From: Microcaldota archaeon
GTDB lineage: Archaea > Micrarchaeota > Micrarchaeia > Micrarchaeales > Micrarchaeaceae
DNA: 53,324 nt
Assembly: GCA_021848125.1 (NCBI GenBank)
Contig: JAJZMY010000009.1
Coordinates: 1 to 53,324, forward strand
Direction of reading: 5' to 3'
Shown here: piece after piece, positions 1-53,324 of the stretch
Layout of the letters: each line of letters starts with the position of its first letter
How positions within the stretch are numbered: position 1 is the first letter of the stretch
Translations under genes and position numbers: made by a program
The notes under the pieces: model-generated
Databases searched by the model: none
Told to the model about the DNA's origin: nothing
The model's input: the letters and a program-made list of their open reading frames with translations, nothing else

Positions 1-762
1 CAAAATTTCTTGATAAACAAACATATTGCAGAATTTGAAGCCAATTTTGGAAAAAATAAAAATGTTATTGAAATTGGTTCTGGCCTTGGTATTTTAACAC
101 AGGAATTAATAAATTCTGCAAAAAAAGTAATGTCAATTGAAAAAGATGAAAATTTATACAAATTATTAAAAAATGAGTTTAATGATAAATATAAAAATCT
201 GGTTTTAATTAATAAAGATATATTTGAAATAAATGACACTGAATTAAAGAATTTTGATATTATAATATCAAATATTCCTTATAATATCTCAAGCAAAATA
301 TTAACGCTGTTGGCAAAATTAAAACTAGATGCAGTAATGTGCCTGCAAAAAGAATTTGTTGAGCATATGACTGCAAAGCCTGGCACTAAAAAATATTCGA
401 AACTAAGTGTTTTTTCTTATTTGCAATTTAATATCGATATCTTAAAACAAATAAATGCAAATAATTTTTACCCCAAGCCTAAAATTAATTCAACAATTAT
501 TTATTTAAAATTTAAAAAAAATATTGATGAAAATAAATTAAAATTAATTTCATTATTAATGATGCATAAGAAGAAAAAATTGAGAAATGCATTTTTTAAT
601 TCAATAAAAAATTTAAATATAAGCAAGGAAAAAGCAGAACAAATAATAGAAAATTGCCAGTATAAAGATGAAAAAGTATTTAAAATTGATCCTGATCAAT
701 TAATGAATATTGCAGAATTTATTGAAAATAGATTAAGTTCCACTAAATACAATTTTACATAA
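1..762 (+). CDS. ksgA: KsgA/Dim1 16S rRNA adenine dimethyltransferase (5' partial)
   Basis: This enzyme dimethylates two adjacent adenines in the 3'-terminal hairpin of 16S rRNA during small-subunit maturation, using S-adenosylmethionine. The frame is open from base 1 and reads QNFLINKHI, the conserved N-terminal motif of the family, so the gene begins outside the window and the TTG at 10 is not the start. The SAM-binding loop IEIGSGLGIL lies about 20 residues in. The catalytic motif IV is SNIPY, a variant of the usual N-L/P-P-Y. The C-terminal helical domain with FYPKPKINSTI is present and the end looks complete. Its downstream neighbour is sepF, 86 bases away on the same strand. The family assignment is firm; only the length is unknown. 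Confidence 0.95.
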   Translation, partial: QNFLINKHIAEFEANFGKNKNVIEIGSGLGILTQELINSAKKVMSIEKDENLYKLLKNEFNDKYKNLVLINKDIFEINDTELKNFDIIISNIPYNISSKILTLLAKLKLDAVMCLQKEFVEHMTAKPGTKKYSKLSVFSYLQFNIDILKQINANNFYPKPKINSTIIYLKFKKNIDENKLKLISLLMMHKKKKLRNAFFNSIKNLNISKEKAEQIIENCQYKDEKVFKIDPDQLMNIAEFIENRLSSTKYNFT

Positions 763-848
763 GGTATTAAAATATTGTTTTTTTATACTTATTATAAAAT
801 AATTGAAATAATATTTAAAATGGCGACGAAAAAAAATATGGTGTGAAT

Positions 849-1223
849 ATGGGAGTATTTGACAAGCTTGGAAAAGCATTAGGTGTTAATAAAGAATTAG
901 ATGTTGAAGAGTATATGCAATCTGCAGAAATGAGCAATGTGGATGTAATGAATGAACCTGCTGATTTTTATATAAAACCAGTTGCATTACAGCAAGAATC
1001 AGATGTTTCACTTATTGAAGCAGAGCTGCAGAAAAAGAATATTATTCTTTTGAATATCTTGGAATTATCCAAAAGGCCGAATACATTAAAGGGCATAATA
1101 CAGACATTAAAGGAATATGTCAATAAAATAGACGGAGACATTGCCAGAATAGACGAAGAAAAAATATTATTAACTCCAAAAAAAGTTAAAATAATAAAAA
1201 CAAGAAAACCTCAGCAAAAATAA
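849..1223 (+). CDS. sepF: Archaeal SepF, FtsZ membrane anchor
   Basis: SepF tethers FtsZ to the membrane in archaea that lack FtsA. The 124-residue protein begins with a short amphipathic helix (MGVFDKLGKALG) typical of the membrane-targeting segment. After an acidic linker comes the SepF core (about residues 45-118), with IKPVAL, NIILLNILELSKRP and GDIARIDEEKILLTP. I place the start at the ATG at 849 because GGTG lies five bases upstream; the GTG at 843 overlaps that ribosome-binding site. The C-terminus is a short basic tail. No ftsZ is in this window, so the division role rests on family knowledge. Confidence 0.88.
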   Translation: MGVFDKLGKALGVNKELDVEEYMQSAEMSNVDVMNEPADFYIKPVALQQESDVSLIEAELQKKNIILLNILELSKRPNTLKGIIQTLKEYVNKIDGDIARIDEEKILLTPKKVKIIKTRKPQQK

Positions 1224-1266
1224 AAATAATAATTTGAAATTTTAATGTTTTCAAATTATTATATTA

Positions 1267-2613
1267 TTATTTGGTTTTTATAGCAGTATTGGGCGAATTA
1301 TTATCAATATTATCTGGTTTTTGGCCAATACTAATATCGCTATTTTTTAATTTATCTTCTTTGTATGTTAAAAATATCCCTATTGTTGAAACTACATTTG
1401 TTATTAAGATTATAAAAAATATTTGATCAACAAATCCTGGGATATTTAAGCCTAAAGAAAGAGGTATTGTTGCAATTATTGCTGGCGACAATCCTCGTGC
1501 AATATCAAAATTAATAAATGAATGCTCTATTTTATTTGCTTCTTTGTCTTTTGACATATATGTTTTTAATAAGGGTATGAAAATGCGCCTTATGCCAAGT
1601 ATCAAAAAGCTGAATAAAACAGCAATGCCAATCATTATTAATATAAGATTATATGAACTAGGTATTTGAAATAGCAGCCCAAGATACAAGAAAAAGAACG
1701 TGCTTACAAAAAATACAATTTCCTTTTGATAATTTCTTATATGTGTTATGTCATGATCTAGTGAAAAATATTTAAAAAAAACTGAGCCTTCCTTTAATCC
1801 AGTCCCTATATTTGAAAATACTAGTCCGAAAATAAATACAGTTATTGCACCGTTAAAACCAAATACCTGGGATAGCCCGTATGTTGCCAGCACCATTGTC
1901 ATTGTCAGCATCCACATATATTCCTTGCTGTATTCCCTAAATTTATTTAGAATAAAAAGCCAGAAAAATGCGAGTAGTGCGGCAAGGACTAGTGAATTAA
2001 CAATTGTATTAAATACAAGAAAAATAACTGATGTTGAAGTTATTGAACATAAATTTGTAGCTGTTTTGCATAGAAAATTAGATAAAATTAAAGGAATAAT
2101 CAAGGTAACAATATCAGTTGCAATTGCTTCGTAAAGAAGTATTGTTTTTAATTCTTCTGAAATTTTGCTTATTTTTGCCAAAACCGGAACAATTATTGTG
2201 CTAGGCCCTGCTATGGCAAATCCAAACATAAATGCAATAATAATATTCCAATGAAAAACAAAGACAGATATTAAGACAGCTGCTGCTGAACAAATTAATC
2301 CAGATACAATAACAGTTATAAAACTGAATTTTGTTGCGCTTGATAATACTTGCCTTAATTTTGAGAAATTCATATTTAATCCGACATCAAACAGTATAAA
2401 AGATATTGCCAATGCTGTAATTATTGGGCTTAATTCAATAATCGTGCTTGTTGGACCTGTAGAAACAAACTTAAAAATCGGGCCGATCAGCAAGCCGATT
2501 AGCATTAACGGTAAAATGCCTGCAATTTTGATTTTGCTGAATAATGAATTTAGTATAAAACCCAAAAAAACAATTCCGGCAAGAAACAAAAATAGAACTG
2601 ATGTTGAAATCAT
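1267..2613 (-). CDS. Cation:proton antiporter, CPA2/KefB-like
   Basis: An integral membrane antiporter that would exchange Na+ or K+ for protons across the cytoplasmic membrane. The 448-residue protein is hydrophobic almost throughout, with about 12 predicted membrane spans. An early glycine/leucine-rich motif (GILPLMLIGLLIGP, residues 31-44) and a central FGFAIAGPSTIIVPVL segment match the CPA2 family. There is no cytosolic TrkA-N/RCK domain: the C-terminus is a short hydrophilic tail. It is convergent with sepF. The substrate ion cannot be read from the sequence. Confidence 0.85.
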   Translation of the reverse strand: MISTSVLFLFLAGIVFLGFILNSLFSKIKIAGILPLMLIGLLIGPIFKFVSTGPTSTIIELSPIITALAISFILFDVGLNMNFSKLRQVLSSATKFSFITVIVSGLICSAAAVLISVFVFHWNIIIAFMFGFAIAGPSTIIVPVLAKISKISEELKTILLYEAIATDIVTLIIPLILSNFLCKTATNLCSITSTSVIFLVFNTIVNSLVLAALLAFFWLFILNKFREYSKEYMWMLTMTMVLATYGLSQVFGFNGAITVFIFGLVFSNIGTGLKEGSVFFKYFSLDHDITHIRNYQKEIVFFVSTFFFLYLGLLFQIPSSYNLILIMIGIAVLFSFLILGIRRIFIPLLKTYMSKDKEANKIEHSFINFDIARGLSPAIIATIPLSLGLNIPGFVDQIFFIILITNVVSTIGIFLTYKEDKLKNSDISIGQKPDNIDNNSPNTAIKTK

Positions 2614-2704
2614 TAGATCATTTAAAAATATTAAGATAAAATATTGTTAAAATATTAAGATAAAAAATAAATTAAAACCTATGTTTTATATCTATTATTT
2701 AGTA

Positions 2705-4240
2705 TTATAAATTTAATTTCTGCTGTCCGTTTTTATTTTTTATGTTTGATTTTAATTCTTTTTTCATATCCTGCAATATCTTCTGCATTTTTAATTCCCT
2801 GAATTTGGAAACATTGAGATATACTTCGTCCTTTGTATTTATTGCCACCAATATTATTATTTCTCCAAATTTTATTCTTCCAGCTCTTCCCCTTCTCTGA
2901 ATATTTCGTATTTCATTTGGTATTGGCTCGTAGAATATTACTGCATCAACGTCTGGTATGTCTAAGCCCTCCTCGCCAATTGATGTGGCAATAAGAACTT
3001 TAAACACGCCTTTTCTAAAATCTTCTATTGTATTTTTTTGTATTATATTTGTAATGCCCTCTTTCTTTCCAATAAAGGCTTTTGAATGAATATTATTCTT
3101 ATTTAAAATTTCCTCCAATTTATTTACTGTTGATCTGTACTGCGCGAAAATAATTACTGTTTTGCCTGAAAATTTATTTTTTAATATCTCTACAATCTTA
3201 GACATTTTTTTATGCTCTATTCCTTTTTCAAGTGCTTTTTTTGCAAGGTTTACTGCTATCATGACATTTTTATTGTTTAAAATACTTAATACTGCTCTGC
3301 CTTTCTCTTTTCTGTTTTTTAATCTTTCAAAATAATCAAAAAATGGAAATAATCCTTCTGTTGAAACAAGATCATATGCGTGTATTAAATTTAAAACATA
3401 AATATATTCGAATAAAAGAATAAATTTGTAATTCTGCGCTTTGACATTGCTGATTAACCTGCCTATTTCTAATAATTTCGTTTTTGGAATATTTTCGAAT
3501 TTTTTATAATAGCAAAAGCCATATCTTCTCAACTTAGATAAATGCTCTTCAATAACTGGTTTTAATAAAGAGGTTATTTCATCAATTACTTTATTTTTTT
3601 CAATTCTTATAATTTCTATTTTTTTGTCCATTATATAATTATAAACATCTGGATCTGTTGGAATTCTTACTTCAATATTTTCTATTCCCAGAATTTCTAT
3701 TAAGTTTTTAATCTTTTTTTTATCGCTTCCTGGAGATGCTGTCAAGCCGATTATTTGTATATTTTTTGATTTTGCTTCATCTGCAATATAAGTATAGGCA
3801 TATCTGCCAACAGCTTTATGGCATTCATCAAAAACAGCCAGGCCAAAATCTTTAAAGCTTAGTATTCCATTTTTTAAGTCATTTGCAATTGTCTGGGGAG
3901 TTGCAATAATCAATCTTGCATTATTTTCAATTTCTGACCTTTTTGAACTGTTTAATTCGCCTGTTATTAAAATTATTTGGCGCGGATCGATATTTAAAAA
4001 TTTAATTGCTGAATTATAATGCTGTTCTGCCAAAGGCTTTGTGGGTGCTAATATTAATGCTTTTTCATCGTTAAACAGGCAATTGGAAATTAGAAATAAT
4101 GCAATTATTGTCTTGCCGAGCCCTGTTGGCAGTACTACTAATGAATTTTTATTTAATATATTATTAATAATATTTATTTGATATTCTCTTTGTTCTATCA
4201 AGTCTGGTTTTATTAAAGAATAATAATCAGGATTTATCAT
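2705..4240 (-). CDS. Hef/FANCM-like SF2 DNA helicase, nuclease domain absent
   Basis: A superfamily 2 helicase of the Hef/FANCM/Mph1 group, which remodels stalled replication forks and branched DNA. Visible motifs are I (PTGLGKT), Ia (LAPTKPLAEQH), II (DECH, followed by KAVGRYAY typical of Hef), III (TASPG) and, in the second RecA fold, IATSIGEEGLDIPDVD and QRRGRAGR. A helical insert of about 140 residues between the two folds fits the Hef-specific domain. Full-length euryarchaeal Hef has a C-terminal XPF/ERCC4 nuclease and HhH. This protein ends at residue 511 after a short basic tail (…GQQKLNL), so it is the helicase half only. It appears leaderless, with ATG close behind an AT-rich promoter. 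Confidence 0.9.
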   Translation of the reverse strand: MINPDYYSLIKPDLIEQREYQINIINNILNKNSLVVLPTGLGKTIIALFLISNCLFNDEKALILAPTKPLAEQHYNSAIKFLNIDPRQIILITGELNSSKRSEIENNARLIIATPQTIANDLKNGILSFKDFGLAVFDECHKAVGRYAYTYIADEAKSKNIQIIGLTASPGSDKKKIKNLIEILGIENIEVRIPTDPDVYNYIMDKKIEIIRIEKNKVIDEITSLLKPVIEEHLSKLRRYGFCYYKKFENIPKTKLLEIGRLISNVKAQNYKFILLFEYIYVLNLIHAYDLVSTEGLFPFFDYFERLKNRKEKGRAVLSILNNKNVMIAVNLAKKALEKGIEHKKMSKIVEILKNKFSGKTVIIFAQYRSTVNKLEEILNKNNIHSKAFIGKKEGITNIIQKNTIEDFRKGVFKVLIATSIGEEGLDIPDVDAVIFYEPIPNEIRNIQRRGRAGRIKFGEIIILVAINTKDEVYLNVSKFRELKMQKILQDMKKELKSNIKNKNGQQKLNL

Positions 4241-4352
4241 ATTTATTATTTATAAACATTAATTTAAATACAATATTTCAAATAAAAAATGAATGAAAAT
4301 AGTTAAATATTTTTATAAATTAATATATTTGACTTGTTTTATACTTTTATTT

Positions 4353-4457
4353 GCTGCAGTAGCTCAGTGGGAGAGCGTCCGGCTGAAGAGATTTTATTGA
4401 AAATTCAATAAAATAATAGATACCGGAAAGTCGTCGGTTCAAATCCGACCTGCGGCA
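4353..4457 (+). tRNA. tRNA-Phe (GAA) with a 33-nt intron
   Basis: The seven-base acceptor stem GCTGCAG pairs with CTGCGGC (one G-U), with discriminator A and no encoded CCA. The D stem is GCTC/GAGC and the anticodon stem TCCGG/CCGGA. The loop reads CTGAAG before the interruption, giving anticodon GAA at 4385-4387. The T arm is normal (GTTCAAATC). An intron interrupts the anticodon loop after position 37, the canonical archaeal site, and mature length is 72 nt. A TATA-like box (TTTTATAAAT at 4311-4320) precedes it. Confidence 0.95.
4389..4421 (+). other. tRNA-Phe intron with perfect hairpin
   Basis: A 33-base intron lies between positions 37 and 38 of tRNA-Phe. It contains an inverted repeat of 11 bases per arm (4391-4401 with 4404-4414), separated by only two bases. 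The folded intron is therefore a long hairpin that would present the exon-intron junctions as bulges for the splicing endonuclease. The exact ends are inferred from the tRNA fold and could shift by a base. Confidence 0.8.
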
Positions 4458-4611
4458 TTGATTATTGATTTAGAAATAAAAATATAAAAGATATAAAATT
4501 TAATAAAAAACATAAATAATTGACATTTCAATATCATATATAAAAAAGGAAAAATACAAATAAATATAAAATATGTTTTATATTGAAATAAATAATAATA
4601 AAAAGAAATAT

Positions 4612-4684
4612 GCGATTGTAGTCTAGTCTGGTAGGACGCGGCCTTGCCAAGGCTGCAGCCCGGGTTCAAATCCCGGCATTCGCA
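4612..4684 (+). tRNA. tRNA-Gly (GCC)
   Basis: A complete 73-base cloverleaf. The anticodon stem is CGGCC/GGCTG (one pair wobbles), with loop TTGCCAA giving anticodon GCC at 4646-4648. The T arm is CCGGG/CCCGG with TTCAAAT. The acceptor GCGATTG pairs with CATTCGC except for a U-U mismatch at positions 5-68. The discriminator is A and CCA is not encoded. No intron is present. It lies 16 bases before the glycosyltransferase start and may be co-transcribed with it. Confidence 0.93.
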
Positions 4685-4700
4685 AATCAAAAAAGATAAT

Positions 4701-5636
4701 ATGAAAACAATAAAAAAAACAAATAAAAAAAATAAAATAAGCATTGTAATTCCAAATATGGAGGAAGAAACTTTATTTGAAATAATCAAAAACTTAAGAA
4801 TCATACTTGGAAAAGACATTGAAATAATTATAGTAAATATGAGCAGTGAAAAATATTTAAAAAAGTTAAGAAAAACAAAGGTTACAATAATAGAACAGGA
4901 AAAAAAAGGTGTTGAAGCAGCAATAGTAAAGGGTTTAAAAGAAGCGCATGGCGATATTTTGGCAAGTGTTGATGCTGACGGAACGCATGATCTGATTGGA
5001 ATTAAAAAGGGGATTGAATTAATCGAAAACAATGAAGCAGATTTTGTTCTCGGAAACAGATTTGGGGGACTAAAAAAAGAATCAATGAATTATTACCTCA
5101 TATTTGGCAATAAATTATTGTCTTTTCTTTACAGTTTGATATTCAAGATAAAAATACATGATGTATTAACAGGATTATTTGTTATAAGAAAAGAGGCATT
5201 TTATAAAATTAAAGACATTAAACCTTATAGGGCAGGAATTGGATTTTTTGCAATAGAAGTTGCTAAAAAAGGATATAAAATAAAGGAAGTGCCAATAAAT
5301 TATTATAAAAGAAAATATGGAAAATCAAAACTGGCAAAATCGAAATTTTTTTATGGCATTGGCGTTGGAATGCATATAATCAGATTTGCAAGGGATTATA
5401 GCCCTTTATTAATTTTTGGATTAATTGGCATCATATTCCTAGCAGCAGGTATTTTACTTGGAATTCAGGTGATGCTTGCTTTTATTTCATCGAATAGCTT
5501 TACACTGACTGGAAGAGCATTGGCTTCTTTTCTATTTTTAATGATAGGCACTTTATTTATAGTTGCAGGACTTATACTTGATTTACTAATGGATGTTAAA
5601 AGAAAACTAGAAAAAATAAATGAGTTAAATAAATAA
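4701..5636 (+). CDS. DPM1-like family 2 glycosyltransferase, membrane anchored
   Basis: A GT-A fold glycosyltransferase resembling dolichol-phosphate mannosyl/glucosyl synthases, which charge lipid carriers for protein N-glycosylation or surface polysaccharide. The N-terminal fold starts KISIVIPNMEEE. The nucleotide-sugar/metal motif is SVDADGTHD. LGNRFGG and DVLTGLFVIRKEAF follow in family order. Two membrane spans occupy the last 75 residues (LLIFGLIGIIFLAAGILLGI and a second). I chose the ATG at 4701, just after the tRNA-Gly, because longer versions of the frame overlap the tRNA. The donor sugar is unknown. Several sequon-rich surface proteins in the window are plausible beneficiaries (inference). 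Confidence 0.88.
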   Translation: MKTIKKTNKKNKISIVIPNMEEETLFEIIKNLRIILGKDIEIIIVNMSSEKYLKKLRKTKVTIIEQEKKGVEAAIVKGLKEAHGDILASVDADGTHDLIGIKKGIELIENNEADFVLGNRFGGLKKESMNYYLIFGNKLLSFLYSLIFKIKIHDVLTGLFVIRKEAFYKIKDIKPYRAGIGFFAIEVAKKGYKIKEVPINYYKRKYGKSKLAKSKFFYGIGVGMHIIRFARDYSPLLIFGLIGIIFLAAGILLGIQVMLAFISSNSFTLTGRALASFLFLMIGTLFIVAGLILDLLMDVKRKLEKINELNK

Positions 5637-5642
5637 TTAAAA

Positions 5643-6353
5643 TTAATTTTTATTGTTTTTATGAAATAATATATTTAGAGCTTTTAACTCATTTGATGTC
5701 GGGTTTGCTCTTTTGAGAACATGCTCAAAAATCATTGAAATTGCCTTTTTATTACGTATATGCTGGCTGCTTTTGATGAATTCTTTGAACAAATTGACTG
5801 AATTTTTTATCTGATTCATATTGGCATATAAATTATTGAAATTATAATTTTTTTTAAAATCCTCTTTAGTGAGTTGGTATAGGATTATTGCAAGGGCATG
5901 GGAAATATTTAAAACTGGATATTTTTTGTTTGCTGGAATAAAAATAGTCAGATCGCACAGCATTAATTCTTCTTTTGTTAATCCTGTATTATCCCTTCCG
6001 ATTAACAGACAAATGTTTTTTTGACTTGATTTTTTTATTTTTTTATATGCCATGTCTGGGTCATTAATATTAAAAAATGCAGAGCTTGTCTTTGTCCATA
6101 TGCCTGTTGTTCCGATTATTAGGTTATTTTTAGTTATGTTTGATAAATTTTTAATAACAACTGCATTTTGTAATAATTCTCGGGCATGCTTTGAATATTT
6201 AATTGCATTTGATCCATTGAAATTACATTTTGGATTTAATAAATAAAGTTTAGATAGGCCAAAATTTTTTGCAGTTCTTGCAATATAGCCGAGATTTATT
6301 TGGTATTTTGATTCGACAAGTACAAGTTTAATGTTTAACATTCTAATCTTCAT
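5643..6353 (-). CDS. SPOUT-family RNA 2'-O-methyltransferase (TrmJ/TrmH-like)
   Basis: A SPOUT-fold SAM-dependent RNA methyltransferase, closest by eye to archaeal TrmJ, which 2'-O-methylates tRNA position 32. The N-terminal motif is VLVESKYQINLGYIARTAKNFG, with the catalytic Arg/Asn region. The knot motifs are LLIGRDNTGLTKEE and PVLNISHALAIILYQL. A C-terminal helical extension of about 75 residues follows. Family members usually start MLN…, so translation may begin at the in-frame ATG at 6341 rather than 6353. The RNA target is inferred from the family. Confidence 0.85.
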   Translation of the reverse strand: MKIRMLNIKLVLVESKYQINLGYIARTAKNFGLSKLYLLNPKCNFNGSNAIKYSKHARELLQNAVVIKNLSNITKNNLIIGTTGIWTKTSSAFFNINDPDMAYKKIKKSSQKNICLLIGRDNTGLTKEELMLCDLTIFIPANKKYPVLNISHALAIILYQLTKEDFKKNYNFNNLYANMNQIKNSVNLFKEFIKSSQHIRNKKAISMIFEHVLKRANPTSNELKALNILFHKNNKN

Positions 6354-6410
6354 GAGATATTTTTAGATAAAACCTTGTTTTATTTCATTTTAAATTATTC
6401 AAACTGAATA

Positions 6411-7148
6411 TTAAATTAAAAATAATATAAAGACAGTTAAAAAATTCAGCAGCATATGCGCTGTAATTGATACATACAATGACTTTGTCTTCTTAAATAA
6501 ATAACCTGCAATTAAGCCGAATATTAATGCAGCAATAAATTCAGATACTGAAAAATAGCCAAAATGAAACAATGCAAATATTAATGCACTTGGTATGATG
6601 CCGATTCTTGAAACAAGAAAACCCCTGAACATTATTTCTTCATTTATCGGGGCAATAAGAAAGGTGAATAAATAAAAGAAAATGGGATATCCTTCTAATA
6701 GTTGCTTCACATTTGTCGGCAATGGGATATGAGTTATTTGTGAAAATAGGCTTAAACTCAATTCAACTCCAACCAGCATTACTATAAACAAAGCAAGCCC
6801 TAAAAAAATATTTTTTAATGTTAATTTATCCCTGCTAATTCCGAGATTCTGAATTATAAAATCAAGATTATTTGTTTTATGCAATAAATATGAAAAAACA
6901 ATTAATGGAAAAATTAATGAAAGCACAATAGTGCTGTTGCTATTTAAATAATTGTATAAAAGAAGCTGTGAAATCGTAAAACTCGAAAGATAGAGAAAAT
7001 ATAGCAAGGAAATAAACGATAAAATTAATAGAAGATATGTAATATATTTTATTTTTTTATTATAATTCAAATCCTGATTAAATATCTTTAATTCTTTTTT
7101 GGTTTTGATTTTAGACATAGGTTTGGACAGTTTTGGCTTTTTATTCAA
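6411..7148 (-). CDS. CPBP-family intramembrane metalloprotease (Abi/CAAX-type)
   Basis: A polytopic membrane protein of the CPBP (CAAX protease/bacteriocin-processing) family, putative glutamic or metallo proteases. The family motifs are visible: INEEIMFRGFLVSR (motif 1, EExxxR), ALIFALFHFGYFSV (motif 2, FxxxH) and AHMLLNFLTV (motif 3). About eight membrane spans follow a basic cytosolic N-terminus of about 35 residues. I place the start at the TTG at 7148 because GGTG lies seven bases upstream and the frame further upstream overlaps the S27ae gene. The gap to S27ae is 19 bases, so the gene probably rides on the ribosomal transcript. The substrate is unknown. Confidence 0.83.
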   Translation of the reverse strand: MNKKPKLSKPMSKIKTKKELKIFNQDLNYNKKIKYITYLLLILSFISLLYFLYLSSFTISQLLLYNYLNSNSTIVLSLIFPLIVFSYLLHKTNNLDFIIQNLGISRDKLTLKNIFLGLALFIVMLVGVELSLSLFSQITHIPLPTNVKQLLEGYPIFFYLFTFLIAPINEEIMFRGFLVSRIGIIPSALIFALFHFGYFSVSEFIAALIFGLIAGYLFKKTKSLYVSITAHMLLNFLTVFILFLI

Positions 7149-7167
7149 AATAGAGCACCTATTTAAA

Positions 7168-7326
7168 TTATTTTTTATTATTTTTAAATTCAGTATAGCT
7201 GCATTTTCCGCATGAAAACCTATTTTCATGTTCTGCCATGCGCGATCCGCATTTTGGGCATGATTTTCCTGCTTTAAATGGTTTTATATTTTTTGCTTTT
7301 GGTTTTGATTTTTTATCGTCGGCCAT
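7168..7326 (-). CDS. rps27ae: Ribosomal protein S27ae (zinc ribbon)
   Basis: A 52-residue small-subunit protein. A basic N-terminus ([20 protein letters not shown]) is followed by a zinc ribbon with CPKCGSRM and a second pair, CGKCSYTEF, giving CxxC-x13-CxxC as in archaeal S27ae. It is short enough to be missed by a length filter. It sits 45 bases after S24e and immediately before the membrane protease. The S24e-S27ae order is the conserved archaeal arrangement, which supports the call. Confidence 0.93.
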
Positions 7327-7371
7327 ATAATTCACTTTTTTGTTTTAAGGTTATATTTTATTAAAATTAAT

Positions 7372-7680
7372 TTATTGGCTTGGCTCATCCTGTTTCTTTT
7401 CTGACATGTTTTTTCTGCTTAAAATATGGGCTGCTTCGAACTTAGTTATTGATTCCTTGCTGTTGTAAAAATGTGCAGAGCCATTTAGGGATCTTGAACC
7501 AAATTCCTGCTTTATAGAGACTATAATCATTGTATCTGGATTCAGACTTAATTTTTTGCACAATTCAGCTTTTACGTCTAATTTTCTTGGTGTTTGCGCT
7601 TCGCCATTATCAATTATGAATTGAATTTCTTTTCTATCAAATAATTTATTATCAAATTCAGACATTATTTTTATGTTCAT
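7372..7680 (-). CDS. rps24e: Ribosomal protein S24e
   Basis: A component of the archaeal/eukaryotic small ribosomal subunit. The N-terminus MNIKIMSEFDNKLFDRKEIQF aligns by eye with the family consensus (MEIKI…N.L..RKEI), which favours the ATG at 7680 over the internal Met. The family core FGSRSLNGSAHFYNSKESIT is present. The length of 102 residues is normal. Its ATG overlaps the stop of the aIF5A gene (ATGA), indicating translational coupling in one operon: aIF5A, S24e, S27ae. Confidence 0.93.
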   Translation of the reverse strand: MNIKIMSEFDNKLFDRKEIQFIIDNGEAQTPRKLDVKAELCKKLSLNPDTMIIVSIKQEFGSRSLNGSAHFYNSKESITKFEAAHILSRKNMSEKKQDEPSQ

Positions 7681-8084
7681 TTTGCTTCACCGACTATTTT
7701 ATTTATTATTTTTCTATTCATTGCCTCGATAACTTCAACTTCGTTTCCTGGCTTTAATTTATTTAAAAGTTCTTGCGGAATTGCGAGCTCAAAAACATTA
7801 TACGTATCTAAATCCATTAATTGGGCAGTATTATTAGTCACTGAAACAACTTGTGATTTTGACTTGGTAATTACAGGCACCTGAACATCGCTGTCACTTG
7901 GCTTTAATAATGTTTTTTTCTGGCCGTCAAATATTCCGATTGCAGTAACTCTCATTTTTGACGATCCGTGCTTTCCAGGAGAACTTACATCTATTTCCAC
8001 TACTTTGCATGGGATGTCATCAATTAAAACAAATCTACCTATTTTAAGCTCCTTCATTGAAGCAAGAGAAATTTCACCACTCAT
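7677..8084 (-). CDS. eif5a: Translation factor aIF5A (hypusine-containing)
   Basis: aIF5A promotes elongation through difficult peptide bonds and helps termination; it is the only protein that carries hypusine. The modification loop is SSPGKHGSSK with the target lysine at residue 38. An N-terminal SH3-like domain and a C-terminal OB fold (about residues 75-135) give the usual length of 135. It is the first gene of the cluster with S24e and S27ae. The AT-rich region upstream (8085-8261) is a divergent promoter shared with the small ORF at 8262. Confidence 0.95.
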   Translation of the reverse strand: MSGEISLASMKELKIGRFVLIDDIPCKVVEIDVSSPGKHGSSKMRVTAIGIFDGQKKTLLKPSDSDVQVPVITKSKSQVVSVTNNTAQLMDLDTYNVFELAIPQELLNKLKPGNEVEVIEAMNRKIINKIVGEAK

Positions 8085-8261
8085 AATAAAACCAGATCCT
8101 ATTGATTTATTTATTATAATTAATATAATAATAGAATTAAATAAATAAATTATAAAATTTAAAATATTTAATGATTATCAATTAATAGTTATTTTTTTAT
8201 TTGGTATATTTAAATATTTATAAATTTATAATAATATTGATTAATTTAAAATAAAGATTTA

Positions 8262-8426
8262 ATGGAAATAAATATTGATAAGATTGGAAAATATAAAAAT
8301 TCAGATGCTGTTATTACAGAAATAACAAGAGCAGTTGAAAAATTAGAATTAGGAGCAAACAAAAAAATCTTAAAAAATGCTGATCTGGAAAGCAGTTATG
8401 TTTTAGAAATTAAAATTAGAAAATAA
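8262..8426 (+). CDS. Small hypothetical protein, 54 aa
   Basis: An open frame of 54 codons from ATG, preceded at about 35-60 bases by TATA-like runs (ATTTAAATATTTATAAAT). The product is mixed-charge and helix-prone (SDAVITEITRAVEKLELG in the middle) with no cysteines or membrane span. I do not recognise a family. It is convergent with the aCPSF1 3' fragment, ending ten bases before that repeat. The codon content is coding-like, but the short length leaves doubt. Confidence 0.5.
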   Translation: MEINIDKIGKYKNSDAVITEITRAVEKLELGANKKILKNADLESSYVLEIKIRK

Positions 8427-8435
8427 AAAAGTATG

Positions 8436-8601
8436 CATTACTTTAATCTTATTGAATCCAGATTCATTGGTGCTCTTGAATCCGCATTTGTAATTTTTCT
8501 TAAAATGTCTGCAAGATCTTCGCATTTTTGCTCTTCGCCATGCATTGTAAATATTTTGCTTGGCCTTGGCCTTAAATCTTTTACAAAATCAATTAACTGC
8601 C
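8436..8601. repeat. Direct repeat copy A: orphan 3' end of the aCPSF1 gene
   Basis: A 166-bp segment identical base for base to 13198-13363. It consists of the last 164 bases of the aCPSF1 coding sequence (minus strand), including the stop codon, plus two bases beyond. There is no upstream remainder of the gene here, so this copy is an untranslated fragment. It lends its final bases to the methyltransferase reading frame, whose stop lies inside the repeat (8589-8591). It marks the left boundary of the inserted island. Before insertion, this would have been the native gene end abutting 8435. Confidence 0.95.
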
Positions 8602-9323
8602 ACTAGGTATTTTGCAGTTATTCTCTTTTTAATTACTGCTATAAATGTTTCATCATGACCTATGAACCTATCAACATACCACTCAGTACCATCAATTAAA
8701 GAGAGGACATCATTTTTAGAAGCATATAAAAATTTAAACCAATTCCCTTTATAAGTTTGATACCTTAAACGGAGTCTTAACTGCCCAGGCATTTTATTTT
8801 TTTTGATATTTTTTTTCATATATTTAATAAATGCAGGGTTTGTTATAGTATTGGGATCTCTAGATTCTCCGAGGATTATTGCATCTTTATTAGTTATTTT
8901 AGCTATTTTAGAAAGAATTAATTTAGCTTTTTTTGGTGTTTGTAATAACCCAAAATTTCTACCAAAAAGAACAATGCTATTAAAGTTTTTATAATTAAGT
9001 TTTTCTATATCAGAAATACTTAAAACTCTACTTTTTTTAAGCCCACTGTTTTTGCAAATTTTTATTGCAATTGGAGATACATCTATATTTGTAACATCTA
9101 TTTTTTTAGTTTTTAGATACTTTCCAACTCTACCTGGCCCACAACCAATATCTAATACAGGGCCTTGTATAAGGTTTATTGCAATTTTTTCAATTTTTGG
9201 CCATTTAGTAAATTCAGAAAAATAGGATTTGGGCGATGTTAAATCTATGCATCCATCATCTCGCTCTATTATTTCATGGATGTTTCCATACTTAATATAT
9301 GCAAGAAGTTCTTGACCAAACAC
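8589..9323 (-). CDS. Class I SAM-dependent methyltransferase, island cargo
   Basis: A Rossmann-fold methyltransferase with motif I VLDIGCGPGRVGKYL (about residues 55-69), motif II VTNIDVSPIAIKIC and post-motifs consistent with small-molecule or peptide methylation. The substrate is unknown. It directly follows the rSAM gene (28-base gap). The GTG at 9323 is the conventional start, but AGTG-N5-ATA places a possible AUA start at 9341, adding six residues. The natural family end would be near AVIKKR; the last residues and stop codon come from the aCPSF1 repeat, so the original 3' end was replaced at the junction. It probably acts with the rSAM enzyme. Confidence 0.85.
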   Translation of the reverse strand: MFGQELLAYIKYGNIHEIIERDDGCIDLTSPKSYFSEFTKWPKIEKIAINLIQGPVLDIGCGPGRVGKYLKTKKIDVTNIDVSPIAIKICKNSGLKKSRVLSISDIEKLNYKNFNSIVLFGRNFGLLQTPKKAKLILSKIAKITNKDAIILGESRDPNTITNPAFIKYMKKNIKKNKMPGQLRLRLRYQTYKGNWFKFLYASKNDVLSLIDGTEWYVDRFIGHDETFIAVIKKRITAKYLVAVN

Positions 9324-9351
9324 ATCTGTTATTTTATTTATGCTATCACTA

Positions 9352-10731
9352 TTAATTATAATTTAAATTTTTGATATATTCATATAGTACTAATTTTCTA
9401 TAATTGCATAATTCTCTATTTTCTCCAGCTTTATCAAAACTGCCATAATTGTTGTAAGATTCTTTTGTACAACCCCCACCACATTTTACAGGGCAAAAAG
9501 AACATTGCTTAAACTTAGAAATATCTCTTTTCTTACTTATTTTATATAATTTAGTTTTATTTATATTAATTTTACCCCTATTTAATATTTTACCTATTTG
9601 TAATTCCGATACAGGATCTACACATGCATAAAATTTATTGTCCAAACTTAAAGTAATTGATGAACCTCTGATATAGCTGCAAGTTTTACAAGAAAGAAGA
9701 TTAGTACCTATAGCTGGAAGAAGATTCGAAGTAATTTTAAAGTTGTTCTTTTTTGCAAAAATTAAAGCTTTTGCAAAGTTAACAACCAATGCATGCATAT
9801 TGGGTTTTGCAGATAGGAAGTTCTTTGCTCTACCACTAATTACAATTGGCTCTATGCGTACCTTATTAAATCCCATAGCCTTTAAGTTATTTATTACTTT
9901 GATAAATTTTCGTTCTATACCATTACATGCAGTAATCCTAACATAAGCAATATCTGATATATGTCTATATTTCTTAATCTCTGTTAAGGTTTTTAATATT
10001 TCCTTGGAGGTATCAAATTTATCGCTACCCCTATACTTATTAGTTAATTCGTCAAGACCATCATAAGAGATCTGCATTTTTACCTTATTATCAATAAAAT
10101 ATTTTATAATTTCTTCTCGTTTTTTCAGATATACTCCATTAGTATCTATTCGATAATTAATATTTAAATCCTTACAACTTTCTATTATTTGTTTTATTTT
10201 ATCAAATGTTAATGTTGGTTCGCCCATACCAAAAAATAAAACATTATTTGGTTTAAGAGTTCTTATTGCCAATTGAGCTGAATCTATATTAATCGTTGAT
10301 TTTATAATTGGATTGGCCCTATTTTTTATTACGCTACTGATCTCTCCTCCAAAAGCATAGCAATATTTACATTTTAAGTTACATAAATTAGTCATAATTA
10401 AGGTTAGATTATTTATTCTTGTGGATATAGATTCTTCTTCATTATAAGCAGACTTAGTAATAACATTATATGCAGCTAAAGAAATATAAAAAAAATTATT
10501 TAACAGTTCAGGATTAGCAGAAATATCTTTTTTAGATTTTAATTTTTTATTATTTTTAAGAAATTTATATTGAATAGAGTTAAGTTTTGTCGCAGAATTA
10601 AAATAAGGAGAATACACAAATATATTTTTACGATCATTAATGAAATATAATTCTGGATTTAAAATTTTTGGATATACTGCATCTGAATCCGCTTTTAATT
10701 CAGACCAGTCAGATAAATTTTTTATTTTTAT
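9352..10731 (-). CDS. Radical SAM/SPASM-domain peptide- or protein-modifying enzyme
   Basis: The radical SAM core has the cluster motif CNLKCKYC and a GGEP-like GMGEPTL. It is followed by a SPASM-type C-terminus with CKTC, an isolated Cys (FYACVDP) and CSFCPVKCGGGC plus a final Cys, enough for two auxiliary 4Fe-4S clusters. Such enzymes (anaerobic sulfatase maturase and RiPP maturase relatives) modify peptides or proteins by carbon-centred radical chemistry. I extend the N-terminus to an AUA codon at 10731: the frame stays open, the added residues look like a maturase N-terminal domain, and GGTG lies exactly five bases upstream. The conservative start is the GTG at 10617, giving 421 aa. It is preceded by a 39-aa peptide gene. 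Confidence 0.85.
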   Translation of the reverse strand: MKIKNLSDWSELKADSDAVYPKILNPELYFINDRKNIFVYSPYFNSATKLNSIQYKFLKNNKKLKSKKDISANPELLNNFFYISLAAYNVITKSAYNEEESISTRINNLTLIMTNLCNLKCKYCYAFGGEISSVIKNRANPIIKSTINIDSAQLAIRTLKPNNVLFFGMGEPTLTFDKIKQIIESCKDLNINYRIDTNGVYLKKREEIIKYFIDNKVKMQISYDGLDELTNKYRGSDKFDTSKEILKTLTEIKKYRHISDIAYVRITACNGIERKFIKVINNLKAMGFNKVRIEPIVISGRAKNFLSAKPNMHALVVNFAKALIFAKKNNFKITSNLLPAIGTNLLSCKTCSYIRGSSITLSLDNKFYACVDPVSELQIGKILNRGKININKTKLYKISKKRDISKFKQCSFCPVKCGGGCTKESYNNYGSFDKAGENRELCNYRKLVLYEYIKNLNYN

Positions 10732-10739
10732 AATAACAC

Positions 10740-10859
10740 CTATGATTTAAGTTTATTTTTAACAGATTCATCATTGCGGGAAAGAGATTTAATCACATTT
10801 ATATGCTTAATCTTTAAGTCTAGTAGATATAACAAATCCTTCCCTAAACCTTCTGACAT
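10740..10859 (-). CDS. Small peptide gene (39 aa) directly upstream of the rSAM enzyme
   Basis: ATG at 10859 lies eight bases after the Fic stop. A GAGG ribosome-binding motif falls in the Fic stop region, and the gene ends nine bases before the rSAM start. The product begins MSEGLGKDLLYLLDLK and ends VKNKLKS: a short acidic-to-hydrophobic leader-like helix, then a basic serine/lysine tail with no cysteine. Its position fits a precursor peptide for the rSAM/methyltransferase pair or a small binding partner. No known precursor motif is visible. Existence is supported by spacing and coding continuity, function only by context. Confidence 0.6.
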   Translation of the reverse strand: MSEGLGKDLLYLLDLKIKHINVIKSLSRNDESVKNKLKS

Positions 10860-10867
10860 TATAGGGA

Positions 10868-12721
10868 TTACCTCATTAATCCTTTCTTGTATAACTCTAA
10901 AAAATGAGGGCCAAAAATATTTTCTTTTAACATTTTATTAATTTCAGCTGCTTCTATAATTACAGTTTCAGAGTTAGGGATATTAAACAAGACTTCCTTT
11001 TGAATGCTACCTTTTCTGGATTTAATATAAGACATAAAAACAGCAATATCTTCTAAGTCGTGCTTTGGCTGCTCAACGTAGAAGTTATAATTTGAAGAAA
11101 TCCATTCATAGTCTTTCAATTTACTCATTATTGAAATTGCATAAGCTTTTTCGGTTTTATCTGTATTATTATCCTTTAGCACGAAATCCAAAAAATTTAA
11201 GTACCCTTCTGCTGGTTTATTTTGGCAAATAGCTAAATTATGCAATAATACTTTTCTTAATCTAGGCATTTTAGATGCAACCTCTGTCAATTTTTTAGAA
11301 ATTATTAGGTCATTTATTTTGTTATTTTTAGATAATCTATTTATTACAAATTCGGACACGACACTATCACCAAATTTATCAAATATCTTAATTATGTTAT
11401 TTGCTTCATCAAAATTTGCAAGACTGCTGTATGCCCTTACCTTAATTGTATCGGAATTAGAGTTGTCTAAGATATTTTTTATAACTTCCTTAGCCACCTT
11501 TGTATTGTTATAGTAGGCCATGGCTTCGCAGATTCTGGCTGCCAATGACTCTTCTAGTTTAATCTTAGATAGATTTATTAAAAAATCGCCATCATTTTCA
11601 AACTTTTTCTCAGAATATGTAAGTGCAGTAAATGCGAGGATTTTATTGTCAGGCCTTGGATCTGCAATAACGTGGCTTTTTAGTATATCATAGTACTTGT
11701 CAGGATTCGTTTTCCACATGCCCCATAAAGCCAGTGAACGTACTGTAGATATCTCAGATTCTGCAGAATTGGTAAAAACACTACCTAAATCAAGTTTGTA
11801 ATACGCACTTAGCCACAATGCAGACTTTATTGTTTCGGATTTAGATGCCAACTCATTTATTAATCGTTCGGCACTGCGTACATCAAGATCATTATTTATT
11901 GCTAAAAACAATTGTTTAAACTCTTGCTCATCATAATTGGAAGGCATTAATGATTTTATTTTATCTGTAATTTTAGGGTCGCTTCTTAAGTAAATTGATA
12001 GACCCTCAGCGAAAAATGGCAAATAGTATTCAGTAAAATCATAGGTTAAGAGAGTATTGAAATATAATTCTTTATCTTCTTTTAACACTATGAACGGCTT
12101 CATTTTGTTGCGCAATAAATACTGATTCATAATCAATCTACAAGTTCTTTTATTGCCATCCTCAAAAGGATGTGCATAAAATAACTGTAAATGAATATTT
12201 AATGCATTTAAAAACAATTTTGCTTGATTAGCCTCACTTGAATTAAATATATGAATGATATTATCTAGAGCTTCTCTGGTTTTTAAGAGGTCTGGAGTCA
12301 CGAATTGCCCGAAATTAACCCTAAAGCGCTTTAAGTTAGGATATATACCAAGAACATCCATTAACAGAAGACTGTGTATTTTAAGTATATCGTCTACACT
12401 TCGTTTTGACATAACAGATGAAATTAACTCTTCATATACTTTTTTATGATTCAGTAACTCAATATAATCAGGTATATTTGATTCTCCATCAAAAATAGCA
12501 TGATTAAAAAGAGCGTTAGCAGTTTTAAGAGGTGTTTTGTTCCCCTCAATTAAACTACTATAGTAAATCATTTTAAATGCATTATCTTTTAGTGTATTTT
12601 CTAAATCTAAAAAATTAGAGTTTTGATTTGATTTGTTCAATAAAAAAGAAAAAAAAGAAGTCCAACTAGGTAAGTCTGCCATGAGTCCGGCTTTATTATG
12701 CAGTGCTCTCGCAATCTTCAT
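10868..12721 (-). CDS. Class II Fic protein with helical-repeat (HEAT-like) C-terminal half
   Basis: The Fic domain transfers AMP or another nucleotide moiety to protein hydroxyls. The catalytic motif is HPFEDGNKRTCR (His184 to Arg195). An N-terminal auto-inhibitory motif, SSLIEGN (Ser55…Glu59-Gly60), matches the class II (S/T)xxxE(G/N) signature, so activity is self-restrained. From about residue 260 to 617 the protein is all-helical with repeating units of 30-40 residues, reminiscent of HEAT-type solenoids, likely a target-recognition platform. At 617 residues it is far longer than a minimal Fic (about 200). It heads the cargo operon. It could be an antiviral, toxin-like or regulatory AMPylator; its target is unknown. 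Confidence 0.88.
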   Translation of the reverse strand: MKIARALHNKAGLMADLPSWTSFFSFLLNKSNQNSNFLDLENTLKDNAFKMIYYSSLIEGNKTPLKTANALFNHAIFDGESNIPDYIELLNHKKVYEELISSVMSKRSVDDILKIHSLLLMDVLGIYPNLKRFRVNFGQFVTPDLLKTREALDNIIHIFNSSEANQAKLFLNALNIHLQLFYAHPFEDGNKRTCRLIMNQYLLRNKMKPFIVLKEDKELYFNTLLTYDFTEYYLPFFAEGLSIYLRSDPKITDKIKSLMPSNYDEQEFKQLFLAINNDLDVRSAERLINELASKSETIKSALWLSAYYKLDLGSVFTNSAESEISTVRSLALWGMWKTNPDKYYDILKSHVIADPRPDNKILAFTALTYSEKKFENDGDFLINLSKIKLEESLAARICEAMAYYNNTKVAKEVIKNILDNSNSDTIKVRAYSSLANFDEANNIIKIFDKFGDSVVSEFVINRLSKNNKINDLIISKKLTEVASKMPRLRKVLLHNLAICQNKPAEGYLNFLDFVLKDNNTDKTEKAYAISIMSKLKDYEWISSNYNFYVEQPKHDLEDIAVFMSYIKSRKGSIQKEVLFNIPNSETVIIEAAEINKMLKENIFGPHFLELYKKGLMR

Positions 12722-12830
12722 AATAGCAAGCAGATGCTTTATCTTTCCTTTTTAAAAAAATACTATTCTTCTGTACGCTTTTATCTGCATTTAACTTAGT
12801 CCATACAAGAATTTGTTTTTTATTACTCAT
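12696..12830 (-). CDS. Small ORF (44 aa) overlapping the Fic start
   Basis: This 44-codon frame starts at ATG 12830, behind GGTAATTAG and a TATA-rich box (12853-12869), so it is the first ORF of the island operon. The product is basic (KKQILVWTKLNADKS…) and ends with a Cys-rich tail, ACYYEDCESTA. It overlaps the Fic gene by 26 bases, which may couple their translation. It could be a regulator of Fic, a peptide substrate, or the frame-shifted former N-terminus of Fic. I recognise no family. Confidence 0.45.
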   Translation of the reverse strand: MSNKKQILVWTKLNADKSVQKNSIFLKRKDKASACYYEDCESTA

Positions 12831-12932
12831 CTAATTACCAATAGAGTTATTAATATTTAAATATTTAAACTTTAATATTTATTAAAAAGTTGGGTTTTTG
12901 TGAATTATATTTTTAAGTGGATGGGAATACGC

Positions 12933-13133
12933 CTATAATGCATCATCAGCATATTCGTCCAACGCCCATACAATATCCTTTGATCTATATCTCATTCTTT
13001 TAAATCCATGGTCCTACACGAACCATTTCTTACACTTGTGGCAGAAGAACTTCTGCTTTGTACCTGTTGCATTGTAGTGCATCCCTTTCTTTGCCACATC
13101 TGAAGATCCACAGTTATCACAAACTACATTCAT
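12933..13133 (-). pseudogene. Decayed N-terminal fragment of a zinc-ribbon insertion-sequence transposase
   Basis: Reading from ATG 13133 gives MNVVCDNCGSSDVAKKG… then FFCHKCKKWFV: a CxxC…CxxC zinc ribbon typical of the N-terminus of IS1/IS1595-like transposases. An in-frame TAG (13014-13016) interrupts it. Downstream the frame resumes with GFKRMRYRSKDIVWALDEYA, the helical segment that normally follows this ribbon, then stops again at 12933. No DDE catalytic core exists. It is a relic lying between the aCPSF1 stop and the cargo promoter, and it is the only trace of a recombinase-type gene in the island. Confidence 0.8.
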
Positions 13134-13197
13134 ACTAATCGCCTATGAGAGTATAGTGGTGAAGTTTTTTAAAGATAACGATTAATAGACTTTATCA

Positions 13198-13363
13198 CAT
13201 TACTTTAATCTTATTGAATCCAGATTCATTGGTGCTCTTGAATCCGCATTTGTAATTTTTCTTAAAATGTCTGCAAGATCTTCGCATTTTTGCTCTTCGC
13301 CATGCATTGTAAATATTTTGCTTGGCCTTGGCCTTAAATCTTTTACAAAATCAATTAACTGCC
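13198..13363. repeat. Direct repeat copy B: 3' end of the intact aCPSF1 gene
   Basis: Identical over 166 bp to 8436-8601. Identity stops two bases past the aCPSF1 stop codon on one side and, on the other, abruptly within the coding sequence (next bases TCC here against ACT in copy A). This copy completes the aCPSF1 open frame. If the element supplied the sequence, this is the element-borne copy and copy A is the chromosome's original gene end. Confidence 0.95.
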
Positions 13364-15155
13364 TCCTATCGCTGTGCCCTGAAAACCCTTCAACAGTAAA
13401 AACATTCATATTTATTTTCAAGGGTATTATTTTGTTATTTTCATCCATTATTGGCACTTCCTTTAAATTATTTTGAAGCCGTCTTCCTAATGATCCTGCA
13501 CTGTTGTATCCGACAAAAATAAGGGAATTTTTAGGATCATCAGCTAATTTCTTGAAATATTCCAAACTTGTTCCGCCATTTAGCATTCCGCCACTGGCAA
13601 GAATGATTGAAGGGCCTCTTTCCAATACCTGTTCCCTTTCTCCTTTTATTATTTCAAATATATCGCTTTCAAATGGCGATTTATTATTTAAAATCATGTT
13701 TTTCAAAGATTCCTTTAAATATTCAGGATATGCAGTATGGATTGCACTTGCTTCCAGTATCATGCCATCCATATAAACAGGCGCATCAATGTTGTAATTT
13801 TTTAAATATGAATTAAGAACTAACTGAATTTCCTGGGACCTTCCAACTGCAAATAAAGGAATAAGCACTTTTCCATTGTTTGATATTGTTTTTTTTATTA
13901 TATCCATTAAATTTATTTCTGCTTGCTTTCTGTTGATTGAAATATCATTATTTCCGCCATAAGTGCTTTCTATGAATAGTGCATCCATCCTGGGATACTT
14001 TATGTCAGCAGGATCAAACAGCCTGGTAAATCCATATTTCATATCCCCAGTATGGACAAGGTTGTATTCTCCTTCTCCTACATGCAAATGCACAATGCTG
14101 CTTCCGAGAATATGGCCAGCATTATGGTATGTGAGCTTTAATTCATTTGTAATGTTTGTCACTTCGCCGTATTCCCTTACTATTGTATGCATAAGCATGT
14201 TCCTAATGTCTTTTTCATCATATAATGGCGTTCCGCCAGTTTTTTGCACCAATCTAAAATAATCATTCAGCAAAAGTGCTGCCAGGTCTCTTGTTGGGGG
14301 GGTGCAGTAGACAGGCCCTTTATACCCGTATTTGTAGAGATATGGCACAAAGCCAATATGATCCATGTGTGCATGTGTTAAAACAACTGCATCAAGCTCT
14401 TCTATTGAAAAATTCGCAGCATCAAGATATGGAAATGCCTTATTGACTTCTGGGTCCTCATTTGCAATAGCTCCTTTTAGCCCTGGCTCTGGGCTTATTC
14501 CGCAGTCAATCAGTATTTTTGAGTTTTTCGTCTCCAGCAGCATTGATGATCTTCCAACTTCCCTATAGCCGCCAAGCGCAGTTACTTTAAGCCATTCGCT
14601 TTTCAATGCTGGCTGGTTTATTTGTTTTCCCAGGTTCAGGAGAAATTTTTTCCTAAAGTCCCTTTCATTATATACTAGATTCCTGACGCCTTCAATTGTT
14701 GAGCTTTCCATTGTCGGTATTCTCAGCACTTTTGGAATCCATCCTGTTTCATACATAATGGCTCTTAATGTAACTCCTTTTTTTCCTATAACCAATCCAG
14801 GCTTTAATGCCTCTATATAAACTGAGCTGAATTCTGATAAAAACTTGATAGAGCCTAGTTTTGCATCTTCTGGCACCAGCTCCTTGATTTTTTTAAGGGC
14901 ATTTTCAGGGTCCATTAATGATGCTGAATCGCTTCTAACTATTATTTTTTTCTTTATCTCAACTGCAATATCCTTTATTACTGTATCGTCTTTATAAACT
15001 GATTTCGCATTTTTCAGATAAATGACAATATCAGGGCCTTCAAATTCAGCTTTAATAAATCCAACACTGGACGGCAGCATTTCTTCAATTTTATCAAATA
15101 CGCTTTTTTGGATTTCGTTTTTGTTATTTTCATTGAATTCTTTCAAAACAACCAC
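13200..15155 (-). CDS. aCPSF1/FttA: KH-metallo-beta-lactamase/beta-CASP ribonuclease, transcription terminator
   Basis: aCPSF1 (FttA) cleaves nascent transcripts 3' to U-rich tracts and terminates archaeal transcription. Two N-terminal KH domains (about residues 1-180, with GLVIGKKGVTLRAI) precede the metallo-beta-lactamase core. Its metal motif is HAHMDHIG, with HNAGHILGSS and LVHTGDMKYG. The beta-CASP region has SGGMLNGG and SGHSDRRQL, and the C-terminal His is in FTMHGEE. The length of 651 is normal and the frame is intact despite the island at its 3' end. The start is GTG at 15155 or the in-frame TTG at 15146. It lies 56 bases after the proteasome gene on the same strand. Confidence 0.95.
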   Translation of the reverse strand: MVVLKEFNENNKNEIQKSVFDKIEEMLPSSVGFIKAEFEGPDIVIYLKNAKSVYKDDTVIKDIAVEIKKKIIVRSDSASLMDPENALKKIKELVPEDAKLGSIKFLSEFSSVYIEALKPGLVIGKKGVTLRAIMYETGWIPKVLRIPTMESSTIEGVRNLVYNERDFRKKFLLNLGKQINQPALKSEWLKVTALGGYREVGRSSMLLETKNSKILIDCGISPEPGLKGAIANEDPEVNKAFPYLDAANFSIEELDAVVLTHAHMDHIGFVPYLYKYGYKGPVYCTPPTRDLAALLLNDYFRLVQKTGGTPLYDEKDIRNMLMHTIVREYGEVTNITNELKLTYHNAGHILGSSIVHLHVGEGEYNLVHTGDMKYGFTRLFDPADIKYPRMDALFIESTYGGNNDISINRKQAEINLMDIIKKTISNNGKVLIPLFAVGRSQEIQLVLNSYLKNYNIDAPVYMDGMILEASAIHTAYPEYLKESLKNMILNNKSPFESDIFEIIKGEREQVLERGPSIILASGGMLNGGTSLEYFKKLADDPKNSLIFVGYNSAGSLGRRLQNNLKEVPIMDENNKIIPLKINMNVFTVEGFSGHSDRRQLIDFVKDLRPRPSKIFTMHGEEQKCEDLADILRKITNADSRAPMNLDSIRLK

Positions 15156-15211
15156 TTATAGTAAATAAGAAAACATAAAAATTAATTAAAAAAATAGAAA
15201 AAAATATTGAA

Positions 15212-15838
15212 TTATTTAGTATATTTTTCAAGATCTTTTCCAGAATATTCAGTATATCCTTCTTTTGTTATTGCTGCAAGCAGGACATTGTCTCCGCTGT
15301 TTGCATCTCTTTTCATTGCTGTAAATATTGCCTTTGCTGCTGTTTTTATTGAATCTTTTACTAGACACCCTTCTTTATAAGACTCTTCTAAATACCCTAA
15401 TGCGACTTCCATTCCGCTTCCGCTTGCTGTAAATTTTGATTCGTCTGTATAGCCGCCAAGCGCATCCAGATTATATAATTGCGGTTTTCCATCAATATCT
15501 ATACCGCCGACAATAAGGCCGATATAAAAAGGCATCATTTTATTGTTATTTAAAACAATAGACAATAAAGATACTGCACTTTTTGGTGACAATGGCTTTA
15601 ATTCATTCATTTTATATATTTCATTATGAAGTTTCAGTATTCTTATTATTTCTTGCGCATCTCCAACACTGCCTGCTATCAGCATTCCTAAATTAGTATC
15701 AATTTTCCAGACTTTTCTGCTTTCTTTATTTGCAATAAATCCGCCTTGATATGTTGCCCTTGAATCTGCTGCCAATATTATCCCATCCTGGCACATAAGC
15801 CCAACAATTGTTGTGCCTTTTTTTATATTTTCATCCAT
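15212..15838 (-). CDS. psmB: Proteasome beta subunit (N-terminal Thr hydrolase)
   Basis: The catalytic subunit of the 20S proteasome. An eight-residue propeptide (MDENIKKG) is followed by the mature TTIVG, so cleavage exposes the catalytic Thr. Asp17 lies in AADSRAT and the Lys33 equivalent in ESRKVW. LGGYTDESKFTASGSGMEVALG is the conserved substrate-side loop. The length of 208 is normal. GGTG lies five bases before the ATG. An inverted repeat brackets the probable TATA element upstream (see 15868-15901). The alpha subunit is not in this window. Confidence 0.95.
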   Translation of the reverse strand: MDENIKKGTTIVGLMCQDGIILAADSRATYQGGFIANKESRKVWKIDTNLGMLIAGSVGDAQEIIRILKLHNEIYKMNELKPLSPKSAVSLLSIVLNNNKMMPFYIGLIVGGIDIDGKPQLYNLDALGGYTDESKFTASGSGMEVALGYLEESYKEGCLVKDSIKTAAKAIFTAMKRDANSGDNVLLAAITKEGYTEYSGKDLEKYTK

Positions 15839-15867
15839 GTTTTCACCTAAAATTAAATAAAAGAAAT

Positions 15868-15901
15868 ATGACTAGAATTTAAAGATAAAAAGATTAGTCA
15901 T
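15868..15901. promoter_or_regulatory. Inverted repeat flanking the psmB TATA region
   Basis: ATGACTA (15868-15874) and TAGTCAT (15895-15901) form a perfect 7-bp inverted repeat separated by 20 bases. It lies 30-63 bases upstream of the psmB start. The spacer, read on the minus strand, contains CTTTAAATT, a plausible TATA box. An operator for a dimeric regulator is possible; chance cannot be excluded in DNA this AT-rich. Confidence 0.35.
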
Positions 15902-16009
15902 TTTATATTTAATAAATTATGTATTTAAATTTTTCTATTTATTTTATTTTTGCTAAAGCTTTTAAAAAAATTTACAAAAAATAAACTTTTAGTTTAAAAG
16001 AAAAATAAA

Positions 16010-16258
16010 CTATAATTCAATTAAACTATTTCCAATATACTGCTTAGTGTTATAATTTATTTCGCCTGTTGCATATGTTCTGTATATTTTTGTTATTTTT
16101 ATTTTATATTTTGATCCTATTTTTGTCTTTGAATTTTTAATAAATACTACAAACTTTCCAAGTTTGCTAATGCCATCGCCATTTGGTGATTTGGCAAAAA
16201 CCTTCATATCATATTCCTGATTTTCAACAGGTTGTTCATCTAATATTGATTTCATCAT
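16010..16258 (-). CDS. Small TRAM-domain protein
   Basis: An 82-residue protein made almost entirely of a TRAM (OB-fold RNA-binding) domain. Its core reads YDMKVFAKSPNGDGISKLGKFVVFI, then GSKYKIKITKIYRTYATGEI. Stand-alone archaeal TRAM proteins act as RNA chaperones, analogous to bacterial cold-shock proteins. The start is well supported by GGTG at five bases plus an overlapping GGAGG. The first of two adjacent ATG codons has the best spacing. It stands alone, with about 170-200 bases of AT-rich spacer on each side. Confidence 0.88.
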   Translation of the reverse strand: MMKSILDEQPVENQEYDMKVFAKSPNGDGISKLGKFVVFIKNSKTKIGSKYKIKITKIYRTYATGEINYNTKQYIGNSLIEL

Positions 16259-16465
16259 TTTTCCACCTTTTCCTCCTTTTATGTTCTATTTCTAGATTTT
16301 AAATGGAAAACCACATTTAAAAAGCTTCTGTTTAAAATTATTGCCAAGCTTAATTTTATAATAAATGACGAACCAGTAAAAAGATTTATTAAAGCTGAAT
16401 TTTTAATATTGCTTTTGTTGTTTTATAATTAATTTAGTAAAATGCATTTTCAGAATGCTAATAAA

Positions 16466-16927
16466 TTAATGTTTTGTTTTCTTGTTTTTACTATTTGACT
16501 GACTGATTAAGAAATATATTATAATTGCTACAAACCCTGTTAGAATAATAATAAATTTAAATGAAAATTCTCTATATGAATAAATTTTCTGTTCTTGATT
16601 AAACGCACTTAGTCTTGCAGTATTCAGTAATGTTATTGTTTTGCTTATATTATTTGATGCATTCTGATTTTCAGTTTTGTTTAAATAAGAATAGGCTCTT
16701 GAAAGATTTGGATAAAATACTAGATATGAACTTTGATTTATATTTTTAACATACTGGCTTGTTTGATTGATTAAAAGTTTTAAGTTTATTTTATTTATTG
16801 AGGTATTTGTTAGGTTTATTAAATTCAAACTTGGCTGGTTTAAGTTATTTAGGAAATTTATAGGTAAAAAATAAATAAAAATACTAAATAAAATAAAACA
16901 AAAAAATAAAAAATTAAATTTTTTCAT
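16466..16927 (-). CDS. Small secreted/membrane surface protein, two membrane segments
   Basis: A 153-residue protein with an N-terminal hydrophobic segment (residues 4-24), an exposed middle rich in Asn, Ser and Thr, and a C-terminal membrane span (FIIILTGFVAIIIYFLI) followed by a short basic tail. The middle contains several N-glycosylation sequons (NLT, NTS, NQT, NQS, NLS, NKT, NAS, NIS). The topology suggests an extracellular domain held at both ends. It starts nine bases after the TFB stop, so it probably shares the tfb transcript. No family is recognised. Confidence 0.6.
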   Translation of the reverse strand: MKKFNFLFFCFILFSIFIYFLPINFLNNLNQPSLNLINLTNTSINKINLKLLINQTSQYVKNINQSSYLVFYPNLSRAYSYLNKTENQNASNNISKTITLLNTARLSAFNQEQKIYSYREFSFKFIIILTGFVAIIIYFLISQSNSKNKKTKH

Positions 16928-16936
16928 TAAATCTGA

Positions 16937-18157
16937 TTAAAGATTTATATCTATATTTAATTGTTCTTTTAACTCTCTATACCTATTTCTTATTGTTACT
17001 TCTGTTACTCCTGCAACATCAGCCACTTCTTTTTGCGTTCTTCTTTCGCCGGCTTGTGCGCCTGCAATATAAACAGCAGCAGCGCTTACACCTGTTGGGC
17101 TTCTTCCTGAAATAAGCCCTTTTTTCATTGCGCGCTTTAATAGTTCAATTGATTTTTCCTGTGCTTCGCCGCTTAATTTTAATGCTGCAACATATCTTGG
17201 AACATAACTAATAGGATCTGTTAATGGGATTCTTAAATTCAATTGATTTGAAATAACTCTATATGCCCTTCCAATTTCTTTTTTGGAAACGCCAGATATG
17301 CCTGCGATTTCATTTAATGTTCTTGGCATGCCAGCTGATCTGCACGATGCATAAATAACTGCTTCAACAACTGTTTCAATAGGCCTTCCTCTTATTAAAT
17401 TGCCTTGCACGCACTTTCTATACAATAAAGCTGCGCTTTCACGTATATTATCTGGAAGTCCTAAGTAACTAGCAACTCTGTTTAATTCTGGCAATGCAAT
17501 CAAATAATTTCTCTCGCTTGAATTTGTAATGCTTGCTCTTTTATGCCATTTTCTCATTCTGTATAGTTGCGCTTGTCTTTTTGAAGGTATCCTCACCCCC
17601 CTAATATCTTTATTATACAGGTCAATTTCAGTTACAAGGCCCCTGTTTGGTTTTGCAAACTTTATTGGTGCGCCAGTTCTAGCTCTTGAATTCATCTGGT
17701 CAGAATCAAATGCACGCCATTCCTGGCCTTGATCTATTACATTCTCTTCTAAAATCAAGCCGCAATTATTGCAGACCTCTTCTCCTTTTTCATTATCAGA
17801 TATTATATCAGAACTTCCGCAACTTGGACATCTCTTAATATTGCTTGCTTTTAAACTTTGCTCCAATTCTCTTTTATTTGCTTCGCTGAATGCGCTTCTT
17901 GGTCTGCCTCTTTTTCTTTTTTGTGTTGGTTGCTGTTGCTGCTGATTAATTAATTCTATTTTATTTTGTTCAATAACAATTTGTTTATTATTATTTGTGT
18001 CTGAATTTTTTGATAAGACATTGTATTTTTTTGGTTTTTTCTCTTTTATTTTTATTTTCTTTTTTGCAATTGCTTGTTTTATTTTGATTTTAGATTTTAA
18101 TTTTAGTTTTGGTTTAGATTTTGCCAGTTTTGATTTTTTGGCTTTTGGTTTTGACAT
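16937..18157 (-). CDS. tfb: Transcription initiation factor B (TFB) with long basic N-terminal tail
   Basis: TFB bridges TBP-bound promoter DNA and RNA polymerase. The zinc ribbon is RCPSCGSSD with EVCNNCGL (Cys about 110, 113, 129, 132). The B-reader/linker region follows (QEWRAFDSDQMNSRARTG), then two cyclin folds, with GRSPTGVSAAAVYIAG and a recognition helix near EVTIRNRYREL. A TFB is normally about 300 residues; this has 406. The extra is a tail of about 105 residues, lysine-rich, then a Gln run and an AT-hook-like KRKRGRPR (residues 80-87). The ATG at 18157 has GGTG six bases upstream, preferred over 18169. Confidence 0.95.
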   Translation of the reverse strand: MSKPKAKKSKLAKSKPKLKLKSKIKIKQAIAKKKIKIKEKKPKKYNVLSKNSDTNNNKQIVIEQNKIELINQQQQQPTQKRKRGRPRSAFSEANKRELEQSLKASNIKRCPSCGSSDIISDNEKGEEVCNNCGLILEENVIDQGQEWRAFDSDQMNSRARTGAPIKFAKPNRGLVTEIDLYNKDIRGVRIPSKRQAQLYRMRKWHKRASITNSSERNYLIALPELNRVASYLGLPDNIRESAALLYRKCVQGNLIRGRPIETVVEAVIYASCRSAGMPRTLNEIAGISGVSKKEIGRAYRVISNQLNLRIPLTDPISYVPRYVAALKLSGEAQEKSIELLKRAMKKGLISGRSPTGVSAAAVYIAGAQAGERRTQKEVADVAGVTEVTIRNRYRELKEQLNIDINL

Positions 18158-18289
18158 TAAATTCACCATTATATTTATAAATATGTTTATTTTTAAGTAA
18201 GAATTATATTAAATTTTTAAATTTTTCTAAAATTAGTTAATTAAATTATGAATAAGAAGATATTTAAATGTTTCGGTATGATAGTTTTG

Positions 18290-18475
18290 GGGGGCTGTTG
18301 AAAATTTAATTGTACAGAAGAATTTTGTTTTTATCTTTCCACTAATAAATTGGCGACAAGGACGACCCTGATGGTCATTTTGTAAATAGATATCCATAAA
18401 CCTTAGTGGAACCCGTCGCTGTATCAGCGGCGAGCCATTGTCCTCATATCCGACTGCAGATATATTGATATTTAT
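18290..18475 (+). ncRNA. Candidate structured RNA, unassigned
   Basis: This 313-base gap between TFB and the next gene holds a patch distinctly richer in G+C than its surroundings. A 9-bp perfect stem pairs 18337-18345 with 18403-18411 and encloses a GACC/GGTC hairpin (18364-18376). An 8-bp stem with a TAT triloop follows (18414-18421 with 18425-18432). One pair of the last stem is G-U on the plus strand but would be an A-C mismatch on the minus, favouring plus-strand transcription. A TATA-like TATTTAAAT (18261-18269) lies about 25 bases before a GGGGGG run. It does not match RNase P, SRP or 5S RNA by eye. Confidence 0.4.
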
Positions 18476-18482
18476 TTTATCA

Positions 18483-19286
18483 CTAAGAAGTGTGATAACC
18501 TATGTATTTTGCTGAGAAGGTTATGGTTATTCCCTGCGAAGAATTGTCATTATCTATGATTAAATAGTTTATCCCTTTGTTTACCGGGATGTCGTATGTT
18601 ACTGATTGAACAGGACAGAGTTCGTCAAATGGAGCATTCGTAAGATTTACAAAAAGCCTGTCGTTCCCTGCAAAATGATCGGTGTAAGTATATGTCGTGT
18701 TGTATAGTGTTTCTGTGGTTACTGATACATTCCTCCATCCTAGCTTATTTGATTCGTATACTATCCATGCACAAGTAGAAGGATTTGGGTTGTTTATTAT
18801 TGTGCTAGTAGCGTTGAAGATGATGTAACCGGCGTATGGCGCGTTGAATGTGTAGTTAAATCGCCCCCATGTGTAGTTGTAGATATAGTCGAAGCCTGAA
18901 TAAAGACCAGTGGAGGAGTTGTAACCGCTGTCGTTATAAGTATAAGTGTAGTTGAATCTCGGTAGATTAATTGTTTTTTGGTCGTATAAGACCTGTTGGT
19001 ATGGATTTGTTAAGTTATTTTCTGCGTTTTGGTAAAGGGTTTTGTTTTGGGTTAGCTGTGTTTGGAGTGTTGAGATCTGAGTTTGAAGACTTGATAACTG
19101 ATTTTGTGATTGCGTTTTGAATGAGGTGTAGTTTGAGTTCAGGTTGCTGTAAGACTTAATCTCTTGTGAGTATGCAGATGATTTTTGAATGTATAGGAAC
19201 CCAACGCCAATTACCACCAAAACCAAAATAATGATAATGGGCAAGTAAGGGATATTTTTAGATTTTGAATTGTCTGTTTTTGCCAT
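18483..19286 (-). CDS. Membrane-anchored coiled-coil surface protein, sequon-rich
   Basis: A 267-residue protein with a short cytosolic N-terminus, one membrane span (about residues 13-34), a coiled coil (about 36-92, heptads such as LSSLQTQISTLQTQL) and an exterior domain rich in Tyr, Asn and Thr, probably beta. About a dozen N-X-S/T sequons suggest heavy N-glycosylation. I recognise no family. Base composition is less AT-rich than the flanking housekeeping genes, suggesting transfer or recent acquisition. A small inverted repeat (GTAAGA…TCTTAC, 19301-19321) lies 15-35 bases upstream of the start. Confidence 0.7.
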   Translation of the reverse strand: MAKTDNSKSKNIPYLPIIIILVLVVIGVGFLYIQKSSAYSQEIKSYSNLNSNYTSFKTQSQNQLSSLQTQISTLQTQLTQNKTLYQNAENNLTNPYQQVLYDQKTINLPRFNYTYTYNDSGYNSSTGLYSGFDYIYNYTWGRFNYTFNAPYAGYIIFNATSTIINNPNPSTCAWIVYESNKLGWRNVSVTTETLYNTTYTYTDHFAGNDRLFVNLTNAPFDELCPVQSVTYDIPVNKGINYLIIDNDNSSQGITITFSAKYIGYHTS

Positions 19287-19475
19287 GCCTAATAATCACA
19301 GTAAGAGTTTAATAATCTTACGGTTATTTTGATTTTTAATGAGAATTCCGCTACTCACTTTTTTCCCATAAATTATTCATTCTTTATCTACAAATAAATA
19401 TTGGCGAACCAAATGGATAAGTCTTATGCAGACTTGTTGAAAGAGAATGACCTTTTGAAAAAGTCTAACTTAATA

Positions 19476-19889
19476 TCAAAATATAATTTTTGTCCTATTA
19501 TTTATTTTATTCTTTTTTATAAATCCTGAATTAAATTCAATAAAATACTTGGAATCTGATGATATGCCATATGTTTTGCAATTGAATCCAGTACATTTGG
19601 GAACATTTTCAAGGTATTCAATTATTTTTTTATCTTTGTCTAGCCATATTATATCTATATTAAACAGCATATTTTTCATCCAGATGCTGTGAGTGCCTTT
19701 GTTTTTAAATAAAAATAGCATGCATTCATTTTCTCCAAGCTTTTTTCTGAACATCAGCCCAATTAAAGTTTTTATAAAAGTATCTGCAACAATTGCATTT
19801 AAATATTTGGAATCTATTTTTATTTTTATTGACTTATATTTTTGATGAGCATAAATAAATTTTAGAATTGAGAACATACTCATCTTCAT
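19476..19889 (-). CDS. DUF192 family protein
   Basis: A 137-residue protein of the DUF192 family, small beta-rich proteins of unknown biochemical role found across archaea and bacteria. The signature is clear: GLMFRKKLGENECMLFLF, then HSIWMKNMLFNIDIIWLD, and the C-terminal FIEFNSGFIKKNKI. Many homologues are exported, but no strong signal peptide is seen here. It starts four bases after the aldehyde dehydrogenase stop and is probably co-transcribed with it. Confidence 0.87.
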   Translation of the reverse strand: MKMSMFSILKFIYAHQKYKSIKIKIDSKYLNAIVADTFIKTLIGLMFRKKLGENECMLFLFKNKGTHSIWMKNMLFNIDIIWLDKDKKIIEYLENVPKCTGFNCKTYGISSDSKYFIEFNSGFIKKNKINNRTKIIF

Positions 19890-19893
19890 TTTC

Positions 19894-21513
19894 TTATTTT
19901 GATAATGATATGCTTTGCTCTTTCATAAACTGCTGCAAATAATGCTTGCTTCCAGTTCCTTTTCCAGTCAAACCGCTTCCTTTCCATCCGACAAATGTAT
20001 GTAAACCAACAATTGCGCCTGTTGTTGCACTAATTCTTCTATTTATATAAACAACACCTGCGTTTATTTTATTTGAAAACTCTTTTATTTCTTTTTTATT
20101 TTGGGAATATAAACCAGCTGTTAACCCATATTCACTATCATTTGCCAGTTTTAATGCATTATCAAAATCCTTAAATGTTTCTATACTTAAAATTGGTAAA
20201 AATAGCTCTTTGTGAACTAGTTCATTATTATGTGAAAGTTCTATCAATGTTGGTTCAACATAAAATCCTTTTAATTCTGATTTAATTACATTTCCACCGT
20301 ATAGAATTCGTCCTGACTGCTTTGCTTTTTGAACAGCATCATTGAATTTATTTAATGCATTTTCACTTATTAAAGGACCAATAAAGACATCTTTATCTAA
20401 CGGATTGCCTATTTTAAAGGATCTTAATTTATCAATTAATTTGCTAACAAATAATTCTTTTAATGATTCATGAACATAGCATCTGGACAATGCACTGCAT
20501 TTCTGCCCAACAAATCCGAACGCTGCATTTGCAACACCTTGAACTGCTTTATCAAGATTTGCATACTTAGAAACAATTGCTGGATTTTTTCCACCCATTT
20601 CAACAACAAATATTTTTTGTTTTTCTTCGCCAAATACTTTTTTTATCATATTCATTCCAACAGTTCTTGAACCTGTAAATATAATCCCTGCAACATTATT
20701 ATTTACAACAAATTCATCTCCAACTTCTGAACCTGGTCCTGTAACAAGATTAAAAACATTATCTGGAAGGCCATTATTTTTAAATATTTCATAAATCTTG
20801 AGGGCAGTTAATAAAGTCATATTGTCTGTTGATGGCTTGAAAACAACTGTGTTTCCAGTAATTAATGCACCAACACTCATTCCTACTGATATTGATAGCG
20901 GAAAATTAAATGGGGCAATAACGCCAAATACGCCATACGGCTTTAGCATAATAGTAACATTTTCTTCTTCTCCTGGAGCTCCTTGAAATCCTTTTTCTAT
21001 TTTTTGATATGCGCCTGAAGAATGTGTTTTCCTGGCAAATCCTTTATTTATTTCAAGTTCATTGGTATAATAATTAATGAAATCAATTGCTTCATCGACT
21101 TCTCCAATTGATTCATACCTTGATTTTCCATTCTCATAAGACAATATTGCTGCTAATTCAAATTTTTGCTCTGAAAATGCTTTTGCTATTTTTCTAAAAA
21201 TATTAGCTCTTTCTTTATAATTTAAACTGGCCCACGCTTCAAAAGCACTGCTTGCTGCTTCTATTGCTTGTTTTGCATGATCTCTATTTGCTTTTTGAAA
21301 ATAACCAATAATAATACTGCGATCAATTGGCGATTGCTCAATTAACTGTTCTTGGGTATAAATAGTTTTGCCATTAATATGCATAGGATATTTTGAACCG
21401 AATGACTGCTTTGCTTTTTCAATTGCCTGATTAAATAACTTGTCGAATTCTGCTTCTTTATTTAGATCTAAAAATTTTTTATAAGTAGATTCATTGCTAA
21501 ATTTATTTTTCAT
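19894..21513 (-). CDS. Aldehyde dehydrogenase, P5C dehydrogenase-like
   Basis: An NAD(P)-dependent aldehyde dehydrogenase of about 539 residues. The nucleotide-fold motif is IIFTGSRTVG, the general-base region VEMGGKNPAIV, and the catalytic cysteine is in GFVGQKCSALSR. The GQKCSA context and the C-terminal WKGSGLTGKGTGSKHYLQQF resemble delta-1-pyrroline-5-carboxylate dehydrogenase, which converts P5C to glutamate in proline breakdown. No proline dehydrogenase is nearby, so the substrate is not certain. The start at ATG 21513 is set by GGGTGTTATTATG (GGTG five bases upstream), not by the upstream ATG at 21525. Confidence 0.88.
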   Translation of the reverse strand: MKNKFSNESTYKKFLDLNKEAEFDKLFNQAIEKAKQSFGSKYPMHINGKTIYTQEQLIEQSPIDRSIIIGYFQKANRDHAKQAIEAASSAFEAWASLNYKERANIFRKIAKAFSEQKFELAAILSYENGKSRYESIGEVDEAIDFINYYTNELEINKGFARKTHSSGAYQKIEKGFQGAPGEEENVTIMLKPYGVFGVIAPFNFPLSISVGMSVGALITGNTVVFKPSTDNMTLLTALKIYEIFKNNGLPDNVFNLVTGPGSEVGDEFVVNNNVAGIIFTGSRTVGMNMIKKVFGEEKQKIFVVEMGGKNPAIVSKYANLDKAVQGVANAAFGFVGQKCSALSRCYVHESLKELFVSKLIDKLRSFKIGNPLDKDVFIGPLISENALNKFNDAVQKAKQSGRILYGGNVIKSELKGFYVEPTLIELSHNNELVHKELFLPILSIETFKDFDNALKLANDSEYGLTAGLYSQNKKEIKEFSNKINAGVVYINRRISATTGAIVGLHTFVGWKGSGLTGKGTGSKHYLQQFMKEQSISLSK

Positions 21514-21730
21514 AATAACACCCAAAATAGAATATTTAAATTATGAATATTAATTATATTAAATCTTTCTAAATTTTGTTTTATTTTATTTATTAAATCA
21601 AAAATATTAAATACTTGTTTTTATTATAACTAAGTTATAATTTTATAGCTGGTTATTTATATCAAATAAAATTAGCAGATAATACAATACAATATATTTT
21701 AATTTCCTAGAAAGATAAAAAAAATAATTC

Positions 21731-23140
21731 ATGACGATTATGAAAAATATATCTGATGAAAAAGAATATAAGAAAAATTATGGGTTTAATGATAAAATTA
21801 AATATAAATTAAAGGTTGAAAAAGGATTGTCAGAAGAGGTGATTAAAAAAATTTCATTAATAAAGAAGGAACCTGAATGGATGCTTAAAAAAAGGCTTGA
21901 TGCTTATAGAATTTTCAAATCAAAACCCATTCCAGATTGGGGACCTGATTTAAAAGAGATTAATTTTAATGATATTTATTATTATATAAGTGCTTCTGAC
22001 TTTAAAACAAATAAATGGGAGGAAGTGCCTGATGAAATAAAAAAAACATTTGAAAAATTAGGTGTGCCTGAATTTGAAAGAAAATTTTTTGCAGGCGTTG
22101 AAAATCAATATGATTCAGAGGCTATTTATTCAAGTATTAGAGAGGATTTAAAAAAGCAGGGTATTATATTTACAGATACTGATACTGCTCTTAAAAAATA
22201 TCCTGAAATAATAAAAAAATATTTTGGGACTGTTATTCCAGTAAATGATAATAAATTTTCATCTTTAAATACAGCAGTTTGGAGTGGGGGTAGTTTTTTA
22301 TATGTCCCAAAAAATGTAAAATTAAAAATGCCATTGCAGGCATACTTTAGAATTAATGCAAAAAATCTTGGGCAGTTTGAGAGAACATTGATTATTGCAG
22401 AAGAAAATTCAGAAGTAACTTATATTGAGGGATGTTCAGCGCCCATATATTCAAGTTTTGCATTACATAATGGTGTTGTTGAAATAATTGCTAATAAAAA
22501 TGCGCATGTTAAATATATCACAATACAGAACTGGTCAAAAAATGTCTATAATTTAGTAACGCAGAGGGCAATTGCAAAAGAAAAGTCGCATGTTGAATGG
22601 ATTGATTGTAATGTTGGAAGCAAAATAAATATGAAATACCCATGTATTTATTTGAAAGAAAAAGATGCTATTGGGGAAATTCTTTCAGTTGCAATAGCAA
22701 AAGATGGCCAGATACATGATAATGGGGGGAAGATATTTCATCTTGCACCTGGCACTAAATCAAAAATTATTGCAAAAAATATAAGCATTGGAAATGGCAA
22801 TTCCACATTCAGAAGCACTTTGTTTGTTTCAAAAAATGCCAAGAATGTAAATGCATTTCAAAAATGCGATTCAATTTTAATTGATAATGAATCAAAAACA
22901 AACACATTCCCATACATTAAAATAAATGCAAATGACGCTAATATTAATCATGAAGCAAGCACTGGCAGAATAAATGAAGAAAATTTATTTTATTTGATGT
23001 CAAGAGGCTTAAATAGAGAGGATGCAATAGCAATAATTTTATTGGGCTTCTTAGATCCGTTAATAAAAGAGCTGCCATTAGAATATAGCATTGAATTAAA
23101 AAGGTTATTGAAATTAGATACAAATAATGCAATTGCATAA
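21731..23140 (+). CDS. sufB: SufB, Fe-S cluster scaffold subunit
   Basis: SufB is the core scaffold of the SufBCD complex, on which Fe-S clusters are assembled from sulfur delivered by SufS/SufU. The 469-residue protein shows the SufB hallmarks WSGGSFLYVPKNVKLKMPLQ, QFERTLIIAEENSEVTYIEGCSAP and the C-terminal NHEASTGRINEENLFYLMSRGL. It opens the six-gene suf operon. In-frame starts are ATG 21731 and ATG 21740; neither has a clear GGTG. The 205-base upstream region is AT-rich and carries the operon promoter. Confidence 0.95.
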   Translation: MTIMKNISDEKEYKKNYGFNDKIKYKLKVEKGLSEEVIKKISLIKKEPEWMLKKRLDAYRIFKSKPIPDWGPDLKEINFNDIYYYISASDFKTNKWEEVPDEIKKTFEKLGVPEFERKFFAGVENQYDSEAIYSSIREDLKKQGIIFTDTDTALKKYPEIIKKYFGTVIPVNDNKFSSLNTAVWSGGSFLYVPKNVKLKMPLQAYFRINAKNLGQFERTLIIAEENSEVTYIEGCSAPIYSSFALHNGVVEIIANKNAHVKYITIQNWSKNVYNLVTQRAIAKEKSHVEWIDCNVGSKINMKYPCIYLKEKDAIGEILSVAIAKDGQIHDNGGKIFHLAPGTKSKIIAKNISIGNGNSTFRSTLFVSKNAKNVNAFQKCDSILIDNESKTNTFPYIKINANDANINHEASTGRINEENLFYLMSRGLNREDAIAIILLGFLDPLIKELPLEYSIELKRLLKLDTNNAIA

Positions 23141-23151
23141 TTGGTGATATT

Positions 23152-24279
23152 ATTAATAAAAATAAAAAAAAGGATATTGAAATAATTAAAAATAATGAAC
23201 ATGAAAGGCAATTATTTAAAAGAGAGAATATTGAAATACCAATTAAAAATACAAACTCCAAAAAAATTAGAATAAAATTTATTGATTCAAGTAAAATTAA
23301 AGAAATAGCAGAGCCATTTAACTCAAATTATTTATCTTTTAATATTATTTTTAAAGATAATGAAGTTTTAGTCGATAAGCAGTATAAAAATATAATTAAA
23401 ATAGAAAATAAAAGTGCCATTAAAATTATTAATAAATTAAAACATATTAAACTTATAAATATTGATAATCAAGCTCTTGATATAAAATACCCTATTTTAA
23501 TTGATATATTACCGGATTTAAAAAACCTGAATATATTAAATTTTGGAAAAAATAATTTAGCGCTCATTGTTAATTGCCATGAAAATGCAAAACTTGATTT
23601 ATTGGAATATAATCAAAATAATGCATTTGTAATTATAAAACACTTAATAAATTTAAAAAGAAATTCAAAACTTAATTTTAATATAATTAATGATCAAAAA
23701 AACTACACATTACTAACTAATGTCAGTTTAATGGAATATAATTCTGAATTAAATTTTAATTCAATATATAGCAATGGATTAATTACAAGGGTAAAAAATT
23801 ATTTTTATCCTGGAAAAAATAGTAAGTTAAATATAAATGATATTGTTTTAGGTAGAAATAATGAAAAATTTGATATTTACTCAAATATTATAAACAATGA
23901 AAAAAATGTGAAGAGCAATCTAAAAGCAAAAGCAGTTGTATTAGGACAATCAGAATGTTTATTAAAATCTATTTCAACACTTCTAGAAAACTCGGAAAAT
24001 ACCTATTCTAACATAAGTCATAATGGGATTATTAGAGGTAATGGAAAATTTTATTCTTTTCCATTTATACTTGTTAAACAAAAAAATGTAAATGCAACGC
24101 ATAATTCATCAATTAGTAGTATTAGTGAAGAGGATAAATTTTATTTGATGACACGAGGAATGGATAAAACAAACATTGAAAAATTTTTAATTAATGAATT
24201 TATTTTTTCGGATTTAGAACAGGATTATAAATATGCATCGAAATTTATTGAAACAAAACTATTAAGGCTGATGAAATGA
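23152..24279 (+). CDS. sufD: SufD, partner of SufB, probable AUU start
   Basis: SufD forms a heterodimer with SufB and contributes to cluster assembly and iron acquisition. The C-terminal half shows the family pattern: THNSSISSISEEDKFYLMTRGMDKTNIEKFLINEF parallels the SufB ending. The open frame has no ATG, GTG or TTG start until TTG 23602, which would remove 150 residues of continuous coding sequence. GGTG-N5-ATT at 23143-23154 mirrors the GGTG-N5-ATG of other genes here, so I start at ATT 23152 (375 aa, somewhat short for SufD). Its stop overlaps the next ATG (ATGA). The N-terminal half is strongly diverged. Confidence 0.82.
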   Translation: MNKNKKKDIEIIKNNEHERQLFKRENIEIPIKNTNSKKIRIKFIDSSKIKEIAEPFNSNYLSFNIIFKDNEVLVDKQYKNIIKIENKSAIKIINKLKHIKLINIDNQALDIKYPILIDILPDLKNLNILNFGKNNLALIVNCHENAKLDLLEYNQNNAFVIIKHLINLKRNSKLNFNIINDQKNYTLLTNVSLMEYNSELNFNSIYSNGLITRVKNYFYPGKNSKLNINDIVLGRNNEKFDIYSNIINNEKNVKSNLKAKAVVLGQSECLLKSISTLLENSENTYSNISHNGIIRGNGKFYSFPFILVKQKNVNATHNSSISSISEEDKFYLMTRGMDKTNIEKFLINEFIFSDLEQDYKYASKFIETKLLRLMK

Positions 24280-24587
24280 AGTACAATAACACTGAATCAA
24301 ATATTGAAGTTATACTTCCTGCAATAAGAGCAAGTGCGACAAAATTAATGAGCAGAGATTATAAATTAACCCAGCAAAAAATTGCTGTTTTATTGGGATT
24401 AACACAGGCAGCGGTAAGTAAATACATAAATAATAAATATTCATTTAAAATCCAAAGAATAGAAAAAAAATTTGATAAAAAACAAATTAATGAATTTATA
24501 AAATATAAAATAGATAAAAAAGAAAAAAAAGCAAAGGAAGTTGTATGTAAACTTTGTAAAAAAACATATGATTTTTGCAGGAATTGA
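24276..24587 (+). CDS. HTH regulator with C-terminal cysteine cluster, inside the suf operon
   Basis: A 103-residue protein with an Xre-type helix-turn-helix (about residues 28-52, LTQQKIAVLLGLTQAAVSKYI), a lysine-rich helix, and a C-terminal CKLCKKTYDFC motif (Cys 91, 94 and 101). It is translationally coupled to sufD by an ATGA overlap and followed by sufC. Three closely spaced cysteines next to a DNA-binding domain in an Fe-S assembly operon suggest a sensor of cluster supply, by analogy to IscR or SufR, although it is not homologous to them by eye. The function is inference. Confidence 0.78.
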   Translation: MKYNNTESNIEVILPAIRASATKLMSRDYKLTQQKIAVLLGLTQAAVSKYINNKYSFKIQRIEKKFDKKQINEFIKYKIDKKEKKAKEVVCKLCKKTYDFCRN

Positions 24588-24598
24588 ATGGTGAAATA

Positions 24599-25330
24599 AT
24601 GGGATTAGAAATAAAAAACTTGGATGTTAAATTAGATGGTAGAGAAATCCTAAAAAAAATAAACTTAAATATTAAAAAGGGCGAATTACATGTAATAATG
24701 GGCCCGAATGGATCTGGAAAAACAACATTAGCCAAAGCAATAATGGGATACCAAAAATTAAAATTAAACGGAAAAATATTATTAGATCATAAAGATATAA
24801 CAGATTTTTCAACTGACAAAAGAGCAAGACTTGGGTTATTTTTACAATTCCAAAATCCTGCCGAAATAAAAGATATTAGATTCATTAATTTTATGTATAA
24901 TTCATTTAATTCTATTTTTGAAAATACTGATGTTTTAGAGATGGAGAGGAGTCTCAAAAATAATTTGAAGATATTGAATATGAATGAAAATGTTTTGAAT
25001 AAAAATCTTAATTTTGGTTTTTCGGGTGGAGAAAAAAAGAAAATGGAAATATTACAGATGATGGCTTTAAAGCCAAAATTTGCAATGCTTGATGAACCCG
25101 ATTCAGGATTAGATGTTGATGCAATAAAGGTAATTGCCGATATAATAAACAATATTATTAAGACAAAACAAACAGGAATAATTTTAATTACACATTATAA
25201 TAAAATGATTTCATATTTAAATCCTAACTTTATTCATATTTTAATAGATGGAAAAATTATTAAATCTGGCAAAAAAGAACTTGCACAATCAATTGAAAAA
25301 TATGGGTTTGAAAAATATAAGAATAAATGA
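24599..25330 (+). CDS. sufC: SufC, ABC ATPase of the Suf complex
   Basis: The ABC-type ATPase that drives conformational change in SufBCD. Walker A is GPNGSGKTTLAK, the ABC signature FGFSGGEKKKMEILQ, Walker B FAMLDEPDSGLDVD, with a His switch in LITHYNK. The length of 243 is normal. The ATG at 24599 has GGTG five bases upstream; the longer frame upstream overlaps the HTH gene and is not needed. The stop is four bases before the sufS ATG. Confidence 0.95.
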   Translation: MGLEIKNLDVKLDGREILKKINLNIKKGELHVIMGPNGSGKTTLAKAIMGYQKLKLNGKILLDHKDITDFSTDKRARLGLFLQFQNPAEIKDIRFINFMYNSFNSIFENTDVLEMERSLKNNLKILNMNENVLNKNLNFGFSGGEKKKMEILQMMALKPKFAMLDEPDSGLDVDAIKVIADIINNIIKTKQTGIILITHYNKMISYLNPNFIHILIDGKIIKSGKKELAQSIEKYGFEKYKNK

Positions 25331-25334
25331 TAAC

Positions 25335-26570
25335 ATGTATGACATTGATAAAATAAGGGATGATTTTCCGATTTTAAAAACAAAAATGAATGGAAAGAGG
25401 TTAATTTATTTGGATAATGCGGCAACAACACAAAAACCACAACAAGTAATCAGTGCAATAGTTGATTACTATTCAAATTATAATTCAAATATCCATAGGG
25501 GGTTGTATAAAATATCGGAAAAAGCAACTCAAAAATATAGTGAATCAAAAGAAATATTTGCAAAATTCATTAATGCTAATTCAATAGAAGAAATAATATA
25601 TACAAAAAATACTACAGAAGCAATAAATTTGATTGCATTAACATATGGTGAAAAAATAATAAAAGAGCATGATCATATTTTAATATCAGAGGCTGAACAT
25701 CATAGTAACTTAATTCCTTGGATGCAGCTAGCAAAGAGAAAGAAAGCCCATCTGGATTATATAAAATTAAATGAACAAAAATCAGGATTGGATATTGAAA
25801 GTTTAAAAGAGCAAATGGAAAAAAAACCAAAAATTACAGCAATATTTCATGCCTCAAATGTATTAGGCACTATAAATAATATAAAAGATATTTCAAAATT
25901 AGCACATAAAAATAATAGTAGTATTTTAATTGATGGGGCACAATCTATTCCAAATATTAAAATTGATATAAAAGATATTGATTGCGATTTTTTTGTTTGT
26001 TCCAGCCATAAAATGCTTGGACCTGCTGGAATTGGAATCTTATTTGCTAAAAAATCAATATTAGCAGATATGCCGCCATTATTTAGCGGCGGAGATATGA
26101 TAAAGGTAGTTAATAAATATTCATGTGCGTGGAATGATTTGCCTTGGAAATTCGAATCTGGAACGCAAAATATTGAAGGAGCTATTGGATTTAGAATTGC
26201 AATTGATTATATTAATAAAATAGGGGTTGAAAAAATTAGAAAATATGAAAAAGATCTAATGAAATATTTCTTAGAACAAACTAATAATATAAAAAATATT
26301 GAAGTTTTTGGTCCTAAAAATATTGATGAAAGAGTTGGCATTGCATCATTTGAAATAAAAAATATTCATCCGCACGATATTGCATATATTTTTGACAAGC
26401 AAGGTATAGCAATAAGAGCTGGACATCATTGTGCAATGCCACTTGTATCCGAATTAAGTAAAGAAAAAGCATTAGCTCGGATTAGCTTTTATATATATAA
26501 TACAAAACAAGAGATAGATGAATCAATAAAAGCGATTAATAAAGTAAAAAATATATTTAAAATTGAGTGA
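25335..26570 (+). CDS. sufS: SufS, class II cysteine desulfurase
   Basis: A PLP enzyme that removes sulfur from cysteine as an enzyme-bound persulfide. Family marks are LDNAATTQKP near the N-terminus, the PLP lysine in SSHKMLGPAGIGIL, and the active-site Cys in AGHHCAMPL, which sits in the short class II loop. The length of 411 is normal. The true start is ATG 25335, because the open frame upstream lies inside sufC. It ends overlapping the start of sufU by eight bases. Confidence 0.95.
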   Translation: MYDIDKIRDDFPILKTKMNGKRLIYLDNAATTQKPQQVISAIVDYYSNYNSNIHRGLYKISEKATQKYSESKEIFAKFINANSIEEIIYTKNTTEAINLIALTYGEKIIKEHDHILISEAEHHSNLIPWMQLAKRKKAHLDYIKLNEQKSGLDIESLKEQMEKKPKITAIFHASNVLGTINNIKDISKLAHKNNSSILIDGAQSIPNIKIDIKDIDCDFFVCSSHKMLGPAGIGILFAKKSILADMPPLFSGGDMIKVVNKYSCAWNDLPWKFESGTQNIEGAIGFRIAIDYINKIGVEKIRKYEKDLMKYFLEQTNNIKNIEVFGPKNIDERVGIASFEIKNIHPHDIAYIFDKQGIAIRAGHHCAMPLVSELSKEKALARISFYIYNTKQEIDESIKAINKVKNIFKIE

Positions 26571-26952
26571 TTTTTTGTCTTATGATCTTTATGCTGAAAA
26601 AATAATTTCATGCTATGAACATCCCCATAATAAGGGACAGATAAAAGATGCTAATGCGAAATTTAGAGAACACAATATGGTATGTGGCGACGATATAACT
26701 GTTTATATAAAAGTAAAAAATAATTTAATAAATGATGCAAAATTTACTGGAAATGGATGTGCAATAAGTATAGCATCTGCAAGTTTAATAACAGATTATA
26801 TAAAAAATAAAAAAGTTGATGAAATAGAGAAATTAGATTTGAATAAAATAAAGGAACTGCTTGGAATTGATCCTGGACCTGCAAGAATGAAATGCGCAAC
26901 ATTGGCATTAATTGCAATAAAACACGCATTAAAAAATTATTTGACAAAATAA
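26563..26952 (+). CDS. sufU: SufU, sulfur-transfer partner of SufS
   Basis: A 129-residue IscU-fold protein of the SufU type, which accepts persulfide sulfur from SufS. Conserved ligands are Cys41 with Asp43 (VCGDD), Cys66 (GNGCAIS) and Cys111 (MKCATL), the SufU zinc/cysteine set. It starts at TTG 26563, overlapping the sufS stop, so translation is coupled. It is the last gene of the operon; scpB converges from the other strand 40 bases later. Confidence 0.93.
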   Translation: MSDFLSYDLYAEKIISCYEHPHNKGQIKDANAKFREHNMVCGDDITVYIKVKNNLINDAKFTGNGCAISIASASLITDYIKNKKVDEIEKLDLNKIKELLGIDPGPARMKCATLALIAIKHALKNYLTK

Positions 26953-26992
26953 ATTGAAAATCCTGATTGGAATTAGTATATTAGAATTAGTA

Positions 26993-27463
26993 TTATTTAT
27001 TATTGAAACTGAAATATTCTTTAAATTTCTGCGTTGTTCTTATATTCTTTGAATTCTTGAATTTGGCTGACATCACAAACTCTTTTTCCAGCAATTCTTT
27101 TATATAAACATATGTTGAAGTGCCAAATATTTTTACAAGTTTGCTTTGCAGTATTGGTTCATTCTTGCTTATATACGCCAATATGCGCAAACTTGATTTT
27201 GAAATGTCTGGAGAGCCTGCCAAATTATTTACTTTACTCATATACTGGCTTTTTAATGTTAATAGATATTTGTTATTTATTTCTAATATTTGCAATGAAG
27301 TATCCCTATTTTTATAGTCCTCAATTAATTCTTGAACCATCTGTTTTATTGCTGAAATTGATTTTATATTTAAAGATCCGCTTAAATCTTGGATAGACAA
27401 TGCTTTATTTGAAACAAATAAGGCAGCTTCTATAATTTTTTTGTAATCAAGTTCATTTTCCAT
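26993..27463 (-). CDS. scpB: ScpB, condensin accessory subunit
   Basis: ScpB binds ScpA and SMC to form the chromosome-organising condensin. The 156-residue protein contains two winged-helix domains: KIIEAALFVSNKALSIQDL opens the first, and SSLRILAYISKNEPILQSKLVKIFG the second. It lies 12 bases downstream of scpA in the same operon, the common arrangement. SMC is not in this window. Confidence 0.88.
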   Translation of the reverse strand: MENELDYKKIIEAALFVSNKALSIQDLSGSLNIKSISAIKQMVQELIEDYKNRDTSLQILEINNKYLLTLKSQYMSKVNNLAGSPDISKSSLRILAYISKNEPILQSKLVKIFGTSTYVYIKELLEKEFVMSAKFKNSKNIRTTQKFKEYFSFNNK

Positions 27464-27475
27464 AAGAATCTTTTT

Positions 27476-28213
27476 CTAATTTGTTAATTTAATTAAGATT
27501 TCACCAAAAAATATGTCTTGAATAAGTATAATTTTATTTTTGTGCATTAAAAAAAGCAGTGGTATGAATAAATTTAATAGAATATTTTCATTGAAATTGG
27601 TTTTAAGTATTTCAAATGTTGTCATTTTTTGAGAATCAGTATGTATGGATATTAAATTATATACTTTGTCAATTTTTTTATCAATTTCTATGTCAATTTT
27701 AAGATTTAACTGCTGAACTGGTTTTTCATTGTTTTCTTTGTGCTGTTTTTCAATACGCATTGCATCATTAAGTGCTTCTAAAAGTTCGTCCAATGAAATT
27801 TTTTTATTTGGCTGCAATCTTAATCTTGGATAAATAGCATCAACTTCTGGAATAATTCTCTCGTTGGTTTGATTATTATCTTGTTCAATTTCCTGGTTAT
27901 AATCATTTTCAAATGAAATAGTCTTACTTTTTAACCTTAATAATATAGACGCAGCAAGAATAATATTTGCAGGGATGTATAAATCCAGAATCTTTAACTG
28001 TTTTATAAAATTTAAATAAGATTCAACTATTTTACTAATATCAATATCCCAAACATTAAGTTTATTTGTCTCAACTAGATTTAAAAGTATATCTCTCCAA
28101 GTTGCATTTTTTACAAAGCTTTCCATTCCTGCAATATCCTTTAAATTAAATTCCTGATTTTGCTGCAAGTCTTGCATCTGTGCCATATATACTTTTCCCA
28201 TGTCTGTCGCCAT
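27476..28213 (-). CDS. scpA: ScpA, condensin kleisin subunit
   Basis: The kleisin bridges the SMC heads. The family N-terminal motif is WRDILLNLVETNKLNVWDIDISKIVESYL, followed by ANIILAASILLRLKSKTI. A hydrophilic low-complexity linker and a C-terminal winged helix complete it. The length of 245 is normal for the family. About 33 residues precede the domain. It is the upstream member of the scpAB pair. Confidence 0.9.
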   Translation of the reverse strand: MATDMGKVYMAQMQDLQQNQEFNLKDIAGMESFVKNATWRDILLNLVETNKLNVWDIDISKIVESYLNFIKQLKILDLYIPANIILAASILLRLKSKTISFENDYNQEIEQDNNQTNERIIPEVDAIYPRLRLQPNKKISLDELLEALNDAMRIEKQHKENNEKPVQQLNLKIDIEIDKKIDKVYNLISIHTDSQKMTTFEILKTNFNENILLNLFIPLLFLMHKNKIILIQDIFFGEILIKLTN

Positions 28214-28289
28214 ATTAATAAAGAAATAAATATTCTTTAAATTTTCGTTTAAATTGTAATTTTATAAAAATAGCAGTTGATTATTAATT

Positions 28290-30845
28290 TTATTTTAAAC
28301 CAATGGCTTTTTTAAAAGTAATATTTACTTTTATTTTTTCCAAAACTTGCTGTTTTGCCCTTAATATATCTTCCCGCATATTTTCTTTTTTATCAAAAAA
28401 TAGTTTTATTCTCTTATAATCTTTTTCATTGTCAATAAAACTAAAAATAAATAAAAGATTATCTAACATTTTAGTGGTTGCTGGAAATAAATTCATTAAT
28501 TTTTTCCAATTAAATAATAACCAATTAATCAAAAGATCTTCGATATCTTTTGTAAGATAATTAGTAGTAATATAAATTGGGATAAAAATTTTATCTTGTA
28601 ATTTTACATTTTTTGAAAGTGTAAAATTGAGTGCATTTTTTAATAAATTTAAATTATTAAATTTTGCAAGAGACATTAAAAATTTTAACTTATGCTCTGG
28701 ATTTAAGGATTTTAAATAAAGTTTTTGTATTTTATTAAATGTTTGTTTTGTCCCATAAAAAGCTGCAATGTTTAAAATTGCACTTTTGATGTTTTCATTT
28801 ATTTCGATTCCTTTTTCTATTTTTTTAAATAACTCATTTGCTTTGCTAATAATTTGTTTATCTCCAAGAATTCCTAGATTTTTGATTAAAATAGATCTTA
28901 ATTTTATGTTTGCTGGATCATCATTTACCGGTTCATTAAATTTTACTTTATCAAATAAATTTTTATTGGCACTATAAAAAATAGATTTTATAGTTTTAAA
29001 TGAATTAGATTTTTGATACTTATAAGAAAATGAATAAATAAATTCCAAATGAGATAATACCGAAATATTTAATGGGTATTTATCTTCCAAATTACTACAA
29101 TAAGTATTAATAAAATCAAGATATAATTTTAATTTTATTCTGCCTGTTCTTGCTAAGATAAATAAATCATTTTCAATACCATAGGCATCAATAGCACTAA
29201 TTAAATTATTTTTAATTAATAAACCAAGAAATTTCAAATTATTTGGATCATATTTTACTCTATAAAATCCTTTTTGATTTAAATTAAGTTTAATCCATTT
29301 TTTGTTTAAATTTATTATTTGACTTTTTTTGTCGAATAAAATTTTATTTGATTGGTTTTCAGATAAATAAGTAATTGGAATTGGCCATATTGAATTTTTT
29401 TTGATTTTATAATTTAATAAAAAGAATCTTTTTTGTTCAAGTTTGACTTTATTGCCTTCTTTTATTACGCTAATTATTGGATAGCCTTCACTATTAATCC
29501 ATTTTCTTGCTATTTTTTTAATATCTATTTCGTGTTTTGCTTTATTATTTCTATTAAAAACAATATTAATATTATTCCATAAATCCTCTTCAACAGCATT
29601 ATTATATTGAAATTTAGTTAAATAAAGATTCAATCCATTTCTAAAATTTTCTTTTCCAATAAAATCTTCAATCATGTTTAAAACACTTCCGCCTTTATCA
29701 TAAGTAACTTCATCAAATATTGAATTTATTTCATTTGGCGCATTTATATTTATATGTACAGGGTGTGTTGATTTGAAAGAATCCATATTAAATGCATTAT
29801 TGTATGTAAAAACATCTTCTTTATAAATTTTCCATTTCGGAAATATTTCATTAACGCATTTTGATTCCATAAAATTTGCAAAACTCTCATTTAGCCATAA
29901 ATCATCCCACCATTTCATTGTAACTAAATCTCCAAACCATTGATGCGCCATTTCATGAGCAATAACCGTTGCAATCCTTTGTTTTGCAGATATAGATGAA
30001 CTTTTATTACCTAGTAAATCTTTTTCTCTAAATGTTATTGCACCCCAGTTTTCCATTGCGCCTGCACTAAAATCAGGTATTGCTATTAAATCCAATTTTG
30101 GGAGCATATATTTTATTTTGAAATAATTTTCATAAAAAGGCAGAATTTGTTTTACATAATTCAATGCAAGATGGGCCAATTCTCTTTTTCCTTGAACAGT
30201 AATAACTCTTATTTTAATATTTCTAAATTTTGTTTCAACAAAATCAAATTTTCCAACACCAATATATAACAAATATGTACTCATTTTTCGTGTTGTTTCA
30301 AATTCAACTAATTTTTTATTATTTATTATTTGTTCGTTTTTTACTGGCATGTTTGATAATGCAGTTAAATCTTTTTTAATTACAAAAGAGACATCAAATG
30401 TTGCCTTTAAATTTGGTTGATCAAAACAAACAAATGCAGATCTTGCATCAGTAGGCTCGAATTGAGATGTTAGAATGTGGTCTTTTTTATTATTTATTGT
30501 ATATTCGCTTCTATAGAAACCATACATTTTGTTATTATTTATCCCTTCAAAATTAATTACTATTTCAGCATTTCCAGATATTTTTTTATTTAAAATAACT
30601 TGTATTGTTTCATATTTTTTATCATATATTATTTTTAGATCATTTTTTTTATTATTATTAATTATTTTTATATAATAAATTTTCAAATCAACCGCATTTA
30701 ATGTAATTGTATTTAGTGGCTTTTTTATATTAATTTTTATTTTTTCAAAGCACTTAAATTTAAAATCTGGAATAGGTTCAAATTTTAAATAATAATTTAT
30801 TGGAATTACATCTGCATTTAATTTATTTTTGTTATTTTTAACCAT
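28290..30845 (-). CDS. M1 family aminopeptidase (tricorn-interacting factor F2/F3-like)
   Basis: A zinc aminopeptidase that trims N-terminal residues from peptides released by the proteasome. The substrate-binding motif is GAMENWGAITFRE and the zinc site HEMAHQWFGDLVTMKWWDDLWLNES (HExxH plus the distal Glu). An N-terminal saddle domain begins around INYYLKFEP, and a helical ERAP-type C-terminal domain fills the last 330 residues. The length of 851 is typical. The very AT-rich coding sequence gives many Lys/Asn/Ile. Its peptide-recycling role beside the proteasome is family knowledge. Confidence 0.94.
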   Translation of the reverse strand: MVKNNKNKLNADVIPINYYLKFEPIPDFKFKCFEKIKINIKKPLNTITLNAVDLKIYYIKIINNNKKNDLKIIYDKKYETIQVILNKKISGNAEIVINFEGINNNKMYGFYRSEYTINNKKDHILTSQFEPTDARSAFVCFDQPNLKATFDVSFVIKKDLTALSNMPVKNEQIINNKKLVEFETTRKMSTYLLYIGVGKFDFVETKFRNIKIRVITVQGKRELAHLALNYVKQILPFYENYFKIKYMLPKLDLIAIPDFSAGAMENWGAITFREKDLLGNKSSSISAKQRIATVIAHEMAHQWFGDLVTMKWWDDLWLNESFANFMESKCVNEIFPKWKIYKEDVFTYNNAFNMDSFKSTHPVHININAPNEINSIFDEVTYDKGGSVLNMIEDFIGKENFRNGLNLYLTKFQYNNAVEEDLWNNINIVFNRNNKAKHEIDIKKIARKWINSEGYPIISVIKEGNKVKLEQKRFFLLNYKIKKNSIWPIPITYLSENQSNKILFDKKSQIINLNKKWIKLNLNQKGFYRVKYDPNNLKFLGLLIKNNLISAIDAYGIENDLFILARTGRIKLKLYLDFINTYCSNLEDKYPLNISVLSHLEFIYSFSYKYQKSNSFKTIKSIFYSANKNLFDKVKFNEPVNDDPANIKLRSILIKNLGILGDKQIISKANELFKKIEKGIEINENIKSAILNIAAFYGTKQTFNKIQKLYLKSLNPEHKLKFLMSLAKFNNLNLLKNALNFTLSKNVKLQDKIFIPIYITTNYLTKDIEDLLINWLLFNWKKLMNLFPATTKMLDNLLFIFSFIDNEKDYKRIKLFFDKKENMREDILRAKQQVLEKIKVNITFKKAIGLK

Positions 30846-30895
30846 ATTATCGCATTTATAAGCGTATTACAATTGATAAAAAAGTTAAAAAGCAG

Positions 30896-31183
30896 TTAAT
30901 AAAGGTGTGGGTATATGTCTATTTTATTAAATACTTTCTTGTTTATTATTTGTTTTAATTCGCTTGTCTTGAATATTGAATCATTTTCATTAATCCAATT
31001 AATTAAAAGTTCAATTGATTTCTTTTTATTTTCTTTAGTTTCATTTAAGATTTTTTTAAGACTCTCGTTTTGCAAAGAATCAATTAAATAATCATAATCT
31101 AAAAATATCTTTAATTCATTTAATAATATTCCTTTTAATTGATTATTAATTATATTAAAATTTAACTGTTTATTTTCATTCAT
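30896..31183 (-). CDS. Hypothetical protein, helical, 95 aa
   Basis: A short all-helical protein beginning MNENKQLNFNIINNQ, with an acidic/lysine-rich centre (LKKILNETKENKKKSIELLI). No membrane span, cysteine cluster or known motif is seen. I prefer the ATG at 31183 over an ATG at 31210, because the extra nine residues look like read-through of upstream AT-rich DNA. It sits alone between the aminopeptidase and the small transporters on the same strand. Confidence 0.5.
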   Translation of the reverse strand: MNENKQLNFNIINNQLKGILLNELKIFLDYDYLIDSLQNESLKKILNETKENKKKSIELLINWINENDSIFKTSELKQIINKKVFNKIDIYPHLY

Positions 31184-31250
31184 TAAATCATATTTAATAC
31201 ATATATGCAAATATTTATTTTTTTGTTTTATTTGTGCAGTATAAGATGAA

Positions 31251-31595
31251 TTAGCTTAAACCAACAATCACCACACCTATTGTAATTATAATTATACCAA
31301 GCCATCTTAATGGAGAAATTTGTTCCAATAAAATAAAATGGGCAAGCAATATTGCAAAAATGTATGTCAAACCATTAAAACTATAAAGCCAACTCAAATG
31401 AAATCTGCTTAATACAAAAAAATAAATTATTGTTGCTAAGCCGTAACAAGATAGACCCAGTATAAAAAAATAAATAAAATATTGATTGATAAAAGAATAT
31501 TTAAATAATATTTGACCAGATGCCCCTAATATTGTGCTAAGTACAATAAGTATTAAATAAAATTTAATGTTTTTATAGCTAAGTATATTTTTCAT
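31251..31595 (-). CDS. Small DMT/SMR-like transporter half (4 membrane spans)
   Basis: A 114-residue protein with four membrane helices and the EamA/SMR-type ending SPLRWLGIIIITIGVVIVGL. Half-size DMT proteins act as dimers to flip lipids or export small cations. It overlaps the preceding, related gene by four bases, so the two are likely made as a heterodimer. A Glu in the second half (LLEQISPLRW) is in the position typical of the family. The substrate is unknown. Confidence 0.75.
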   Translation of the reverse strand: MKNILSYKNIKFYLILIVLSTILGASGQILFKYSFINQYFIYFFILGLSCYGLATIIYFFVLSRFHLSWLYSFNGLTYIFAILLAHFILLEQISPLRWLGIIIITIGVVIVGLS

Positions 31596-31960
31596 TTAAT
31601 CGTTATTGAAATTATAATAATGCCAATAAATATCAGAGTTATCCCAAGTATTCTTTTTGAATTTAATTTTTCCTTTAATAAAAAAAATGAGAATAATGAA
31701 ACAAAAATAAATACTGTTGCAAATAAAGAATAAACTATAGATAAACTATCCTGGGCAACTTTAAGCGCAAATAAATAAATAATTAGACTAACCCCATAAA
31801 ATAATAAACCAAATAGGATGAATTTATTTTTTATTAAATTAATAAAACTTTTAATGGAATTAATTTTTTGTATATTTTTTTTAAACAAAAACTGGGAAAA
31901 TGCGGCAAGGAATGCGGCAAATATTGCTAGCAGTATAATTAAATAAAGATGCATAAACAA
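31592..31960 (-). CDS. Small DMT/SMR-like transporter half (partner)
   Basis: A 122-residue four-span protein paralogous to the next gene. It has QFLFKKNIQK after helix 1 and the ending LLKEKLNSKRILGITLIFIGIIII, the DMT signature. Paired small subunits with overlapping genes resemble the ArnE/ArnF-type lipid-linked sugar flippases and paired SMR exporters. The context does not decide between these. Confidence 0.75.
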   Translation of the reverse strand: MFMHLYLIILLAIFAAFLAAFSQFLFKKNIQKINSIKSFINLIKNKFILFGLLFYGVSLIIYLFALKVAQDSLSIVYSLFATVFIFVSLFSFFLLKEKLNSKRILGITLIFIGIIIISITIK

Positions 31961-32061
31961 TCATTTTAATATAAAAATTAAAATATTACTTAATAATTAA
32001 TAACTTTACATATTTATTTTAACTATGGCTATAAATTTAAATTACTAAACAAGAAGAGATT

Positions 32062-32742
32062 ATGAATAATATTAAATTATTAATAAATGGAAGTGAGTAT
32101 GTTGGGGCATTTGGTTGTGCAAATGACAAATATGCATTTACTGGATTTTTACCAGAAAAAACAAAAAAAGCAATAGAAGAAATCCTTGATGTAAATGTGA
32201 TTGAATTCAGTGTTAATTCATCCAATTTGACTGGGCTTTTTTGCACTGTTAATTCAAATGGACTTGGTATATCTAATTTAATCTCAAAAAATGAATTAAA
32301 ATCATTAAATAAGAAAATAGAAGAGGAAAAAATAGACATTAATGTTGGCATATTAGATACTGATTTAAACAGTATTGGAAATAATATTTTATTAAATGAT
32401 AAATTTGCATTAGTTCATACTGAATATAACAATGCAGTAATTAAACAGATACAGGATTTATTTAATGTTGAAGTTATAAAAATCAGCATTGGCAATTTTA
32501 AAACAGTAGGAGCTACAAATATATTAACAAATAAGGGGTTTGTAATAAATAATAGGGCGTTGGATCGAGAGAAGGAGCATATTGATAAAATATTAAATTT
32601 TAATTCAATACCAACAACTGCAAATAATGGCTCTTTGTTTATTGGTTTATCTACAATTGCAAATTCAAATAATTTAATTATTGGGGATAAAACAACAGGT
32701 TTTGAATTAACAAGAATAATAGATGCTTTGAATTTGGATTGA
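32062..32742 (+). CDS. eif6: Translation factor aIF6
   Basis: aIF6 binds the large ribosomal subunit and prevents premature subunit joining. The five-fold repeated alpha/beta propeller is recognisable from its repeating NxxxxG and FxxxxxxN patterns, for example LFCTVNSNGLGISNL, TNILTNKGFVINNRA and GSLFIGLSTIANSNNLIIG. The length of 226 is normal. A purine-rich GAAGAG motif precedes the ATG. Confidence 0.94.
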   Translation: MNNIKLLINGSEYVGAFGCANDKYAFTGFLPEKTKKAIEEILDVNVIEFSVNSSNLTGLFCTVNSNGLGISNLISKNELKSLNKKIEEEKIDINVGILDTDLNSIGNNILLNDKFALVHTEYNNAVIKQIQDLFNVEVIKISIGNFKTVGATNILTNKGFVINNRALDREKEHIDKILNFNSIPTTANNGSLFIGLSTIANSNNLIIGDKTTGFELTRIIDALNLD

Positions 32743-32762
32743 TTATTTAACTAAAAATTAGT

Positions 32763-32951
32763 TTATTTTTTGTTTCTGAATTTGGTCCTATTTTCTATTT
32801 TACCCCAACAATCTTTACAAATAACTAATCGTAATACTTTAGAGGCTTTTTGTGATGCTTTCATACAATTATGGCATATTTTCCTATTACAGTAATTACA
32901 GATTTCAATTTTAAATATTTCTTTTTTGCATCGCTCACATAATGTTGTCAT
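32763..32951 (-). CDS. Small zinc-finger protein, 62 aa
   Basis: Four cysteine pairs are visible: CERC, CNYC, CHNC and CKDC, arranged as two interleaved zinc sites in a B-box/FYVE-like or double zinc-ribbon pattern. The tail is basic. The start at ATG 32951 (MTTLCERC) is preceded by GGTG at six bases; the apparent upstream start is that same ribosome-binding GTG. A nucleic-acid or protein adaptor role is likely, but the family is not recognised with certainty. It is convergent with aIF6. Confidence 0.7.
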   Translation of the reverse strand: MTTLCERCKKEIFKIEICNYCNRKICHNCMKASQKASKVLRLVICKDCWGKIENRTKFRNKK

Positions 32952-33075
32952 TAATAACACCGAATAAAAATAAGCATACAGATTATTTTATTAGTTTATA
33001 ACATATATTTTAGAATATAAATATATTTAAATTATTTGAATTTATATGCTTTAATTTAAAAACAGAAATGATAAA

Positions 33076-34344
33076 ATGAAGATATTTATAAAAACATATG
33101 GATGTACATTAAATCAGGCTGATTCGGAATTGATTGAAAATATATTAGAAAATGGCAAAAATACAGTTACAGGTAATATTAAAGATTCAGATATTGTCAT
33201 TGTTAATACTTGCACAGTAAAAAAGGTAACTGAACAAAAAATACTATCCTTTCTTGAAACTTTAAAAAGCCAAAACAAGAAAATAATTGTTACTGGGTGT
33301 TTGGCAACTGCTAATAAAGATTTAATTAATAAATACAATCCAGATGCAAGTATTGTTTCAACTGTAAATATCAATAGAATAACAGATGCAGTTGATTTGG
33401 TATCAAAGAATAAAAAAGCATTATTTGATAATTATAATAAATTAGACAAGCTTATTTATTTTAAACCGCATAAAAAAGTAATTGCTAGGATTCCGATAGG
33501 CGAGGGATGTCTTAATAACTGCAGTTTCTGTGAAACAAGATATGCGAGAGGATTATTAAATAGCTTTTCTGAAAATTTAATTTTTAAGGCAGTAAAACAG
33601 AGTTTGGATGCAGGCGCAAAAGAAATCAGATTAACGGCCCAGGATACTGGATGCTATGGGTTTGATAAAAAAACCAATATTATTAACTTAGTTAACAAAA
33701 TTTTAAAAATTGATTATGATTTTAAATTAAGACTTGGAATGATGAATCCAGAATATTTGGGTAAATTTTTAGAGCCTTTAATTGAGATTTTGCAAAATGA
33801 AAAAATGTATAAATTTATTCATTTGCCACTTCAGAGCGGAAGCAATAAAGTATTAAAAGATATGAGAAGAAAATACACTGTTGAACAAGTCTATGAATAT
33901 ATAAATTTTATAAGGAAACATATAAAAAATATAACAATAGAAACAGATATTATTGTTGGGTTTCCAACAGAAACAAACAATGATTTTAATCAGACAGTTG
34001 ATGCAATCAAAAAAATAAAGCCTGAGGCAATAAATATATCTAGATTTGGATTGAGGCCACATATTAAGAAATTAGGGCAATTAAATCAGAAAATAGTAAA
34101 GGAAAGGACAAATGAAATATCTAGGATAGCAAGAGATATAAGATACAATAACAATAAAAGATTTATGAATAAAAACATTAGAATATTAATAACTGAGCAA
34201 ACAAATACTTCAATAAATGGACGAACTGACATGTATAAAGAAGTTATTATAAAAAATGCTACAAAAGATTTAATAGGTACCTACCAGCAGATAAAAGTTG
34301 AACTAGTATCTGCAAATGCATTGTATGGATCATTGGTAAATTAA
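33076..34344 (+). CDS. CDKAL1/MtaB-type tRNA methylthiotransferase
   Basis: A radical SAM enzyme that converts t6A37 of tRNA to ms2t6A. Domains in order are an N-terminal UPF0004 domain with cluster Cys (YGCTLNQAD at Cys10, NTCTV, TGCLA), a radical SAM core with CLNNCSFC followed by ETRYARG, and a C-terminal TRAM domain (about residues 360-422). The YGCTLNQADSE start and the ETRYARG motif mark the archaeal/eukaryotic CDKAL1 group rather than MiaB. The length of 422 is normal. It heads a plus-strand run to about 39.8 kb. Confidence 0.93.
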   Translation: MKIFIKTYGCTLNQADSELIENILENGKNTVTGNIKDSDIVIVNTCTVKKVTEQKILSFLETLKSQNKKIIVTGCLATANKDLINKYNPDASIVSTVNINRITDAVDLVSKNKKALFDNYNKLDKLIYFKPHKKVIARIPIGEGCLNNCSFCETRYARGLLNSFSENLIFKAVKQSLDAGAKEIRLTAQDTGCYGFDKKTNIINLVNKILKIDYDFKLRLGMMNPEYLGKFLEPLIEILQNEKMYKFIHLPLQSGSNKVLKDMRRKYTVEQVYEYINFIRKHIKNITIETDIIVGFPTETNNDFNQTVDAIKKIKPEAINISRFGLRPHIKKLGQLNQKIVKERTNEISRIARDIRYNNNKRFMNKNIRILITEQTNTSINGRTDMYKEVIIKNATKDLIGTYQQIKVELVSANALYGSLVN

Positions 34345-34357
34345 TTAATGATATATT

Positions 34358-35977
34358 ATGGCAATAAAAGACTTTAATGATGATAGAACTGCATTGGAAA
34401 TAACATCAAGTAGCGGATTTACTGTTATTTTTTTGATTATAAGCAAATTCCTCTCTTTTCTACTTCTTGCTGTTGCATTTATTGTTGTTGCCCGAATATT
34501 AGGGCCTAGTAATTATGGTATTTATACATTAGTAATTGTTGTTACAGGTGTATTTGATTTAATTGGAAATTTTGGAATTTCCACAACTTTAAACAGGTTT
34601 ATTTCAGAATACCATTTCAAACACAAAAAAAAGAGTATTGACTTACTGATTTCAAATAGTTTTTTGATTTTATTAATTGTTGGTATTATTTTGACTGGAT
34701 TGATGTTTTCATTAAGCAGTATTATAGCGCATTATGTTTTCCATAATTCTGATGTTATTAATATAATAAAAATTGCGTCATTTATTATTTTAATAACCTT
34801 ATTGTATAGCTCTTCAGTATCTGCACTCATTGGTTTTAACAACAGGTACGGAATTATAATAGCCATGTTTATTGAAGCTGTTATCCAATCTATTATAAGT
34901 ATAATTTTAGTTGTATTTAATTATGGAGCTCTTGGGCCTATTCTTGGTATTATTTTTGGCCAGCTGGTCGGTTTCTTAATTGCCTATTATTTTATATTTA
35001 TTAAAATGAAAATTAAAATAAGAATTTCAATTAAACAGATCAAAAAAATTATTTTATTTTCTCTTCCAATTACAATATCTAATGTTATTGGTAGTTTAGT
35101 GCCACAATTGGCTCCAATAATTTTAGCTGGAATTTTAATTTATTTTTCATCATTTAGTTTAATATCCTCTGCAAACATCACATCAAATATAATTATGGGA
35201 AATTTTGGCATTGCATCAAAAGTCGGATATTTTGTTGATGTTGTTTTGGGTTCAATAACTTTATCCTTATTGTCTATTTTTTCAAAATTGTTCTCCAATA
35301 ATAAATTCAATAATCAGATGAGTAAATATTACAATTATTCTCTTTATCTTGCATTTATATTTGTTTCACCCCTGTTGCTGTTTATTGCAGTATTGTCAAA
35401 ACAATTTTCATATACTATATTTTCAGGATATTACACATTAGCACCAACATATCTTATTATTGTAAGTATTGGAATTTTAGTAAGCATTTTTAGTATATAT
35501 GCAAATGCATTACTGATCAGCAAAAATAAAGTAAAAGAAATGTTAAAAATTAATATTAAAATTACAGTAGTTCAATTAATTTTAATGCCATTCCTTTTGT
35601 TTTTGTTTCATGGAATTGGGCTTGTTATACTTTTATTTTTAAGTTCGCCAATATTAAGCAATATCTTTTTACTAAATAAAATTAATAAATTATTTAAAGT
35701 TAAAATTGAAATCAAAAAAATAGTAAGAGTGTTGCTGGCAAATATTTTTACTATAATGCTAATGATTCCATTTATTTTATTAGAACCGAATTATTTTGTA
35801 TTTTTATTGATAATAGGTATATTGCTTGTCCTGCTCATTTATCCGATTTTGCTGGCAAAAACAAAGGCAGTAAAAGACACTGATTTGAATACAATTAAAG
35901 AAATAACAAAAAAAATACCGCTTGTAAATATTATTTTAAATTTCTATATTAAATTTGTAAAAATATTTTTAGGATAA
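34358..35977 (+). CDS. Polysaccharide/lipid-linked oligosaccharide flippase (Wzx/MATE-like)
   Basis: A polytopic membrane protein of 539 residues and about 14 spans in the polysaccharide transporter branch of the MOP superfamily. The N-terminal pattern FLLLAVAFIVVARILGPSNYGIYTLV and DLIGNFGISTTLNRFISEY are typical. It would flip lipid-linked glycans for surface glycosylation, consistent with the DPM1-like enzyme and sequon-rich proteins in the window (inference). It lies 13 bases after the methylthiotransferase. Confidence 0.88.
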   Translation: MAIKDFNDDRTALEITSSSGFTVIFLIISKFLSFLLLAVAFIVVARILGPSNYGIYTLVIVVTGVFDLIGNFGISTTLNRFISEYHFKHKKKSIDLLISNSFLILLIVGIILTGLMFSLSSIIAHYVFHNSDVINIIKIASFIILITLLYSSSVSALIGFNNRYGIIIAMFIEAVIQSIISIILVVFNYGALGPILGIIFGQLVGFLIAYYFIFIKMKIKIRISIKQIKKIILFSLPITISNVIGSLVPQLAPIILAGILIYFSSFSLISSANITSNIIMGNFGIASKVGYFVDVVLGSITLSLLSIFSKLFSNNKFNNQMSKYYNYSLYLAFIFVSPLLLFIAVLSKQFSYTIFSGYYTLAPTYLIIVSIGILVSIFSIYANALLISKNKVKEMLKINIKITVVQLILMPFLLFLFHGIGLVILLFLSSPILSNIFLLNKINKLFKVKIEIKKIVRVLLANIFTIMLMIPFILLEPNYFVFLLIIGILLVLLIYPILLAKTKAVKDTDLNTIKEITKKIPLVNIILNFYIKFVKIFLG

Positions 35978-35978
35978 A

Positions 35979-36644
35979 ATGTATCAAAAGGCGGATAAAC
36001 TAGAAAAAAGAATGAAAATAATCAGTAAAGATGATAATAGTATTAAAAATAATGAAAATAAAAAAATAAGATGCTTTATCTCAATTGAAATACCAGAAAA
36101 AATAAAACAAAAAATTAATGAATTCTTAAATAATATTAAAATTAGCAAATGTAGATTAATAAATGTTGAAAATTTACATATTACAATTTTATTTATTGGA
36201 TATGTTGATAAAATAAACATAACTAAAATTAAGGAAATTTTAGAAAGGATAGAAATAAGCCCTTTTGAAGTCAAGTTGAATGGAATTAATATATTTCCAA
36301 ATAATTCAAGAATAATTTTTATTAATATTGATGAAAATAAGTTTATTTGGAAATTAAATAAGGATATTGAAAATGAATTAATAAATAAAAAAATAATCCA
36401 GGATTTTGGCAAAAAACATAATGAGCAGAAATTTGTTTCGCATATTACTTTTGCAAGATGCAAAAACATTAAATATAGCCAAATAAAGCAGATAATTGAA
36501 AAATATAGCAATTATGATTTTGGTACGTTCGACTGCAATGAAATAAATTTAAAGCAGAGCACATTAAAAAAGAATGGGCCGATATACAATACTTTATTTT
36601 CTATTAAATTTAATAAGAAACATAATTTTCAGATAATAATTTAA
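35979..36644 (+). CDS. thpR: RNA 2',3'-cyclic phosphodiesterase/2'-5' RNA ligase (ThpR/LigT)
   Basis: A 2H phosphoesterase that acts on RNA 2',3'-cyclic ends. Both HxT motifs are present: LHITILFIGYV and SHITFARCKN. The core begins with KIRCFISIEIPEK, about 30 residues from the annotated start, so an internal start is possible. A short lysine/asparagine-rich N-terminal extension would be unusual. It starts two bases after the flippase stop. Confidence 0.88.
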   Translation: MYQKADKLEKRMKIISKDDNSIKNNENKKIRCFISIEIPEKIKQKINEFLNNIKISKCRLINVENLHITILFIGYVDKINITKIKEILERIEISPFEVKLNGINIFPNNSRIIFINIDENKFIWKLNKDIENELINKKIIQDFGKKHNEQKFVSHITFARCKNIKYSQIKQIIEKYSNYDFGTFDCNEINLKQSTLKKNGPIYNTLFSIKFNKKHNFQIII

Positions 36645-36679
36645 TTATTTAAAATATAAAATAAATTATAAGTGTTTTA

Positions 36680-39109
36680 ATGGAAGATATTAATCAAGAA
36701 AAATGGAATGAATACTGGAAAAAACATAATTTATTCACATTTGATCAAAAAGATGAAAAAAAAGAGTTGTTCGTAATTGATACGCCACCGCCTTTTACTA
36801 GTGGTGAATTGCACATGGGCCAGGCATTCTGGATTTGTTATATAGATTCAATTGCAAGGTTTAAACATATGAAAAATTACAATGTTCTTTATCCTCAAGG
36901 ATGGGATGTGCACGGATTTCCAACAGAACTTGCTGTTGAAAAAAAATATGGAAAAAACATGAGTAAAAATGAATTTTATTACAAATGTATTGAATTATCA
37001 AAACAAAATATAAATATAATGAGAGACCAGATGTTAAAACTTGGTTCAACTTTTGATAAAAGATATGAATATATTACATCATCAGAAGAGTATAAGGCAA
37101 AAGTGCAGCTGTCTTTGATTTTAATGCATGAAAAAAATATGTTATATAGGGGAACACACCCGATTGAATGGTGTATACATTGCAAAACAGCGATTTCAAG
37201 AGAAGATACAGAAGAAAAACCGCAGCAAACATTACTTAATTATATTGAATTTAAGATAATTAAATCTAAAAATAAATTAACAATAGCAACAACAAGGCCA
37301 GAATTACTCCATAGTTGTGTTGCAATTGCTGTTAATCCTGATGATAAAAAATATAAAAAATTAATTGGCAAGGAAATTGAAATACCCATTTATGGAAGAA
37401 TTGTAAATGTAATTGGAGATGAAAGTGTTGAAAAAGATTTTGGATCTGGAGCTGAGATGATATGCACATTTGGAGATAAAAATGATGTAGTGGTCTATTA
37501 TAAACATAAACTTGAATTAATTGAGGCAATTGATGAAAAAGGCAATCTGAAAAATGCAGATAGTCTTACAGGATTAAGCATTAGCAAGGCAAGAGAGGAA
37601 ATTATTGAAAAATTAAAAAATGCAGGAATATTAATAAAGCAGGAAAAAATAGAAAATACAGTAAAAATTCATAATAGATGCAGCACTCCGATTGAATTAA
37701 AAATAGCAACGCAGTGGTTTATAAAAACAAAGGAATTTGGCGAAAAAATAAAAGAAACTGCAAAACAAATAAAATGGATTCCAGATTATTCAGTAAACAG
37801 GCTTAATGACTGGATAAATTATATTGAATGGGACTGGAATTTTTCAAGAAATAGAATTTTTGGAACGCCAATTCCTTTTTGGCATTGTGAAAAATGTGAT
37901 TTTATTTTAGTTCCAGATAAACAAAAACTCCCTATTGATCCTGCTATTCAAAAACCTGAAAAAGAAATATGCCCAAAATGCGGATCTAAAATTATTGGTG
38001 ATGAAGAAACATGTGATGGCTGGATTGATTCGTCAATAACTCCACTAATAATTGCAGGATGGAAGGATAATAAAAAATTATTTGATAGGGCATTTCCAGC
38101 AACAATAAGAATCCAGGGATCTGATATAATAAGAACATGGGCATTCTATACTATTTTCAGAACAATGATACTTGAAAACAATAAAGCTTTTGAAAATATA
38201 TTAACAACAGGGATGATATTAGGAACAGATGGAAGGGAGATGCATAAAAGCTGGGGGAATGGAATTTCGCCTAATGAATTAATGAAAAAATATTCTCCTG
38301 ATAGTATTAGATTATGGGCAGCATTAAGCGGGGGGATTGGAAAGGATAAGAAATTTTTATATCCTGAAATTGAATATGCAAAAGCATTTACAATAAAATT
38401 ATATAATTCTTCATTATTTATTAAAAAAGCATTTGAAGAAAAAGAAATAACAGAAAGTATGGAACAAATTCATAAAAATTTTGGTCTCTTTGACCTGTGG
38501 ATTTTAAATAGATTGAATCAGACAATAAAAGAAGTGAATGATGCATATAATAGTTTTAACTTATATGAAGCAGCAACAAAAACAATAAATTTCTATAAAA
38601 ATGAATTCTGTGATTATTATATTGAAAATGTAAAATACAGAATTTACAACAAAGAAATAAGTAATAAAAACAGGGATGCTGCAAAGTACTGCTTAAAACA
38701 CGTTTTATTAAATTCATTAAAATTGTTGGCGCCAATCATGCCTTATATAAGTGAGGAAATAAATTCATTTTTTGACAAACATAGCATTTTCAGGGATTTT
38801 CCGGTTTATGCTGAAAAAACTTCTGAAATTGATTATATAATAAACGGATTTATATTCCAAAATTCAATAGCGGACATTGATCCTGAAAATTCTGCAATCC
38901 TGCTTAATGACATAATAACAAAAATAAGAAAATACAAGTCAAATAAAAAACTTGCATTAAATAAAGAATTTGAAAAAGTAGAAATAAGTATCCCACAGCA
39001 GTATGAAAAAATAATTGAAATTGCAAAAAATGAAATAAAAAATATATGCAAGATAAAAAATGTTGAAATAAATATAGAAAATGAGATAAAAATAAATATA
39101 ATTGAATAA
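36680..39109 (+). CDS. valS: Valyl-tRNA synthetase
   Basis: A class I synthetase of 809 residues. The nucleotide-binding region is DTPPPFTSGELHMGQA, a variant HIGH motif (HMGQ), followed by NVLYPQGWDVHGFPTE. The editing domain has TIATTRPELL. A zinc-type insert (CEKC…CPKC) and GCDGWIDSSITPL-like core (here CDGWIDSSITPL) follow. The KMSKS loop is DGREMHKSWGNGISP. Archaeal ValRS-type phrasing in the first motif separates it from IleRS and LeuRS. A C-terminal anticodon-binding helical domain completes it. Confidence 0.92.
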   Translation: MEDINQEKWNEYWKKHNLFTFDQKDEKKELFVIDTPPPFTSGELHMGQAFWICYIDSIARFKHMKNYNVLYPQGWDVHGFPTELAVEKKYGKNMSKNEFYYKCIELSKQNINIMRDQMLKLGSTFDKRYEYITSSEEYKAKVQLSLILMHEKNMLYRGTHPIEWCIHCKTAISREDTEEKPQQTLLNYIEFKIIKSKNKLTIATTRPELLHSCVAIAVNPDDKKYKKLIGKEIEIPIYGRIVNVIGDESVEKDFGSGAEMICTFGDKNDVVVYYKHKLELIEAIDEKGNLKNADSLTGLSISKAREEIIEKLKNAGILIKQEKIENTVKIHNRCSTPIELKIATQWFIKTKEFGEKIKETAKQIKWIPDYSVNRLNDWINYIEWDWNFSRNRIFGTPIPFWHCEKCDFILVPDKQKLPIDPAIQKPEKEICPKCGSKIIGDEETCDGWIDSSITPLIIAGWKDNKKLFDRAFPATIRIQGSDIIRTWAFYTIFRTMILENNKAFENILTTGMILGTDGREMHKSWGNGISPNELMKKYSPDSIRLWAALSGGIGKDKKFLYPEIEYAKAFTIKLYNSSLFIKKAFEEKEITESMEQIHKNFGLFDLWILNRLNQTIKEVNDAYNSFNLYEAATKTINFYKNEFCDYYIENVKYRIYNKEISNKNRDAAKYCLKHVLLNSLKLLAPIMPYISEEINSFFDKHSIFRDFPVYAEKTSEIDYIINGFIFQNSIADIDPENSAILLNDIITKIRKYKSNKKLALNKEFEKVEISIPQQYEKIIEIAKNEIKNICKIKNVEINIENEIKINIIE

Positions 39110-39126
39110 ATAATAAAATGAATTAA

Positions 39127-39834
39127 ATGAATGAATTAATAAAAAATAAGGAATATGAATTAATTGAAATAGTTAAAGAAACGCCTGATGTAAATTTATA
39201 CAAATTCAGGCCAATTGACAATATGAAACTGAATTTTGATCCTGGAATGTTTGTAATGATAAAATACAAAGATGATGTGCAAGAAATTTCAAGGGCATTT
39301 TCAATTGCTTCTGAGCCAAATTCAGAAACTCTTGATTTTTATATACATTTAATAAACGGCAGATTTACATCAAAACTGGCAAATGCGAAAATTAATGATA
39401 TTTATTATATAACAGGCCCTTATGGTCAGTTTAAGTTCAATTCAGATCAGAAAAAAGCATTATTCATAGCTGGTGGAACTGGAATCGCCCCTTTTGTCTC
39501 AATGCTAAAATATATTAAAACAATTAATTCTGATATAGATATAATATTATTTTATAGCGTGCGTTTTTCAAATGAAATAATAGCTAAAAATGAATTAAAA
39601 GAATTTGAAAACCAATTGAAACTTAAAACAGTAATAACAGTAACAAGAGATGATAATGACTGGAATGGGGAAAAAGGGCATATAACAAAAAATATGATTG
39701 AAAAATACATTAAAGATGGAAATGAGAGAACAGCATATATTTGTGGGCCATTGCAATTTACAAAAGCAATGAAAGATATTGCAATAGATTGTGGCATACC
39801 AAATGAAAAAATAAATGCAGATACCTGGGGCTAA
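39127..39834 (+). CDS. FAD/NAD(P)-binding oxidoreductase (ferredoxin reductase-like)
   Basis: A 235-residue flavoprotein reductase. The flavin domain has RAFSIASEP and the nucleotide domain has LFIAGGTGIAPFVSMLKYI. The C-terminal YICGPLQFTKAMKDI matches the CGP motif, with a terminal aromatic (DTWG). There is no iron-sulfur domain, so it resembles flavin reductases or the FNR component of multi-subunit systems. The electron partner is unknown. It follows valS by 17 bases. Confidence 0.88.
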   Translation: MNELIKNKEYELIEIVKETPDVNLYKFRPIDNMKLNFDPGMFVMIKYKDDVQEISRAFSIASEPNSETLDFYIHLINGRFTSKLANAKINDIYYITGPYGQFKFNSDQKKALFIAGGTGIAPFVSMLKYIKTINSDIDIILFYSVRFSNEIIAKNELKEFENQLKLKTVITVTRDDNDWNGEKGHITKNMIEKYIKDGNERTAYICGPLQFTKAMKDIAIDCGIPNEKINADTWG

Positions 39835-39861
39835 TAATTTATTCTCTTACAATATTTATAA

Positions 39862-41091
39862 TCAATAACGTCTGAACTTATTTCTATAATTGCTTCTTTT
39901 GCGGTGGTTTTGATCCCTGCTATAATTTTGACGATTGTAATTGTCAGAGGTATTGATATTTTGCAATTGCATATCTGCAAATTGTGCAGTATTTAAAATT
40001 AATTTTTCCATTTTAATATTAGTTGAATGTTCAATTTCATTAATTATATTTTTATGATCTGGTTCAATTATTGTAAAGGCAGTTCCTTCTGCATTCATTC
40101 TTGCTGATCTTCCAACTCTATGAAGATATATGTGTGGGGTATCAGGAGCATCAAAGTTTATTATATGAGAAATTCCTTGAATATCCAGGCCTCTTGCTGC
40201 TATATTTGTTGCTATTAAGAATTGGGCATGTGTCCTAAAAATTCTTACTGAAACTTCTCTTTTTGCCTGGGTAAGCCCCCCATGCAAAAGCACAATATTA
40301 AAATTATATTGCTTTAATGTTTCATAAATTTTATTGGCAAAATATTTTGTATGCACAAATATTATTGCTTTTTTTGGCTGGTATTCATTAATATATGCAA
40401 CTAAAGTTGCAAATTTTAATCTGTTTGGAGATATAGCATAATAATGTTTTATTTTTGAGATTATTATCTCCTCTTCACTGCCGATGCTTAAAAATAATGG
40501 ATTGTGCATATGCCTTTTTGCAGTATTTTTAATCTCTTCTGGTATTGTTGCTGAAAACAGCATTGTCTGCTTTGAACTTGGGGTCTTTGACATTATAAAT
40601 TCAATATCCTCAATAAACCCCATATCCAGCATTGTGTCTGCTTCATCAAGAACTAAAAATTTCAAGTCATTTAAATGCAATGCCTTTCTCTTGATAAGAT
40701 CTATTATTCTTCCTGGGGTGCCTATTATAATATTTGAGCCGTATCTAAGATTATGCATCTGGACATTTATTGACGCACCACCATAAATTACAGTAATGCT
40801 GTCTTTCGAGGATTTTAATTTGCCTGCAACATCAGCTATTTGCAAAGCAAGTTCTCTTGTTGGCACTATAATAAGCGCTTCTGGATTTTGAGATTTTATG
40901 CATTTTTGAAGTATTGGGATCAGAAATGCTGCTGTTTTGCCTGTTCCTGTTTTTGCCCTTACTATAACATCAGTTCCTTGTAATACTACTGGGATTACTT
41001 TTTCCTGAACATCTGTTGGTTTTATAAAATTTATTTTATTTAAATTTTTTAATAATTCTGGTTTTAGATTCATTTCTGAAAATTCTTTCAA
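39862..41091 (-). CDS. DEAD-box RNA helicase
   Basis: An ATP-dependent RNA helicase of 409 residues. Motifs in order are Q motif (F…KPTDVQ), I (AKTGTGKT), Ia (PTRELALQ), Ib (GTPGR), II (DEAD), III (SAT), IV (IIFVHTKYFANKI), V (ATNIAARGLDI) and VI (HRVGRSARMNAEG). A short Arg/Asn/Gln-rich C-terminal tail (NYNRQNYSRDQNHRKRSNYR) suggests RNA binding. It starts at TTG 41091 with GGTG five bases upstream. It probably serves ribosome assembly or RNA remodelling. Confidence 0.94.
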   Translation of the reverse strand: MKEFSEMNLKPELLKNLNKINFIKPTDVQEKVIPVVLQGTDVIVRAKTGTGKTAAFLIPILQKCIKSQNPEALIIVPTRELALQIADVAGKLKSSKDSITVIYGGASINVQMHNLRYGSNIIIGTPGRIIDLIKRKALHLNDLKFLVLDEADTMLDMGFIEDIEFIMSKTPSSKQTMLFSATIPEEIKNTAKRHMHNPLFLSIGSEEEIIISKIKHYYAISPNRLKFATLVAYINEYQPKKAIIFVHTKYFANKIYETLKQYNFNIVLLHGGLTQAKREVSVRIFRTHAQFLIATNIAARGLDIQGISHIINFDAPDTPHIYLHRVGRSARMNAEGTAFTIIEPDHKNIINEIEHSTNIKMEKLILNTAQFADMQLQNINTSDNYNRQNYSRDQNHRKRSNYRNKFRRY

Positions 41092-41260
41092 ATTAACACC
41101 GGATTAAAGAAAAGAAGTAGATAAATAATTTCTTTGTATTTATAACTTTTTATCTTATATATTTCTGTTTTATAGAATATAACTTTATCTTATACTTATT
41201 ATTATATTATTAAGCTGTCAATAATATATATTTTACTAAAATTTAATAAATTAAAATATT

Positions 41261-41353
41261 AGCCCTGAAAGGGAATTGAACCCTCAACCTCTTGTTTTTT
41301 CTTGTTTAAATATTTTATACGAAACAATTGCTCTACCATTGAGCTACCAGGGC
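41261..41353 (-). tRNA. tRNA-Thr (CGU) with a 21-nt intron
   Basis: On the minus strand, acceptor GCCCTGG pairs with TCAGGGC (last pair G-U), with discriminator U as in archaeal tRNA-Thr. The D stem is GCTC/GAGC. The anticodon loop reads TTCGTA, with CGU at 41321-41319, interrupted after position 37 by an intron (41317-41297). The anticodon stem ATTGT/ACAAG has one mismatch at its base (27-43). T arm is GAGGG/CCCTT around TTCAATT. No CCA is encoded. The mature length is 72. Confidence 0.9.
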
Positions 41354-41413
41354 TTAAACATAATTAATAAATAATTATTACGACTATTTAATATTTTATA
41401 TTTTTAGGATAAC

Positions 41414-42022
41414 ATGATAAAAGCAATAATATTTGATATGGGCGGAGTTATTATTAATTTTAAGGAAATAGAATATTACCAATATTTGTCAAAAAAATAT
41501 AAATTAAATATTAATTATTTGGAAAATCTGTTTGATCCGCTAATTGATCAAATGGATGAAGGAAATCTTAAACTTAATGATGCCCTTGAATTAATATCAA
41601 AAAAATTAAAAATTACAAGAAAGCAGATGCATCTAGAATGGATATCAGGTTTTAAAAAAACTGCAAATATCAATAGCAATGTTATTAATTTAATCAGGCA
41701 TTTATCATTAAATTATTATATTTATTTATTAACAAATGTAAATATAAGCAGGTATTTAACTACAAGAAAAGAATTTTTAAATGGCAATTCAAACATATTT
41801 AATAAAAAATTTATTTCTTGTTACATTCATCTAAGAAAACCAGATTCAAGAATTTACAAATATGTATTAAATAAAATTAAATTAAATGCAGATGAAATCT
41901 TATTCATTGATGATATGAAAACAAATGTTGGTGCTGCAGTTGTAGTTGGAATGAATGGAATTGTATTTAAAAATTGCAATCAATTGAATTTGGAATTAAA
42001 GAAACTAAAAATAATGATATGA
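41414..42022 (+). CDS. HAD-superfamily hydrolase
   Basis: A 202-residue haloacid dehalogenase-type phosphatase. Motif I is IFDMGGVII (nucleophile Asp, with the second Asp replaced by Gly as in the YihX/epoxide-hydrolase-like branch). Motif II is LLTNVN, motif III is RKPDSRIYKYVL and motif IV is LFIDDMKTNVGAA. A helical cap lies between motifs I and II. The substrate is unknown. Confidence 0.87.
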   Translation: MIKAIIFDMGGVIINFKEIEYYQYLSKKYKLNINYLENLFDPLIDQMDEGNLKLNDALELISKKLKITRKQMHLEWISGFKKTANINSNVINLIRHLSLNYYIYLLTNVNISRYLTTRKEFLNGNSNIFNKKFISCYIHLRKPDSRIYKYVLNKIKLNADEILFIDDMKTNVGAAVVVGMNGIVFKNCNQLNLELKKLKIMI

Positions 42023-42109
42023 TTCTATTTCTACAGAGGTTTTTTATTTTTAAGTTTTTATATTAATTTATACTTTATAATATATTCTAATGCAGACTAA
42101 GTGATAAAA

Positions 42110-42856
42110 ATGTTTGAAATAAAAATAGATGACTCAAAATACTGGAAGAATTGTATTGATGCAATTGCAAATATTGTAGATGAAGGATTATTTAATATAG
42201 CAAAAGATGGCATTTCATTAAAAGCAATAGACCCATCTGGTATAAGCATGGTGTCTTTTAGCATTCCGAATAAGGCATTTTCAAAATATGAATTAGATAA
42301 GCCTATTTCAATAGGTCTTGACATTTCTAATTTGATTAAAATACTTTCAACATCAAGGCAAAATGAATATATAATAATGAAAAATACTGGAAACAAATTT
42401 AATATTGAATTTGTTGGCGAACATAGTTCAAGAAGGTATAAGTTGCCAATTATTGATGTTAAAACAGAGGATGTGAAAGAGCCTAATGTGCCTGTACCTG
42501 AATCAGTTATTCATGTAAAATCAGACGGATTGAAAGAAATACTTAAAGATGCCAATTCTTTATCAACTTATGTTGGATTTAAAACAACAAAAGATTCTTT
42601 TGTTGTTTTTGCAAAAAGTGATATAGGCGAACTTGAGGAAGAGCATATGAACGATGCTGAAATTATAAAGAAAATGGATATAACAAAGCCAGCATCAGTA
42701 ACATTTAATGTTGAATATTTAGTAAGAATAATTAATGCGTCACCACAAGGGTCATTTATTTCATTAGGATTAAAAATAGATGATCCTATTAAAATAAATT
42801 ATAAAATAGGCGATGCTGAACTTACTTATTATTTGGCGCCGTATATTGAATCCTAG
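42110..42856 (+). CDS. pcn: PCNA, DNA polymerase sliding clamp
   Basis: The clamp encircles DNA and tethers polymerases and repair enzymes. The 248-residue protein starts MFEIKIDDSKYWKNCIDAI. It has LKAIDPSGISMVSF, the interdomain segment FKTTKDSFVVFAKSD and the C-terminal DAELTYYLAPYIES, all matching archaeal PCNA. The start is ATG 42110, since the upstream GTG (42101) overlaps the GTGAT ribosome-binding site. A single pcn suggests a homotrimer. Confidence 0.95.
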   Translation: MFEIKIDDSKYWKNCIDAIANIVDEGLFNIAKDGISLKAIDPSGISMVSFSIPNKAFSKYELDKPISIGLDISNLIKILSTSRQNEYIIMKNTGNKFNIEFVGEHSSRRYKLPIIDVKTEDVKEPNVPVPESVIHVKSDGLKEILKDANSLSTYVGFKTTKDSFVVFAKSDIGELEEEHMNDAEIIKKMDITKPASVTFNVEYLVRIINASPQGSFISLGLKIDDPIKINYKIGDAELTYYLAPYIES

Positions 42857-42870
42857 TTGCGAATGATTTT

Positions 42871-43224
42871 ATGGCTTCTTTGTTGTTGGGGTATATTTTA
42901 ATTAGTATAGCAATTTTAATTTTTGCATTTACTTTTATGAGTGCATATAATTTATACCGCAATCTTAACAGCCATGCTACTGCTTTATATAATAATTCAT
43001 ATTCTACGCAAGAAAAAAATATAACAAGCATTGCAACAAGTTTCACCAATTCGCTCTCTAGTATGACATCAACTGCAAATAGTCTTGGCTATACATTATT
43101 AGAGATAATGATTCTTTTTCTTTTTGCAAATATAGGATATAAAATAGGATATTTTGGAATAAATATTATTAACATAAATAAAAGCAATGTATTAAAGGTT
43201 GAGGAGAAGCGGCAAAATAAATAA
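42871..43224 (+). CDS. Small membrane protein, two spans
   Basis: A 117-residue protein with membrane segments at about residues 4-28 and 85-107, a Ser/Thr/Asn-rich exposed stretch with several sequons between them, and a basic C-terminal tail. The layout parallels the small surface protein at 16466. It follows pcn by 14 bases and precedes the mscS gene by 61. The family is not recognised. Confidence 0.6.
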   Translation: MASLLLGYILISIAILIFAFTFMSAYNLYRNLNSHATALYNNSYSTQEKNITSIATSFTNSLSSMTSTANSLGYTLLEIMILFLFANIGYKIGYFGINIININKSNVLKVEEKRQNK

Positions 43225-43285
43225 TTTATTTTTTGTTGATTAATATTATGGATTTTGCAAGAATTAGTTTTCTATAATTGATTAA

Positions 43286-44164
43286 ATGAAAAAAGAATAT
43301 AAAAAAATATTAGTTATACTGTTTTTGTCAATAGCAGCAATTGCAGTGATATTGAGTGGCATTCATATTTATATTTTTAAAACATTGACAAATTTATATA
43401 GAATGCTTATTGATTTGGTATCTTATAGTGTATTAGGAATAGTTGTTATTGAATTCATTGTGCGCATATTTAAATTGTATGGAAAAAAAGCCCATATTGA
43501 AAAATATATTGGCTCTATTATAACAATTTTTAGGCTTTTTTCTTATTTTATATTGATTTTAATTCTGCTTAATTTATTAAAAATAAATATTAACGGATTA
43601 TTGATTGGGGCAGGATTCTTGAGCGTGATTTTTGGCCTTGCTGCGCAAACATCTCTTGGCAATATTTTTGCCGGGTTGTCGCTGTTGTCTTTAAAACCTT
43701 TTCATATAGGTGATAAAATAACAATATCAACATGGGTATATCCCCAACTTCCGCCAACATATCCTCATGATCTTATGACAGTTTCAATTACAGGAAAAGT
43801 GACTGAAATAGGTCTAATTTATACAACAATACTTGATGAGGACAATATTATTTTTTATATTCCGAATAATGCTTTAAATCAGGCGCTTATAATAAATCAC
43901 AATAAAATGGACAAAAAACAAATAAAAATAACCCTTGAAGTAGCAATTAATAAAAATTATAATATATTTAGAAAAAAATTAGAACATGAAATTAAAAAAA
44001 ATGCCTATTTATTAAAAACAATATTTAAGTATGAAATATCTATTTCATTTATTAGTAATTCAACATATGGCATTGAAATCAAAGCAATTGTAGAAAAAAG
44101 CAATGAAAAAATAATAAGAGATAAAATAATGGATTTAACAATGAATTTATTGAATAGTTTGTGA
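43286..44164 (+). CDS. mscS: MscS-family mechanosensitive channel
   Basis: A small-conductance stretch-activated channel that relieves osmotic pressure. Four N-terminal membrane spans lead into the pore helix, with GLAAQTSLGNIFAGLSLLSL followed by KPFHIGDKITI (the MscS signature) and a beta domain with IPNNALNQALIINH. A C-terminal alpha/beta domain ends it at 292 residues, compact for the family. It ends four bases before the DUF355 gene. Confidence 0.92.
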   Translation: MKKEYKKILVILFLSIAAIAVILSGIHIYIFKTLTNLYRMLIDLVSYSVLGIVVIEFIVRIFKLYGKKAHIEKYIGSIITIFRLFSYFILILILLNLLKININGLLIGAGFLSVIFGLAAQTSLGNIFAGLSLLSLKPFHIGDKITISTWVYPQLPPTYPHDLMTVSITGKVTEIGLIYTTILDEDNIIFYIPNNALNQALIINHNKMDKKQIKITLEVAINKNYNIFRKKLEHEIKKNAYLLKTIFKYEISISFISNSTYGIEIKAIVEKSNEKIIRDKIMDLTMNLLNSL

Positions 44165-44168
44165 TTTT

Positions 44169-44657
44169 ATGGAAACTGAAATAATAAATATTGAAAAAGA
44201 GGATGAATTTCAAGTAATAATAGGCCAGGCAAATTTTATAAAAACAACAGAAGATATTTATGAGGCTTTGGTATCCAGTACGCCAGATATTAAATTTGGG
44301 GTTGGCTTTAATGAGGCAAGCGGTCCCTGCTTAACAAGAGGGGAGGGAAATGACCCCTTATTGGAAAACATAGCAAAAATGAATGCATTTAGAATTGGTG
44401 CAGGCCATTGTTTTGTTGTAATATTTAAAAATGCCTTTCCAATTAATGTCTTAAATAATTTAAAAAATGTTTATGAAGTTACAAGAATTTATTCTGCAAG
44501 CTCAAATAAAACCCAGGTTGTAGTTGGAATTACTGACCAGGGAAGAGCGATTTTGGGGATTGTTGATGGTGAAAAACCAAAAGCAATTGAAGCAGAAAAT
44601 CATAAAAAAGAAAGAAGAAAATATTTAAGAGACATTGGATATAAATTAGATTTGTAA
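44169..44657 (+). CDS. DUF355 (adenosine-specific kinase family) protein
   Basis: A 162-residue member of the DUF355 family, described as adenosine-specific kinase from structural work; the cellular role is unclear. Conserved blocks are FGVGFNEASGPCLTRGEGND, AFRIGAGHCFVVIFKNAFP, IYSASSNKTQVVV and GRAILGIVDGEKP. The basic C-terminus ends RKYLRDIGYKL. It is close behind the MscS gene and is probably co-transcribed. Confidence 0.9.
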   Translation: METEIINIEKEDEFQVIIGQANFIKTTEDIYEALVSSTPDIKFGVGFNEASGPCLTRGEGNDPLLENIAKMNAFRIGAGHCFVVIFKNAFPINVLNNLKNVYEVTRIYSASSNKTQVVVGITDQGRAILGIVDGEKPKAIEAENHKKERRKYLRDIGYKLDL

Positions 44658-44699
44658 GAAATATTATTGAAAAATCAGCAATAAGAAATATTAATTTAA

Positions 44700-45089
44700 T
44701 TATATTAGGCCTTTTAATGAATCCAGATATTTGTTTAGGCTGTTATATAGCTTATTTTTTAATTCATTATCCAATCCGAATATGTCTGCAAACGCATAAA
44801 AATCTCTAACATAAGCTATAAACTGTCTTTTTTCCATTTCAATTATTTTTTCAGTGCAATAATCAGAAGCTGCTGCTTTTATATTTTGCTTTGTTATGCT
44901 GTTAAGATTCTGGCAAATGTCTGAATTACAGAAATTGTCAATTAATAGAGATATTTTTCTTTCCTCTTTTTCCTTGTTATTTTCTATTGAAATTTCTTTT
45001 ATGCATTGTTTTATGGCTTTTGATTTTTCCATATCTTCTGTATAAGGGTCATCCATAACTCTTTTATAAATTTTGAAATCTTTTTCCAT
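44700..45089 (-). CDS. Hypothetical helical protein with conserved-looking cysteines
   Basis: A predicted all-helical protein, about 129 residues from MEKDFKIYK. It has Cys in KQCIKE, FCNSDICQ and YCTEK, which could make disulfides or bind metal. A longer version would start at 45188, but the extra 33 residues are typical of translated AT-rich spacer and GATGATAAAATG precedes the internal start. No membrane span is seen and the family is not recognised. It precedes the tyrS-side cluster in the opposite direction to DUF355. Confidence 0.55.
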   Translation of the reverse strand: MEKDFKIYKRVMDDPYTEDMEKSKAIKQCIKEISIENNKEKEERKISLLIDNFCNSDICQNLNSITKQNIKAAASDYCTEKIIEMEKRQFIAYVRDFYAFADIFGLDNELKNKLYNSLNKYLDSLKGLI

Positions 45090-45262
45090 TTTATCATCAA
45101 AAAAACATAAATAATATTTATTGTATGTTTCAATATATTTATTGTTTTTGTTTAAAATAAAATTTATTTTAGAAATAATTAAATACATGCCTGCATATTT
45201 TTATTTTATCAGCAAAAAATTTATTAGTAAATATTAATTATACTTATCTGATATTTGCCATT

Positions 45263-46348
45263 TTACTTTGTTATTTGAAAACTTTTTACTTTTTCATAAA
45301 GCTCTTTTGCTGATTTATTCTTTTCAAAATATTCTCTTATTGGTTTTATCATGTCATTTAATTCCTTGCTTATTCCATTTTTAAGGTCTTGCGGGTGTAA
45401 ATCTCCTTTTATATAGCTGGAGCTTAATTCATTATATGATTCAAAACTGACATCCCCTCCGAATTTGCCTGGCCTTTGAATTATTATGCTGGATTTTTCT
45501 TTAAAAACAAGATATTTGTAATATTCCAGTATTGGATTATTTTGCTCCTGCTTTATCGGGCAATAAGCATTATTTATTTTTTGCTTGATTGTTTCAAAAT
45601 CATCATGGACATAAATTGCGCTTTTTGGATCTGACTTTGACATTTTTGATGCAATTAAAACATCATCTGGATTATCTGCATTTTTAATGCCCTGCAGGCC
45701 TAAAAGAATATGGTGGTGAACAGCAACTGGCTTCTTCCATTTCATTTTTTCAGCAACTTCACGCGCCAGCATGCTTGCCTTCCTCTGATCCATTCCTAAC
45801 TGGCATATATCAATATTCATATAAAAAACATCATTTACCTGCATTGGCGGATAAAACAGCTGTGCAACGCTTACTTTTTCATTCATCTTTCTTCCCATTA
45901 TAGTAATGCTCCTCATTATTCTTTCTAATGAAAGCTCTTTTGCAATTCTTAATGTCTTATCCCAGTAATCAATATTATTAATAATGTCTGAGGCCCAGAT
46001 TACTTCGACTTTATCCAAATCAATTCCAGCTGCTTTCCAAATTTCTATGAAGTAATTCCCAACTGTCTTTATTTTTTCCAAATCCCCGCCAATTTTATTA
46101 TTTATAAGTGCAAAATAATCTGCAAGATAAAGCTTGAATTTTATTCCTGCCTTTAGCATTAACTTTAAATTTAGGGCCCTTAAAAGTCCGAAATGAATTG
46201 GTGCTATCCCACTAGGTTCAAAACCATCATAAGCAACAGGGTGGTCTTTTGCCTCAAATAATTCTCTTAATTCTTTTTCAGTGACTATTTCTTCTGCAAA
46301 TTGTTTTATTAAATCAATCTTAGTTTCAATATCCATAAGATCATACAC
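45263..46348 (-). CDS. tyrS: Tyrosyl-tRNA synthetase (archaeal type)
   Basis: A class I synthetase of 361 residues without the bacterial C-terminal S4-like domain, matching the archaeal/eukaryotic form. The HIGH-type motif is in YDGFEPSGIAPIHFG, the substrate-binding region is YPPMQVNDVFYMNIDICQLGMDQRK, and the KMSKS motif is KMSKSDPKSAI. It is downstream of and close to the P-type ATPase gene (13 bases). An alternative start at ATG 46336 (MDIETK) is possible. Confidence 0.93.
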   Translation of the reverse strand: MYDLMDIETKIDLIKQFAEEIVTEKELRELFEAKDHPVAYDGFEPSGIAPIHFGLLRALNLKLMLKAGIKFKLYLADYFALINNKIGGDLEKIKTVGNYFIEIWKAAGIDLDKVEVIWASDIINNIDYWDKTLRIAKELSLERIMRSITIMGRKMNEKVSVAQLFYPPMQVNDVFYMNIDICQLGMDQRKASMLAREVAEKMKWKKPVAVHHHILLGLQGIKNADNPDDVLIASKMSKSDPKSAIYVHDDFETIKQKINNAYCPIKQEQNNPILEYYKYLVFKEKSSIIIQRPGKFGGDVSFESYNELSSSYIKGDLHPQDLKNGISKELNDMIKPIREYFEKNKSAKELYEKVKSFQITK

Positions 46349-46360
46349 ATTTAACTGAAA

Positions 46361-48844
46361 TTAAACTTTAAAATATTTATATAATGCTAATTTAATAAAA
46401 TCAAAAAATAAAGTGTATACTATAGTTAATATTAAAATTAAAATAATGGCATAAATATTTATTTTTGCAACAAAAATGCCATAATAAGAAATAAATATTG
46501 AAAATAAGATTCCGAATAAAGAAGTTAAAACAACATATTTGCCGGGTTTTAATCCGAATAAATTAAGCCTTGATCGTATTGTATAAAGCATCAGAGCTGC
46601 ATTGATCTCAAACATTAAAAATACATATGTCTGGAATTGGGATGTAGTTGCAACAAAATATTTTGAAAGTGATGTCAAAAACAACAAAAATGAAAGAGAA
46701 ACCATGCTTAATACTGCAGAATAATTAACAAGATTTTTTACATCCCAAGTATCTGGAAATTTTGAGTATACTGCCTTGTCTGTTGATAAAGAAATATTTG
46801 CAATATCAATTGTAAATATTAACAATATCAGCATAAATGCAGTCATTGGTATTATTTTTAAAAAAATAAAAATAAAGAAAATAAAGAACAATAACTGAAA
46901 AACCCTGATTAATTTGAACATTGTATAGGTTCTTATTCTTTCAAAAATTTTCCTGCTTTCTTTTATTGCATCAACAACAACTTCTATTCCGTCTTTTAGT
47001 AATACAATATCTGATACGCTCTTTGCAATATCTGTTCCGCTTTTAACACAAATTCCAACATCTGCCTGCTTTAATGCCGGCGCATCATTTATTCCGTCTC
47101 CTGTCATTGCAACTCTGTATCCTTTTCTTTGAAGTGCTTTTACAATTAAAAATTTATCTTCAGGGTAAATTTCTGCAAAACCGCTGCTTTCTTCGATAAG
47201 ATCTGCAATTTCATCCTGGGATTTATTTTTAAGCTGCGAAGAGCTTATAATTTTTGTTCCAATGCCGACTTCTTTTGCAATTTGTGTGGCAATTGCAATA
47301 TCATCCCCAGTAAGCATTTTTATGTTTAATCCAAGATTTTTGAGTTCTTTTATAAGCTGTTTTGCATCTTTTCTTGGCTTGTCATATAATGCAATTATTC
47401 CTAAAAATTCAAAATTGCTGCCATGCTGCCTTTTAATTACAGCAATTGTCCTAAATTCATTTTTTGAAAATTCATTTGATTTTTTAATAATAATCTGCTT
47501 CTGCTTTTCATTTAATTTACACATTTGTATTAAAATTTCAACTGCGCCTTTTACAACTTCAAAGGTTTGATTTTTGGATTTGGGTTTTATAACTGCTCTG
47601 GCGCTTTTTGTGGCAGGAGTAAATGGAGTGAATTTGATTTGATTAAATCCAGAAATATTATATTTGCTGGTTATTGCTTCATTGATTATTGCCATATCAA
47701 TAGAGTCATTATCCTCTGATTTTGAGGCCAGCGCAGCATTTAAAATAACATCAGACCTGGAATAGTTACTTAAAGCAAACACATCTTTTACCTGTAGGAG
47801 ATTTTGCGTGATTGTTCCTGTTTTATCAAAGCAGATCACATTTACATTTGAGGCCTCTTCAATTGCATCAAGTTTTGTTATGAGTACTGATTTTTTGGCA
47901 AGCTTCTCTGTTCCTATTGCAGTTGAAACAGTTATTGCTGCCGGAAGCGCAACTGGAACAGATGCCATTAATAGTATAATGCCAAATGGAAGCATTGAGG
48001 CAATTGAAAATTTAAGCACAACAGAGGCATATATAAACAAGAATATTACTAGCAAAACATCAACAACAATTATGTATTTCATTATTCTTAGGATTTCTTT
48101 TTCCAGATGCAATTGGGGCCTTGCTGTTTCAACTAGTTTTGTTGTATACCCAAAATAAGTGTTATAGCCGATTCCAGTAACAATTGATACTGCTTCTCCA
48201 TTTTTTACTATTGATCCAGAATAAAGGATGTCGTTTTTATCCTTGAATTTGGAATGGGTTTCTCCAGTTAAGATAGATTGATCAACGCTTAAATCCTGCG
48301 CTGAAATTATTTTCATATCAGCAGGAATAATATCCCCTATCCTTACCCTTACTATGTCGCCAATTGTCAATTCTCTTGCTGGCTTTGTTATCCAGTTAGA
48401 ATCTCTTAAAACCCGTGCATTTACAGTAATTCGTTTTTTAAGCATTTGCAAAGAATTATCAGCTTTATATTCTTCAATAAAACTGACTATTGAATTAAAA
48501 ATAAGAAGGGCAAAAATAATATACATATCAGGATACTTGCTTAGGATATAAGAAACAATAATTGCAAGTTCAAGCATAAATGGGATTGGTCCGATGAATT
48601 TTTTAAAAAATTTTAAGATTATACTTGGCTTTTTTTCAATTATTTCGTTGGGGCCGTATTTATTTATTCTTTCTTTGGCATCAATTTCGCTAAGCCCTTT
48701 TTCAGATGAATTTAATTTTTTGAATATTTGTGTTATATCTTTATCCTTAATGTCTTGTATAAAAGCATTGATATTTGTCTTGCTGTTATTGTTTTTGCTT
48801 TGGCTATATTCATTTTTTTTATAAATTTTCATAATATTACGCAA
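46361..48844 (-). CDS. Plasma-membrane proton-efflux-type P-type ATPase (P3A)
   Basis: A P-type ATPase of 827 residues. The actuator motif is ILTGETHSK, the phosphorylation site CFDKTGTITQN, the hinge MTGDGINDAPALKQADVGI, and N-domain KGAVE. About ten membrane spans are present. The N-terminus (GLSEIDAKERINKYGPNEI) and motif phrasing match plasma-membrane H+-ATPases seen in acidophilic Thermoplasmatales and in fungi. It would pump protons out and support pH homeostasis; the ion is inferred, not proven. The start at 48844 or 48832 is undecided. Confidence 0.88.
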   Translation of the reverse strand: MRNIMKIYKKNEYSQSKNNNSKTNINAFIQDIKDKDITQIFKKLNSSEKGLSEIDAKERINKYGPNEIIEKKPSIILKFFKKFIGPIPFMLELAIIVSYILSKYPDMYIIFALLIFNSIVSFIEEYKADNSLQMLKKRITVNARVLRDSNWITKPARELTIGDIVRVRIGDIIPADMKIISAQDLSVDQSILTGETHSKFKDKNDILYSGSIVKNGEAVSIVTGIGYNTYFGYTTKLVETARPQLHLEKEILRIMKYIIVVDVLLVIFLFIYASVVLKFSIASMLPFGIILLMASVPVALPAAITVSTAIGTEKLAKKSVLITKLDAIEEASNVNVICFDKTGTITQNLLQVKDVFALSNYSRSDVILNAALASKSEDNDSIDMAIINEAITSKYNISGFNQIKFTPFTPATKSARAVIKPKSKNQTFEVVKGAVEILIQMCKLNEKQKQIIIKKSNEFSKNEFRTIAVIKRQHGSNFEFLGIIALYDKPRKDAKQLIKELKNLGLNIKMLTGDDIAIATQIAKEVGIGTKIISSSQLKNKSQDEIADLIEESSGFAEIYPEDKFLIVKALQRKGYRVAMTGDGINDAPALKQADVGICVKSGTDIAKSVSDIVLLKDGIEVVVDAIKESRKIFERIRTYTMFKLIRVFQLLFFIFFIFIFLKIIPMTAFMLILLIFTIDIANISLSTDKAVYSKFPDTWDVKNLVNYSAVLSMVSLSFLLFLTSLSKYFVATTSQFQTYVFLMFEINAALMLYTIRSRLNLFGLKPGKYVVLTSLFGILFSIFISYYGIFVAKINIYAIILILILTIVYTLFFDFIKLALYKYFKV

Positions 48845-48921
48845 TAAAAGAATTCAGTTAATTAATTAATATAAAATTATTTAATTTTATATTTTTAAAT
48901 TTATTTAAAGAAAATGAGAAA

Positions 48922-49296
48922 ATGAAACAAAAAATAAAAATCAAAAACCCTAATATTTTATCTGGGTTTGCGTCTGGATTTCTCTTGATGCTGGTTCTTG
49001 GCTGGATTCCAGTGGCCGGGCCCTTATTATCTGGCTTGATATCTGGATTAACAACAAGAGGCGGAACATTATATGGCATGCTTATGGCATTTTTGTCAAG
49101 CCTTGCCGCAAGCATTATAATACTTATTGTTGTTATTAATGCTTATAATATTTTTAAATCGAATTATTTGCTTTCATATTTTTTATCCTTATTTAATGTC
49201 AATGTAACTGGTTTAATAATTTTGATTGGGGCCATTGCAATATTGATTTCAACAATTGGGGGATATATTGGAGGCGTGCTGCGAAACCCATTTTAA
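48922..49296 (+). CDS. Small membrane protein, DUF5518-like
   Basis: A 124-residue protein with about four membrane spans and glycine-rich loops (GWIPVAGPLLSGLISGLTTRGG, ending GGYIGGVLRNPF). This resembles the archaeal DUF5518 family of unknown function. It is divergent from the P-type ATPase and lies 22 bases before htpX, with which it may be co-transcribed. Confidence 0.7.
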   Translation: MKQKIKIKNPNILSGFASGFLLMLVLGWIPVAGPLLSGLISGLTTRGGTLYGMLMAFLSSLAASIIILIVVINAYNIFKSNYLLSYFLSLFNVNVTGLIILIGAIAILISTIGGYIGGVLRNPF

Positions 49297-49318
49297 ATTT
49301 TAAAATATATGCGATAAT

Positions 49319-50296
49319 ATGCCATTTGATCTTACATTTAAAATGTATTTTACATTAATTCTAATTTTTGCAATTGGATTTGGTATAATTTACTTTATTT
49401 TGCTGTTCTTTGGAATGTCTTTTTCATTCATTATTGCATTTGCAGTACTATTCTTTTTATTGCAATGGTATATTTCACCAAAACTAATACAATTTACATC
49501 CCATTTACAATATATTAAAGATAATGAATATCCAAAATTGCATGAGATTGTTAATAAATTAGCAGGGCAGATTCAAGTTCCAATTCCTAGAATTGCTATT
49601 TCAGCGTCAAAGGAACCAAATGCATTTGTATTTGGAAGAACAAAAAAAAGTTCAACGCTTGTGATTCACAAAGGGTTGTTAGACATATTAAATAATGATG
49701 AATTAGAAGCAGTAATTGGCCATGAATTGGGTCATTTAAAACATAATGATATGATTGTGCTAACTTTTATTTCATTTATACCAATGCTTGCATATTTAAT
49801 TGCGCAAAATATGTTTTTTAGCTCTATTTTTGGAGGATATGGAAATAGCAGAAGAAATGTTGATTATTTAGTAATATTTGGCATTATTGCATTTCTTGTC
49901 TATCTGATTGCTCAATTATTAATGCTTTCATTATCAAGATCAAGAGAATCTTATGCTGATGCATTTTCTGCAAAAACAACAAAAAAGCCTGCTGCGCTGG
50001 CCTCTTCATTATTTAAAATAAGTTACCATAATATCAATAATACAAATAAACCGGATTCAAATATCCAATCTTTTTATATTATTAATTATTTTAATGTTGA
50101 AAGAGATATGAAAGAAATAAAAGAGCATTTCAAAGAAATAAAAGAAATGGTGCCAGATGTTGACTTGAATTATCTAATAAAAGACATTTCAAAGCAGAAA
50201 AAGAATTTTTGGGGAGTTTTGAATAGCTTGTATTCAACGCATCCTGCAACATACAAAAGAATTGTGGATCTTGCGAAAATTAAAAAAGGGCTATAA
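49319..50296 (+). CDS. htpX: HtpX-like M48 membrane metalloprotease
   Basis: A membrane zinc protease for quality control. Two N-terminal spans are followed by the zinc site VIGHELGHLKHND (HExxH) and the distal Glu region SRSRESYADAFSAK. Two more spans lie between them. The C-terminal YSTHPATYKRIVDL is the HtpX signature. The length of 325 is normal for archaeal HtpX. Confidence 0.93.
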   Translation: MPFDLTFKMYFTLILIFAIGFGIIYFILLFFGMSFSFIIAFAVLFFLLQWYISPKLIQFTSHLQYIKDNEYPKLHEIVNKLAGQIQVPIPRIAISASKEPNAFVFGRTKKSSTLVIHKGLLDILNNDELEAVIGHELGHLKHNDMIVLTFISFIPMLAYLIAQNMFFSSIFGGYGNSRRNVDYLVIFGIIAFLVYLIAQLLMLSLSRSRESYADAFSAKTTKKPAALASSLFKISYHNINNTNKPDSNIQSFYIINYFNVERDMKEIKEHFKEIKEMVPDVDLNYLIKDISKQKKNFWGVLNSLYSTHPATYKRIVDLAKIKKGL

Positions 50297-50316
50297 TTTG
50301 GTTTTAATTTAATTTT

Positions 50317-51384
50317 TTATTTTTTTGTTGATTTGGAAATTTTAAAATCAACAACAATCTCAATTTCTTTAGCAGAGTATGGCCGTACTATTCTTTTAAA
50401 TAATATTTTTGCTTTATAATTATTTTTTCTTGCATGTTCTTCTATCGCCTTGCTTGTTTTTGCAAATACAGTGTCCCTATCCCCAAAAACATAAATATGA
50501 ATTATTGCTGTTTTTTGGCATACTGACAATATTTGATCAAGATAGTCAATGCTTGATTTTGGCATTGGAACAATCACCCTATTTGCAAAATTTTTGTATT
50601 TACTATAAATCTTCTTGACATTGCCTAATTCTGCTTTTATATTCCCTATTTTATTGAGTTTAATGTTTTCTTTTAAATAATGCACTGCGTTTTTATTCAA
50701 TTCAATACAAATAATATTTGTTAATTTGTGCTGTTTTGCAATAACAATTGCAAATGGCCCAATTCCTGCAAACATGACTATAATAGCTTCTTTTGGTTTG
50801 ATCAATTTATTTATTCTTGATCGTTCATAAGATAATCTGTTTGAAAAAAAAGTTTTTCTAATATCAAACTTGAAAATGCAATTGTTTTCTTTGTAAGTGG
50901 CAATGAATGTTTTGATTCCTGAAATATACTTGAATTTTCTTAATCTAAATTTTCCAGAAATTGGGCTTGTTTGCGCAACAACTGTTTTGATAGAAGGATT
51001 GGAATTTATAATCCATTTTGCAATTTGTTCTGCTTTTCCTATTAATTTTTTGCTTTTTTCTGATTTGTTTATATATTTTATTATTGCAATATTACCCAAA
51101 ATGTCATAGCCTCTAGCAATATTTTCATATTTTTTAAAATTCTTGCTTTGATTTTGATCAATTCTGCTGCCTTGCTTCTGGATTTTGGCTTTTAAATTTA
51201 AAATACTATAATCAAATAATTTTACAATATGTTTTTTAATTTTTCCATTGCTTATATTTAGTATTGGAATTAGGATTTTGTTTTTATTTTGGATAATTTT
51301 TCTTGTTTTATCAAAGGCTTTTATTTTTTCAAGAAGTTTTTTTATTTGTTCTGTGTCTTTTTTATTAACTTCTAAATACTTCAT
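50317..51384 (-). CDS. trm5: Trm5-like tRNA (guanine37-N1)-methyltransferase
   Basis: A class I methyltransferase of the Trm5/Taw2 family. An N-terminal D1-like domain (residues 60-150), KFRLRKFKYISG and FKFDIRKTFFSNRLSYERSRI precede the SAM fold. The SAM motifs are VMFAGIGPFAIVIAKQ, ICIELNKNAVHYLKENIKLN and a catalytic-region VIVPMPKSSIDYLD. It probably makes m1G37, needed against frameshifting; an alternative is a Taw2-like step in wyosine synthesis. It is convergent with htpX. Confidence 0.87.
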   Translation of the reverse strand: MKYLEVNKKDTEQIKKLLEKIKAFDKTRKIIQNKNKILIPILNISNGKIKKHIVKLFDYSILNLKAKIQKQGSRIDQNQSKNFKKYENIARGYDILGNIAIIKYINKSEKSKKLIGKAEQIAKWIINSNPSIKTVVAQTSPISGKFRLRKFKYISGIKTFIATYKENNCIFKFDIRKTFFSNRLSYERSRINKLIKPKEAIIVMFAGIGPFAIVIAKQHKLTNIICIELNKNAVHYLKENIKLNKIGNIKAELGNVKKIYSKYKNFANRVIVPMPKSSIDYLDQILSVCQKTAIIHIYVFGDRDTVFAKTSKAIEEHARKNNYKAKILFKRIVRPYSAKEIEIVVDFKISKSTKK

Positions 51385-51478
51385 AATATCATTAAATAAT
51401 TAAAAATAACAAAAACAATATAAATAAATATAATTAATATTAATAAATTAAAATATAATAATTAAATTAGGGAATTTT

Positions 51479-51931
51479 ATGTATTTTGTAGTAAAGGTTA
51501 CTTCAGGACAAGAAAAAATCGCAGGCTCAATATTGCAAAATAAATCTTCTAAAATGAGTGAACAAATTTTTTCAATATTAGTGCTTTCAGGAATGAAGGG
51601 CTATGTAATAGTAGAGGCAGAAAATGAAATAGCCTGCACTAATTTAATAGCAAATGAGCATAATATAAAAGGCATGCTAAAAAAAGCATTAACACAAGAA
51701 GAAATAGATAAGATATTGGAAGTTAAAACATTTAAACAAAATATTGAAAAAGGGGATATGATTGAATTTATCAATGGGCCTTTTAAAGGGTATAAAGCAA
51801 AAGTATTAAAAATAGACGAACAAAAAAGTGATTTGACCGTTGAACTTATGGATGTTGTTGTTCCAATTCCAATAACTACAAAATCAAGTTCAGCAAAAAT
51901 AATTCAAAAGGCTAAAAAACTTGAAGAATAA
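51479..51931 (+). CDS. spt5: Spt5/NusG transcription elongation factor
   Basis: Archaeal Spt5 binds RNA polymerase as a processivity factor and couples transcription to translation. An NGN domain (YFVVKVTSGQEKIAG … MKGYVIVEAE) is followed by a KOW motif (FINGPFKGYKAKVLKIDEQ). The length of 150 is normal. It is 11 bases upstream of the L11 gene, the conserved spt5-rpl11 pair. Confidence 0.95.
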   Translation: MYFVVKVTSGQEKIAGSILQNKSSKMSEQIFSILVLSGMKGYVIVEAENEIACTNLIANEHNIKGMLKKALTQEEIDKILEVKTFKQNIEKGDMIEFINGPFKGYKAKVLKIDEQKSDLTVELMDVVVPIPITTKSSSAKIIQKAKKLEE

Positions 51932-51942
51932 AAAATGATATT

Positions 51943-52401
51943 ATGAGCAATATAATTGAAGGTTTGATAGAAGGGGGTAAAGCAACAACTGGGCCTCCAT
52001 TTGGGCCTGCATTAGGACCTTTAGGTATAAACACGCAGGATGTTGTTAAAGAAATAAATGAAAAGACAAAAGATTTTGCTGGAATAAAAATCAGTGTTAA
52101 GGTAATTGTTGATCAGACTGCAAAAACATTTACTATTGAAGTTGGTTCACCTCAAACAAGTGCATTGATATTAAAAGAATTGCATATTGAAAAGGGCGCA
52201 AAAGCAAAAGATGAAATTATTGGAAATTTAAGTCTGGATCAGATTAAAAAAATAGCAAATGCGAAAAATTTATTTGGAAATGAAATAAAAGATAAAGTAA
52301 ATCAAGTATTGGGCACATGTAAAAGCATGGGCGTAACTTGTGATGGAGAAAACCCAAGGGAAATTATAAAAAAAATAAAAGAAGGCAAAATAAAAATTTA
52401 A
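51943..52401 (+). CDS. rpl11: Ribosomal protein L11
   Basis: A large-subunit GTPase-centre protein that binds 23S rRNA. The N-terminal GGKATTGPPFGPALGPLG and TQDVVKEINEKTKDFAG, and the C-terminal GTCKSMGVTCDGENPREI, are diagnostic. The length of 152 is usual for archaea. The usual downstream L1/L10/L12 genes do not follow; a convergent DsrE gene lies there instead. Confidence 0.95.
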   Translation: MSNIIEGLIEGGKATTGPPFGPALGPLGINTQDVVKEINEKTKDFAGIKISVKVIVDQTAKTFTIEVGSPQTSALILKELHIEKGAKAKDEIIGNLSLDQIKKIANAKNLFGNEIKDKVNQVLGTCKSMGVTCDGENPREIIKKIKEGKIKI

Positions 52402-52416
52402 AACAATAAAAAAAGA

Positions 52417-52734
52417 TTATATTGTAAGTGGAATATAACCTTCTTCAATGCTTTTTGTAATATATCGCCCTGCAGGTATTAAATCAGTAATTTTGCTGAG
52501 CTGTTCTTCTATTTCTGAATTTTTGGCAATAAAACTGCATGCTTTTGGTTTTTCCTTGAATTCTGTTAATAACCTGTTATTTATTTTATTATTAGTTGTT
52601 ATTTCAATTTCACTTTGGCCAAAAAATAAAAGGCGCATATCCTGCCCTGCTTGCTGTTGTCTTTCCACAAAATTTAAAGCAAGATTTATTTTCTCTGGTT
52701 CTTTGCTTATTACAATTACAATTACTTTTGCCAT
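52417..52734 (-). CDS. DsrE-family protein
   Basis: A 105-residue protein with the DsrE/DsrF alpha-beta fold: KVIVIVISKEPEKINLALNFV at the start, MRLLFFGQSEIEI centrally and a Cys in KACSFIAKN, the usual sulfur-relay or regulatory cysteine position. The start is ATG 52734, supported by AGTG at five bases; the longer frame upstream runs through non-coding structured DNA. Role in sulfur handling is family inference. Confidence 0.8.
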   Translation of the reverse strand: MAKVIVIVISKEPEKINLALNFVERQQQAGQDMRLLFFGQSEIEITTNNKINNRLLTEFKEKPKACSFIAKNSEIEEQLSKITDLIPAGRYITKSIEEGYIPLTI

Positions 52735-52842
52735 AATAACACTTTCAAATTTAGATTTAAAATATAACTTATTAAAATTAAGATTATAATAATTATTATC
52801 TTGTGTTGTTTTTATTTTAATAAATAAAATATTGTTAGAGTG

Positions 52843-52960
52843 GCACCCCCCACCATTAATATATTCAGTCCGCCCCAAGTTGCTTTGCTCTAAAAGTGAC
52901 TAAAAGGGCAGACTTTAGGAGCAGAACAGACTAAAGGAGCAAAGCTCAGCTAAGTATCCT
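52843..52960. ncRNA. Candidate structured, GC-enriched intergenic RNA, strand unclear
   Basis: In the 312-base gap between the DsrE gene and the lysine-rich ORF lies a GC-richer patch. A perfect 9-bp stem (52882-52890 with 52937-52945) stacks with a 6-bp stem (52913-52918 with 52931-52936). A GTGG/CCAC hairpin lies at 52851-52864. TATA-like boxes exist on both sides: CTTTAAATAG (52961-52970) would drive a minus-strand transcript that becomes a 200-nt DsrE leader, and the AT-run at 52816-52830 a plus-strand RNA. No known RNA family is recognised. Confidence 0.35.
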
Positions 52961-53046
52961 CTTTAAATAGTATTATTGCTGTTCATAAAATTAAACAATA
53001 GCAAAGAATATATATTAGAAAATACATAAATAGTATTGTGGTATTT

Positions 53047-53324
53047 ATGAATAAGAAAATTCAAAAGAAAAAGACAAATATTAAAAGTAAAGCTAAAAAT
53101 AAAAAGAATTTAATAAAAAAAAGTATAGAAGTTAAAAATAAGTTTAAAAAATTAAAAATTAAGAACATTAAAATAAAGAATAAAAAGAATTTAATAAAAA
53201 AAAGTATAGAAGTTAAAAATAAGTTTAAAAAATTAAAAATCAGAGACCTTAAAATAAAGAAGAAGGATAAAAAGAATTTAGAACATATTAAAAAAAGAGG
53301 GCTTTTAAATAATCCAAAGGCAGG
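53047..53324 (+). CDS. Lysine-rich protein with 27-residue internal repeat (3' partial)
   Basis: The frame from ATG 53047 is open to the window end (92 codons visible). The product is extremely basic (about half Lys) and carries two tandem copies of a unit containing NLIKKSIEVKNKFKKLKI, 27 residues apart. It then reads EHIKKRGLLNNPKAG at the edge. It may be a basic nucleic-acid-binding tail preceding a folded domain outside the window, as seen in TFB here. No function is assigned. TATA-like ATATATTAG lies about 35 bases upstream. Confidence 0.65.
   Translation, partial: MNKKIQKKKTNIKSKAKNKKNLIKKSIEVKNKFKKLKIKNIKIKNKKNLIKKSIEVKNKFKKLKIRDLKIKKKDKKNLEHIKKRGLLNNPKA
53098..53159. repeat. 62-bp tandem-type repeat, copy 1
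   Basis: Perfect 62-base match to 53179-53240, with an 81-base period, so the repeat unit equals 27 codons and the reading frame is kept. It lies inside the lysine-rich ORF. The near-perfect DNA identity implies recent duplication or strong selection for homogeneity. Confidence 0.9.
53179..53240. repeat. 62-bp tandem-type repeat, copy 2
   Basis: Second copy of the 62-base unit, identical to 53098-53159. After it the sequence diverges (CAGAGACC against TAAGAACA). Confidence 0.9.

What the first reader, a model, noticed from the sequence alone, without database searches (positions are those of the whole stretch)
8436..13363. Element integrated in the 3' end of the aCPSF1/FttA gene, restoring the gene via a 166-bp perfect duplication
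The repeat covers precisely the last 164 coding bases, the stop codon and two more bases, and brackets all accessory genes. Only one full aCPSF1 reading frame exists, so the host transcription-termination gene remains intact. Integration into an essential single-copy protein gene's 3' end with gene restoration is well known for tRNA genes but rare for this kind of gene. No integrase is encoded, which suggests mobilisation in trans, loss of the recombinase, or single-crossover entry of a small circle.
Basis: partly seen in the sequence, partly recalled or inferred. Interest (0 to 1): 0.9.

Follow-up and report, generated by a model that had tools for sequence, protein, structure and literature searches.

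The report
Gene island beside duplicated aCPSF1 end
A 4.6-kb block of accessory genes sits at the end of an archaeon's single transcription-termination gene, which stays whole because its last 166 bases were perfectly duplicated on the other side of the block; this is a known way for mobile DNA to settle, here at a target gene I found no earlier record of and without the enzyme that usually does it.

Summary
Window 8436-8601 and 13198-13363 are identical over 166 bp (161 sense bases of aCPSF1/FttA, its TAA stop, and TG). It is the only pair of its kind (over 300 bp apart) in 773 kb of the own genome. Two congeners carry the empty site: aCPSF1, then a convergent small ORF, then IF5A. The fragment at 8436 abuts that native flank, so 8602-13197 is inserted. 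Congeners are only 63-65% identical over these 166 bp, so the second copy came from this species' own gene, recently. Contig-end overlaps show a k=127 assembly, so a perfect 166-bp repeat is not the usual overlap artefact; short reads alone cannot fully exclude a circle beside an empty chromosome. The cargo is a Cys-tailed 44-aa peptide, Fic-HEAT, a radical SAM/SPASM enzyme and a methyltransferase, plus a transposase relic. No tyrosine or serine recombinase was found in the own genome. Best reading: Campbell-type integration of a circle bearing the gene end, like e14 at icd or a CIME. The recombinase (lost, in trans, or homologous recombination) is inferred. Gene-end integration is not rare for protein genes. 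No second case appeared in 301 genomes of the class.

The parts
13200..15155 (-). aCPSF1/FttA gene, intact, 651 aa; the target gene
   Evidence: TIGR03675 827 bits vs cut-off 580; KH_TffA, Lactamase_B, Beta-Casp and RMMBL domains
13198..13363 (-). Repeat copy 1: end of the intact aCPSF1 (161 sense nt + TAA + TG), joined downstream to the island
8436..8601 (-). Repeat copy 2: detached 3' fragment of aCPSF1, joined to the native downstream flank
   Evidence: flank matches congeners in gene order
8602..13197 (.). Inserted island, 4596 bp, absent from congeners
   Evidence: empty site in G001/L033 and G003/L035; GC typical, tetranucleotide profile at the 4th percentile of the genome
12936..13133 (-). 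Relic of a transposase-like zinc-ribbon N-terminus with one in-frame stop (66 aa); family not identified by Pfam
   Evidence: translation; no Pfam match; name is by eye from sequence
12696..12830 (-). 44-aa ORF with Cys-containing tail, possible RiPP precursor peptide
   Evidence: similar-size Cys-tailed ORF upstream of Fic in G127 and G023
10868..12721 (-). Fic domain plus HEAT-like helical repeats, 617 aa (start may be the ATG at about 12682)
   Evidence: PF02661 E=4e-14; motif HPFEDGNKR; helical C-terminal half, pLDDT mostly 65-90
9352..10719 (-). Radical SAM/SPASM protein; GTG ORF begins at 10617 but homology starts at 10719 with no ATG/GTG/TTG there
   Evidence: PF04055; closest NCBIfam PapB NF047865, 104 bits vs cut-off 340; profile span
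8589..9323 (-). Class I methyltransferase; last codons and stop lie inside repeat copy 2, in a frame other than aCPSF1's
   Evidence: Pfam; homologues end 1-8 aa after query residue 233, or at comparable places
8262..8426 (+). Native downstream flank: convergent small ORF, 54 aa, with probable counterparts in the same place in congeners
7677..8084 (-). IF5A gene, native neighbour downstream of the empty site
   Evidence: PF21485; same order in G001 and G003

Best explanation
A small DNA circle carrying the cargo operon and a copy of the last 166 bp of this species' own aCPSF1 gene recombined once with the chromosomal aCPSF1 end. The crossover left the complete gene next to one end of the cargo and a detached 166-bp gene end, still attached to the native flank, at the other. 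Shown: the exact repeat, the intact gene, the empty site in congeners, the native flank on the far copy, the cargo genes, and no recombinase found in the island or the own genome. Inferred: the circular intermediate and the enzyme. The enzyme may be a tyrosine recombinase acting in trans or since lost (the island would then be like a cis-mobilizable element, CIME), or the host's homologous recombination.
For: Perfect 166-bp repeat bracketing the cargo, unique in the genome. Empty site with the same flanking genes in two congeners. The downstream edge of the repeat lies 2 bp past the stop, as expected if a gene end is restored. The upstream edge lies at the natural 3' end of the methyltransferase, so the cargo operon is complete. 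The copies are 100% identical while congeners are 104-108/166, so the circle's copy came from the same species recently. Tyrosine recombinases are common in the family and order (36 of 60 relatives). The cargo pair Fic-radical SAM is patchy: 3 intact and 2 decayed in 301 genomes. Precedents: e14/icd 163 bp (PMC6379469), Thaumarchaeota (PMC6563490), CIMEs (PMC5704250).
Against: No integrase in the island, and no PF00589 or PF00239 match in the own genome; no PF00589 match in the three congeners searched either. No second tandem aCPSF1 duplication in 301 genomes of the class, so it is not shown to be a recurring site. 166 bp exceeds the usual archaeal att length of 40-60 bp (PMC8371274). No circular form was seen; a viral-collection scan for the junction found none.
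Confidence: 0.6

Rival explanations
1. One-off insertion of cargo DNA into a staggered break (or by template switching) downstream of and within the aCPSF1 end. Fill-in repair made a 166-bp duplication on both sides. No circle and no att site.
For: Explains 100% identity without needing a same-species donor, the lack of any recombinase in the own genome and the lack of recurrence in the class.
Against: Does not explain why the repeat stops 2 bp after the stop codon while the gene stays intact, nor why the other edge meets the natural end of the methyltransferase gene. 166 bp is far longer than ordinary target-site duplications (established knowledge).
Confidence: 0.2
2. The cargo is an extrachromosomal circle holding the 166-bp gene end, and the chromosome is empty; the assembler threaded both through the shared 166 bp.
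For: The repeat is longer than the assembly word size: contig-end overlaps show mismatches exactly 126 bases from a terminus in 7 of 7 cases, so k=127. The four junctions are the same in both layouts.
Against: Paired reads normally resolve 166 bp. The island has no replication gene among its ORFs.
Confidence: 0.1
3. Plain misassembly: the second copy is an overlap left by joining contigs of two strains.
For: The population has strain variants at contig ends, and a 795-bp contig-end overlap of this kind explains the apparent second copy in relative G116.
Against: Overlaps in this assembly are perfect only up to 126-127 bp; longer ones carry a mismatch exactly 126 bases from a terminus. A perfect 166-bp repeat with distinct sequence on all four sides does not fit that pattern.
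Confidence: 0.06

Closest known systems
E. coli element e14 in icd (PMC6379469)
   Same: Insertion in the 3' end of a housekeeping protein gene; the element supplies the gene end; a displaced 163-bp pseudo-gene end remains on the far side
   Different: e14 is a 15-kb prophage and the restored gene differs by a residue. Here the island is 4.6 kb, no phage or recombinase gene was seen, and the copies are identical
Cis-mobilizable elements, CIMEs (PMC5704250, PMC7563491)
   Same: Cargo flanked by direct repeats at a gene 3' end, with no recombination or transfer genes
   Different: CIMEs are defined by descent from an ICE or IME with attL/attR of a known recombinase; no parent element or recombinase is known here
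Integrated elements of Thaumarchaeota, including casposons in the EF-2 gene (PMC6563490)
   Same: Archaeal insertions in 3'-distal ends of conserved protein genes with the reading frame rebuilt
   Different: Direct repeats there are generally short, and the casposons are bounded by terminal inverted repeats and target-site duplications. No recombinase gene was seen in this island

Membership tests
Gene-end-restoring integrated element (e14/icd type) | Direct repeat made of the 3' end of the target gene on both sides of the insert | tested here: met
Gene-end-restoring integrated element (e14/icd type) | Empty site in close relatives | tested here: met
   congeners G001 and G003, same order without insert or fragment; no same-species genome held
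Gene-end-restoring integrated element (e14/icd type) | Site-specific recombinase encoded by the element | tested here: not met
   island ORFs; no PF00589 or PF00239 match in the own genome
CIME | Retains flanking attL/attR but lacks recombination and transfer genes | tested here: inconclusive
   repeats present and genes absent, but no recombinase has been shown to use the repeats as att sites
CIME | Derives from an ICE or IME by deletion | tested here: inconclusive
   no ICE or IME remnants seen; no related element at this site in 301 genomes of the class
CIME | Excises when a related element integrates in tandem | not testable with these tools
   needs culture or reads
Casposon | Cas1 homologue, short target-site duplication, terminal inverted repeats | tested here: not met
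   no Cas1-like gene among Pfam hits of the island; 166-bp repeat; no inverted repeat at the island ends
PapB-type radical SAM peptide maturase (cargo) | Score above the NCBIfam cut-off | tested here: not met
   104.5 bits vs cut-off 340; a distant relative only

The most novel reading that the evidence does not exclude
A small mobile cassette in a small-genome archaeal lineage uses the 3' end of the transcription-termination gene aCPSF1/FttA as its attachment site, moves by a recombinase supplied in trans, and carries a new peptide-modification system (Cys-tailed peptide, Fic-HEAT, SPASM radical SAM, methyltransferase).
Probability: 0.2. Interest if true: 0.6.

Novelty: new member of a known kind. 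Interest (0 to 1): 0.4.

Why it matters
It adds the termination factor gene to the list of protein genes whose 3' end has been used as an insertion point while staying whole, in a lineage whose mobile elements are little described. It supplies a clear test (circular junction, empty site, recombinase in trans). The cargo points to an undescribed peptide-modifying gene set.

Tried and rejected
Recurrent aCPSF1 attachment site: eight of 301 genomes of the class showed two matches to the gene end. Besides the own genome, G116 is a 795-bp contig-end overlap at 96.7%; G282, G288, G293 and G294 are second matches in long ORFs of 435-459 aa, apparently the paralogous beta-CASP protein; G150 is a cut contig and G020 a decayed fragment, both followed by an ASCH-domain-like gene that natively follows aCPSF1 in G086, so they are transferred or binned neighbours rather than att sites. 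Cassette elsewhere flanked by repeats: G023, G127, G027 and G062 show no direct repeats of 40 bp or more around the pair. G127's 3.9-kb contig is not circular by end overlap. Viral collection: no relative of the radical SAM, of aCPSF1, or of the junction. Plasmid collection: only the Fic domain, no match over 80% of the protein. Structure model of Fic-HEAT: N-terminal half not reliable. The genome-wide radical SAM scan returned only general SPASM enzymes, with no Fic partner.

Full report
Check of the observation. The two stretches 8436-8601 and 13198-13363 are identical over 166 bp. A DNA search of the own genome (776 kb, 41 contigs) finds only these two. A self-comparison of 773 kb shows no other same-contig direct repeat of at least 60 bp and 93% identity except a 104-bp pair 216 bp apart.

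Where the insert lies. In congeners G001 and G003, about 81% identical in aCPSF1, the gene is followed by a convergent small ORF and then IF5A, with no cargo and no gene fragment. In the window the same flank follows the copy at 8436, while the full gene at 13198 runs into cargo. So 8602-13197 is the inserted part. Over the 166 bp the congeners are only 104, 105 and 108 of 166 identical, so the duplicate came from this species' own gene and recently, or has been kept identical by conversion.

Is it an assembly artefact? Seven pairs of contig ends of this genome overlap by 134-162 bp, and in all seven a mismatch lies exactly 126 bases from a terminus, which marks a de Bruijn assembly with k=127. 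An overlap artefact would be perfect only to 126-127 bp; a perfect 166 bp with four different outer sequences is not of that form. Because 166 exceeds 127, however, the words alone cannot tell an integrated island from a circle plus an empty chromosome; read pairs would.

Edges. The downstream edge of the repeat is 2 bp beyond the stop codon, as expected for a gene end that must be restored. At the other edge the methyltransferase ORF runs into the repeat and borrows a stop in another frame; its homologues end at about the same residue, so the cargo operon is essentially complete.

Cargo. All cargo genes read in the direction of aCPSF1: a transposase-like relic with a stop (named by eye, no Pfam match), a 44-aa peptide with two Cys, a Fic protein with a helical-repeat C-terminal half, a radical SAM/SPASM protein whose nearest NCBIfam model is PapB but far below its cut-off, and a class I methyltransferase. 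Fic-radical SAM pairs also occur in G023 and G127, with decayed remains of the radical SAM gene in G027 and G062: 6 of 301 genomes match the radical SAM profile at 1e-30, one of them (G253) a partial match not checked for a Fic partner. Both other intact pairs have a 40-44-aa Cys-tailed ORF upstream of Fic, though the G023 reading frame also opens further upstream. A peptide-modifying function is inference.

Mechanism. The layout fits recombination between one gene end on a circle and the same gene end on the chromosome. No tyrosine recombinase (PF00589) or serine recombinase (PF00239) is found in the own genome, while 36 of 60 relatives have PF00589 matches. The enzyme is therefore either gone, acted in trans, or was the host's homologous recombination. 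Homologous recombination has been seen in Thermococcus kodakarensis only over 500 bp or more, but a plasmid integrase of Thermococcus nautili recombines segments as short as 104 bp (PMC5495485). Archaeal att sites are usually 40-60 bp (PMC8371274).

Comparison. e14 in icd leaves a 163-bp duplicated gene end (PMC6379469), 14 of 68 thaumarchaeal elements lie in 3' ends of protein genes (PMC6563490), and CIMEs are cargo with att sites but no recombinase (PMC5704250, PMC7563491). So the kind is known and not rare for protein genes; the target gene and the lineage appear unrecorded in the papers I could search. Search of 301 genomes of the class found no second case. Membership of the CIME class is not claimed, since no recombinase or parent element is known.

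Noticed in passing
window 12696-12830 (-); L133 and L132 upstream of Fic: 40-44-aa ORFs with Cys-containing tails precede the Fic-HEAT and SPASM radical SAM genes in three genomes: a possible undescribed RiPP-like cluster.
   Followed up: partly
window 10617-10747 (-): The radical SAM reading frame is open and homologous upstream of its first GTG, but has no ATG, GTG or TTG there; either a non-standard start or a decaying gene.
   Followed up: no
window 18293-18440, 19301-19408, 45082-45197, 53094-53261: Members of dispersed 60-230-bp repeat families found on many contigs of the genome.
   Followed up: no
L034 about 9250-9593 (G002): In a third congener other sequence, which looks like transposase remnants by eye, lies downstream of the small ORF after aCPSF1, so the region may be prone to insertions.
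   Followed up: no
L271 7771-8091, L258 4448-4768, L056 6584-6907: An ASCH-domain-like gene follows aCPSF1 in G086 and is found with an aCPSF1 end at a contig edge in G150 and with a decayed aCPSF1 end 38 kb from the real gene in G020: a transferred neighbour pair.
   Followed up: partly
own genome contig ends (e.g. window 1-138 with C18): Seven contig-end overlaps of 134-162 bp with a mismatch exactly 126 bases from a terminus reveal k=127 and likely adjacency of contigs.
   Followed up: yes

Follow-up and report, generated by a model that had tools for sequence, protein, structure and literature searches.

Introduction

Translation from an AUU codon is established for bacterial infC, the gene of the autocontrolled initiation factor IF3 (cited in PMC9845219), which is a lone regulated case in bacteria. 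Near-cognate codons likewise initiate translation at several chloroplast genes, which are read by a translation system of the prokaryotic type (PMC9845219). Ordinary Shine-Dalgarno (SD)-led initiation in archaea (PMC7531240) shares with the lineage described here the pairing with 16S rRNA, a spacing of ~5–7 bases, an initiator tRNA with anticodon CAU and the factors aIF1 and aIF1A. However, it uses AUG, GUG and UUG, whereas AUU, AUA and AUC are the codons at issue here. A 2020 review of archaeal initiation lists AUG, GUG and UUG, while AUU and AUA go unmentioned (PMC7531240). In the open-access full text that we searched, which leaves out most subscription papers, no paper on AUA or AUU starts in Micrarchaeota or DPANN was found. 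Initiation at near-cognate codons led by an SD is itself known; the new part would be its occurrence at several genes within an archaeal lineage.

The DNA analyzed here (“the window”) is a stretch of 53,324 nucleotides from a Microcaldota archaeon, an organism of the Micrarchaeota. Its genome assembly (G000) comprises 776 kb in 41 contigs, with a GC content of 28% in the part read. G003 denotes a relative in the same genus. All evidence stems from metagenome assemblies without inspection of reads, and there are no protein or ribosome-profiling data. ATH (AUH in the mRNA) stands for ATA, ATT or ATC.

The suf cluster and the proposed start site of sufD

The sufB gene (21731–23140, + strand) starts with ATG and scores 661.9 bits with TIGR01980, above the cut-off; the best named match of its product is from Candidatus Micrarchaeota FK4.bin48 (70% identical). 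It is followed by an open frame spanning 23128–24279, in which we place the sufD coding sequence at 23152–24279 (+ strand; 375 codons plus stop). This assignment rests on a profile match, a motif alignment and the substitution pattern over codon positions. A preliminary description of the locus had called the frame continuous SufD-like coding sequence, which held: the profile search matched PF01458 (SUFBD_core) with E=2.5e-27, above the gathering score. The top NCBIfam match was TIGR01981 (sufD), but at 101 bits against a cut-off of 222 the curated equivalog threshold was missed. We infer from sequence alone that the protein is a divergent SufD homolog of the SUF system for Fe-S assembly. Downstream of sufD follow an HTH gene, sufC and a SufS-like gene. 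The small HTH protein between sufD and sufC (PF01381; 24276–24587, + strand, in the window; L003 1184–1501, - strand, in G003) carries paired C-terminal cysteine motifs, CKLCKKTYDFC in the window and CKICKNSY in G003, and might serve as a regulator of the suf operon.

The sufB stop codon TAA (23138–23140) ends 11 nt upstream of the proposed start of sufD, and the sequence from the end of sufB reads GCA TAA TT GGTGAT ATT ATT AAT AAA. The hexamer GGTGAT (23143–23148, + strand) is a 6-nt match to the 3' end of the genome's own 16S rRNA, GAUCACCU. The 16S rRNA 3' ends read GGATAGATCACCTAAAA in G000 and GGATAGATCACCTATAA in G003, from which the SD AGGTGATC follows. GGTG occupies 23143–23146 and is followed by the five bases ATATT and then by ATT at 23152–23154 (+ strand), as the preliminary description had stated. 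ATG starts cluster at 5–7 bases past GGTG, and within the same cluster sufC has an ordinary ATG at exactly this spacing of five (GGTG-AAATA-ATG, 24590–24601, + strand; TIGR01978, 281.9 bits). Also correct was the claim that ATG, GTG and TTG are absent from the first 150 codons, which holds exactly if ATT 23152 is taken as the first codon. The first standard codon in the frame, TTG at 23602–23604 (+ strand), is codon 151 on this count and would be taken as the start of sufD by a standard gene finder; the second is ATG 23731.

We consider it likely that sufD is a genuine gene and is translated from ATT 23152, because an SD stands at the proper spacing, because a conserved N-terminus lacks any standard start, and because an equivalent arrangement with ATA exists in G003. 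This is an inference from sequence without protein data. Since an ATH codon occurs at any one given site of such AT-rich DNA in ~13% of cases and is thus not rare, support for the exact codon comes from the spacing rule and not from codon identity. The neighboring ATT 23149, at spacing 2, remains a possible alternative. A hairpin in the sufD leader was no stronger than in shuffled sequence (z -0.9).

Conservation of the startless arrangement in a relative

The SufD proteins of G003 and the window are only 37–39% identical. The G003 frame opens CAT AAA GGT GAT TTT ATA ATT ACA, i.e. GGTGAT-TTT-ATA after the sufB stop, which lies 10 nt upstream of the ATA. This ATA occupies the same GGTG-N5 position as ATT in the window, and no standard codon follows until 75 codons past it. 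Hence, the SD, its spacing and the lack of a standard start are all kept between two genomes whose SufD proteins have diverged far.

One rival explanation holds that SufD is made from the internal TTG 23602 as a protein of 225 aa and that the upstream frame is untranslated. In its favor, this TTG is the first standard in-frame start codon. However, the region 5' of it encodes a SufD N-terminal motif as well as part of the SUFBD core match. In an alignment with 22 SufD proteins of relatives the motif, E..ELYK.Y, lies ~17 residues past ATT, close to where it stands relative to Met in those proteins, and the TTG comes another 128 codons later. Moreover, the region is conserved with G003 as protein (31% identical residues). 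The differences between the two genomes number 63, 46 and 71 at codon positions 1, 2 and 3, and since position 2 changes least, the region behaves as coding sequence. Finally, the first standard codon of G003 is found elsewhere, at codon 75 after ATA. We therefore regard a start at TTG as very unlikely.

A second rival invokes a start at TTG 23141 or GTG 23144, which lie in the sufB frame just past the sufB stop, followed by a -1 slip on the run of eight A residues in AAATAAAAAAAAGG, or else a one-base assembly error at this run. Indeed, the frame that would enter sufD by a -1 slip stays open from GTG 23144 past the A run. However, no SD precedes this GTG, and the equivalent sequence in G003, GTG ATT TTA TAA, meets a stop within four codons, lacks the A run and is followed by an equally startless sufD. 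The hallmarks of a programmed frameshift, i.e. upstream frame and slippery site, are thus not conserved in G003, and this explanation is likewise very improbable.

The preliminary description had named a local assembly error or a pseudogene, the true ATG being misassembled or lost, as what would refute a non-AUG start. These readings are favored by the reliance on metagenome assemblies and by sufD being missing or partial in two further genomes, G001 and G002, both of which are incomplete assemblies. They are contradicted by 375 (G000) and 362 (G003) open codons that are startless at the same place, and by the recurrence of the startless pattern at other conserved genes, e.g. those for uS4 and aIF1A. 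For an assembly error to be the cause, separate assemblies would need to contain it at the same site, while a pseudogene is at odds with an intact frame conserved at the protein level in a relative, the conservation reaching the C-terminus. Both refutations failed, and we hold either reading to be very unlikely.

Across other Micrarchaeota, SufD mostly starts with ATG and at times with TTG. At the GGTG-N5 place, locus L018 has CTG (GGTG-TTTTT-CTG) and L098 has ACG (GGTG-ATAAC-ACG), where L099 has ATG.

Enrichment of ATH codons downstream of SD sequences

A scan for starts akin to the one suggested in the preliminary description covered 564 kb in G000 and 528 kb in G003. SD matches of at least 5 bases were collected and the codon at a fixed spacing was recorded, provided that it opened a frame of at least 80 codons and that a stop preceded it by no more than 12 codons. 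Spacing 5 offers a clean test, because here the GTG inside the SD lies in another frame and is ruled out as a start. At this spacing, ATA, ATT and ATC made up 9 of 17 non-standard codons in G000, as compared to 49 of 362 at spacings 9–24 (Fisher p=2.3e-4). In G003 the corresponding figures were 14/27 and 64/537 (Fisher p=1.4e-6). The share of ATH at the control spacings was thus about 12–13%. When the SD match was raised to at least 6 bases in G000, all 12 codons at spacing 5 were ATN. By our own estimate, with the background subtracted, ATH codons provide about a fifth of the clearest starts at spacing 5 in the genus. No significant overall ATH excess was seen in 200 kb from each of four further Micrarchaeota genomes (GC 39–53%), and for this reason a general habit is firm for the genus only.

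The counts are based on open reading frames and take in some that are not genes. Each genome was only partly read, G001 and G002 at few loci, and starts of uS4 across the family were left out. Raw lists of startless homologous frames were dropped as counts, as they consisted mostly of antisense shadows. The SD was not significantly stronger at ATH than at ATG starts. In G000, 8 of 9 ATH starts directly followed another gene as compared to 8 of 27 ATG starts, while no marked difference was seen in G003 (7/17 versus 10/35).

Cases at spacing 6 were rejected as proof; they concern uL29 in most genera, eS1, the RFC small subunit and the methionyl-tRNA synthetase (MetRS) of G001–G003. They are ambiguous, because the GTG of GGTG lies in frame three codons upstream of the candidate, and they were counted only when a stop separates the two. 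They are nonetheless compatible with an AUH start: no SD precedes the GTG, and the Ile codon aligns to the Met of uL29 in the sister family.

Candidate non-standard starts at other genes

The window holds a second candidate, a radical SAM gene (9355–10731, - strand; PF04055), for which an AUA start had been proposed. The arrangement held, with GGTG at 10740–10737, five bases and ATA at 10731–10729, and the first standard codon follows 38 codons past ATA; however, the relatives' sequence examined contained no ortholog able to confirm this start. For a methyltransferase gene (8592–9341, - strand), the AGTG-N5-ATA at 9350–9339 that had been put forward is present, but the case is weak since a standard codon comes 6 codons later.

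The strongest cases are genes in which orthologs or a directly neighboring stop pin the start. Residue 1 of uS4 is encoded by ATA directly behind TAA in G003, by ATG in G000 and G006, and by TTG in G012. For aEF1B, G003 has TAA-ATT where G000 and G006 have ATG. The MetRS start falls at one place in four genomes, reading TGA-ATT in G000, TGA-CTG in G006, TGA-GTG in G021 and ATG in G048. A conserved protein without a name begins TAA-ATC in G000 and TAA-ATT in G003, and an AAA ATPase begins with ATT in both. An FtsJ-like methyltransferase has ATA in G000, while G003 has ATG beside the aligned codon. In RNase HII of G003, ATA directly precedes the CGGDEAGRG motif. Starts of uL29 are ATC in G003 and G001, and in G003, where the gene has 65 codons, codons 1–36 include no standard one. 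For aIF1A, the start is ATT in G001, G002 and G003, and ATA in G022 and, right after TGA, in G014; it is likely also ATA in G007, G004, G019 and G010. The DNA around aIF1A of G022, G014, G007, G004, G019 and G010 has ~50% GC.

Some observations accompany these loci. A MetRS-like frame of G014 (C2:138123-139595, L362) contains one in-frame TAG. In almost all genera read in the window's family, uL29 shows a codon for Ile (ATA in most) six bases past GGTG (L318–L347). The sister family mostly has ATG at that site, and the in-frame GTG keeps most starts of the window's family ambiguous. Loci of aIF1A with ATT or ATA starts include L181 (13870–14208, + strand), L309, L310, L279 and L304.

The claim of real non-AUG initiation in this organism is supported, because of the ATA in G003, the N-terminus encoded upstream of the TTG, the ATH enrichment at spacing 5 in the genus and the codon swaps between orthologs of essential genes. 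This support comes from sequence evidence only, without protein data.

Control or tolerance

The preliminary description had also offered low-stoichiometry translational control of SufD, which is neither shown nor excluded. On this view AUU keeps SufD, and AUA or AUU keeps aIF1A, low or responsive to the level of initiation factors, as in bacterial infC. The established AUU autocontrol of infC speaks for it, as does the presence of ATA or ATT at aIF1A in several genera of ~50% GC, where AT pressure explains the codon poorly. Against it, SufD starts mostly with ATG or TTG in relatives, so no conserved control of sufD is evident, and housekeeping genes such as that for uS4 swap the codon between close relatives. 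Without expression data, control remains no more than a possibility; it is compatible with, and does not exclude, a real start at ATT 23152. We lean toward tolerance of such codons, driven by AT-rich mutation in the genus, over regulation, but the matter is unresolved.

The aIF1A gene of relatives is, like infC, an initiation factor gene with an AUU or AUA start, and autoregulation there is conceivable. Unlike infC, sufD is no initiation factor gene, and in contrast to the lone regulated case in bacteria the archaeal lineage has many unrelated genes with apparent AUH starts, for which control is not shown. The chloroplast case differs in domain of life, genes and machinery, and a shared origin is not implied. 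A bolder reading would be that a family of Micrarchaeota, most strongly the window's genus, regularly uses AUA, AUU and AUC for SD-led genes, including those for uS4, MetRS, aEF1B and aIF1A, and that the aIF1A starts are to archaea what the AUU control loop of infC is to bacteria. Taken as a whole, this reading could as well prove wrong as right.

Should AUH starts be routine, real genes of such genomes are shortened or missed by gene finders; sufD called from the TTG would lose 150 residues. Some apparent gene losses in reduced archaea may then be artefacts, and the lineage could serve as a natural test for the joint role of aIF1, aIF1A and the SD in setting start-codon stringency.

Initiator tRNA, initiation factors and a model for initiation

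A changed start code could also arise from a modified or extra initiator tRNA matching AUA or AUU. Indeed, G000 encodes a tRNA with anticodon UAU. However, this tRNA begins with G1 and resembles an ordinary elongator tRNA-Ile. Only a CAU tRNA shows initiator features (C41:52736-52810, - strand; A1:U72 and GGG/CCC in the anticodon stem), although three tRNA matches remained unread and base modification is invisible in DNA. On the tRNA genes read, an altered initiator appears very unlikely. The tRNA-Ile(UAU) gene itself is located at C18:12918-12992 (L048); such a tRNA is unusual in archaea, where AUA is as a rule read by a modified CAU tRNA.

The initiation factors, whose inspection had been suggested, are present (aIF1 and aIF1A). 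Family scores of aIF1 were lower in G001–G003, but a search for a special aIF1 of the genus revealed no decisive change. Since aIF1 of Pyrococcus abyssi acts in start-codon selection (PMC6237735), properties of the factors may by analogy contribute to AUH starts.

For the preferred reading, a sufD start at ATT 23152, we propose that the ribosome finishing sufB, or a new 30S subunit, would be held by the SD with AUU in the P site. The ordinary initiator Met-tRNA (CAU) would then read AUU with a mismatch at the third position, yielding an N-terminal methionine. The mismatch may be tolerated because the SD and the adjacent sufB stop fix the small subunit over AUU. In the lineage as a whole, near-cognate codons, mainly AUA, AUU and AUC and at times CUG or ACG, would be used where a good SD sets the position.

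In the 16S rRNA gene of G000 (C40:12173-13400, L093), 639 model positions are matched over 1228 nt. The gene thus contains an insert of ~590 nt with an open frame (KLNTKICYLIGLCNRNENSIYI...) of 168 codons from stop to stop, and this insert resembles an intron that bears a gene of its own.
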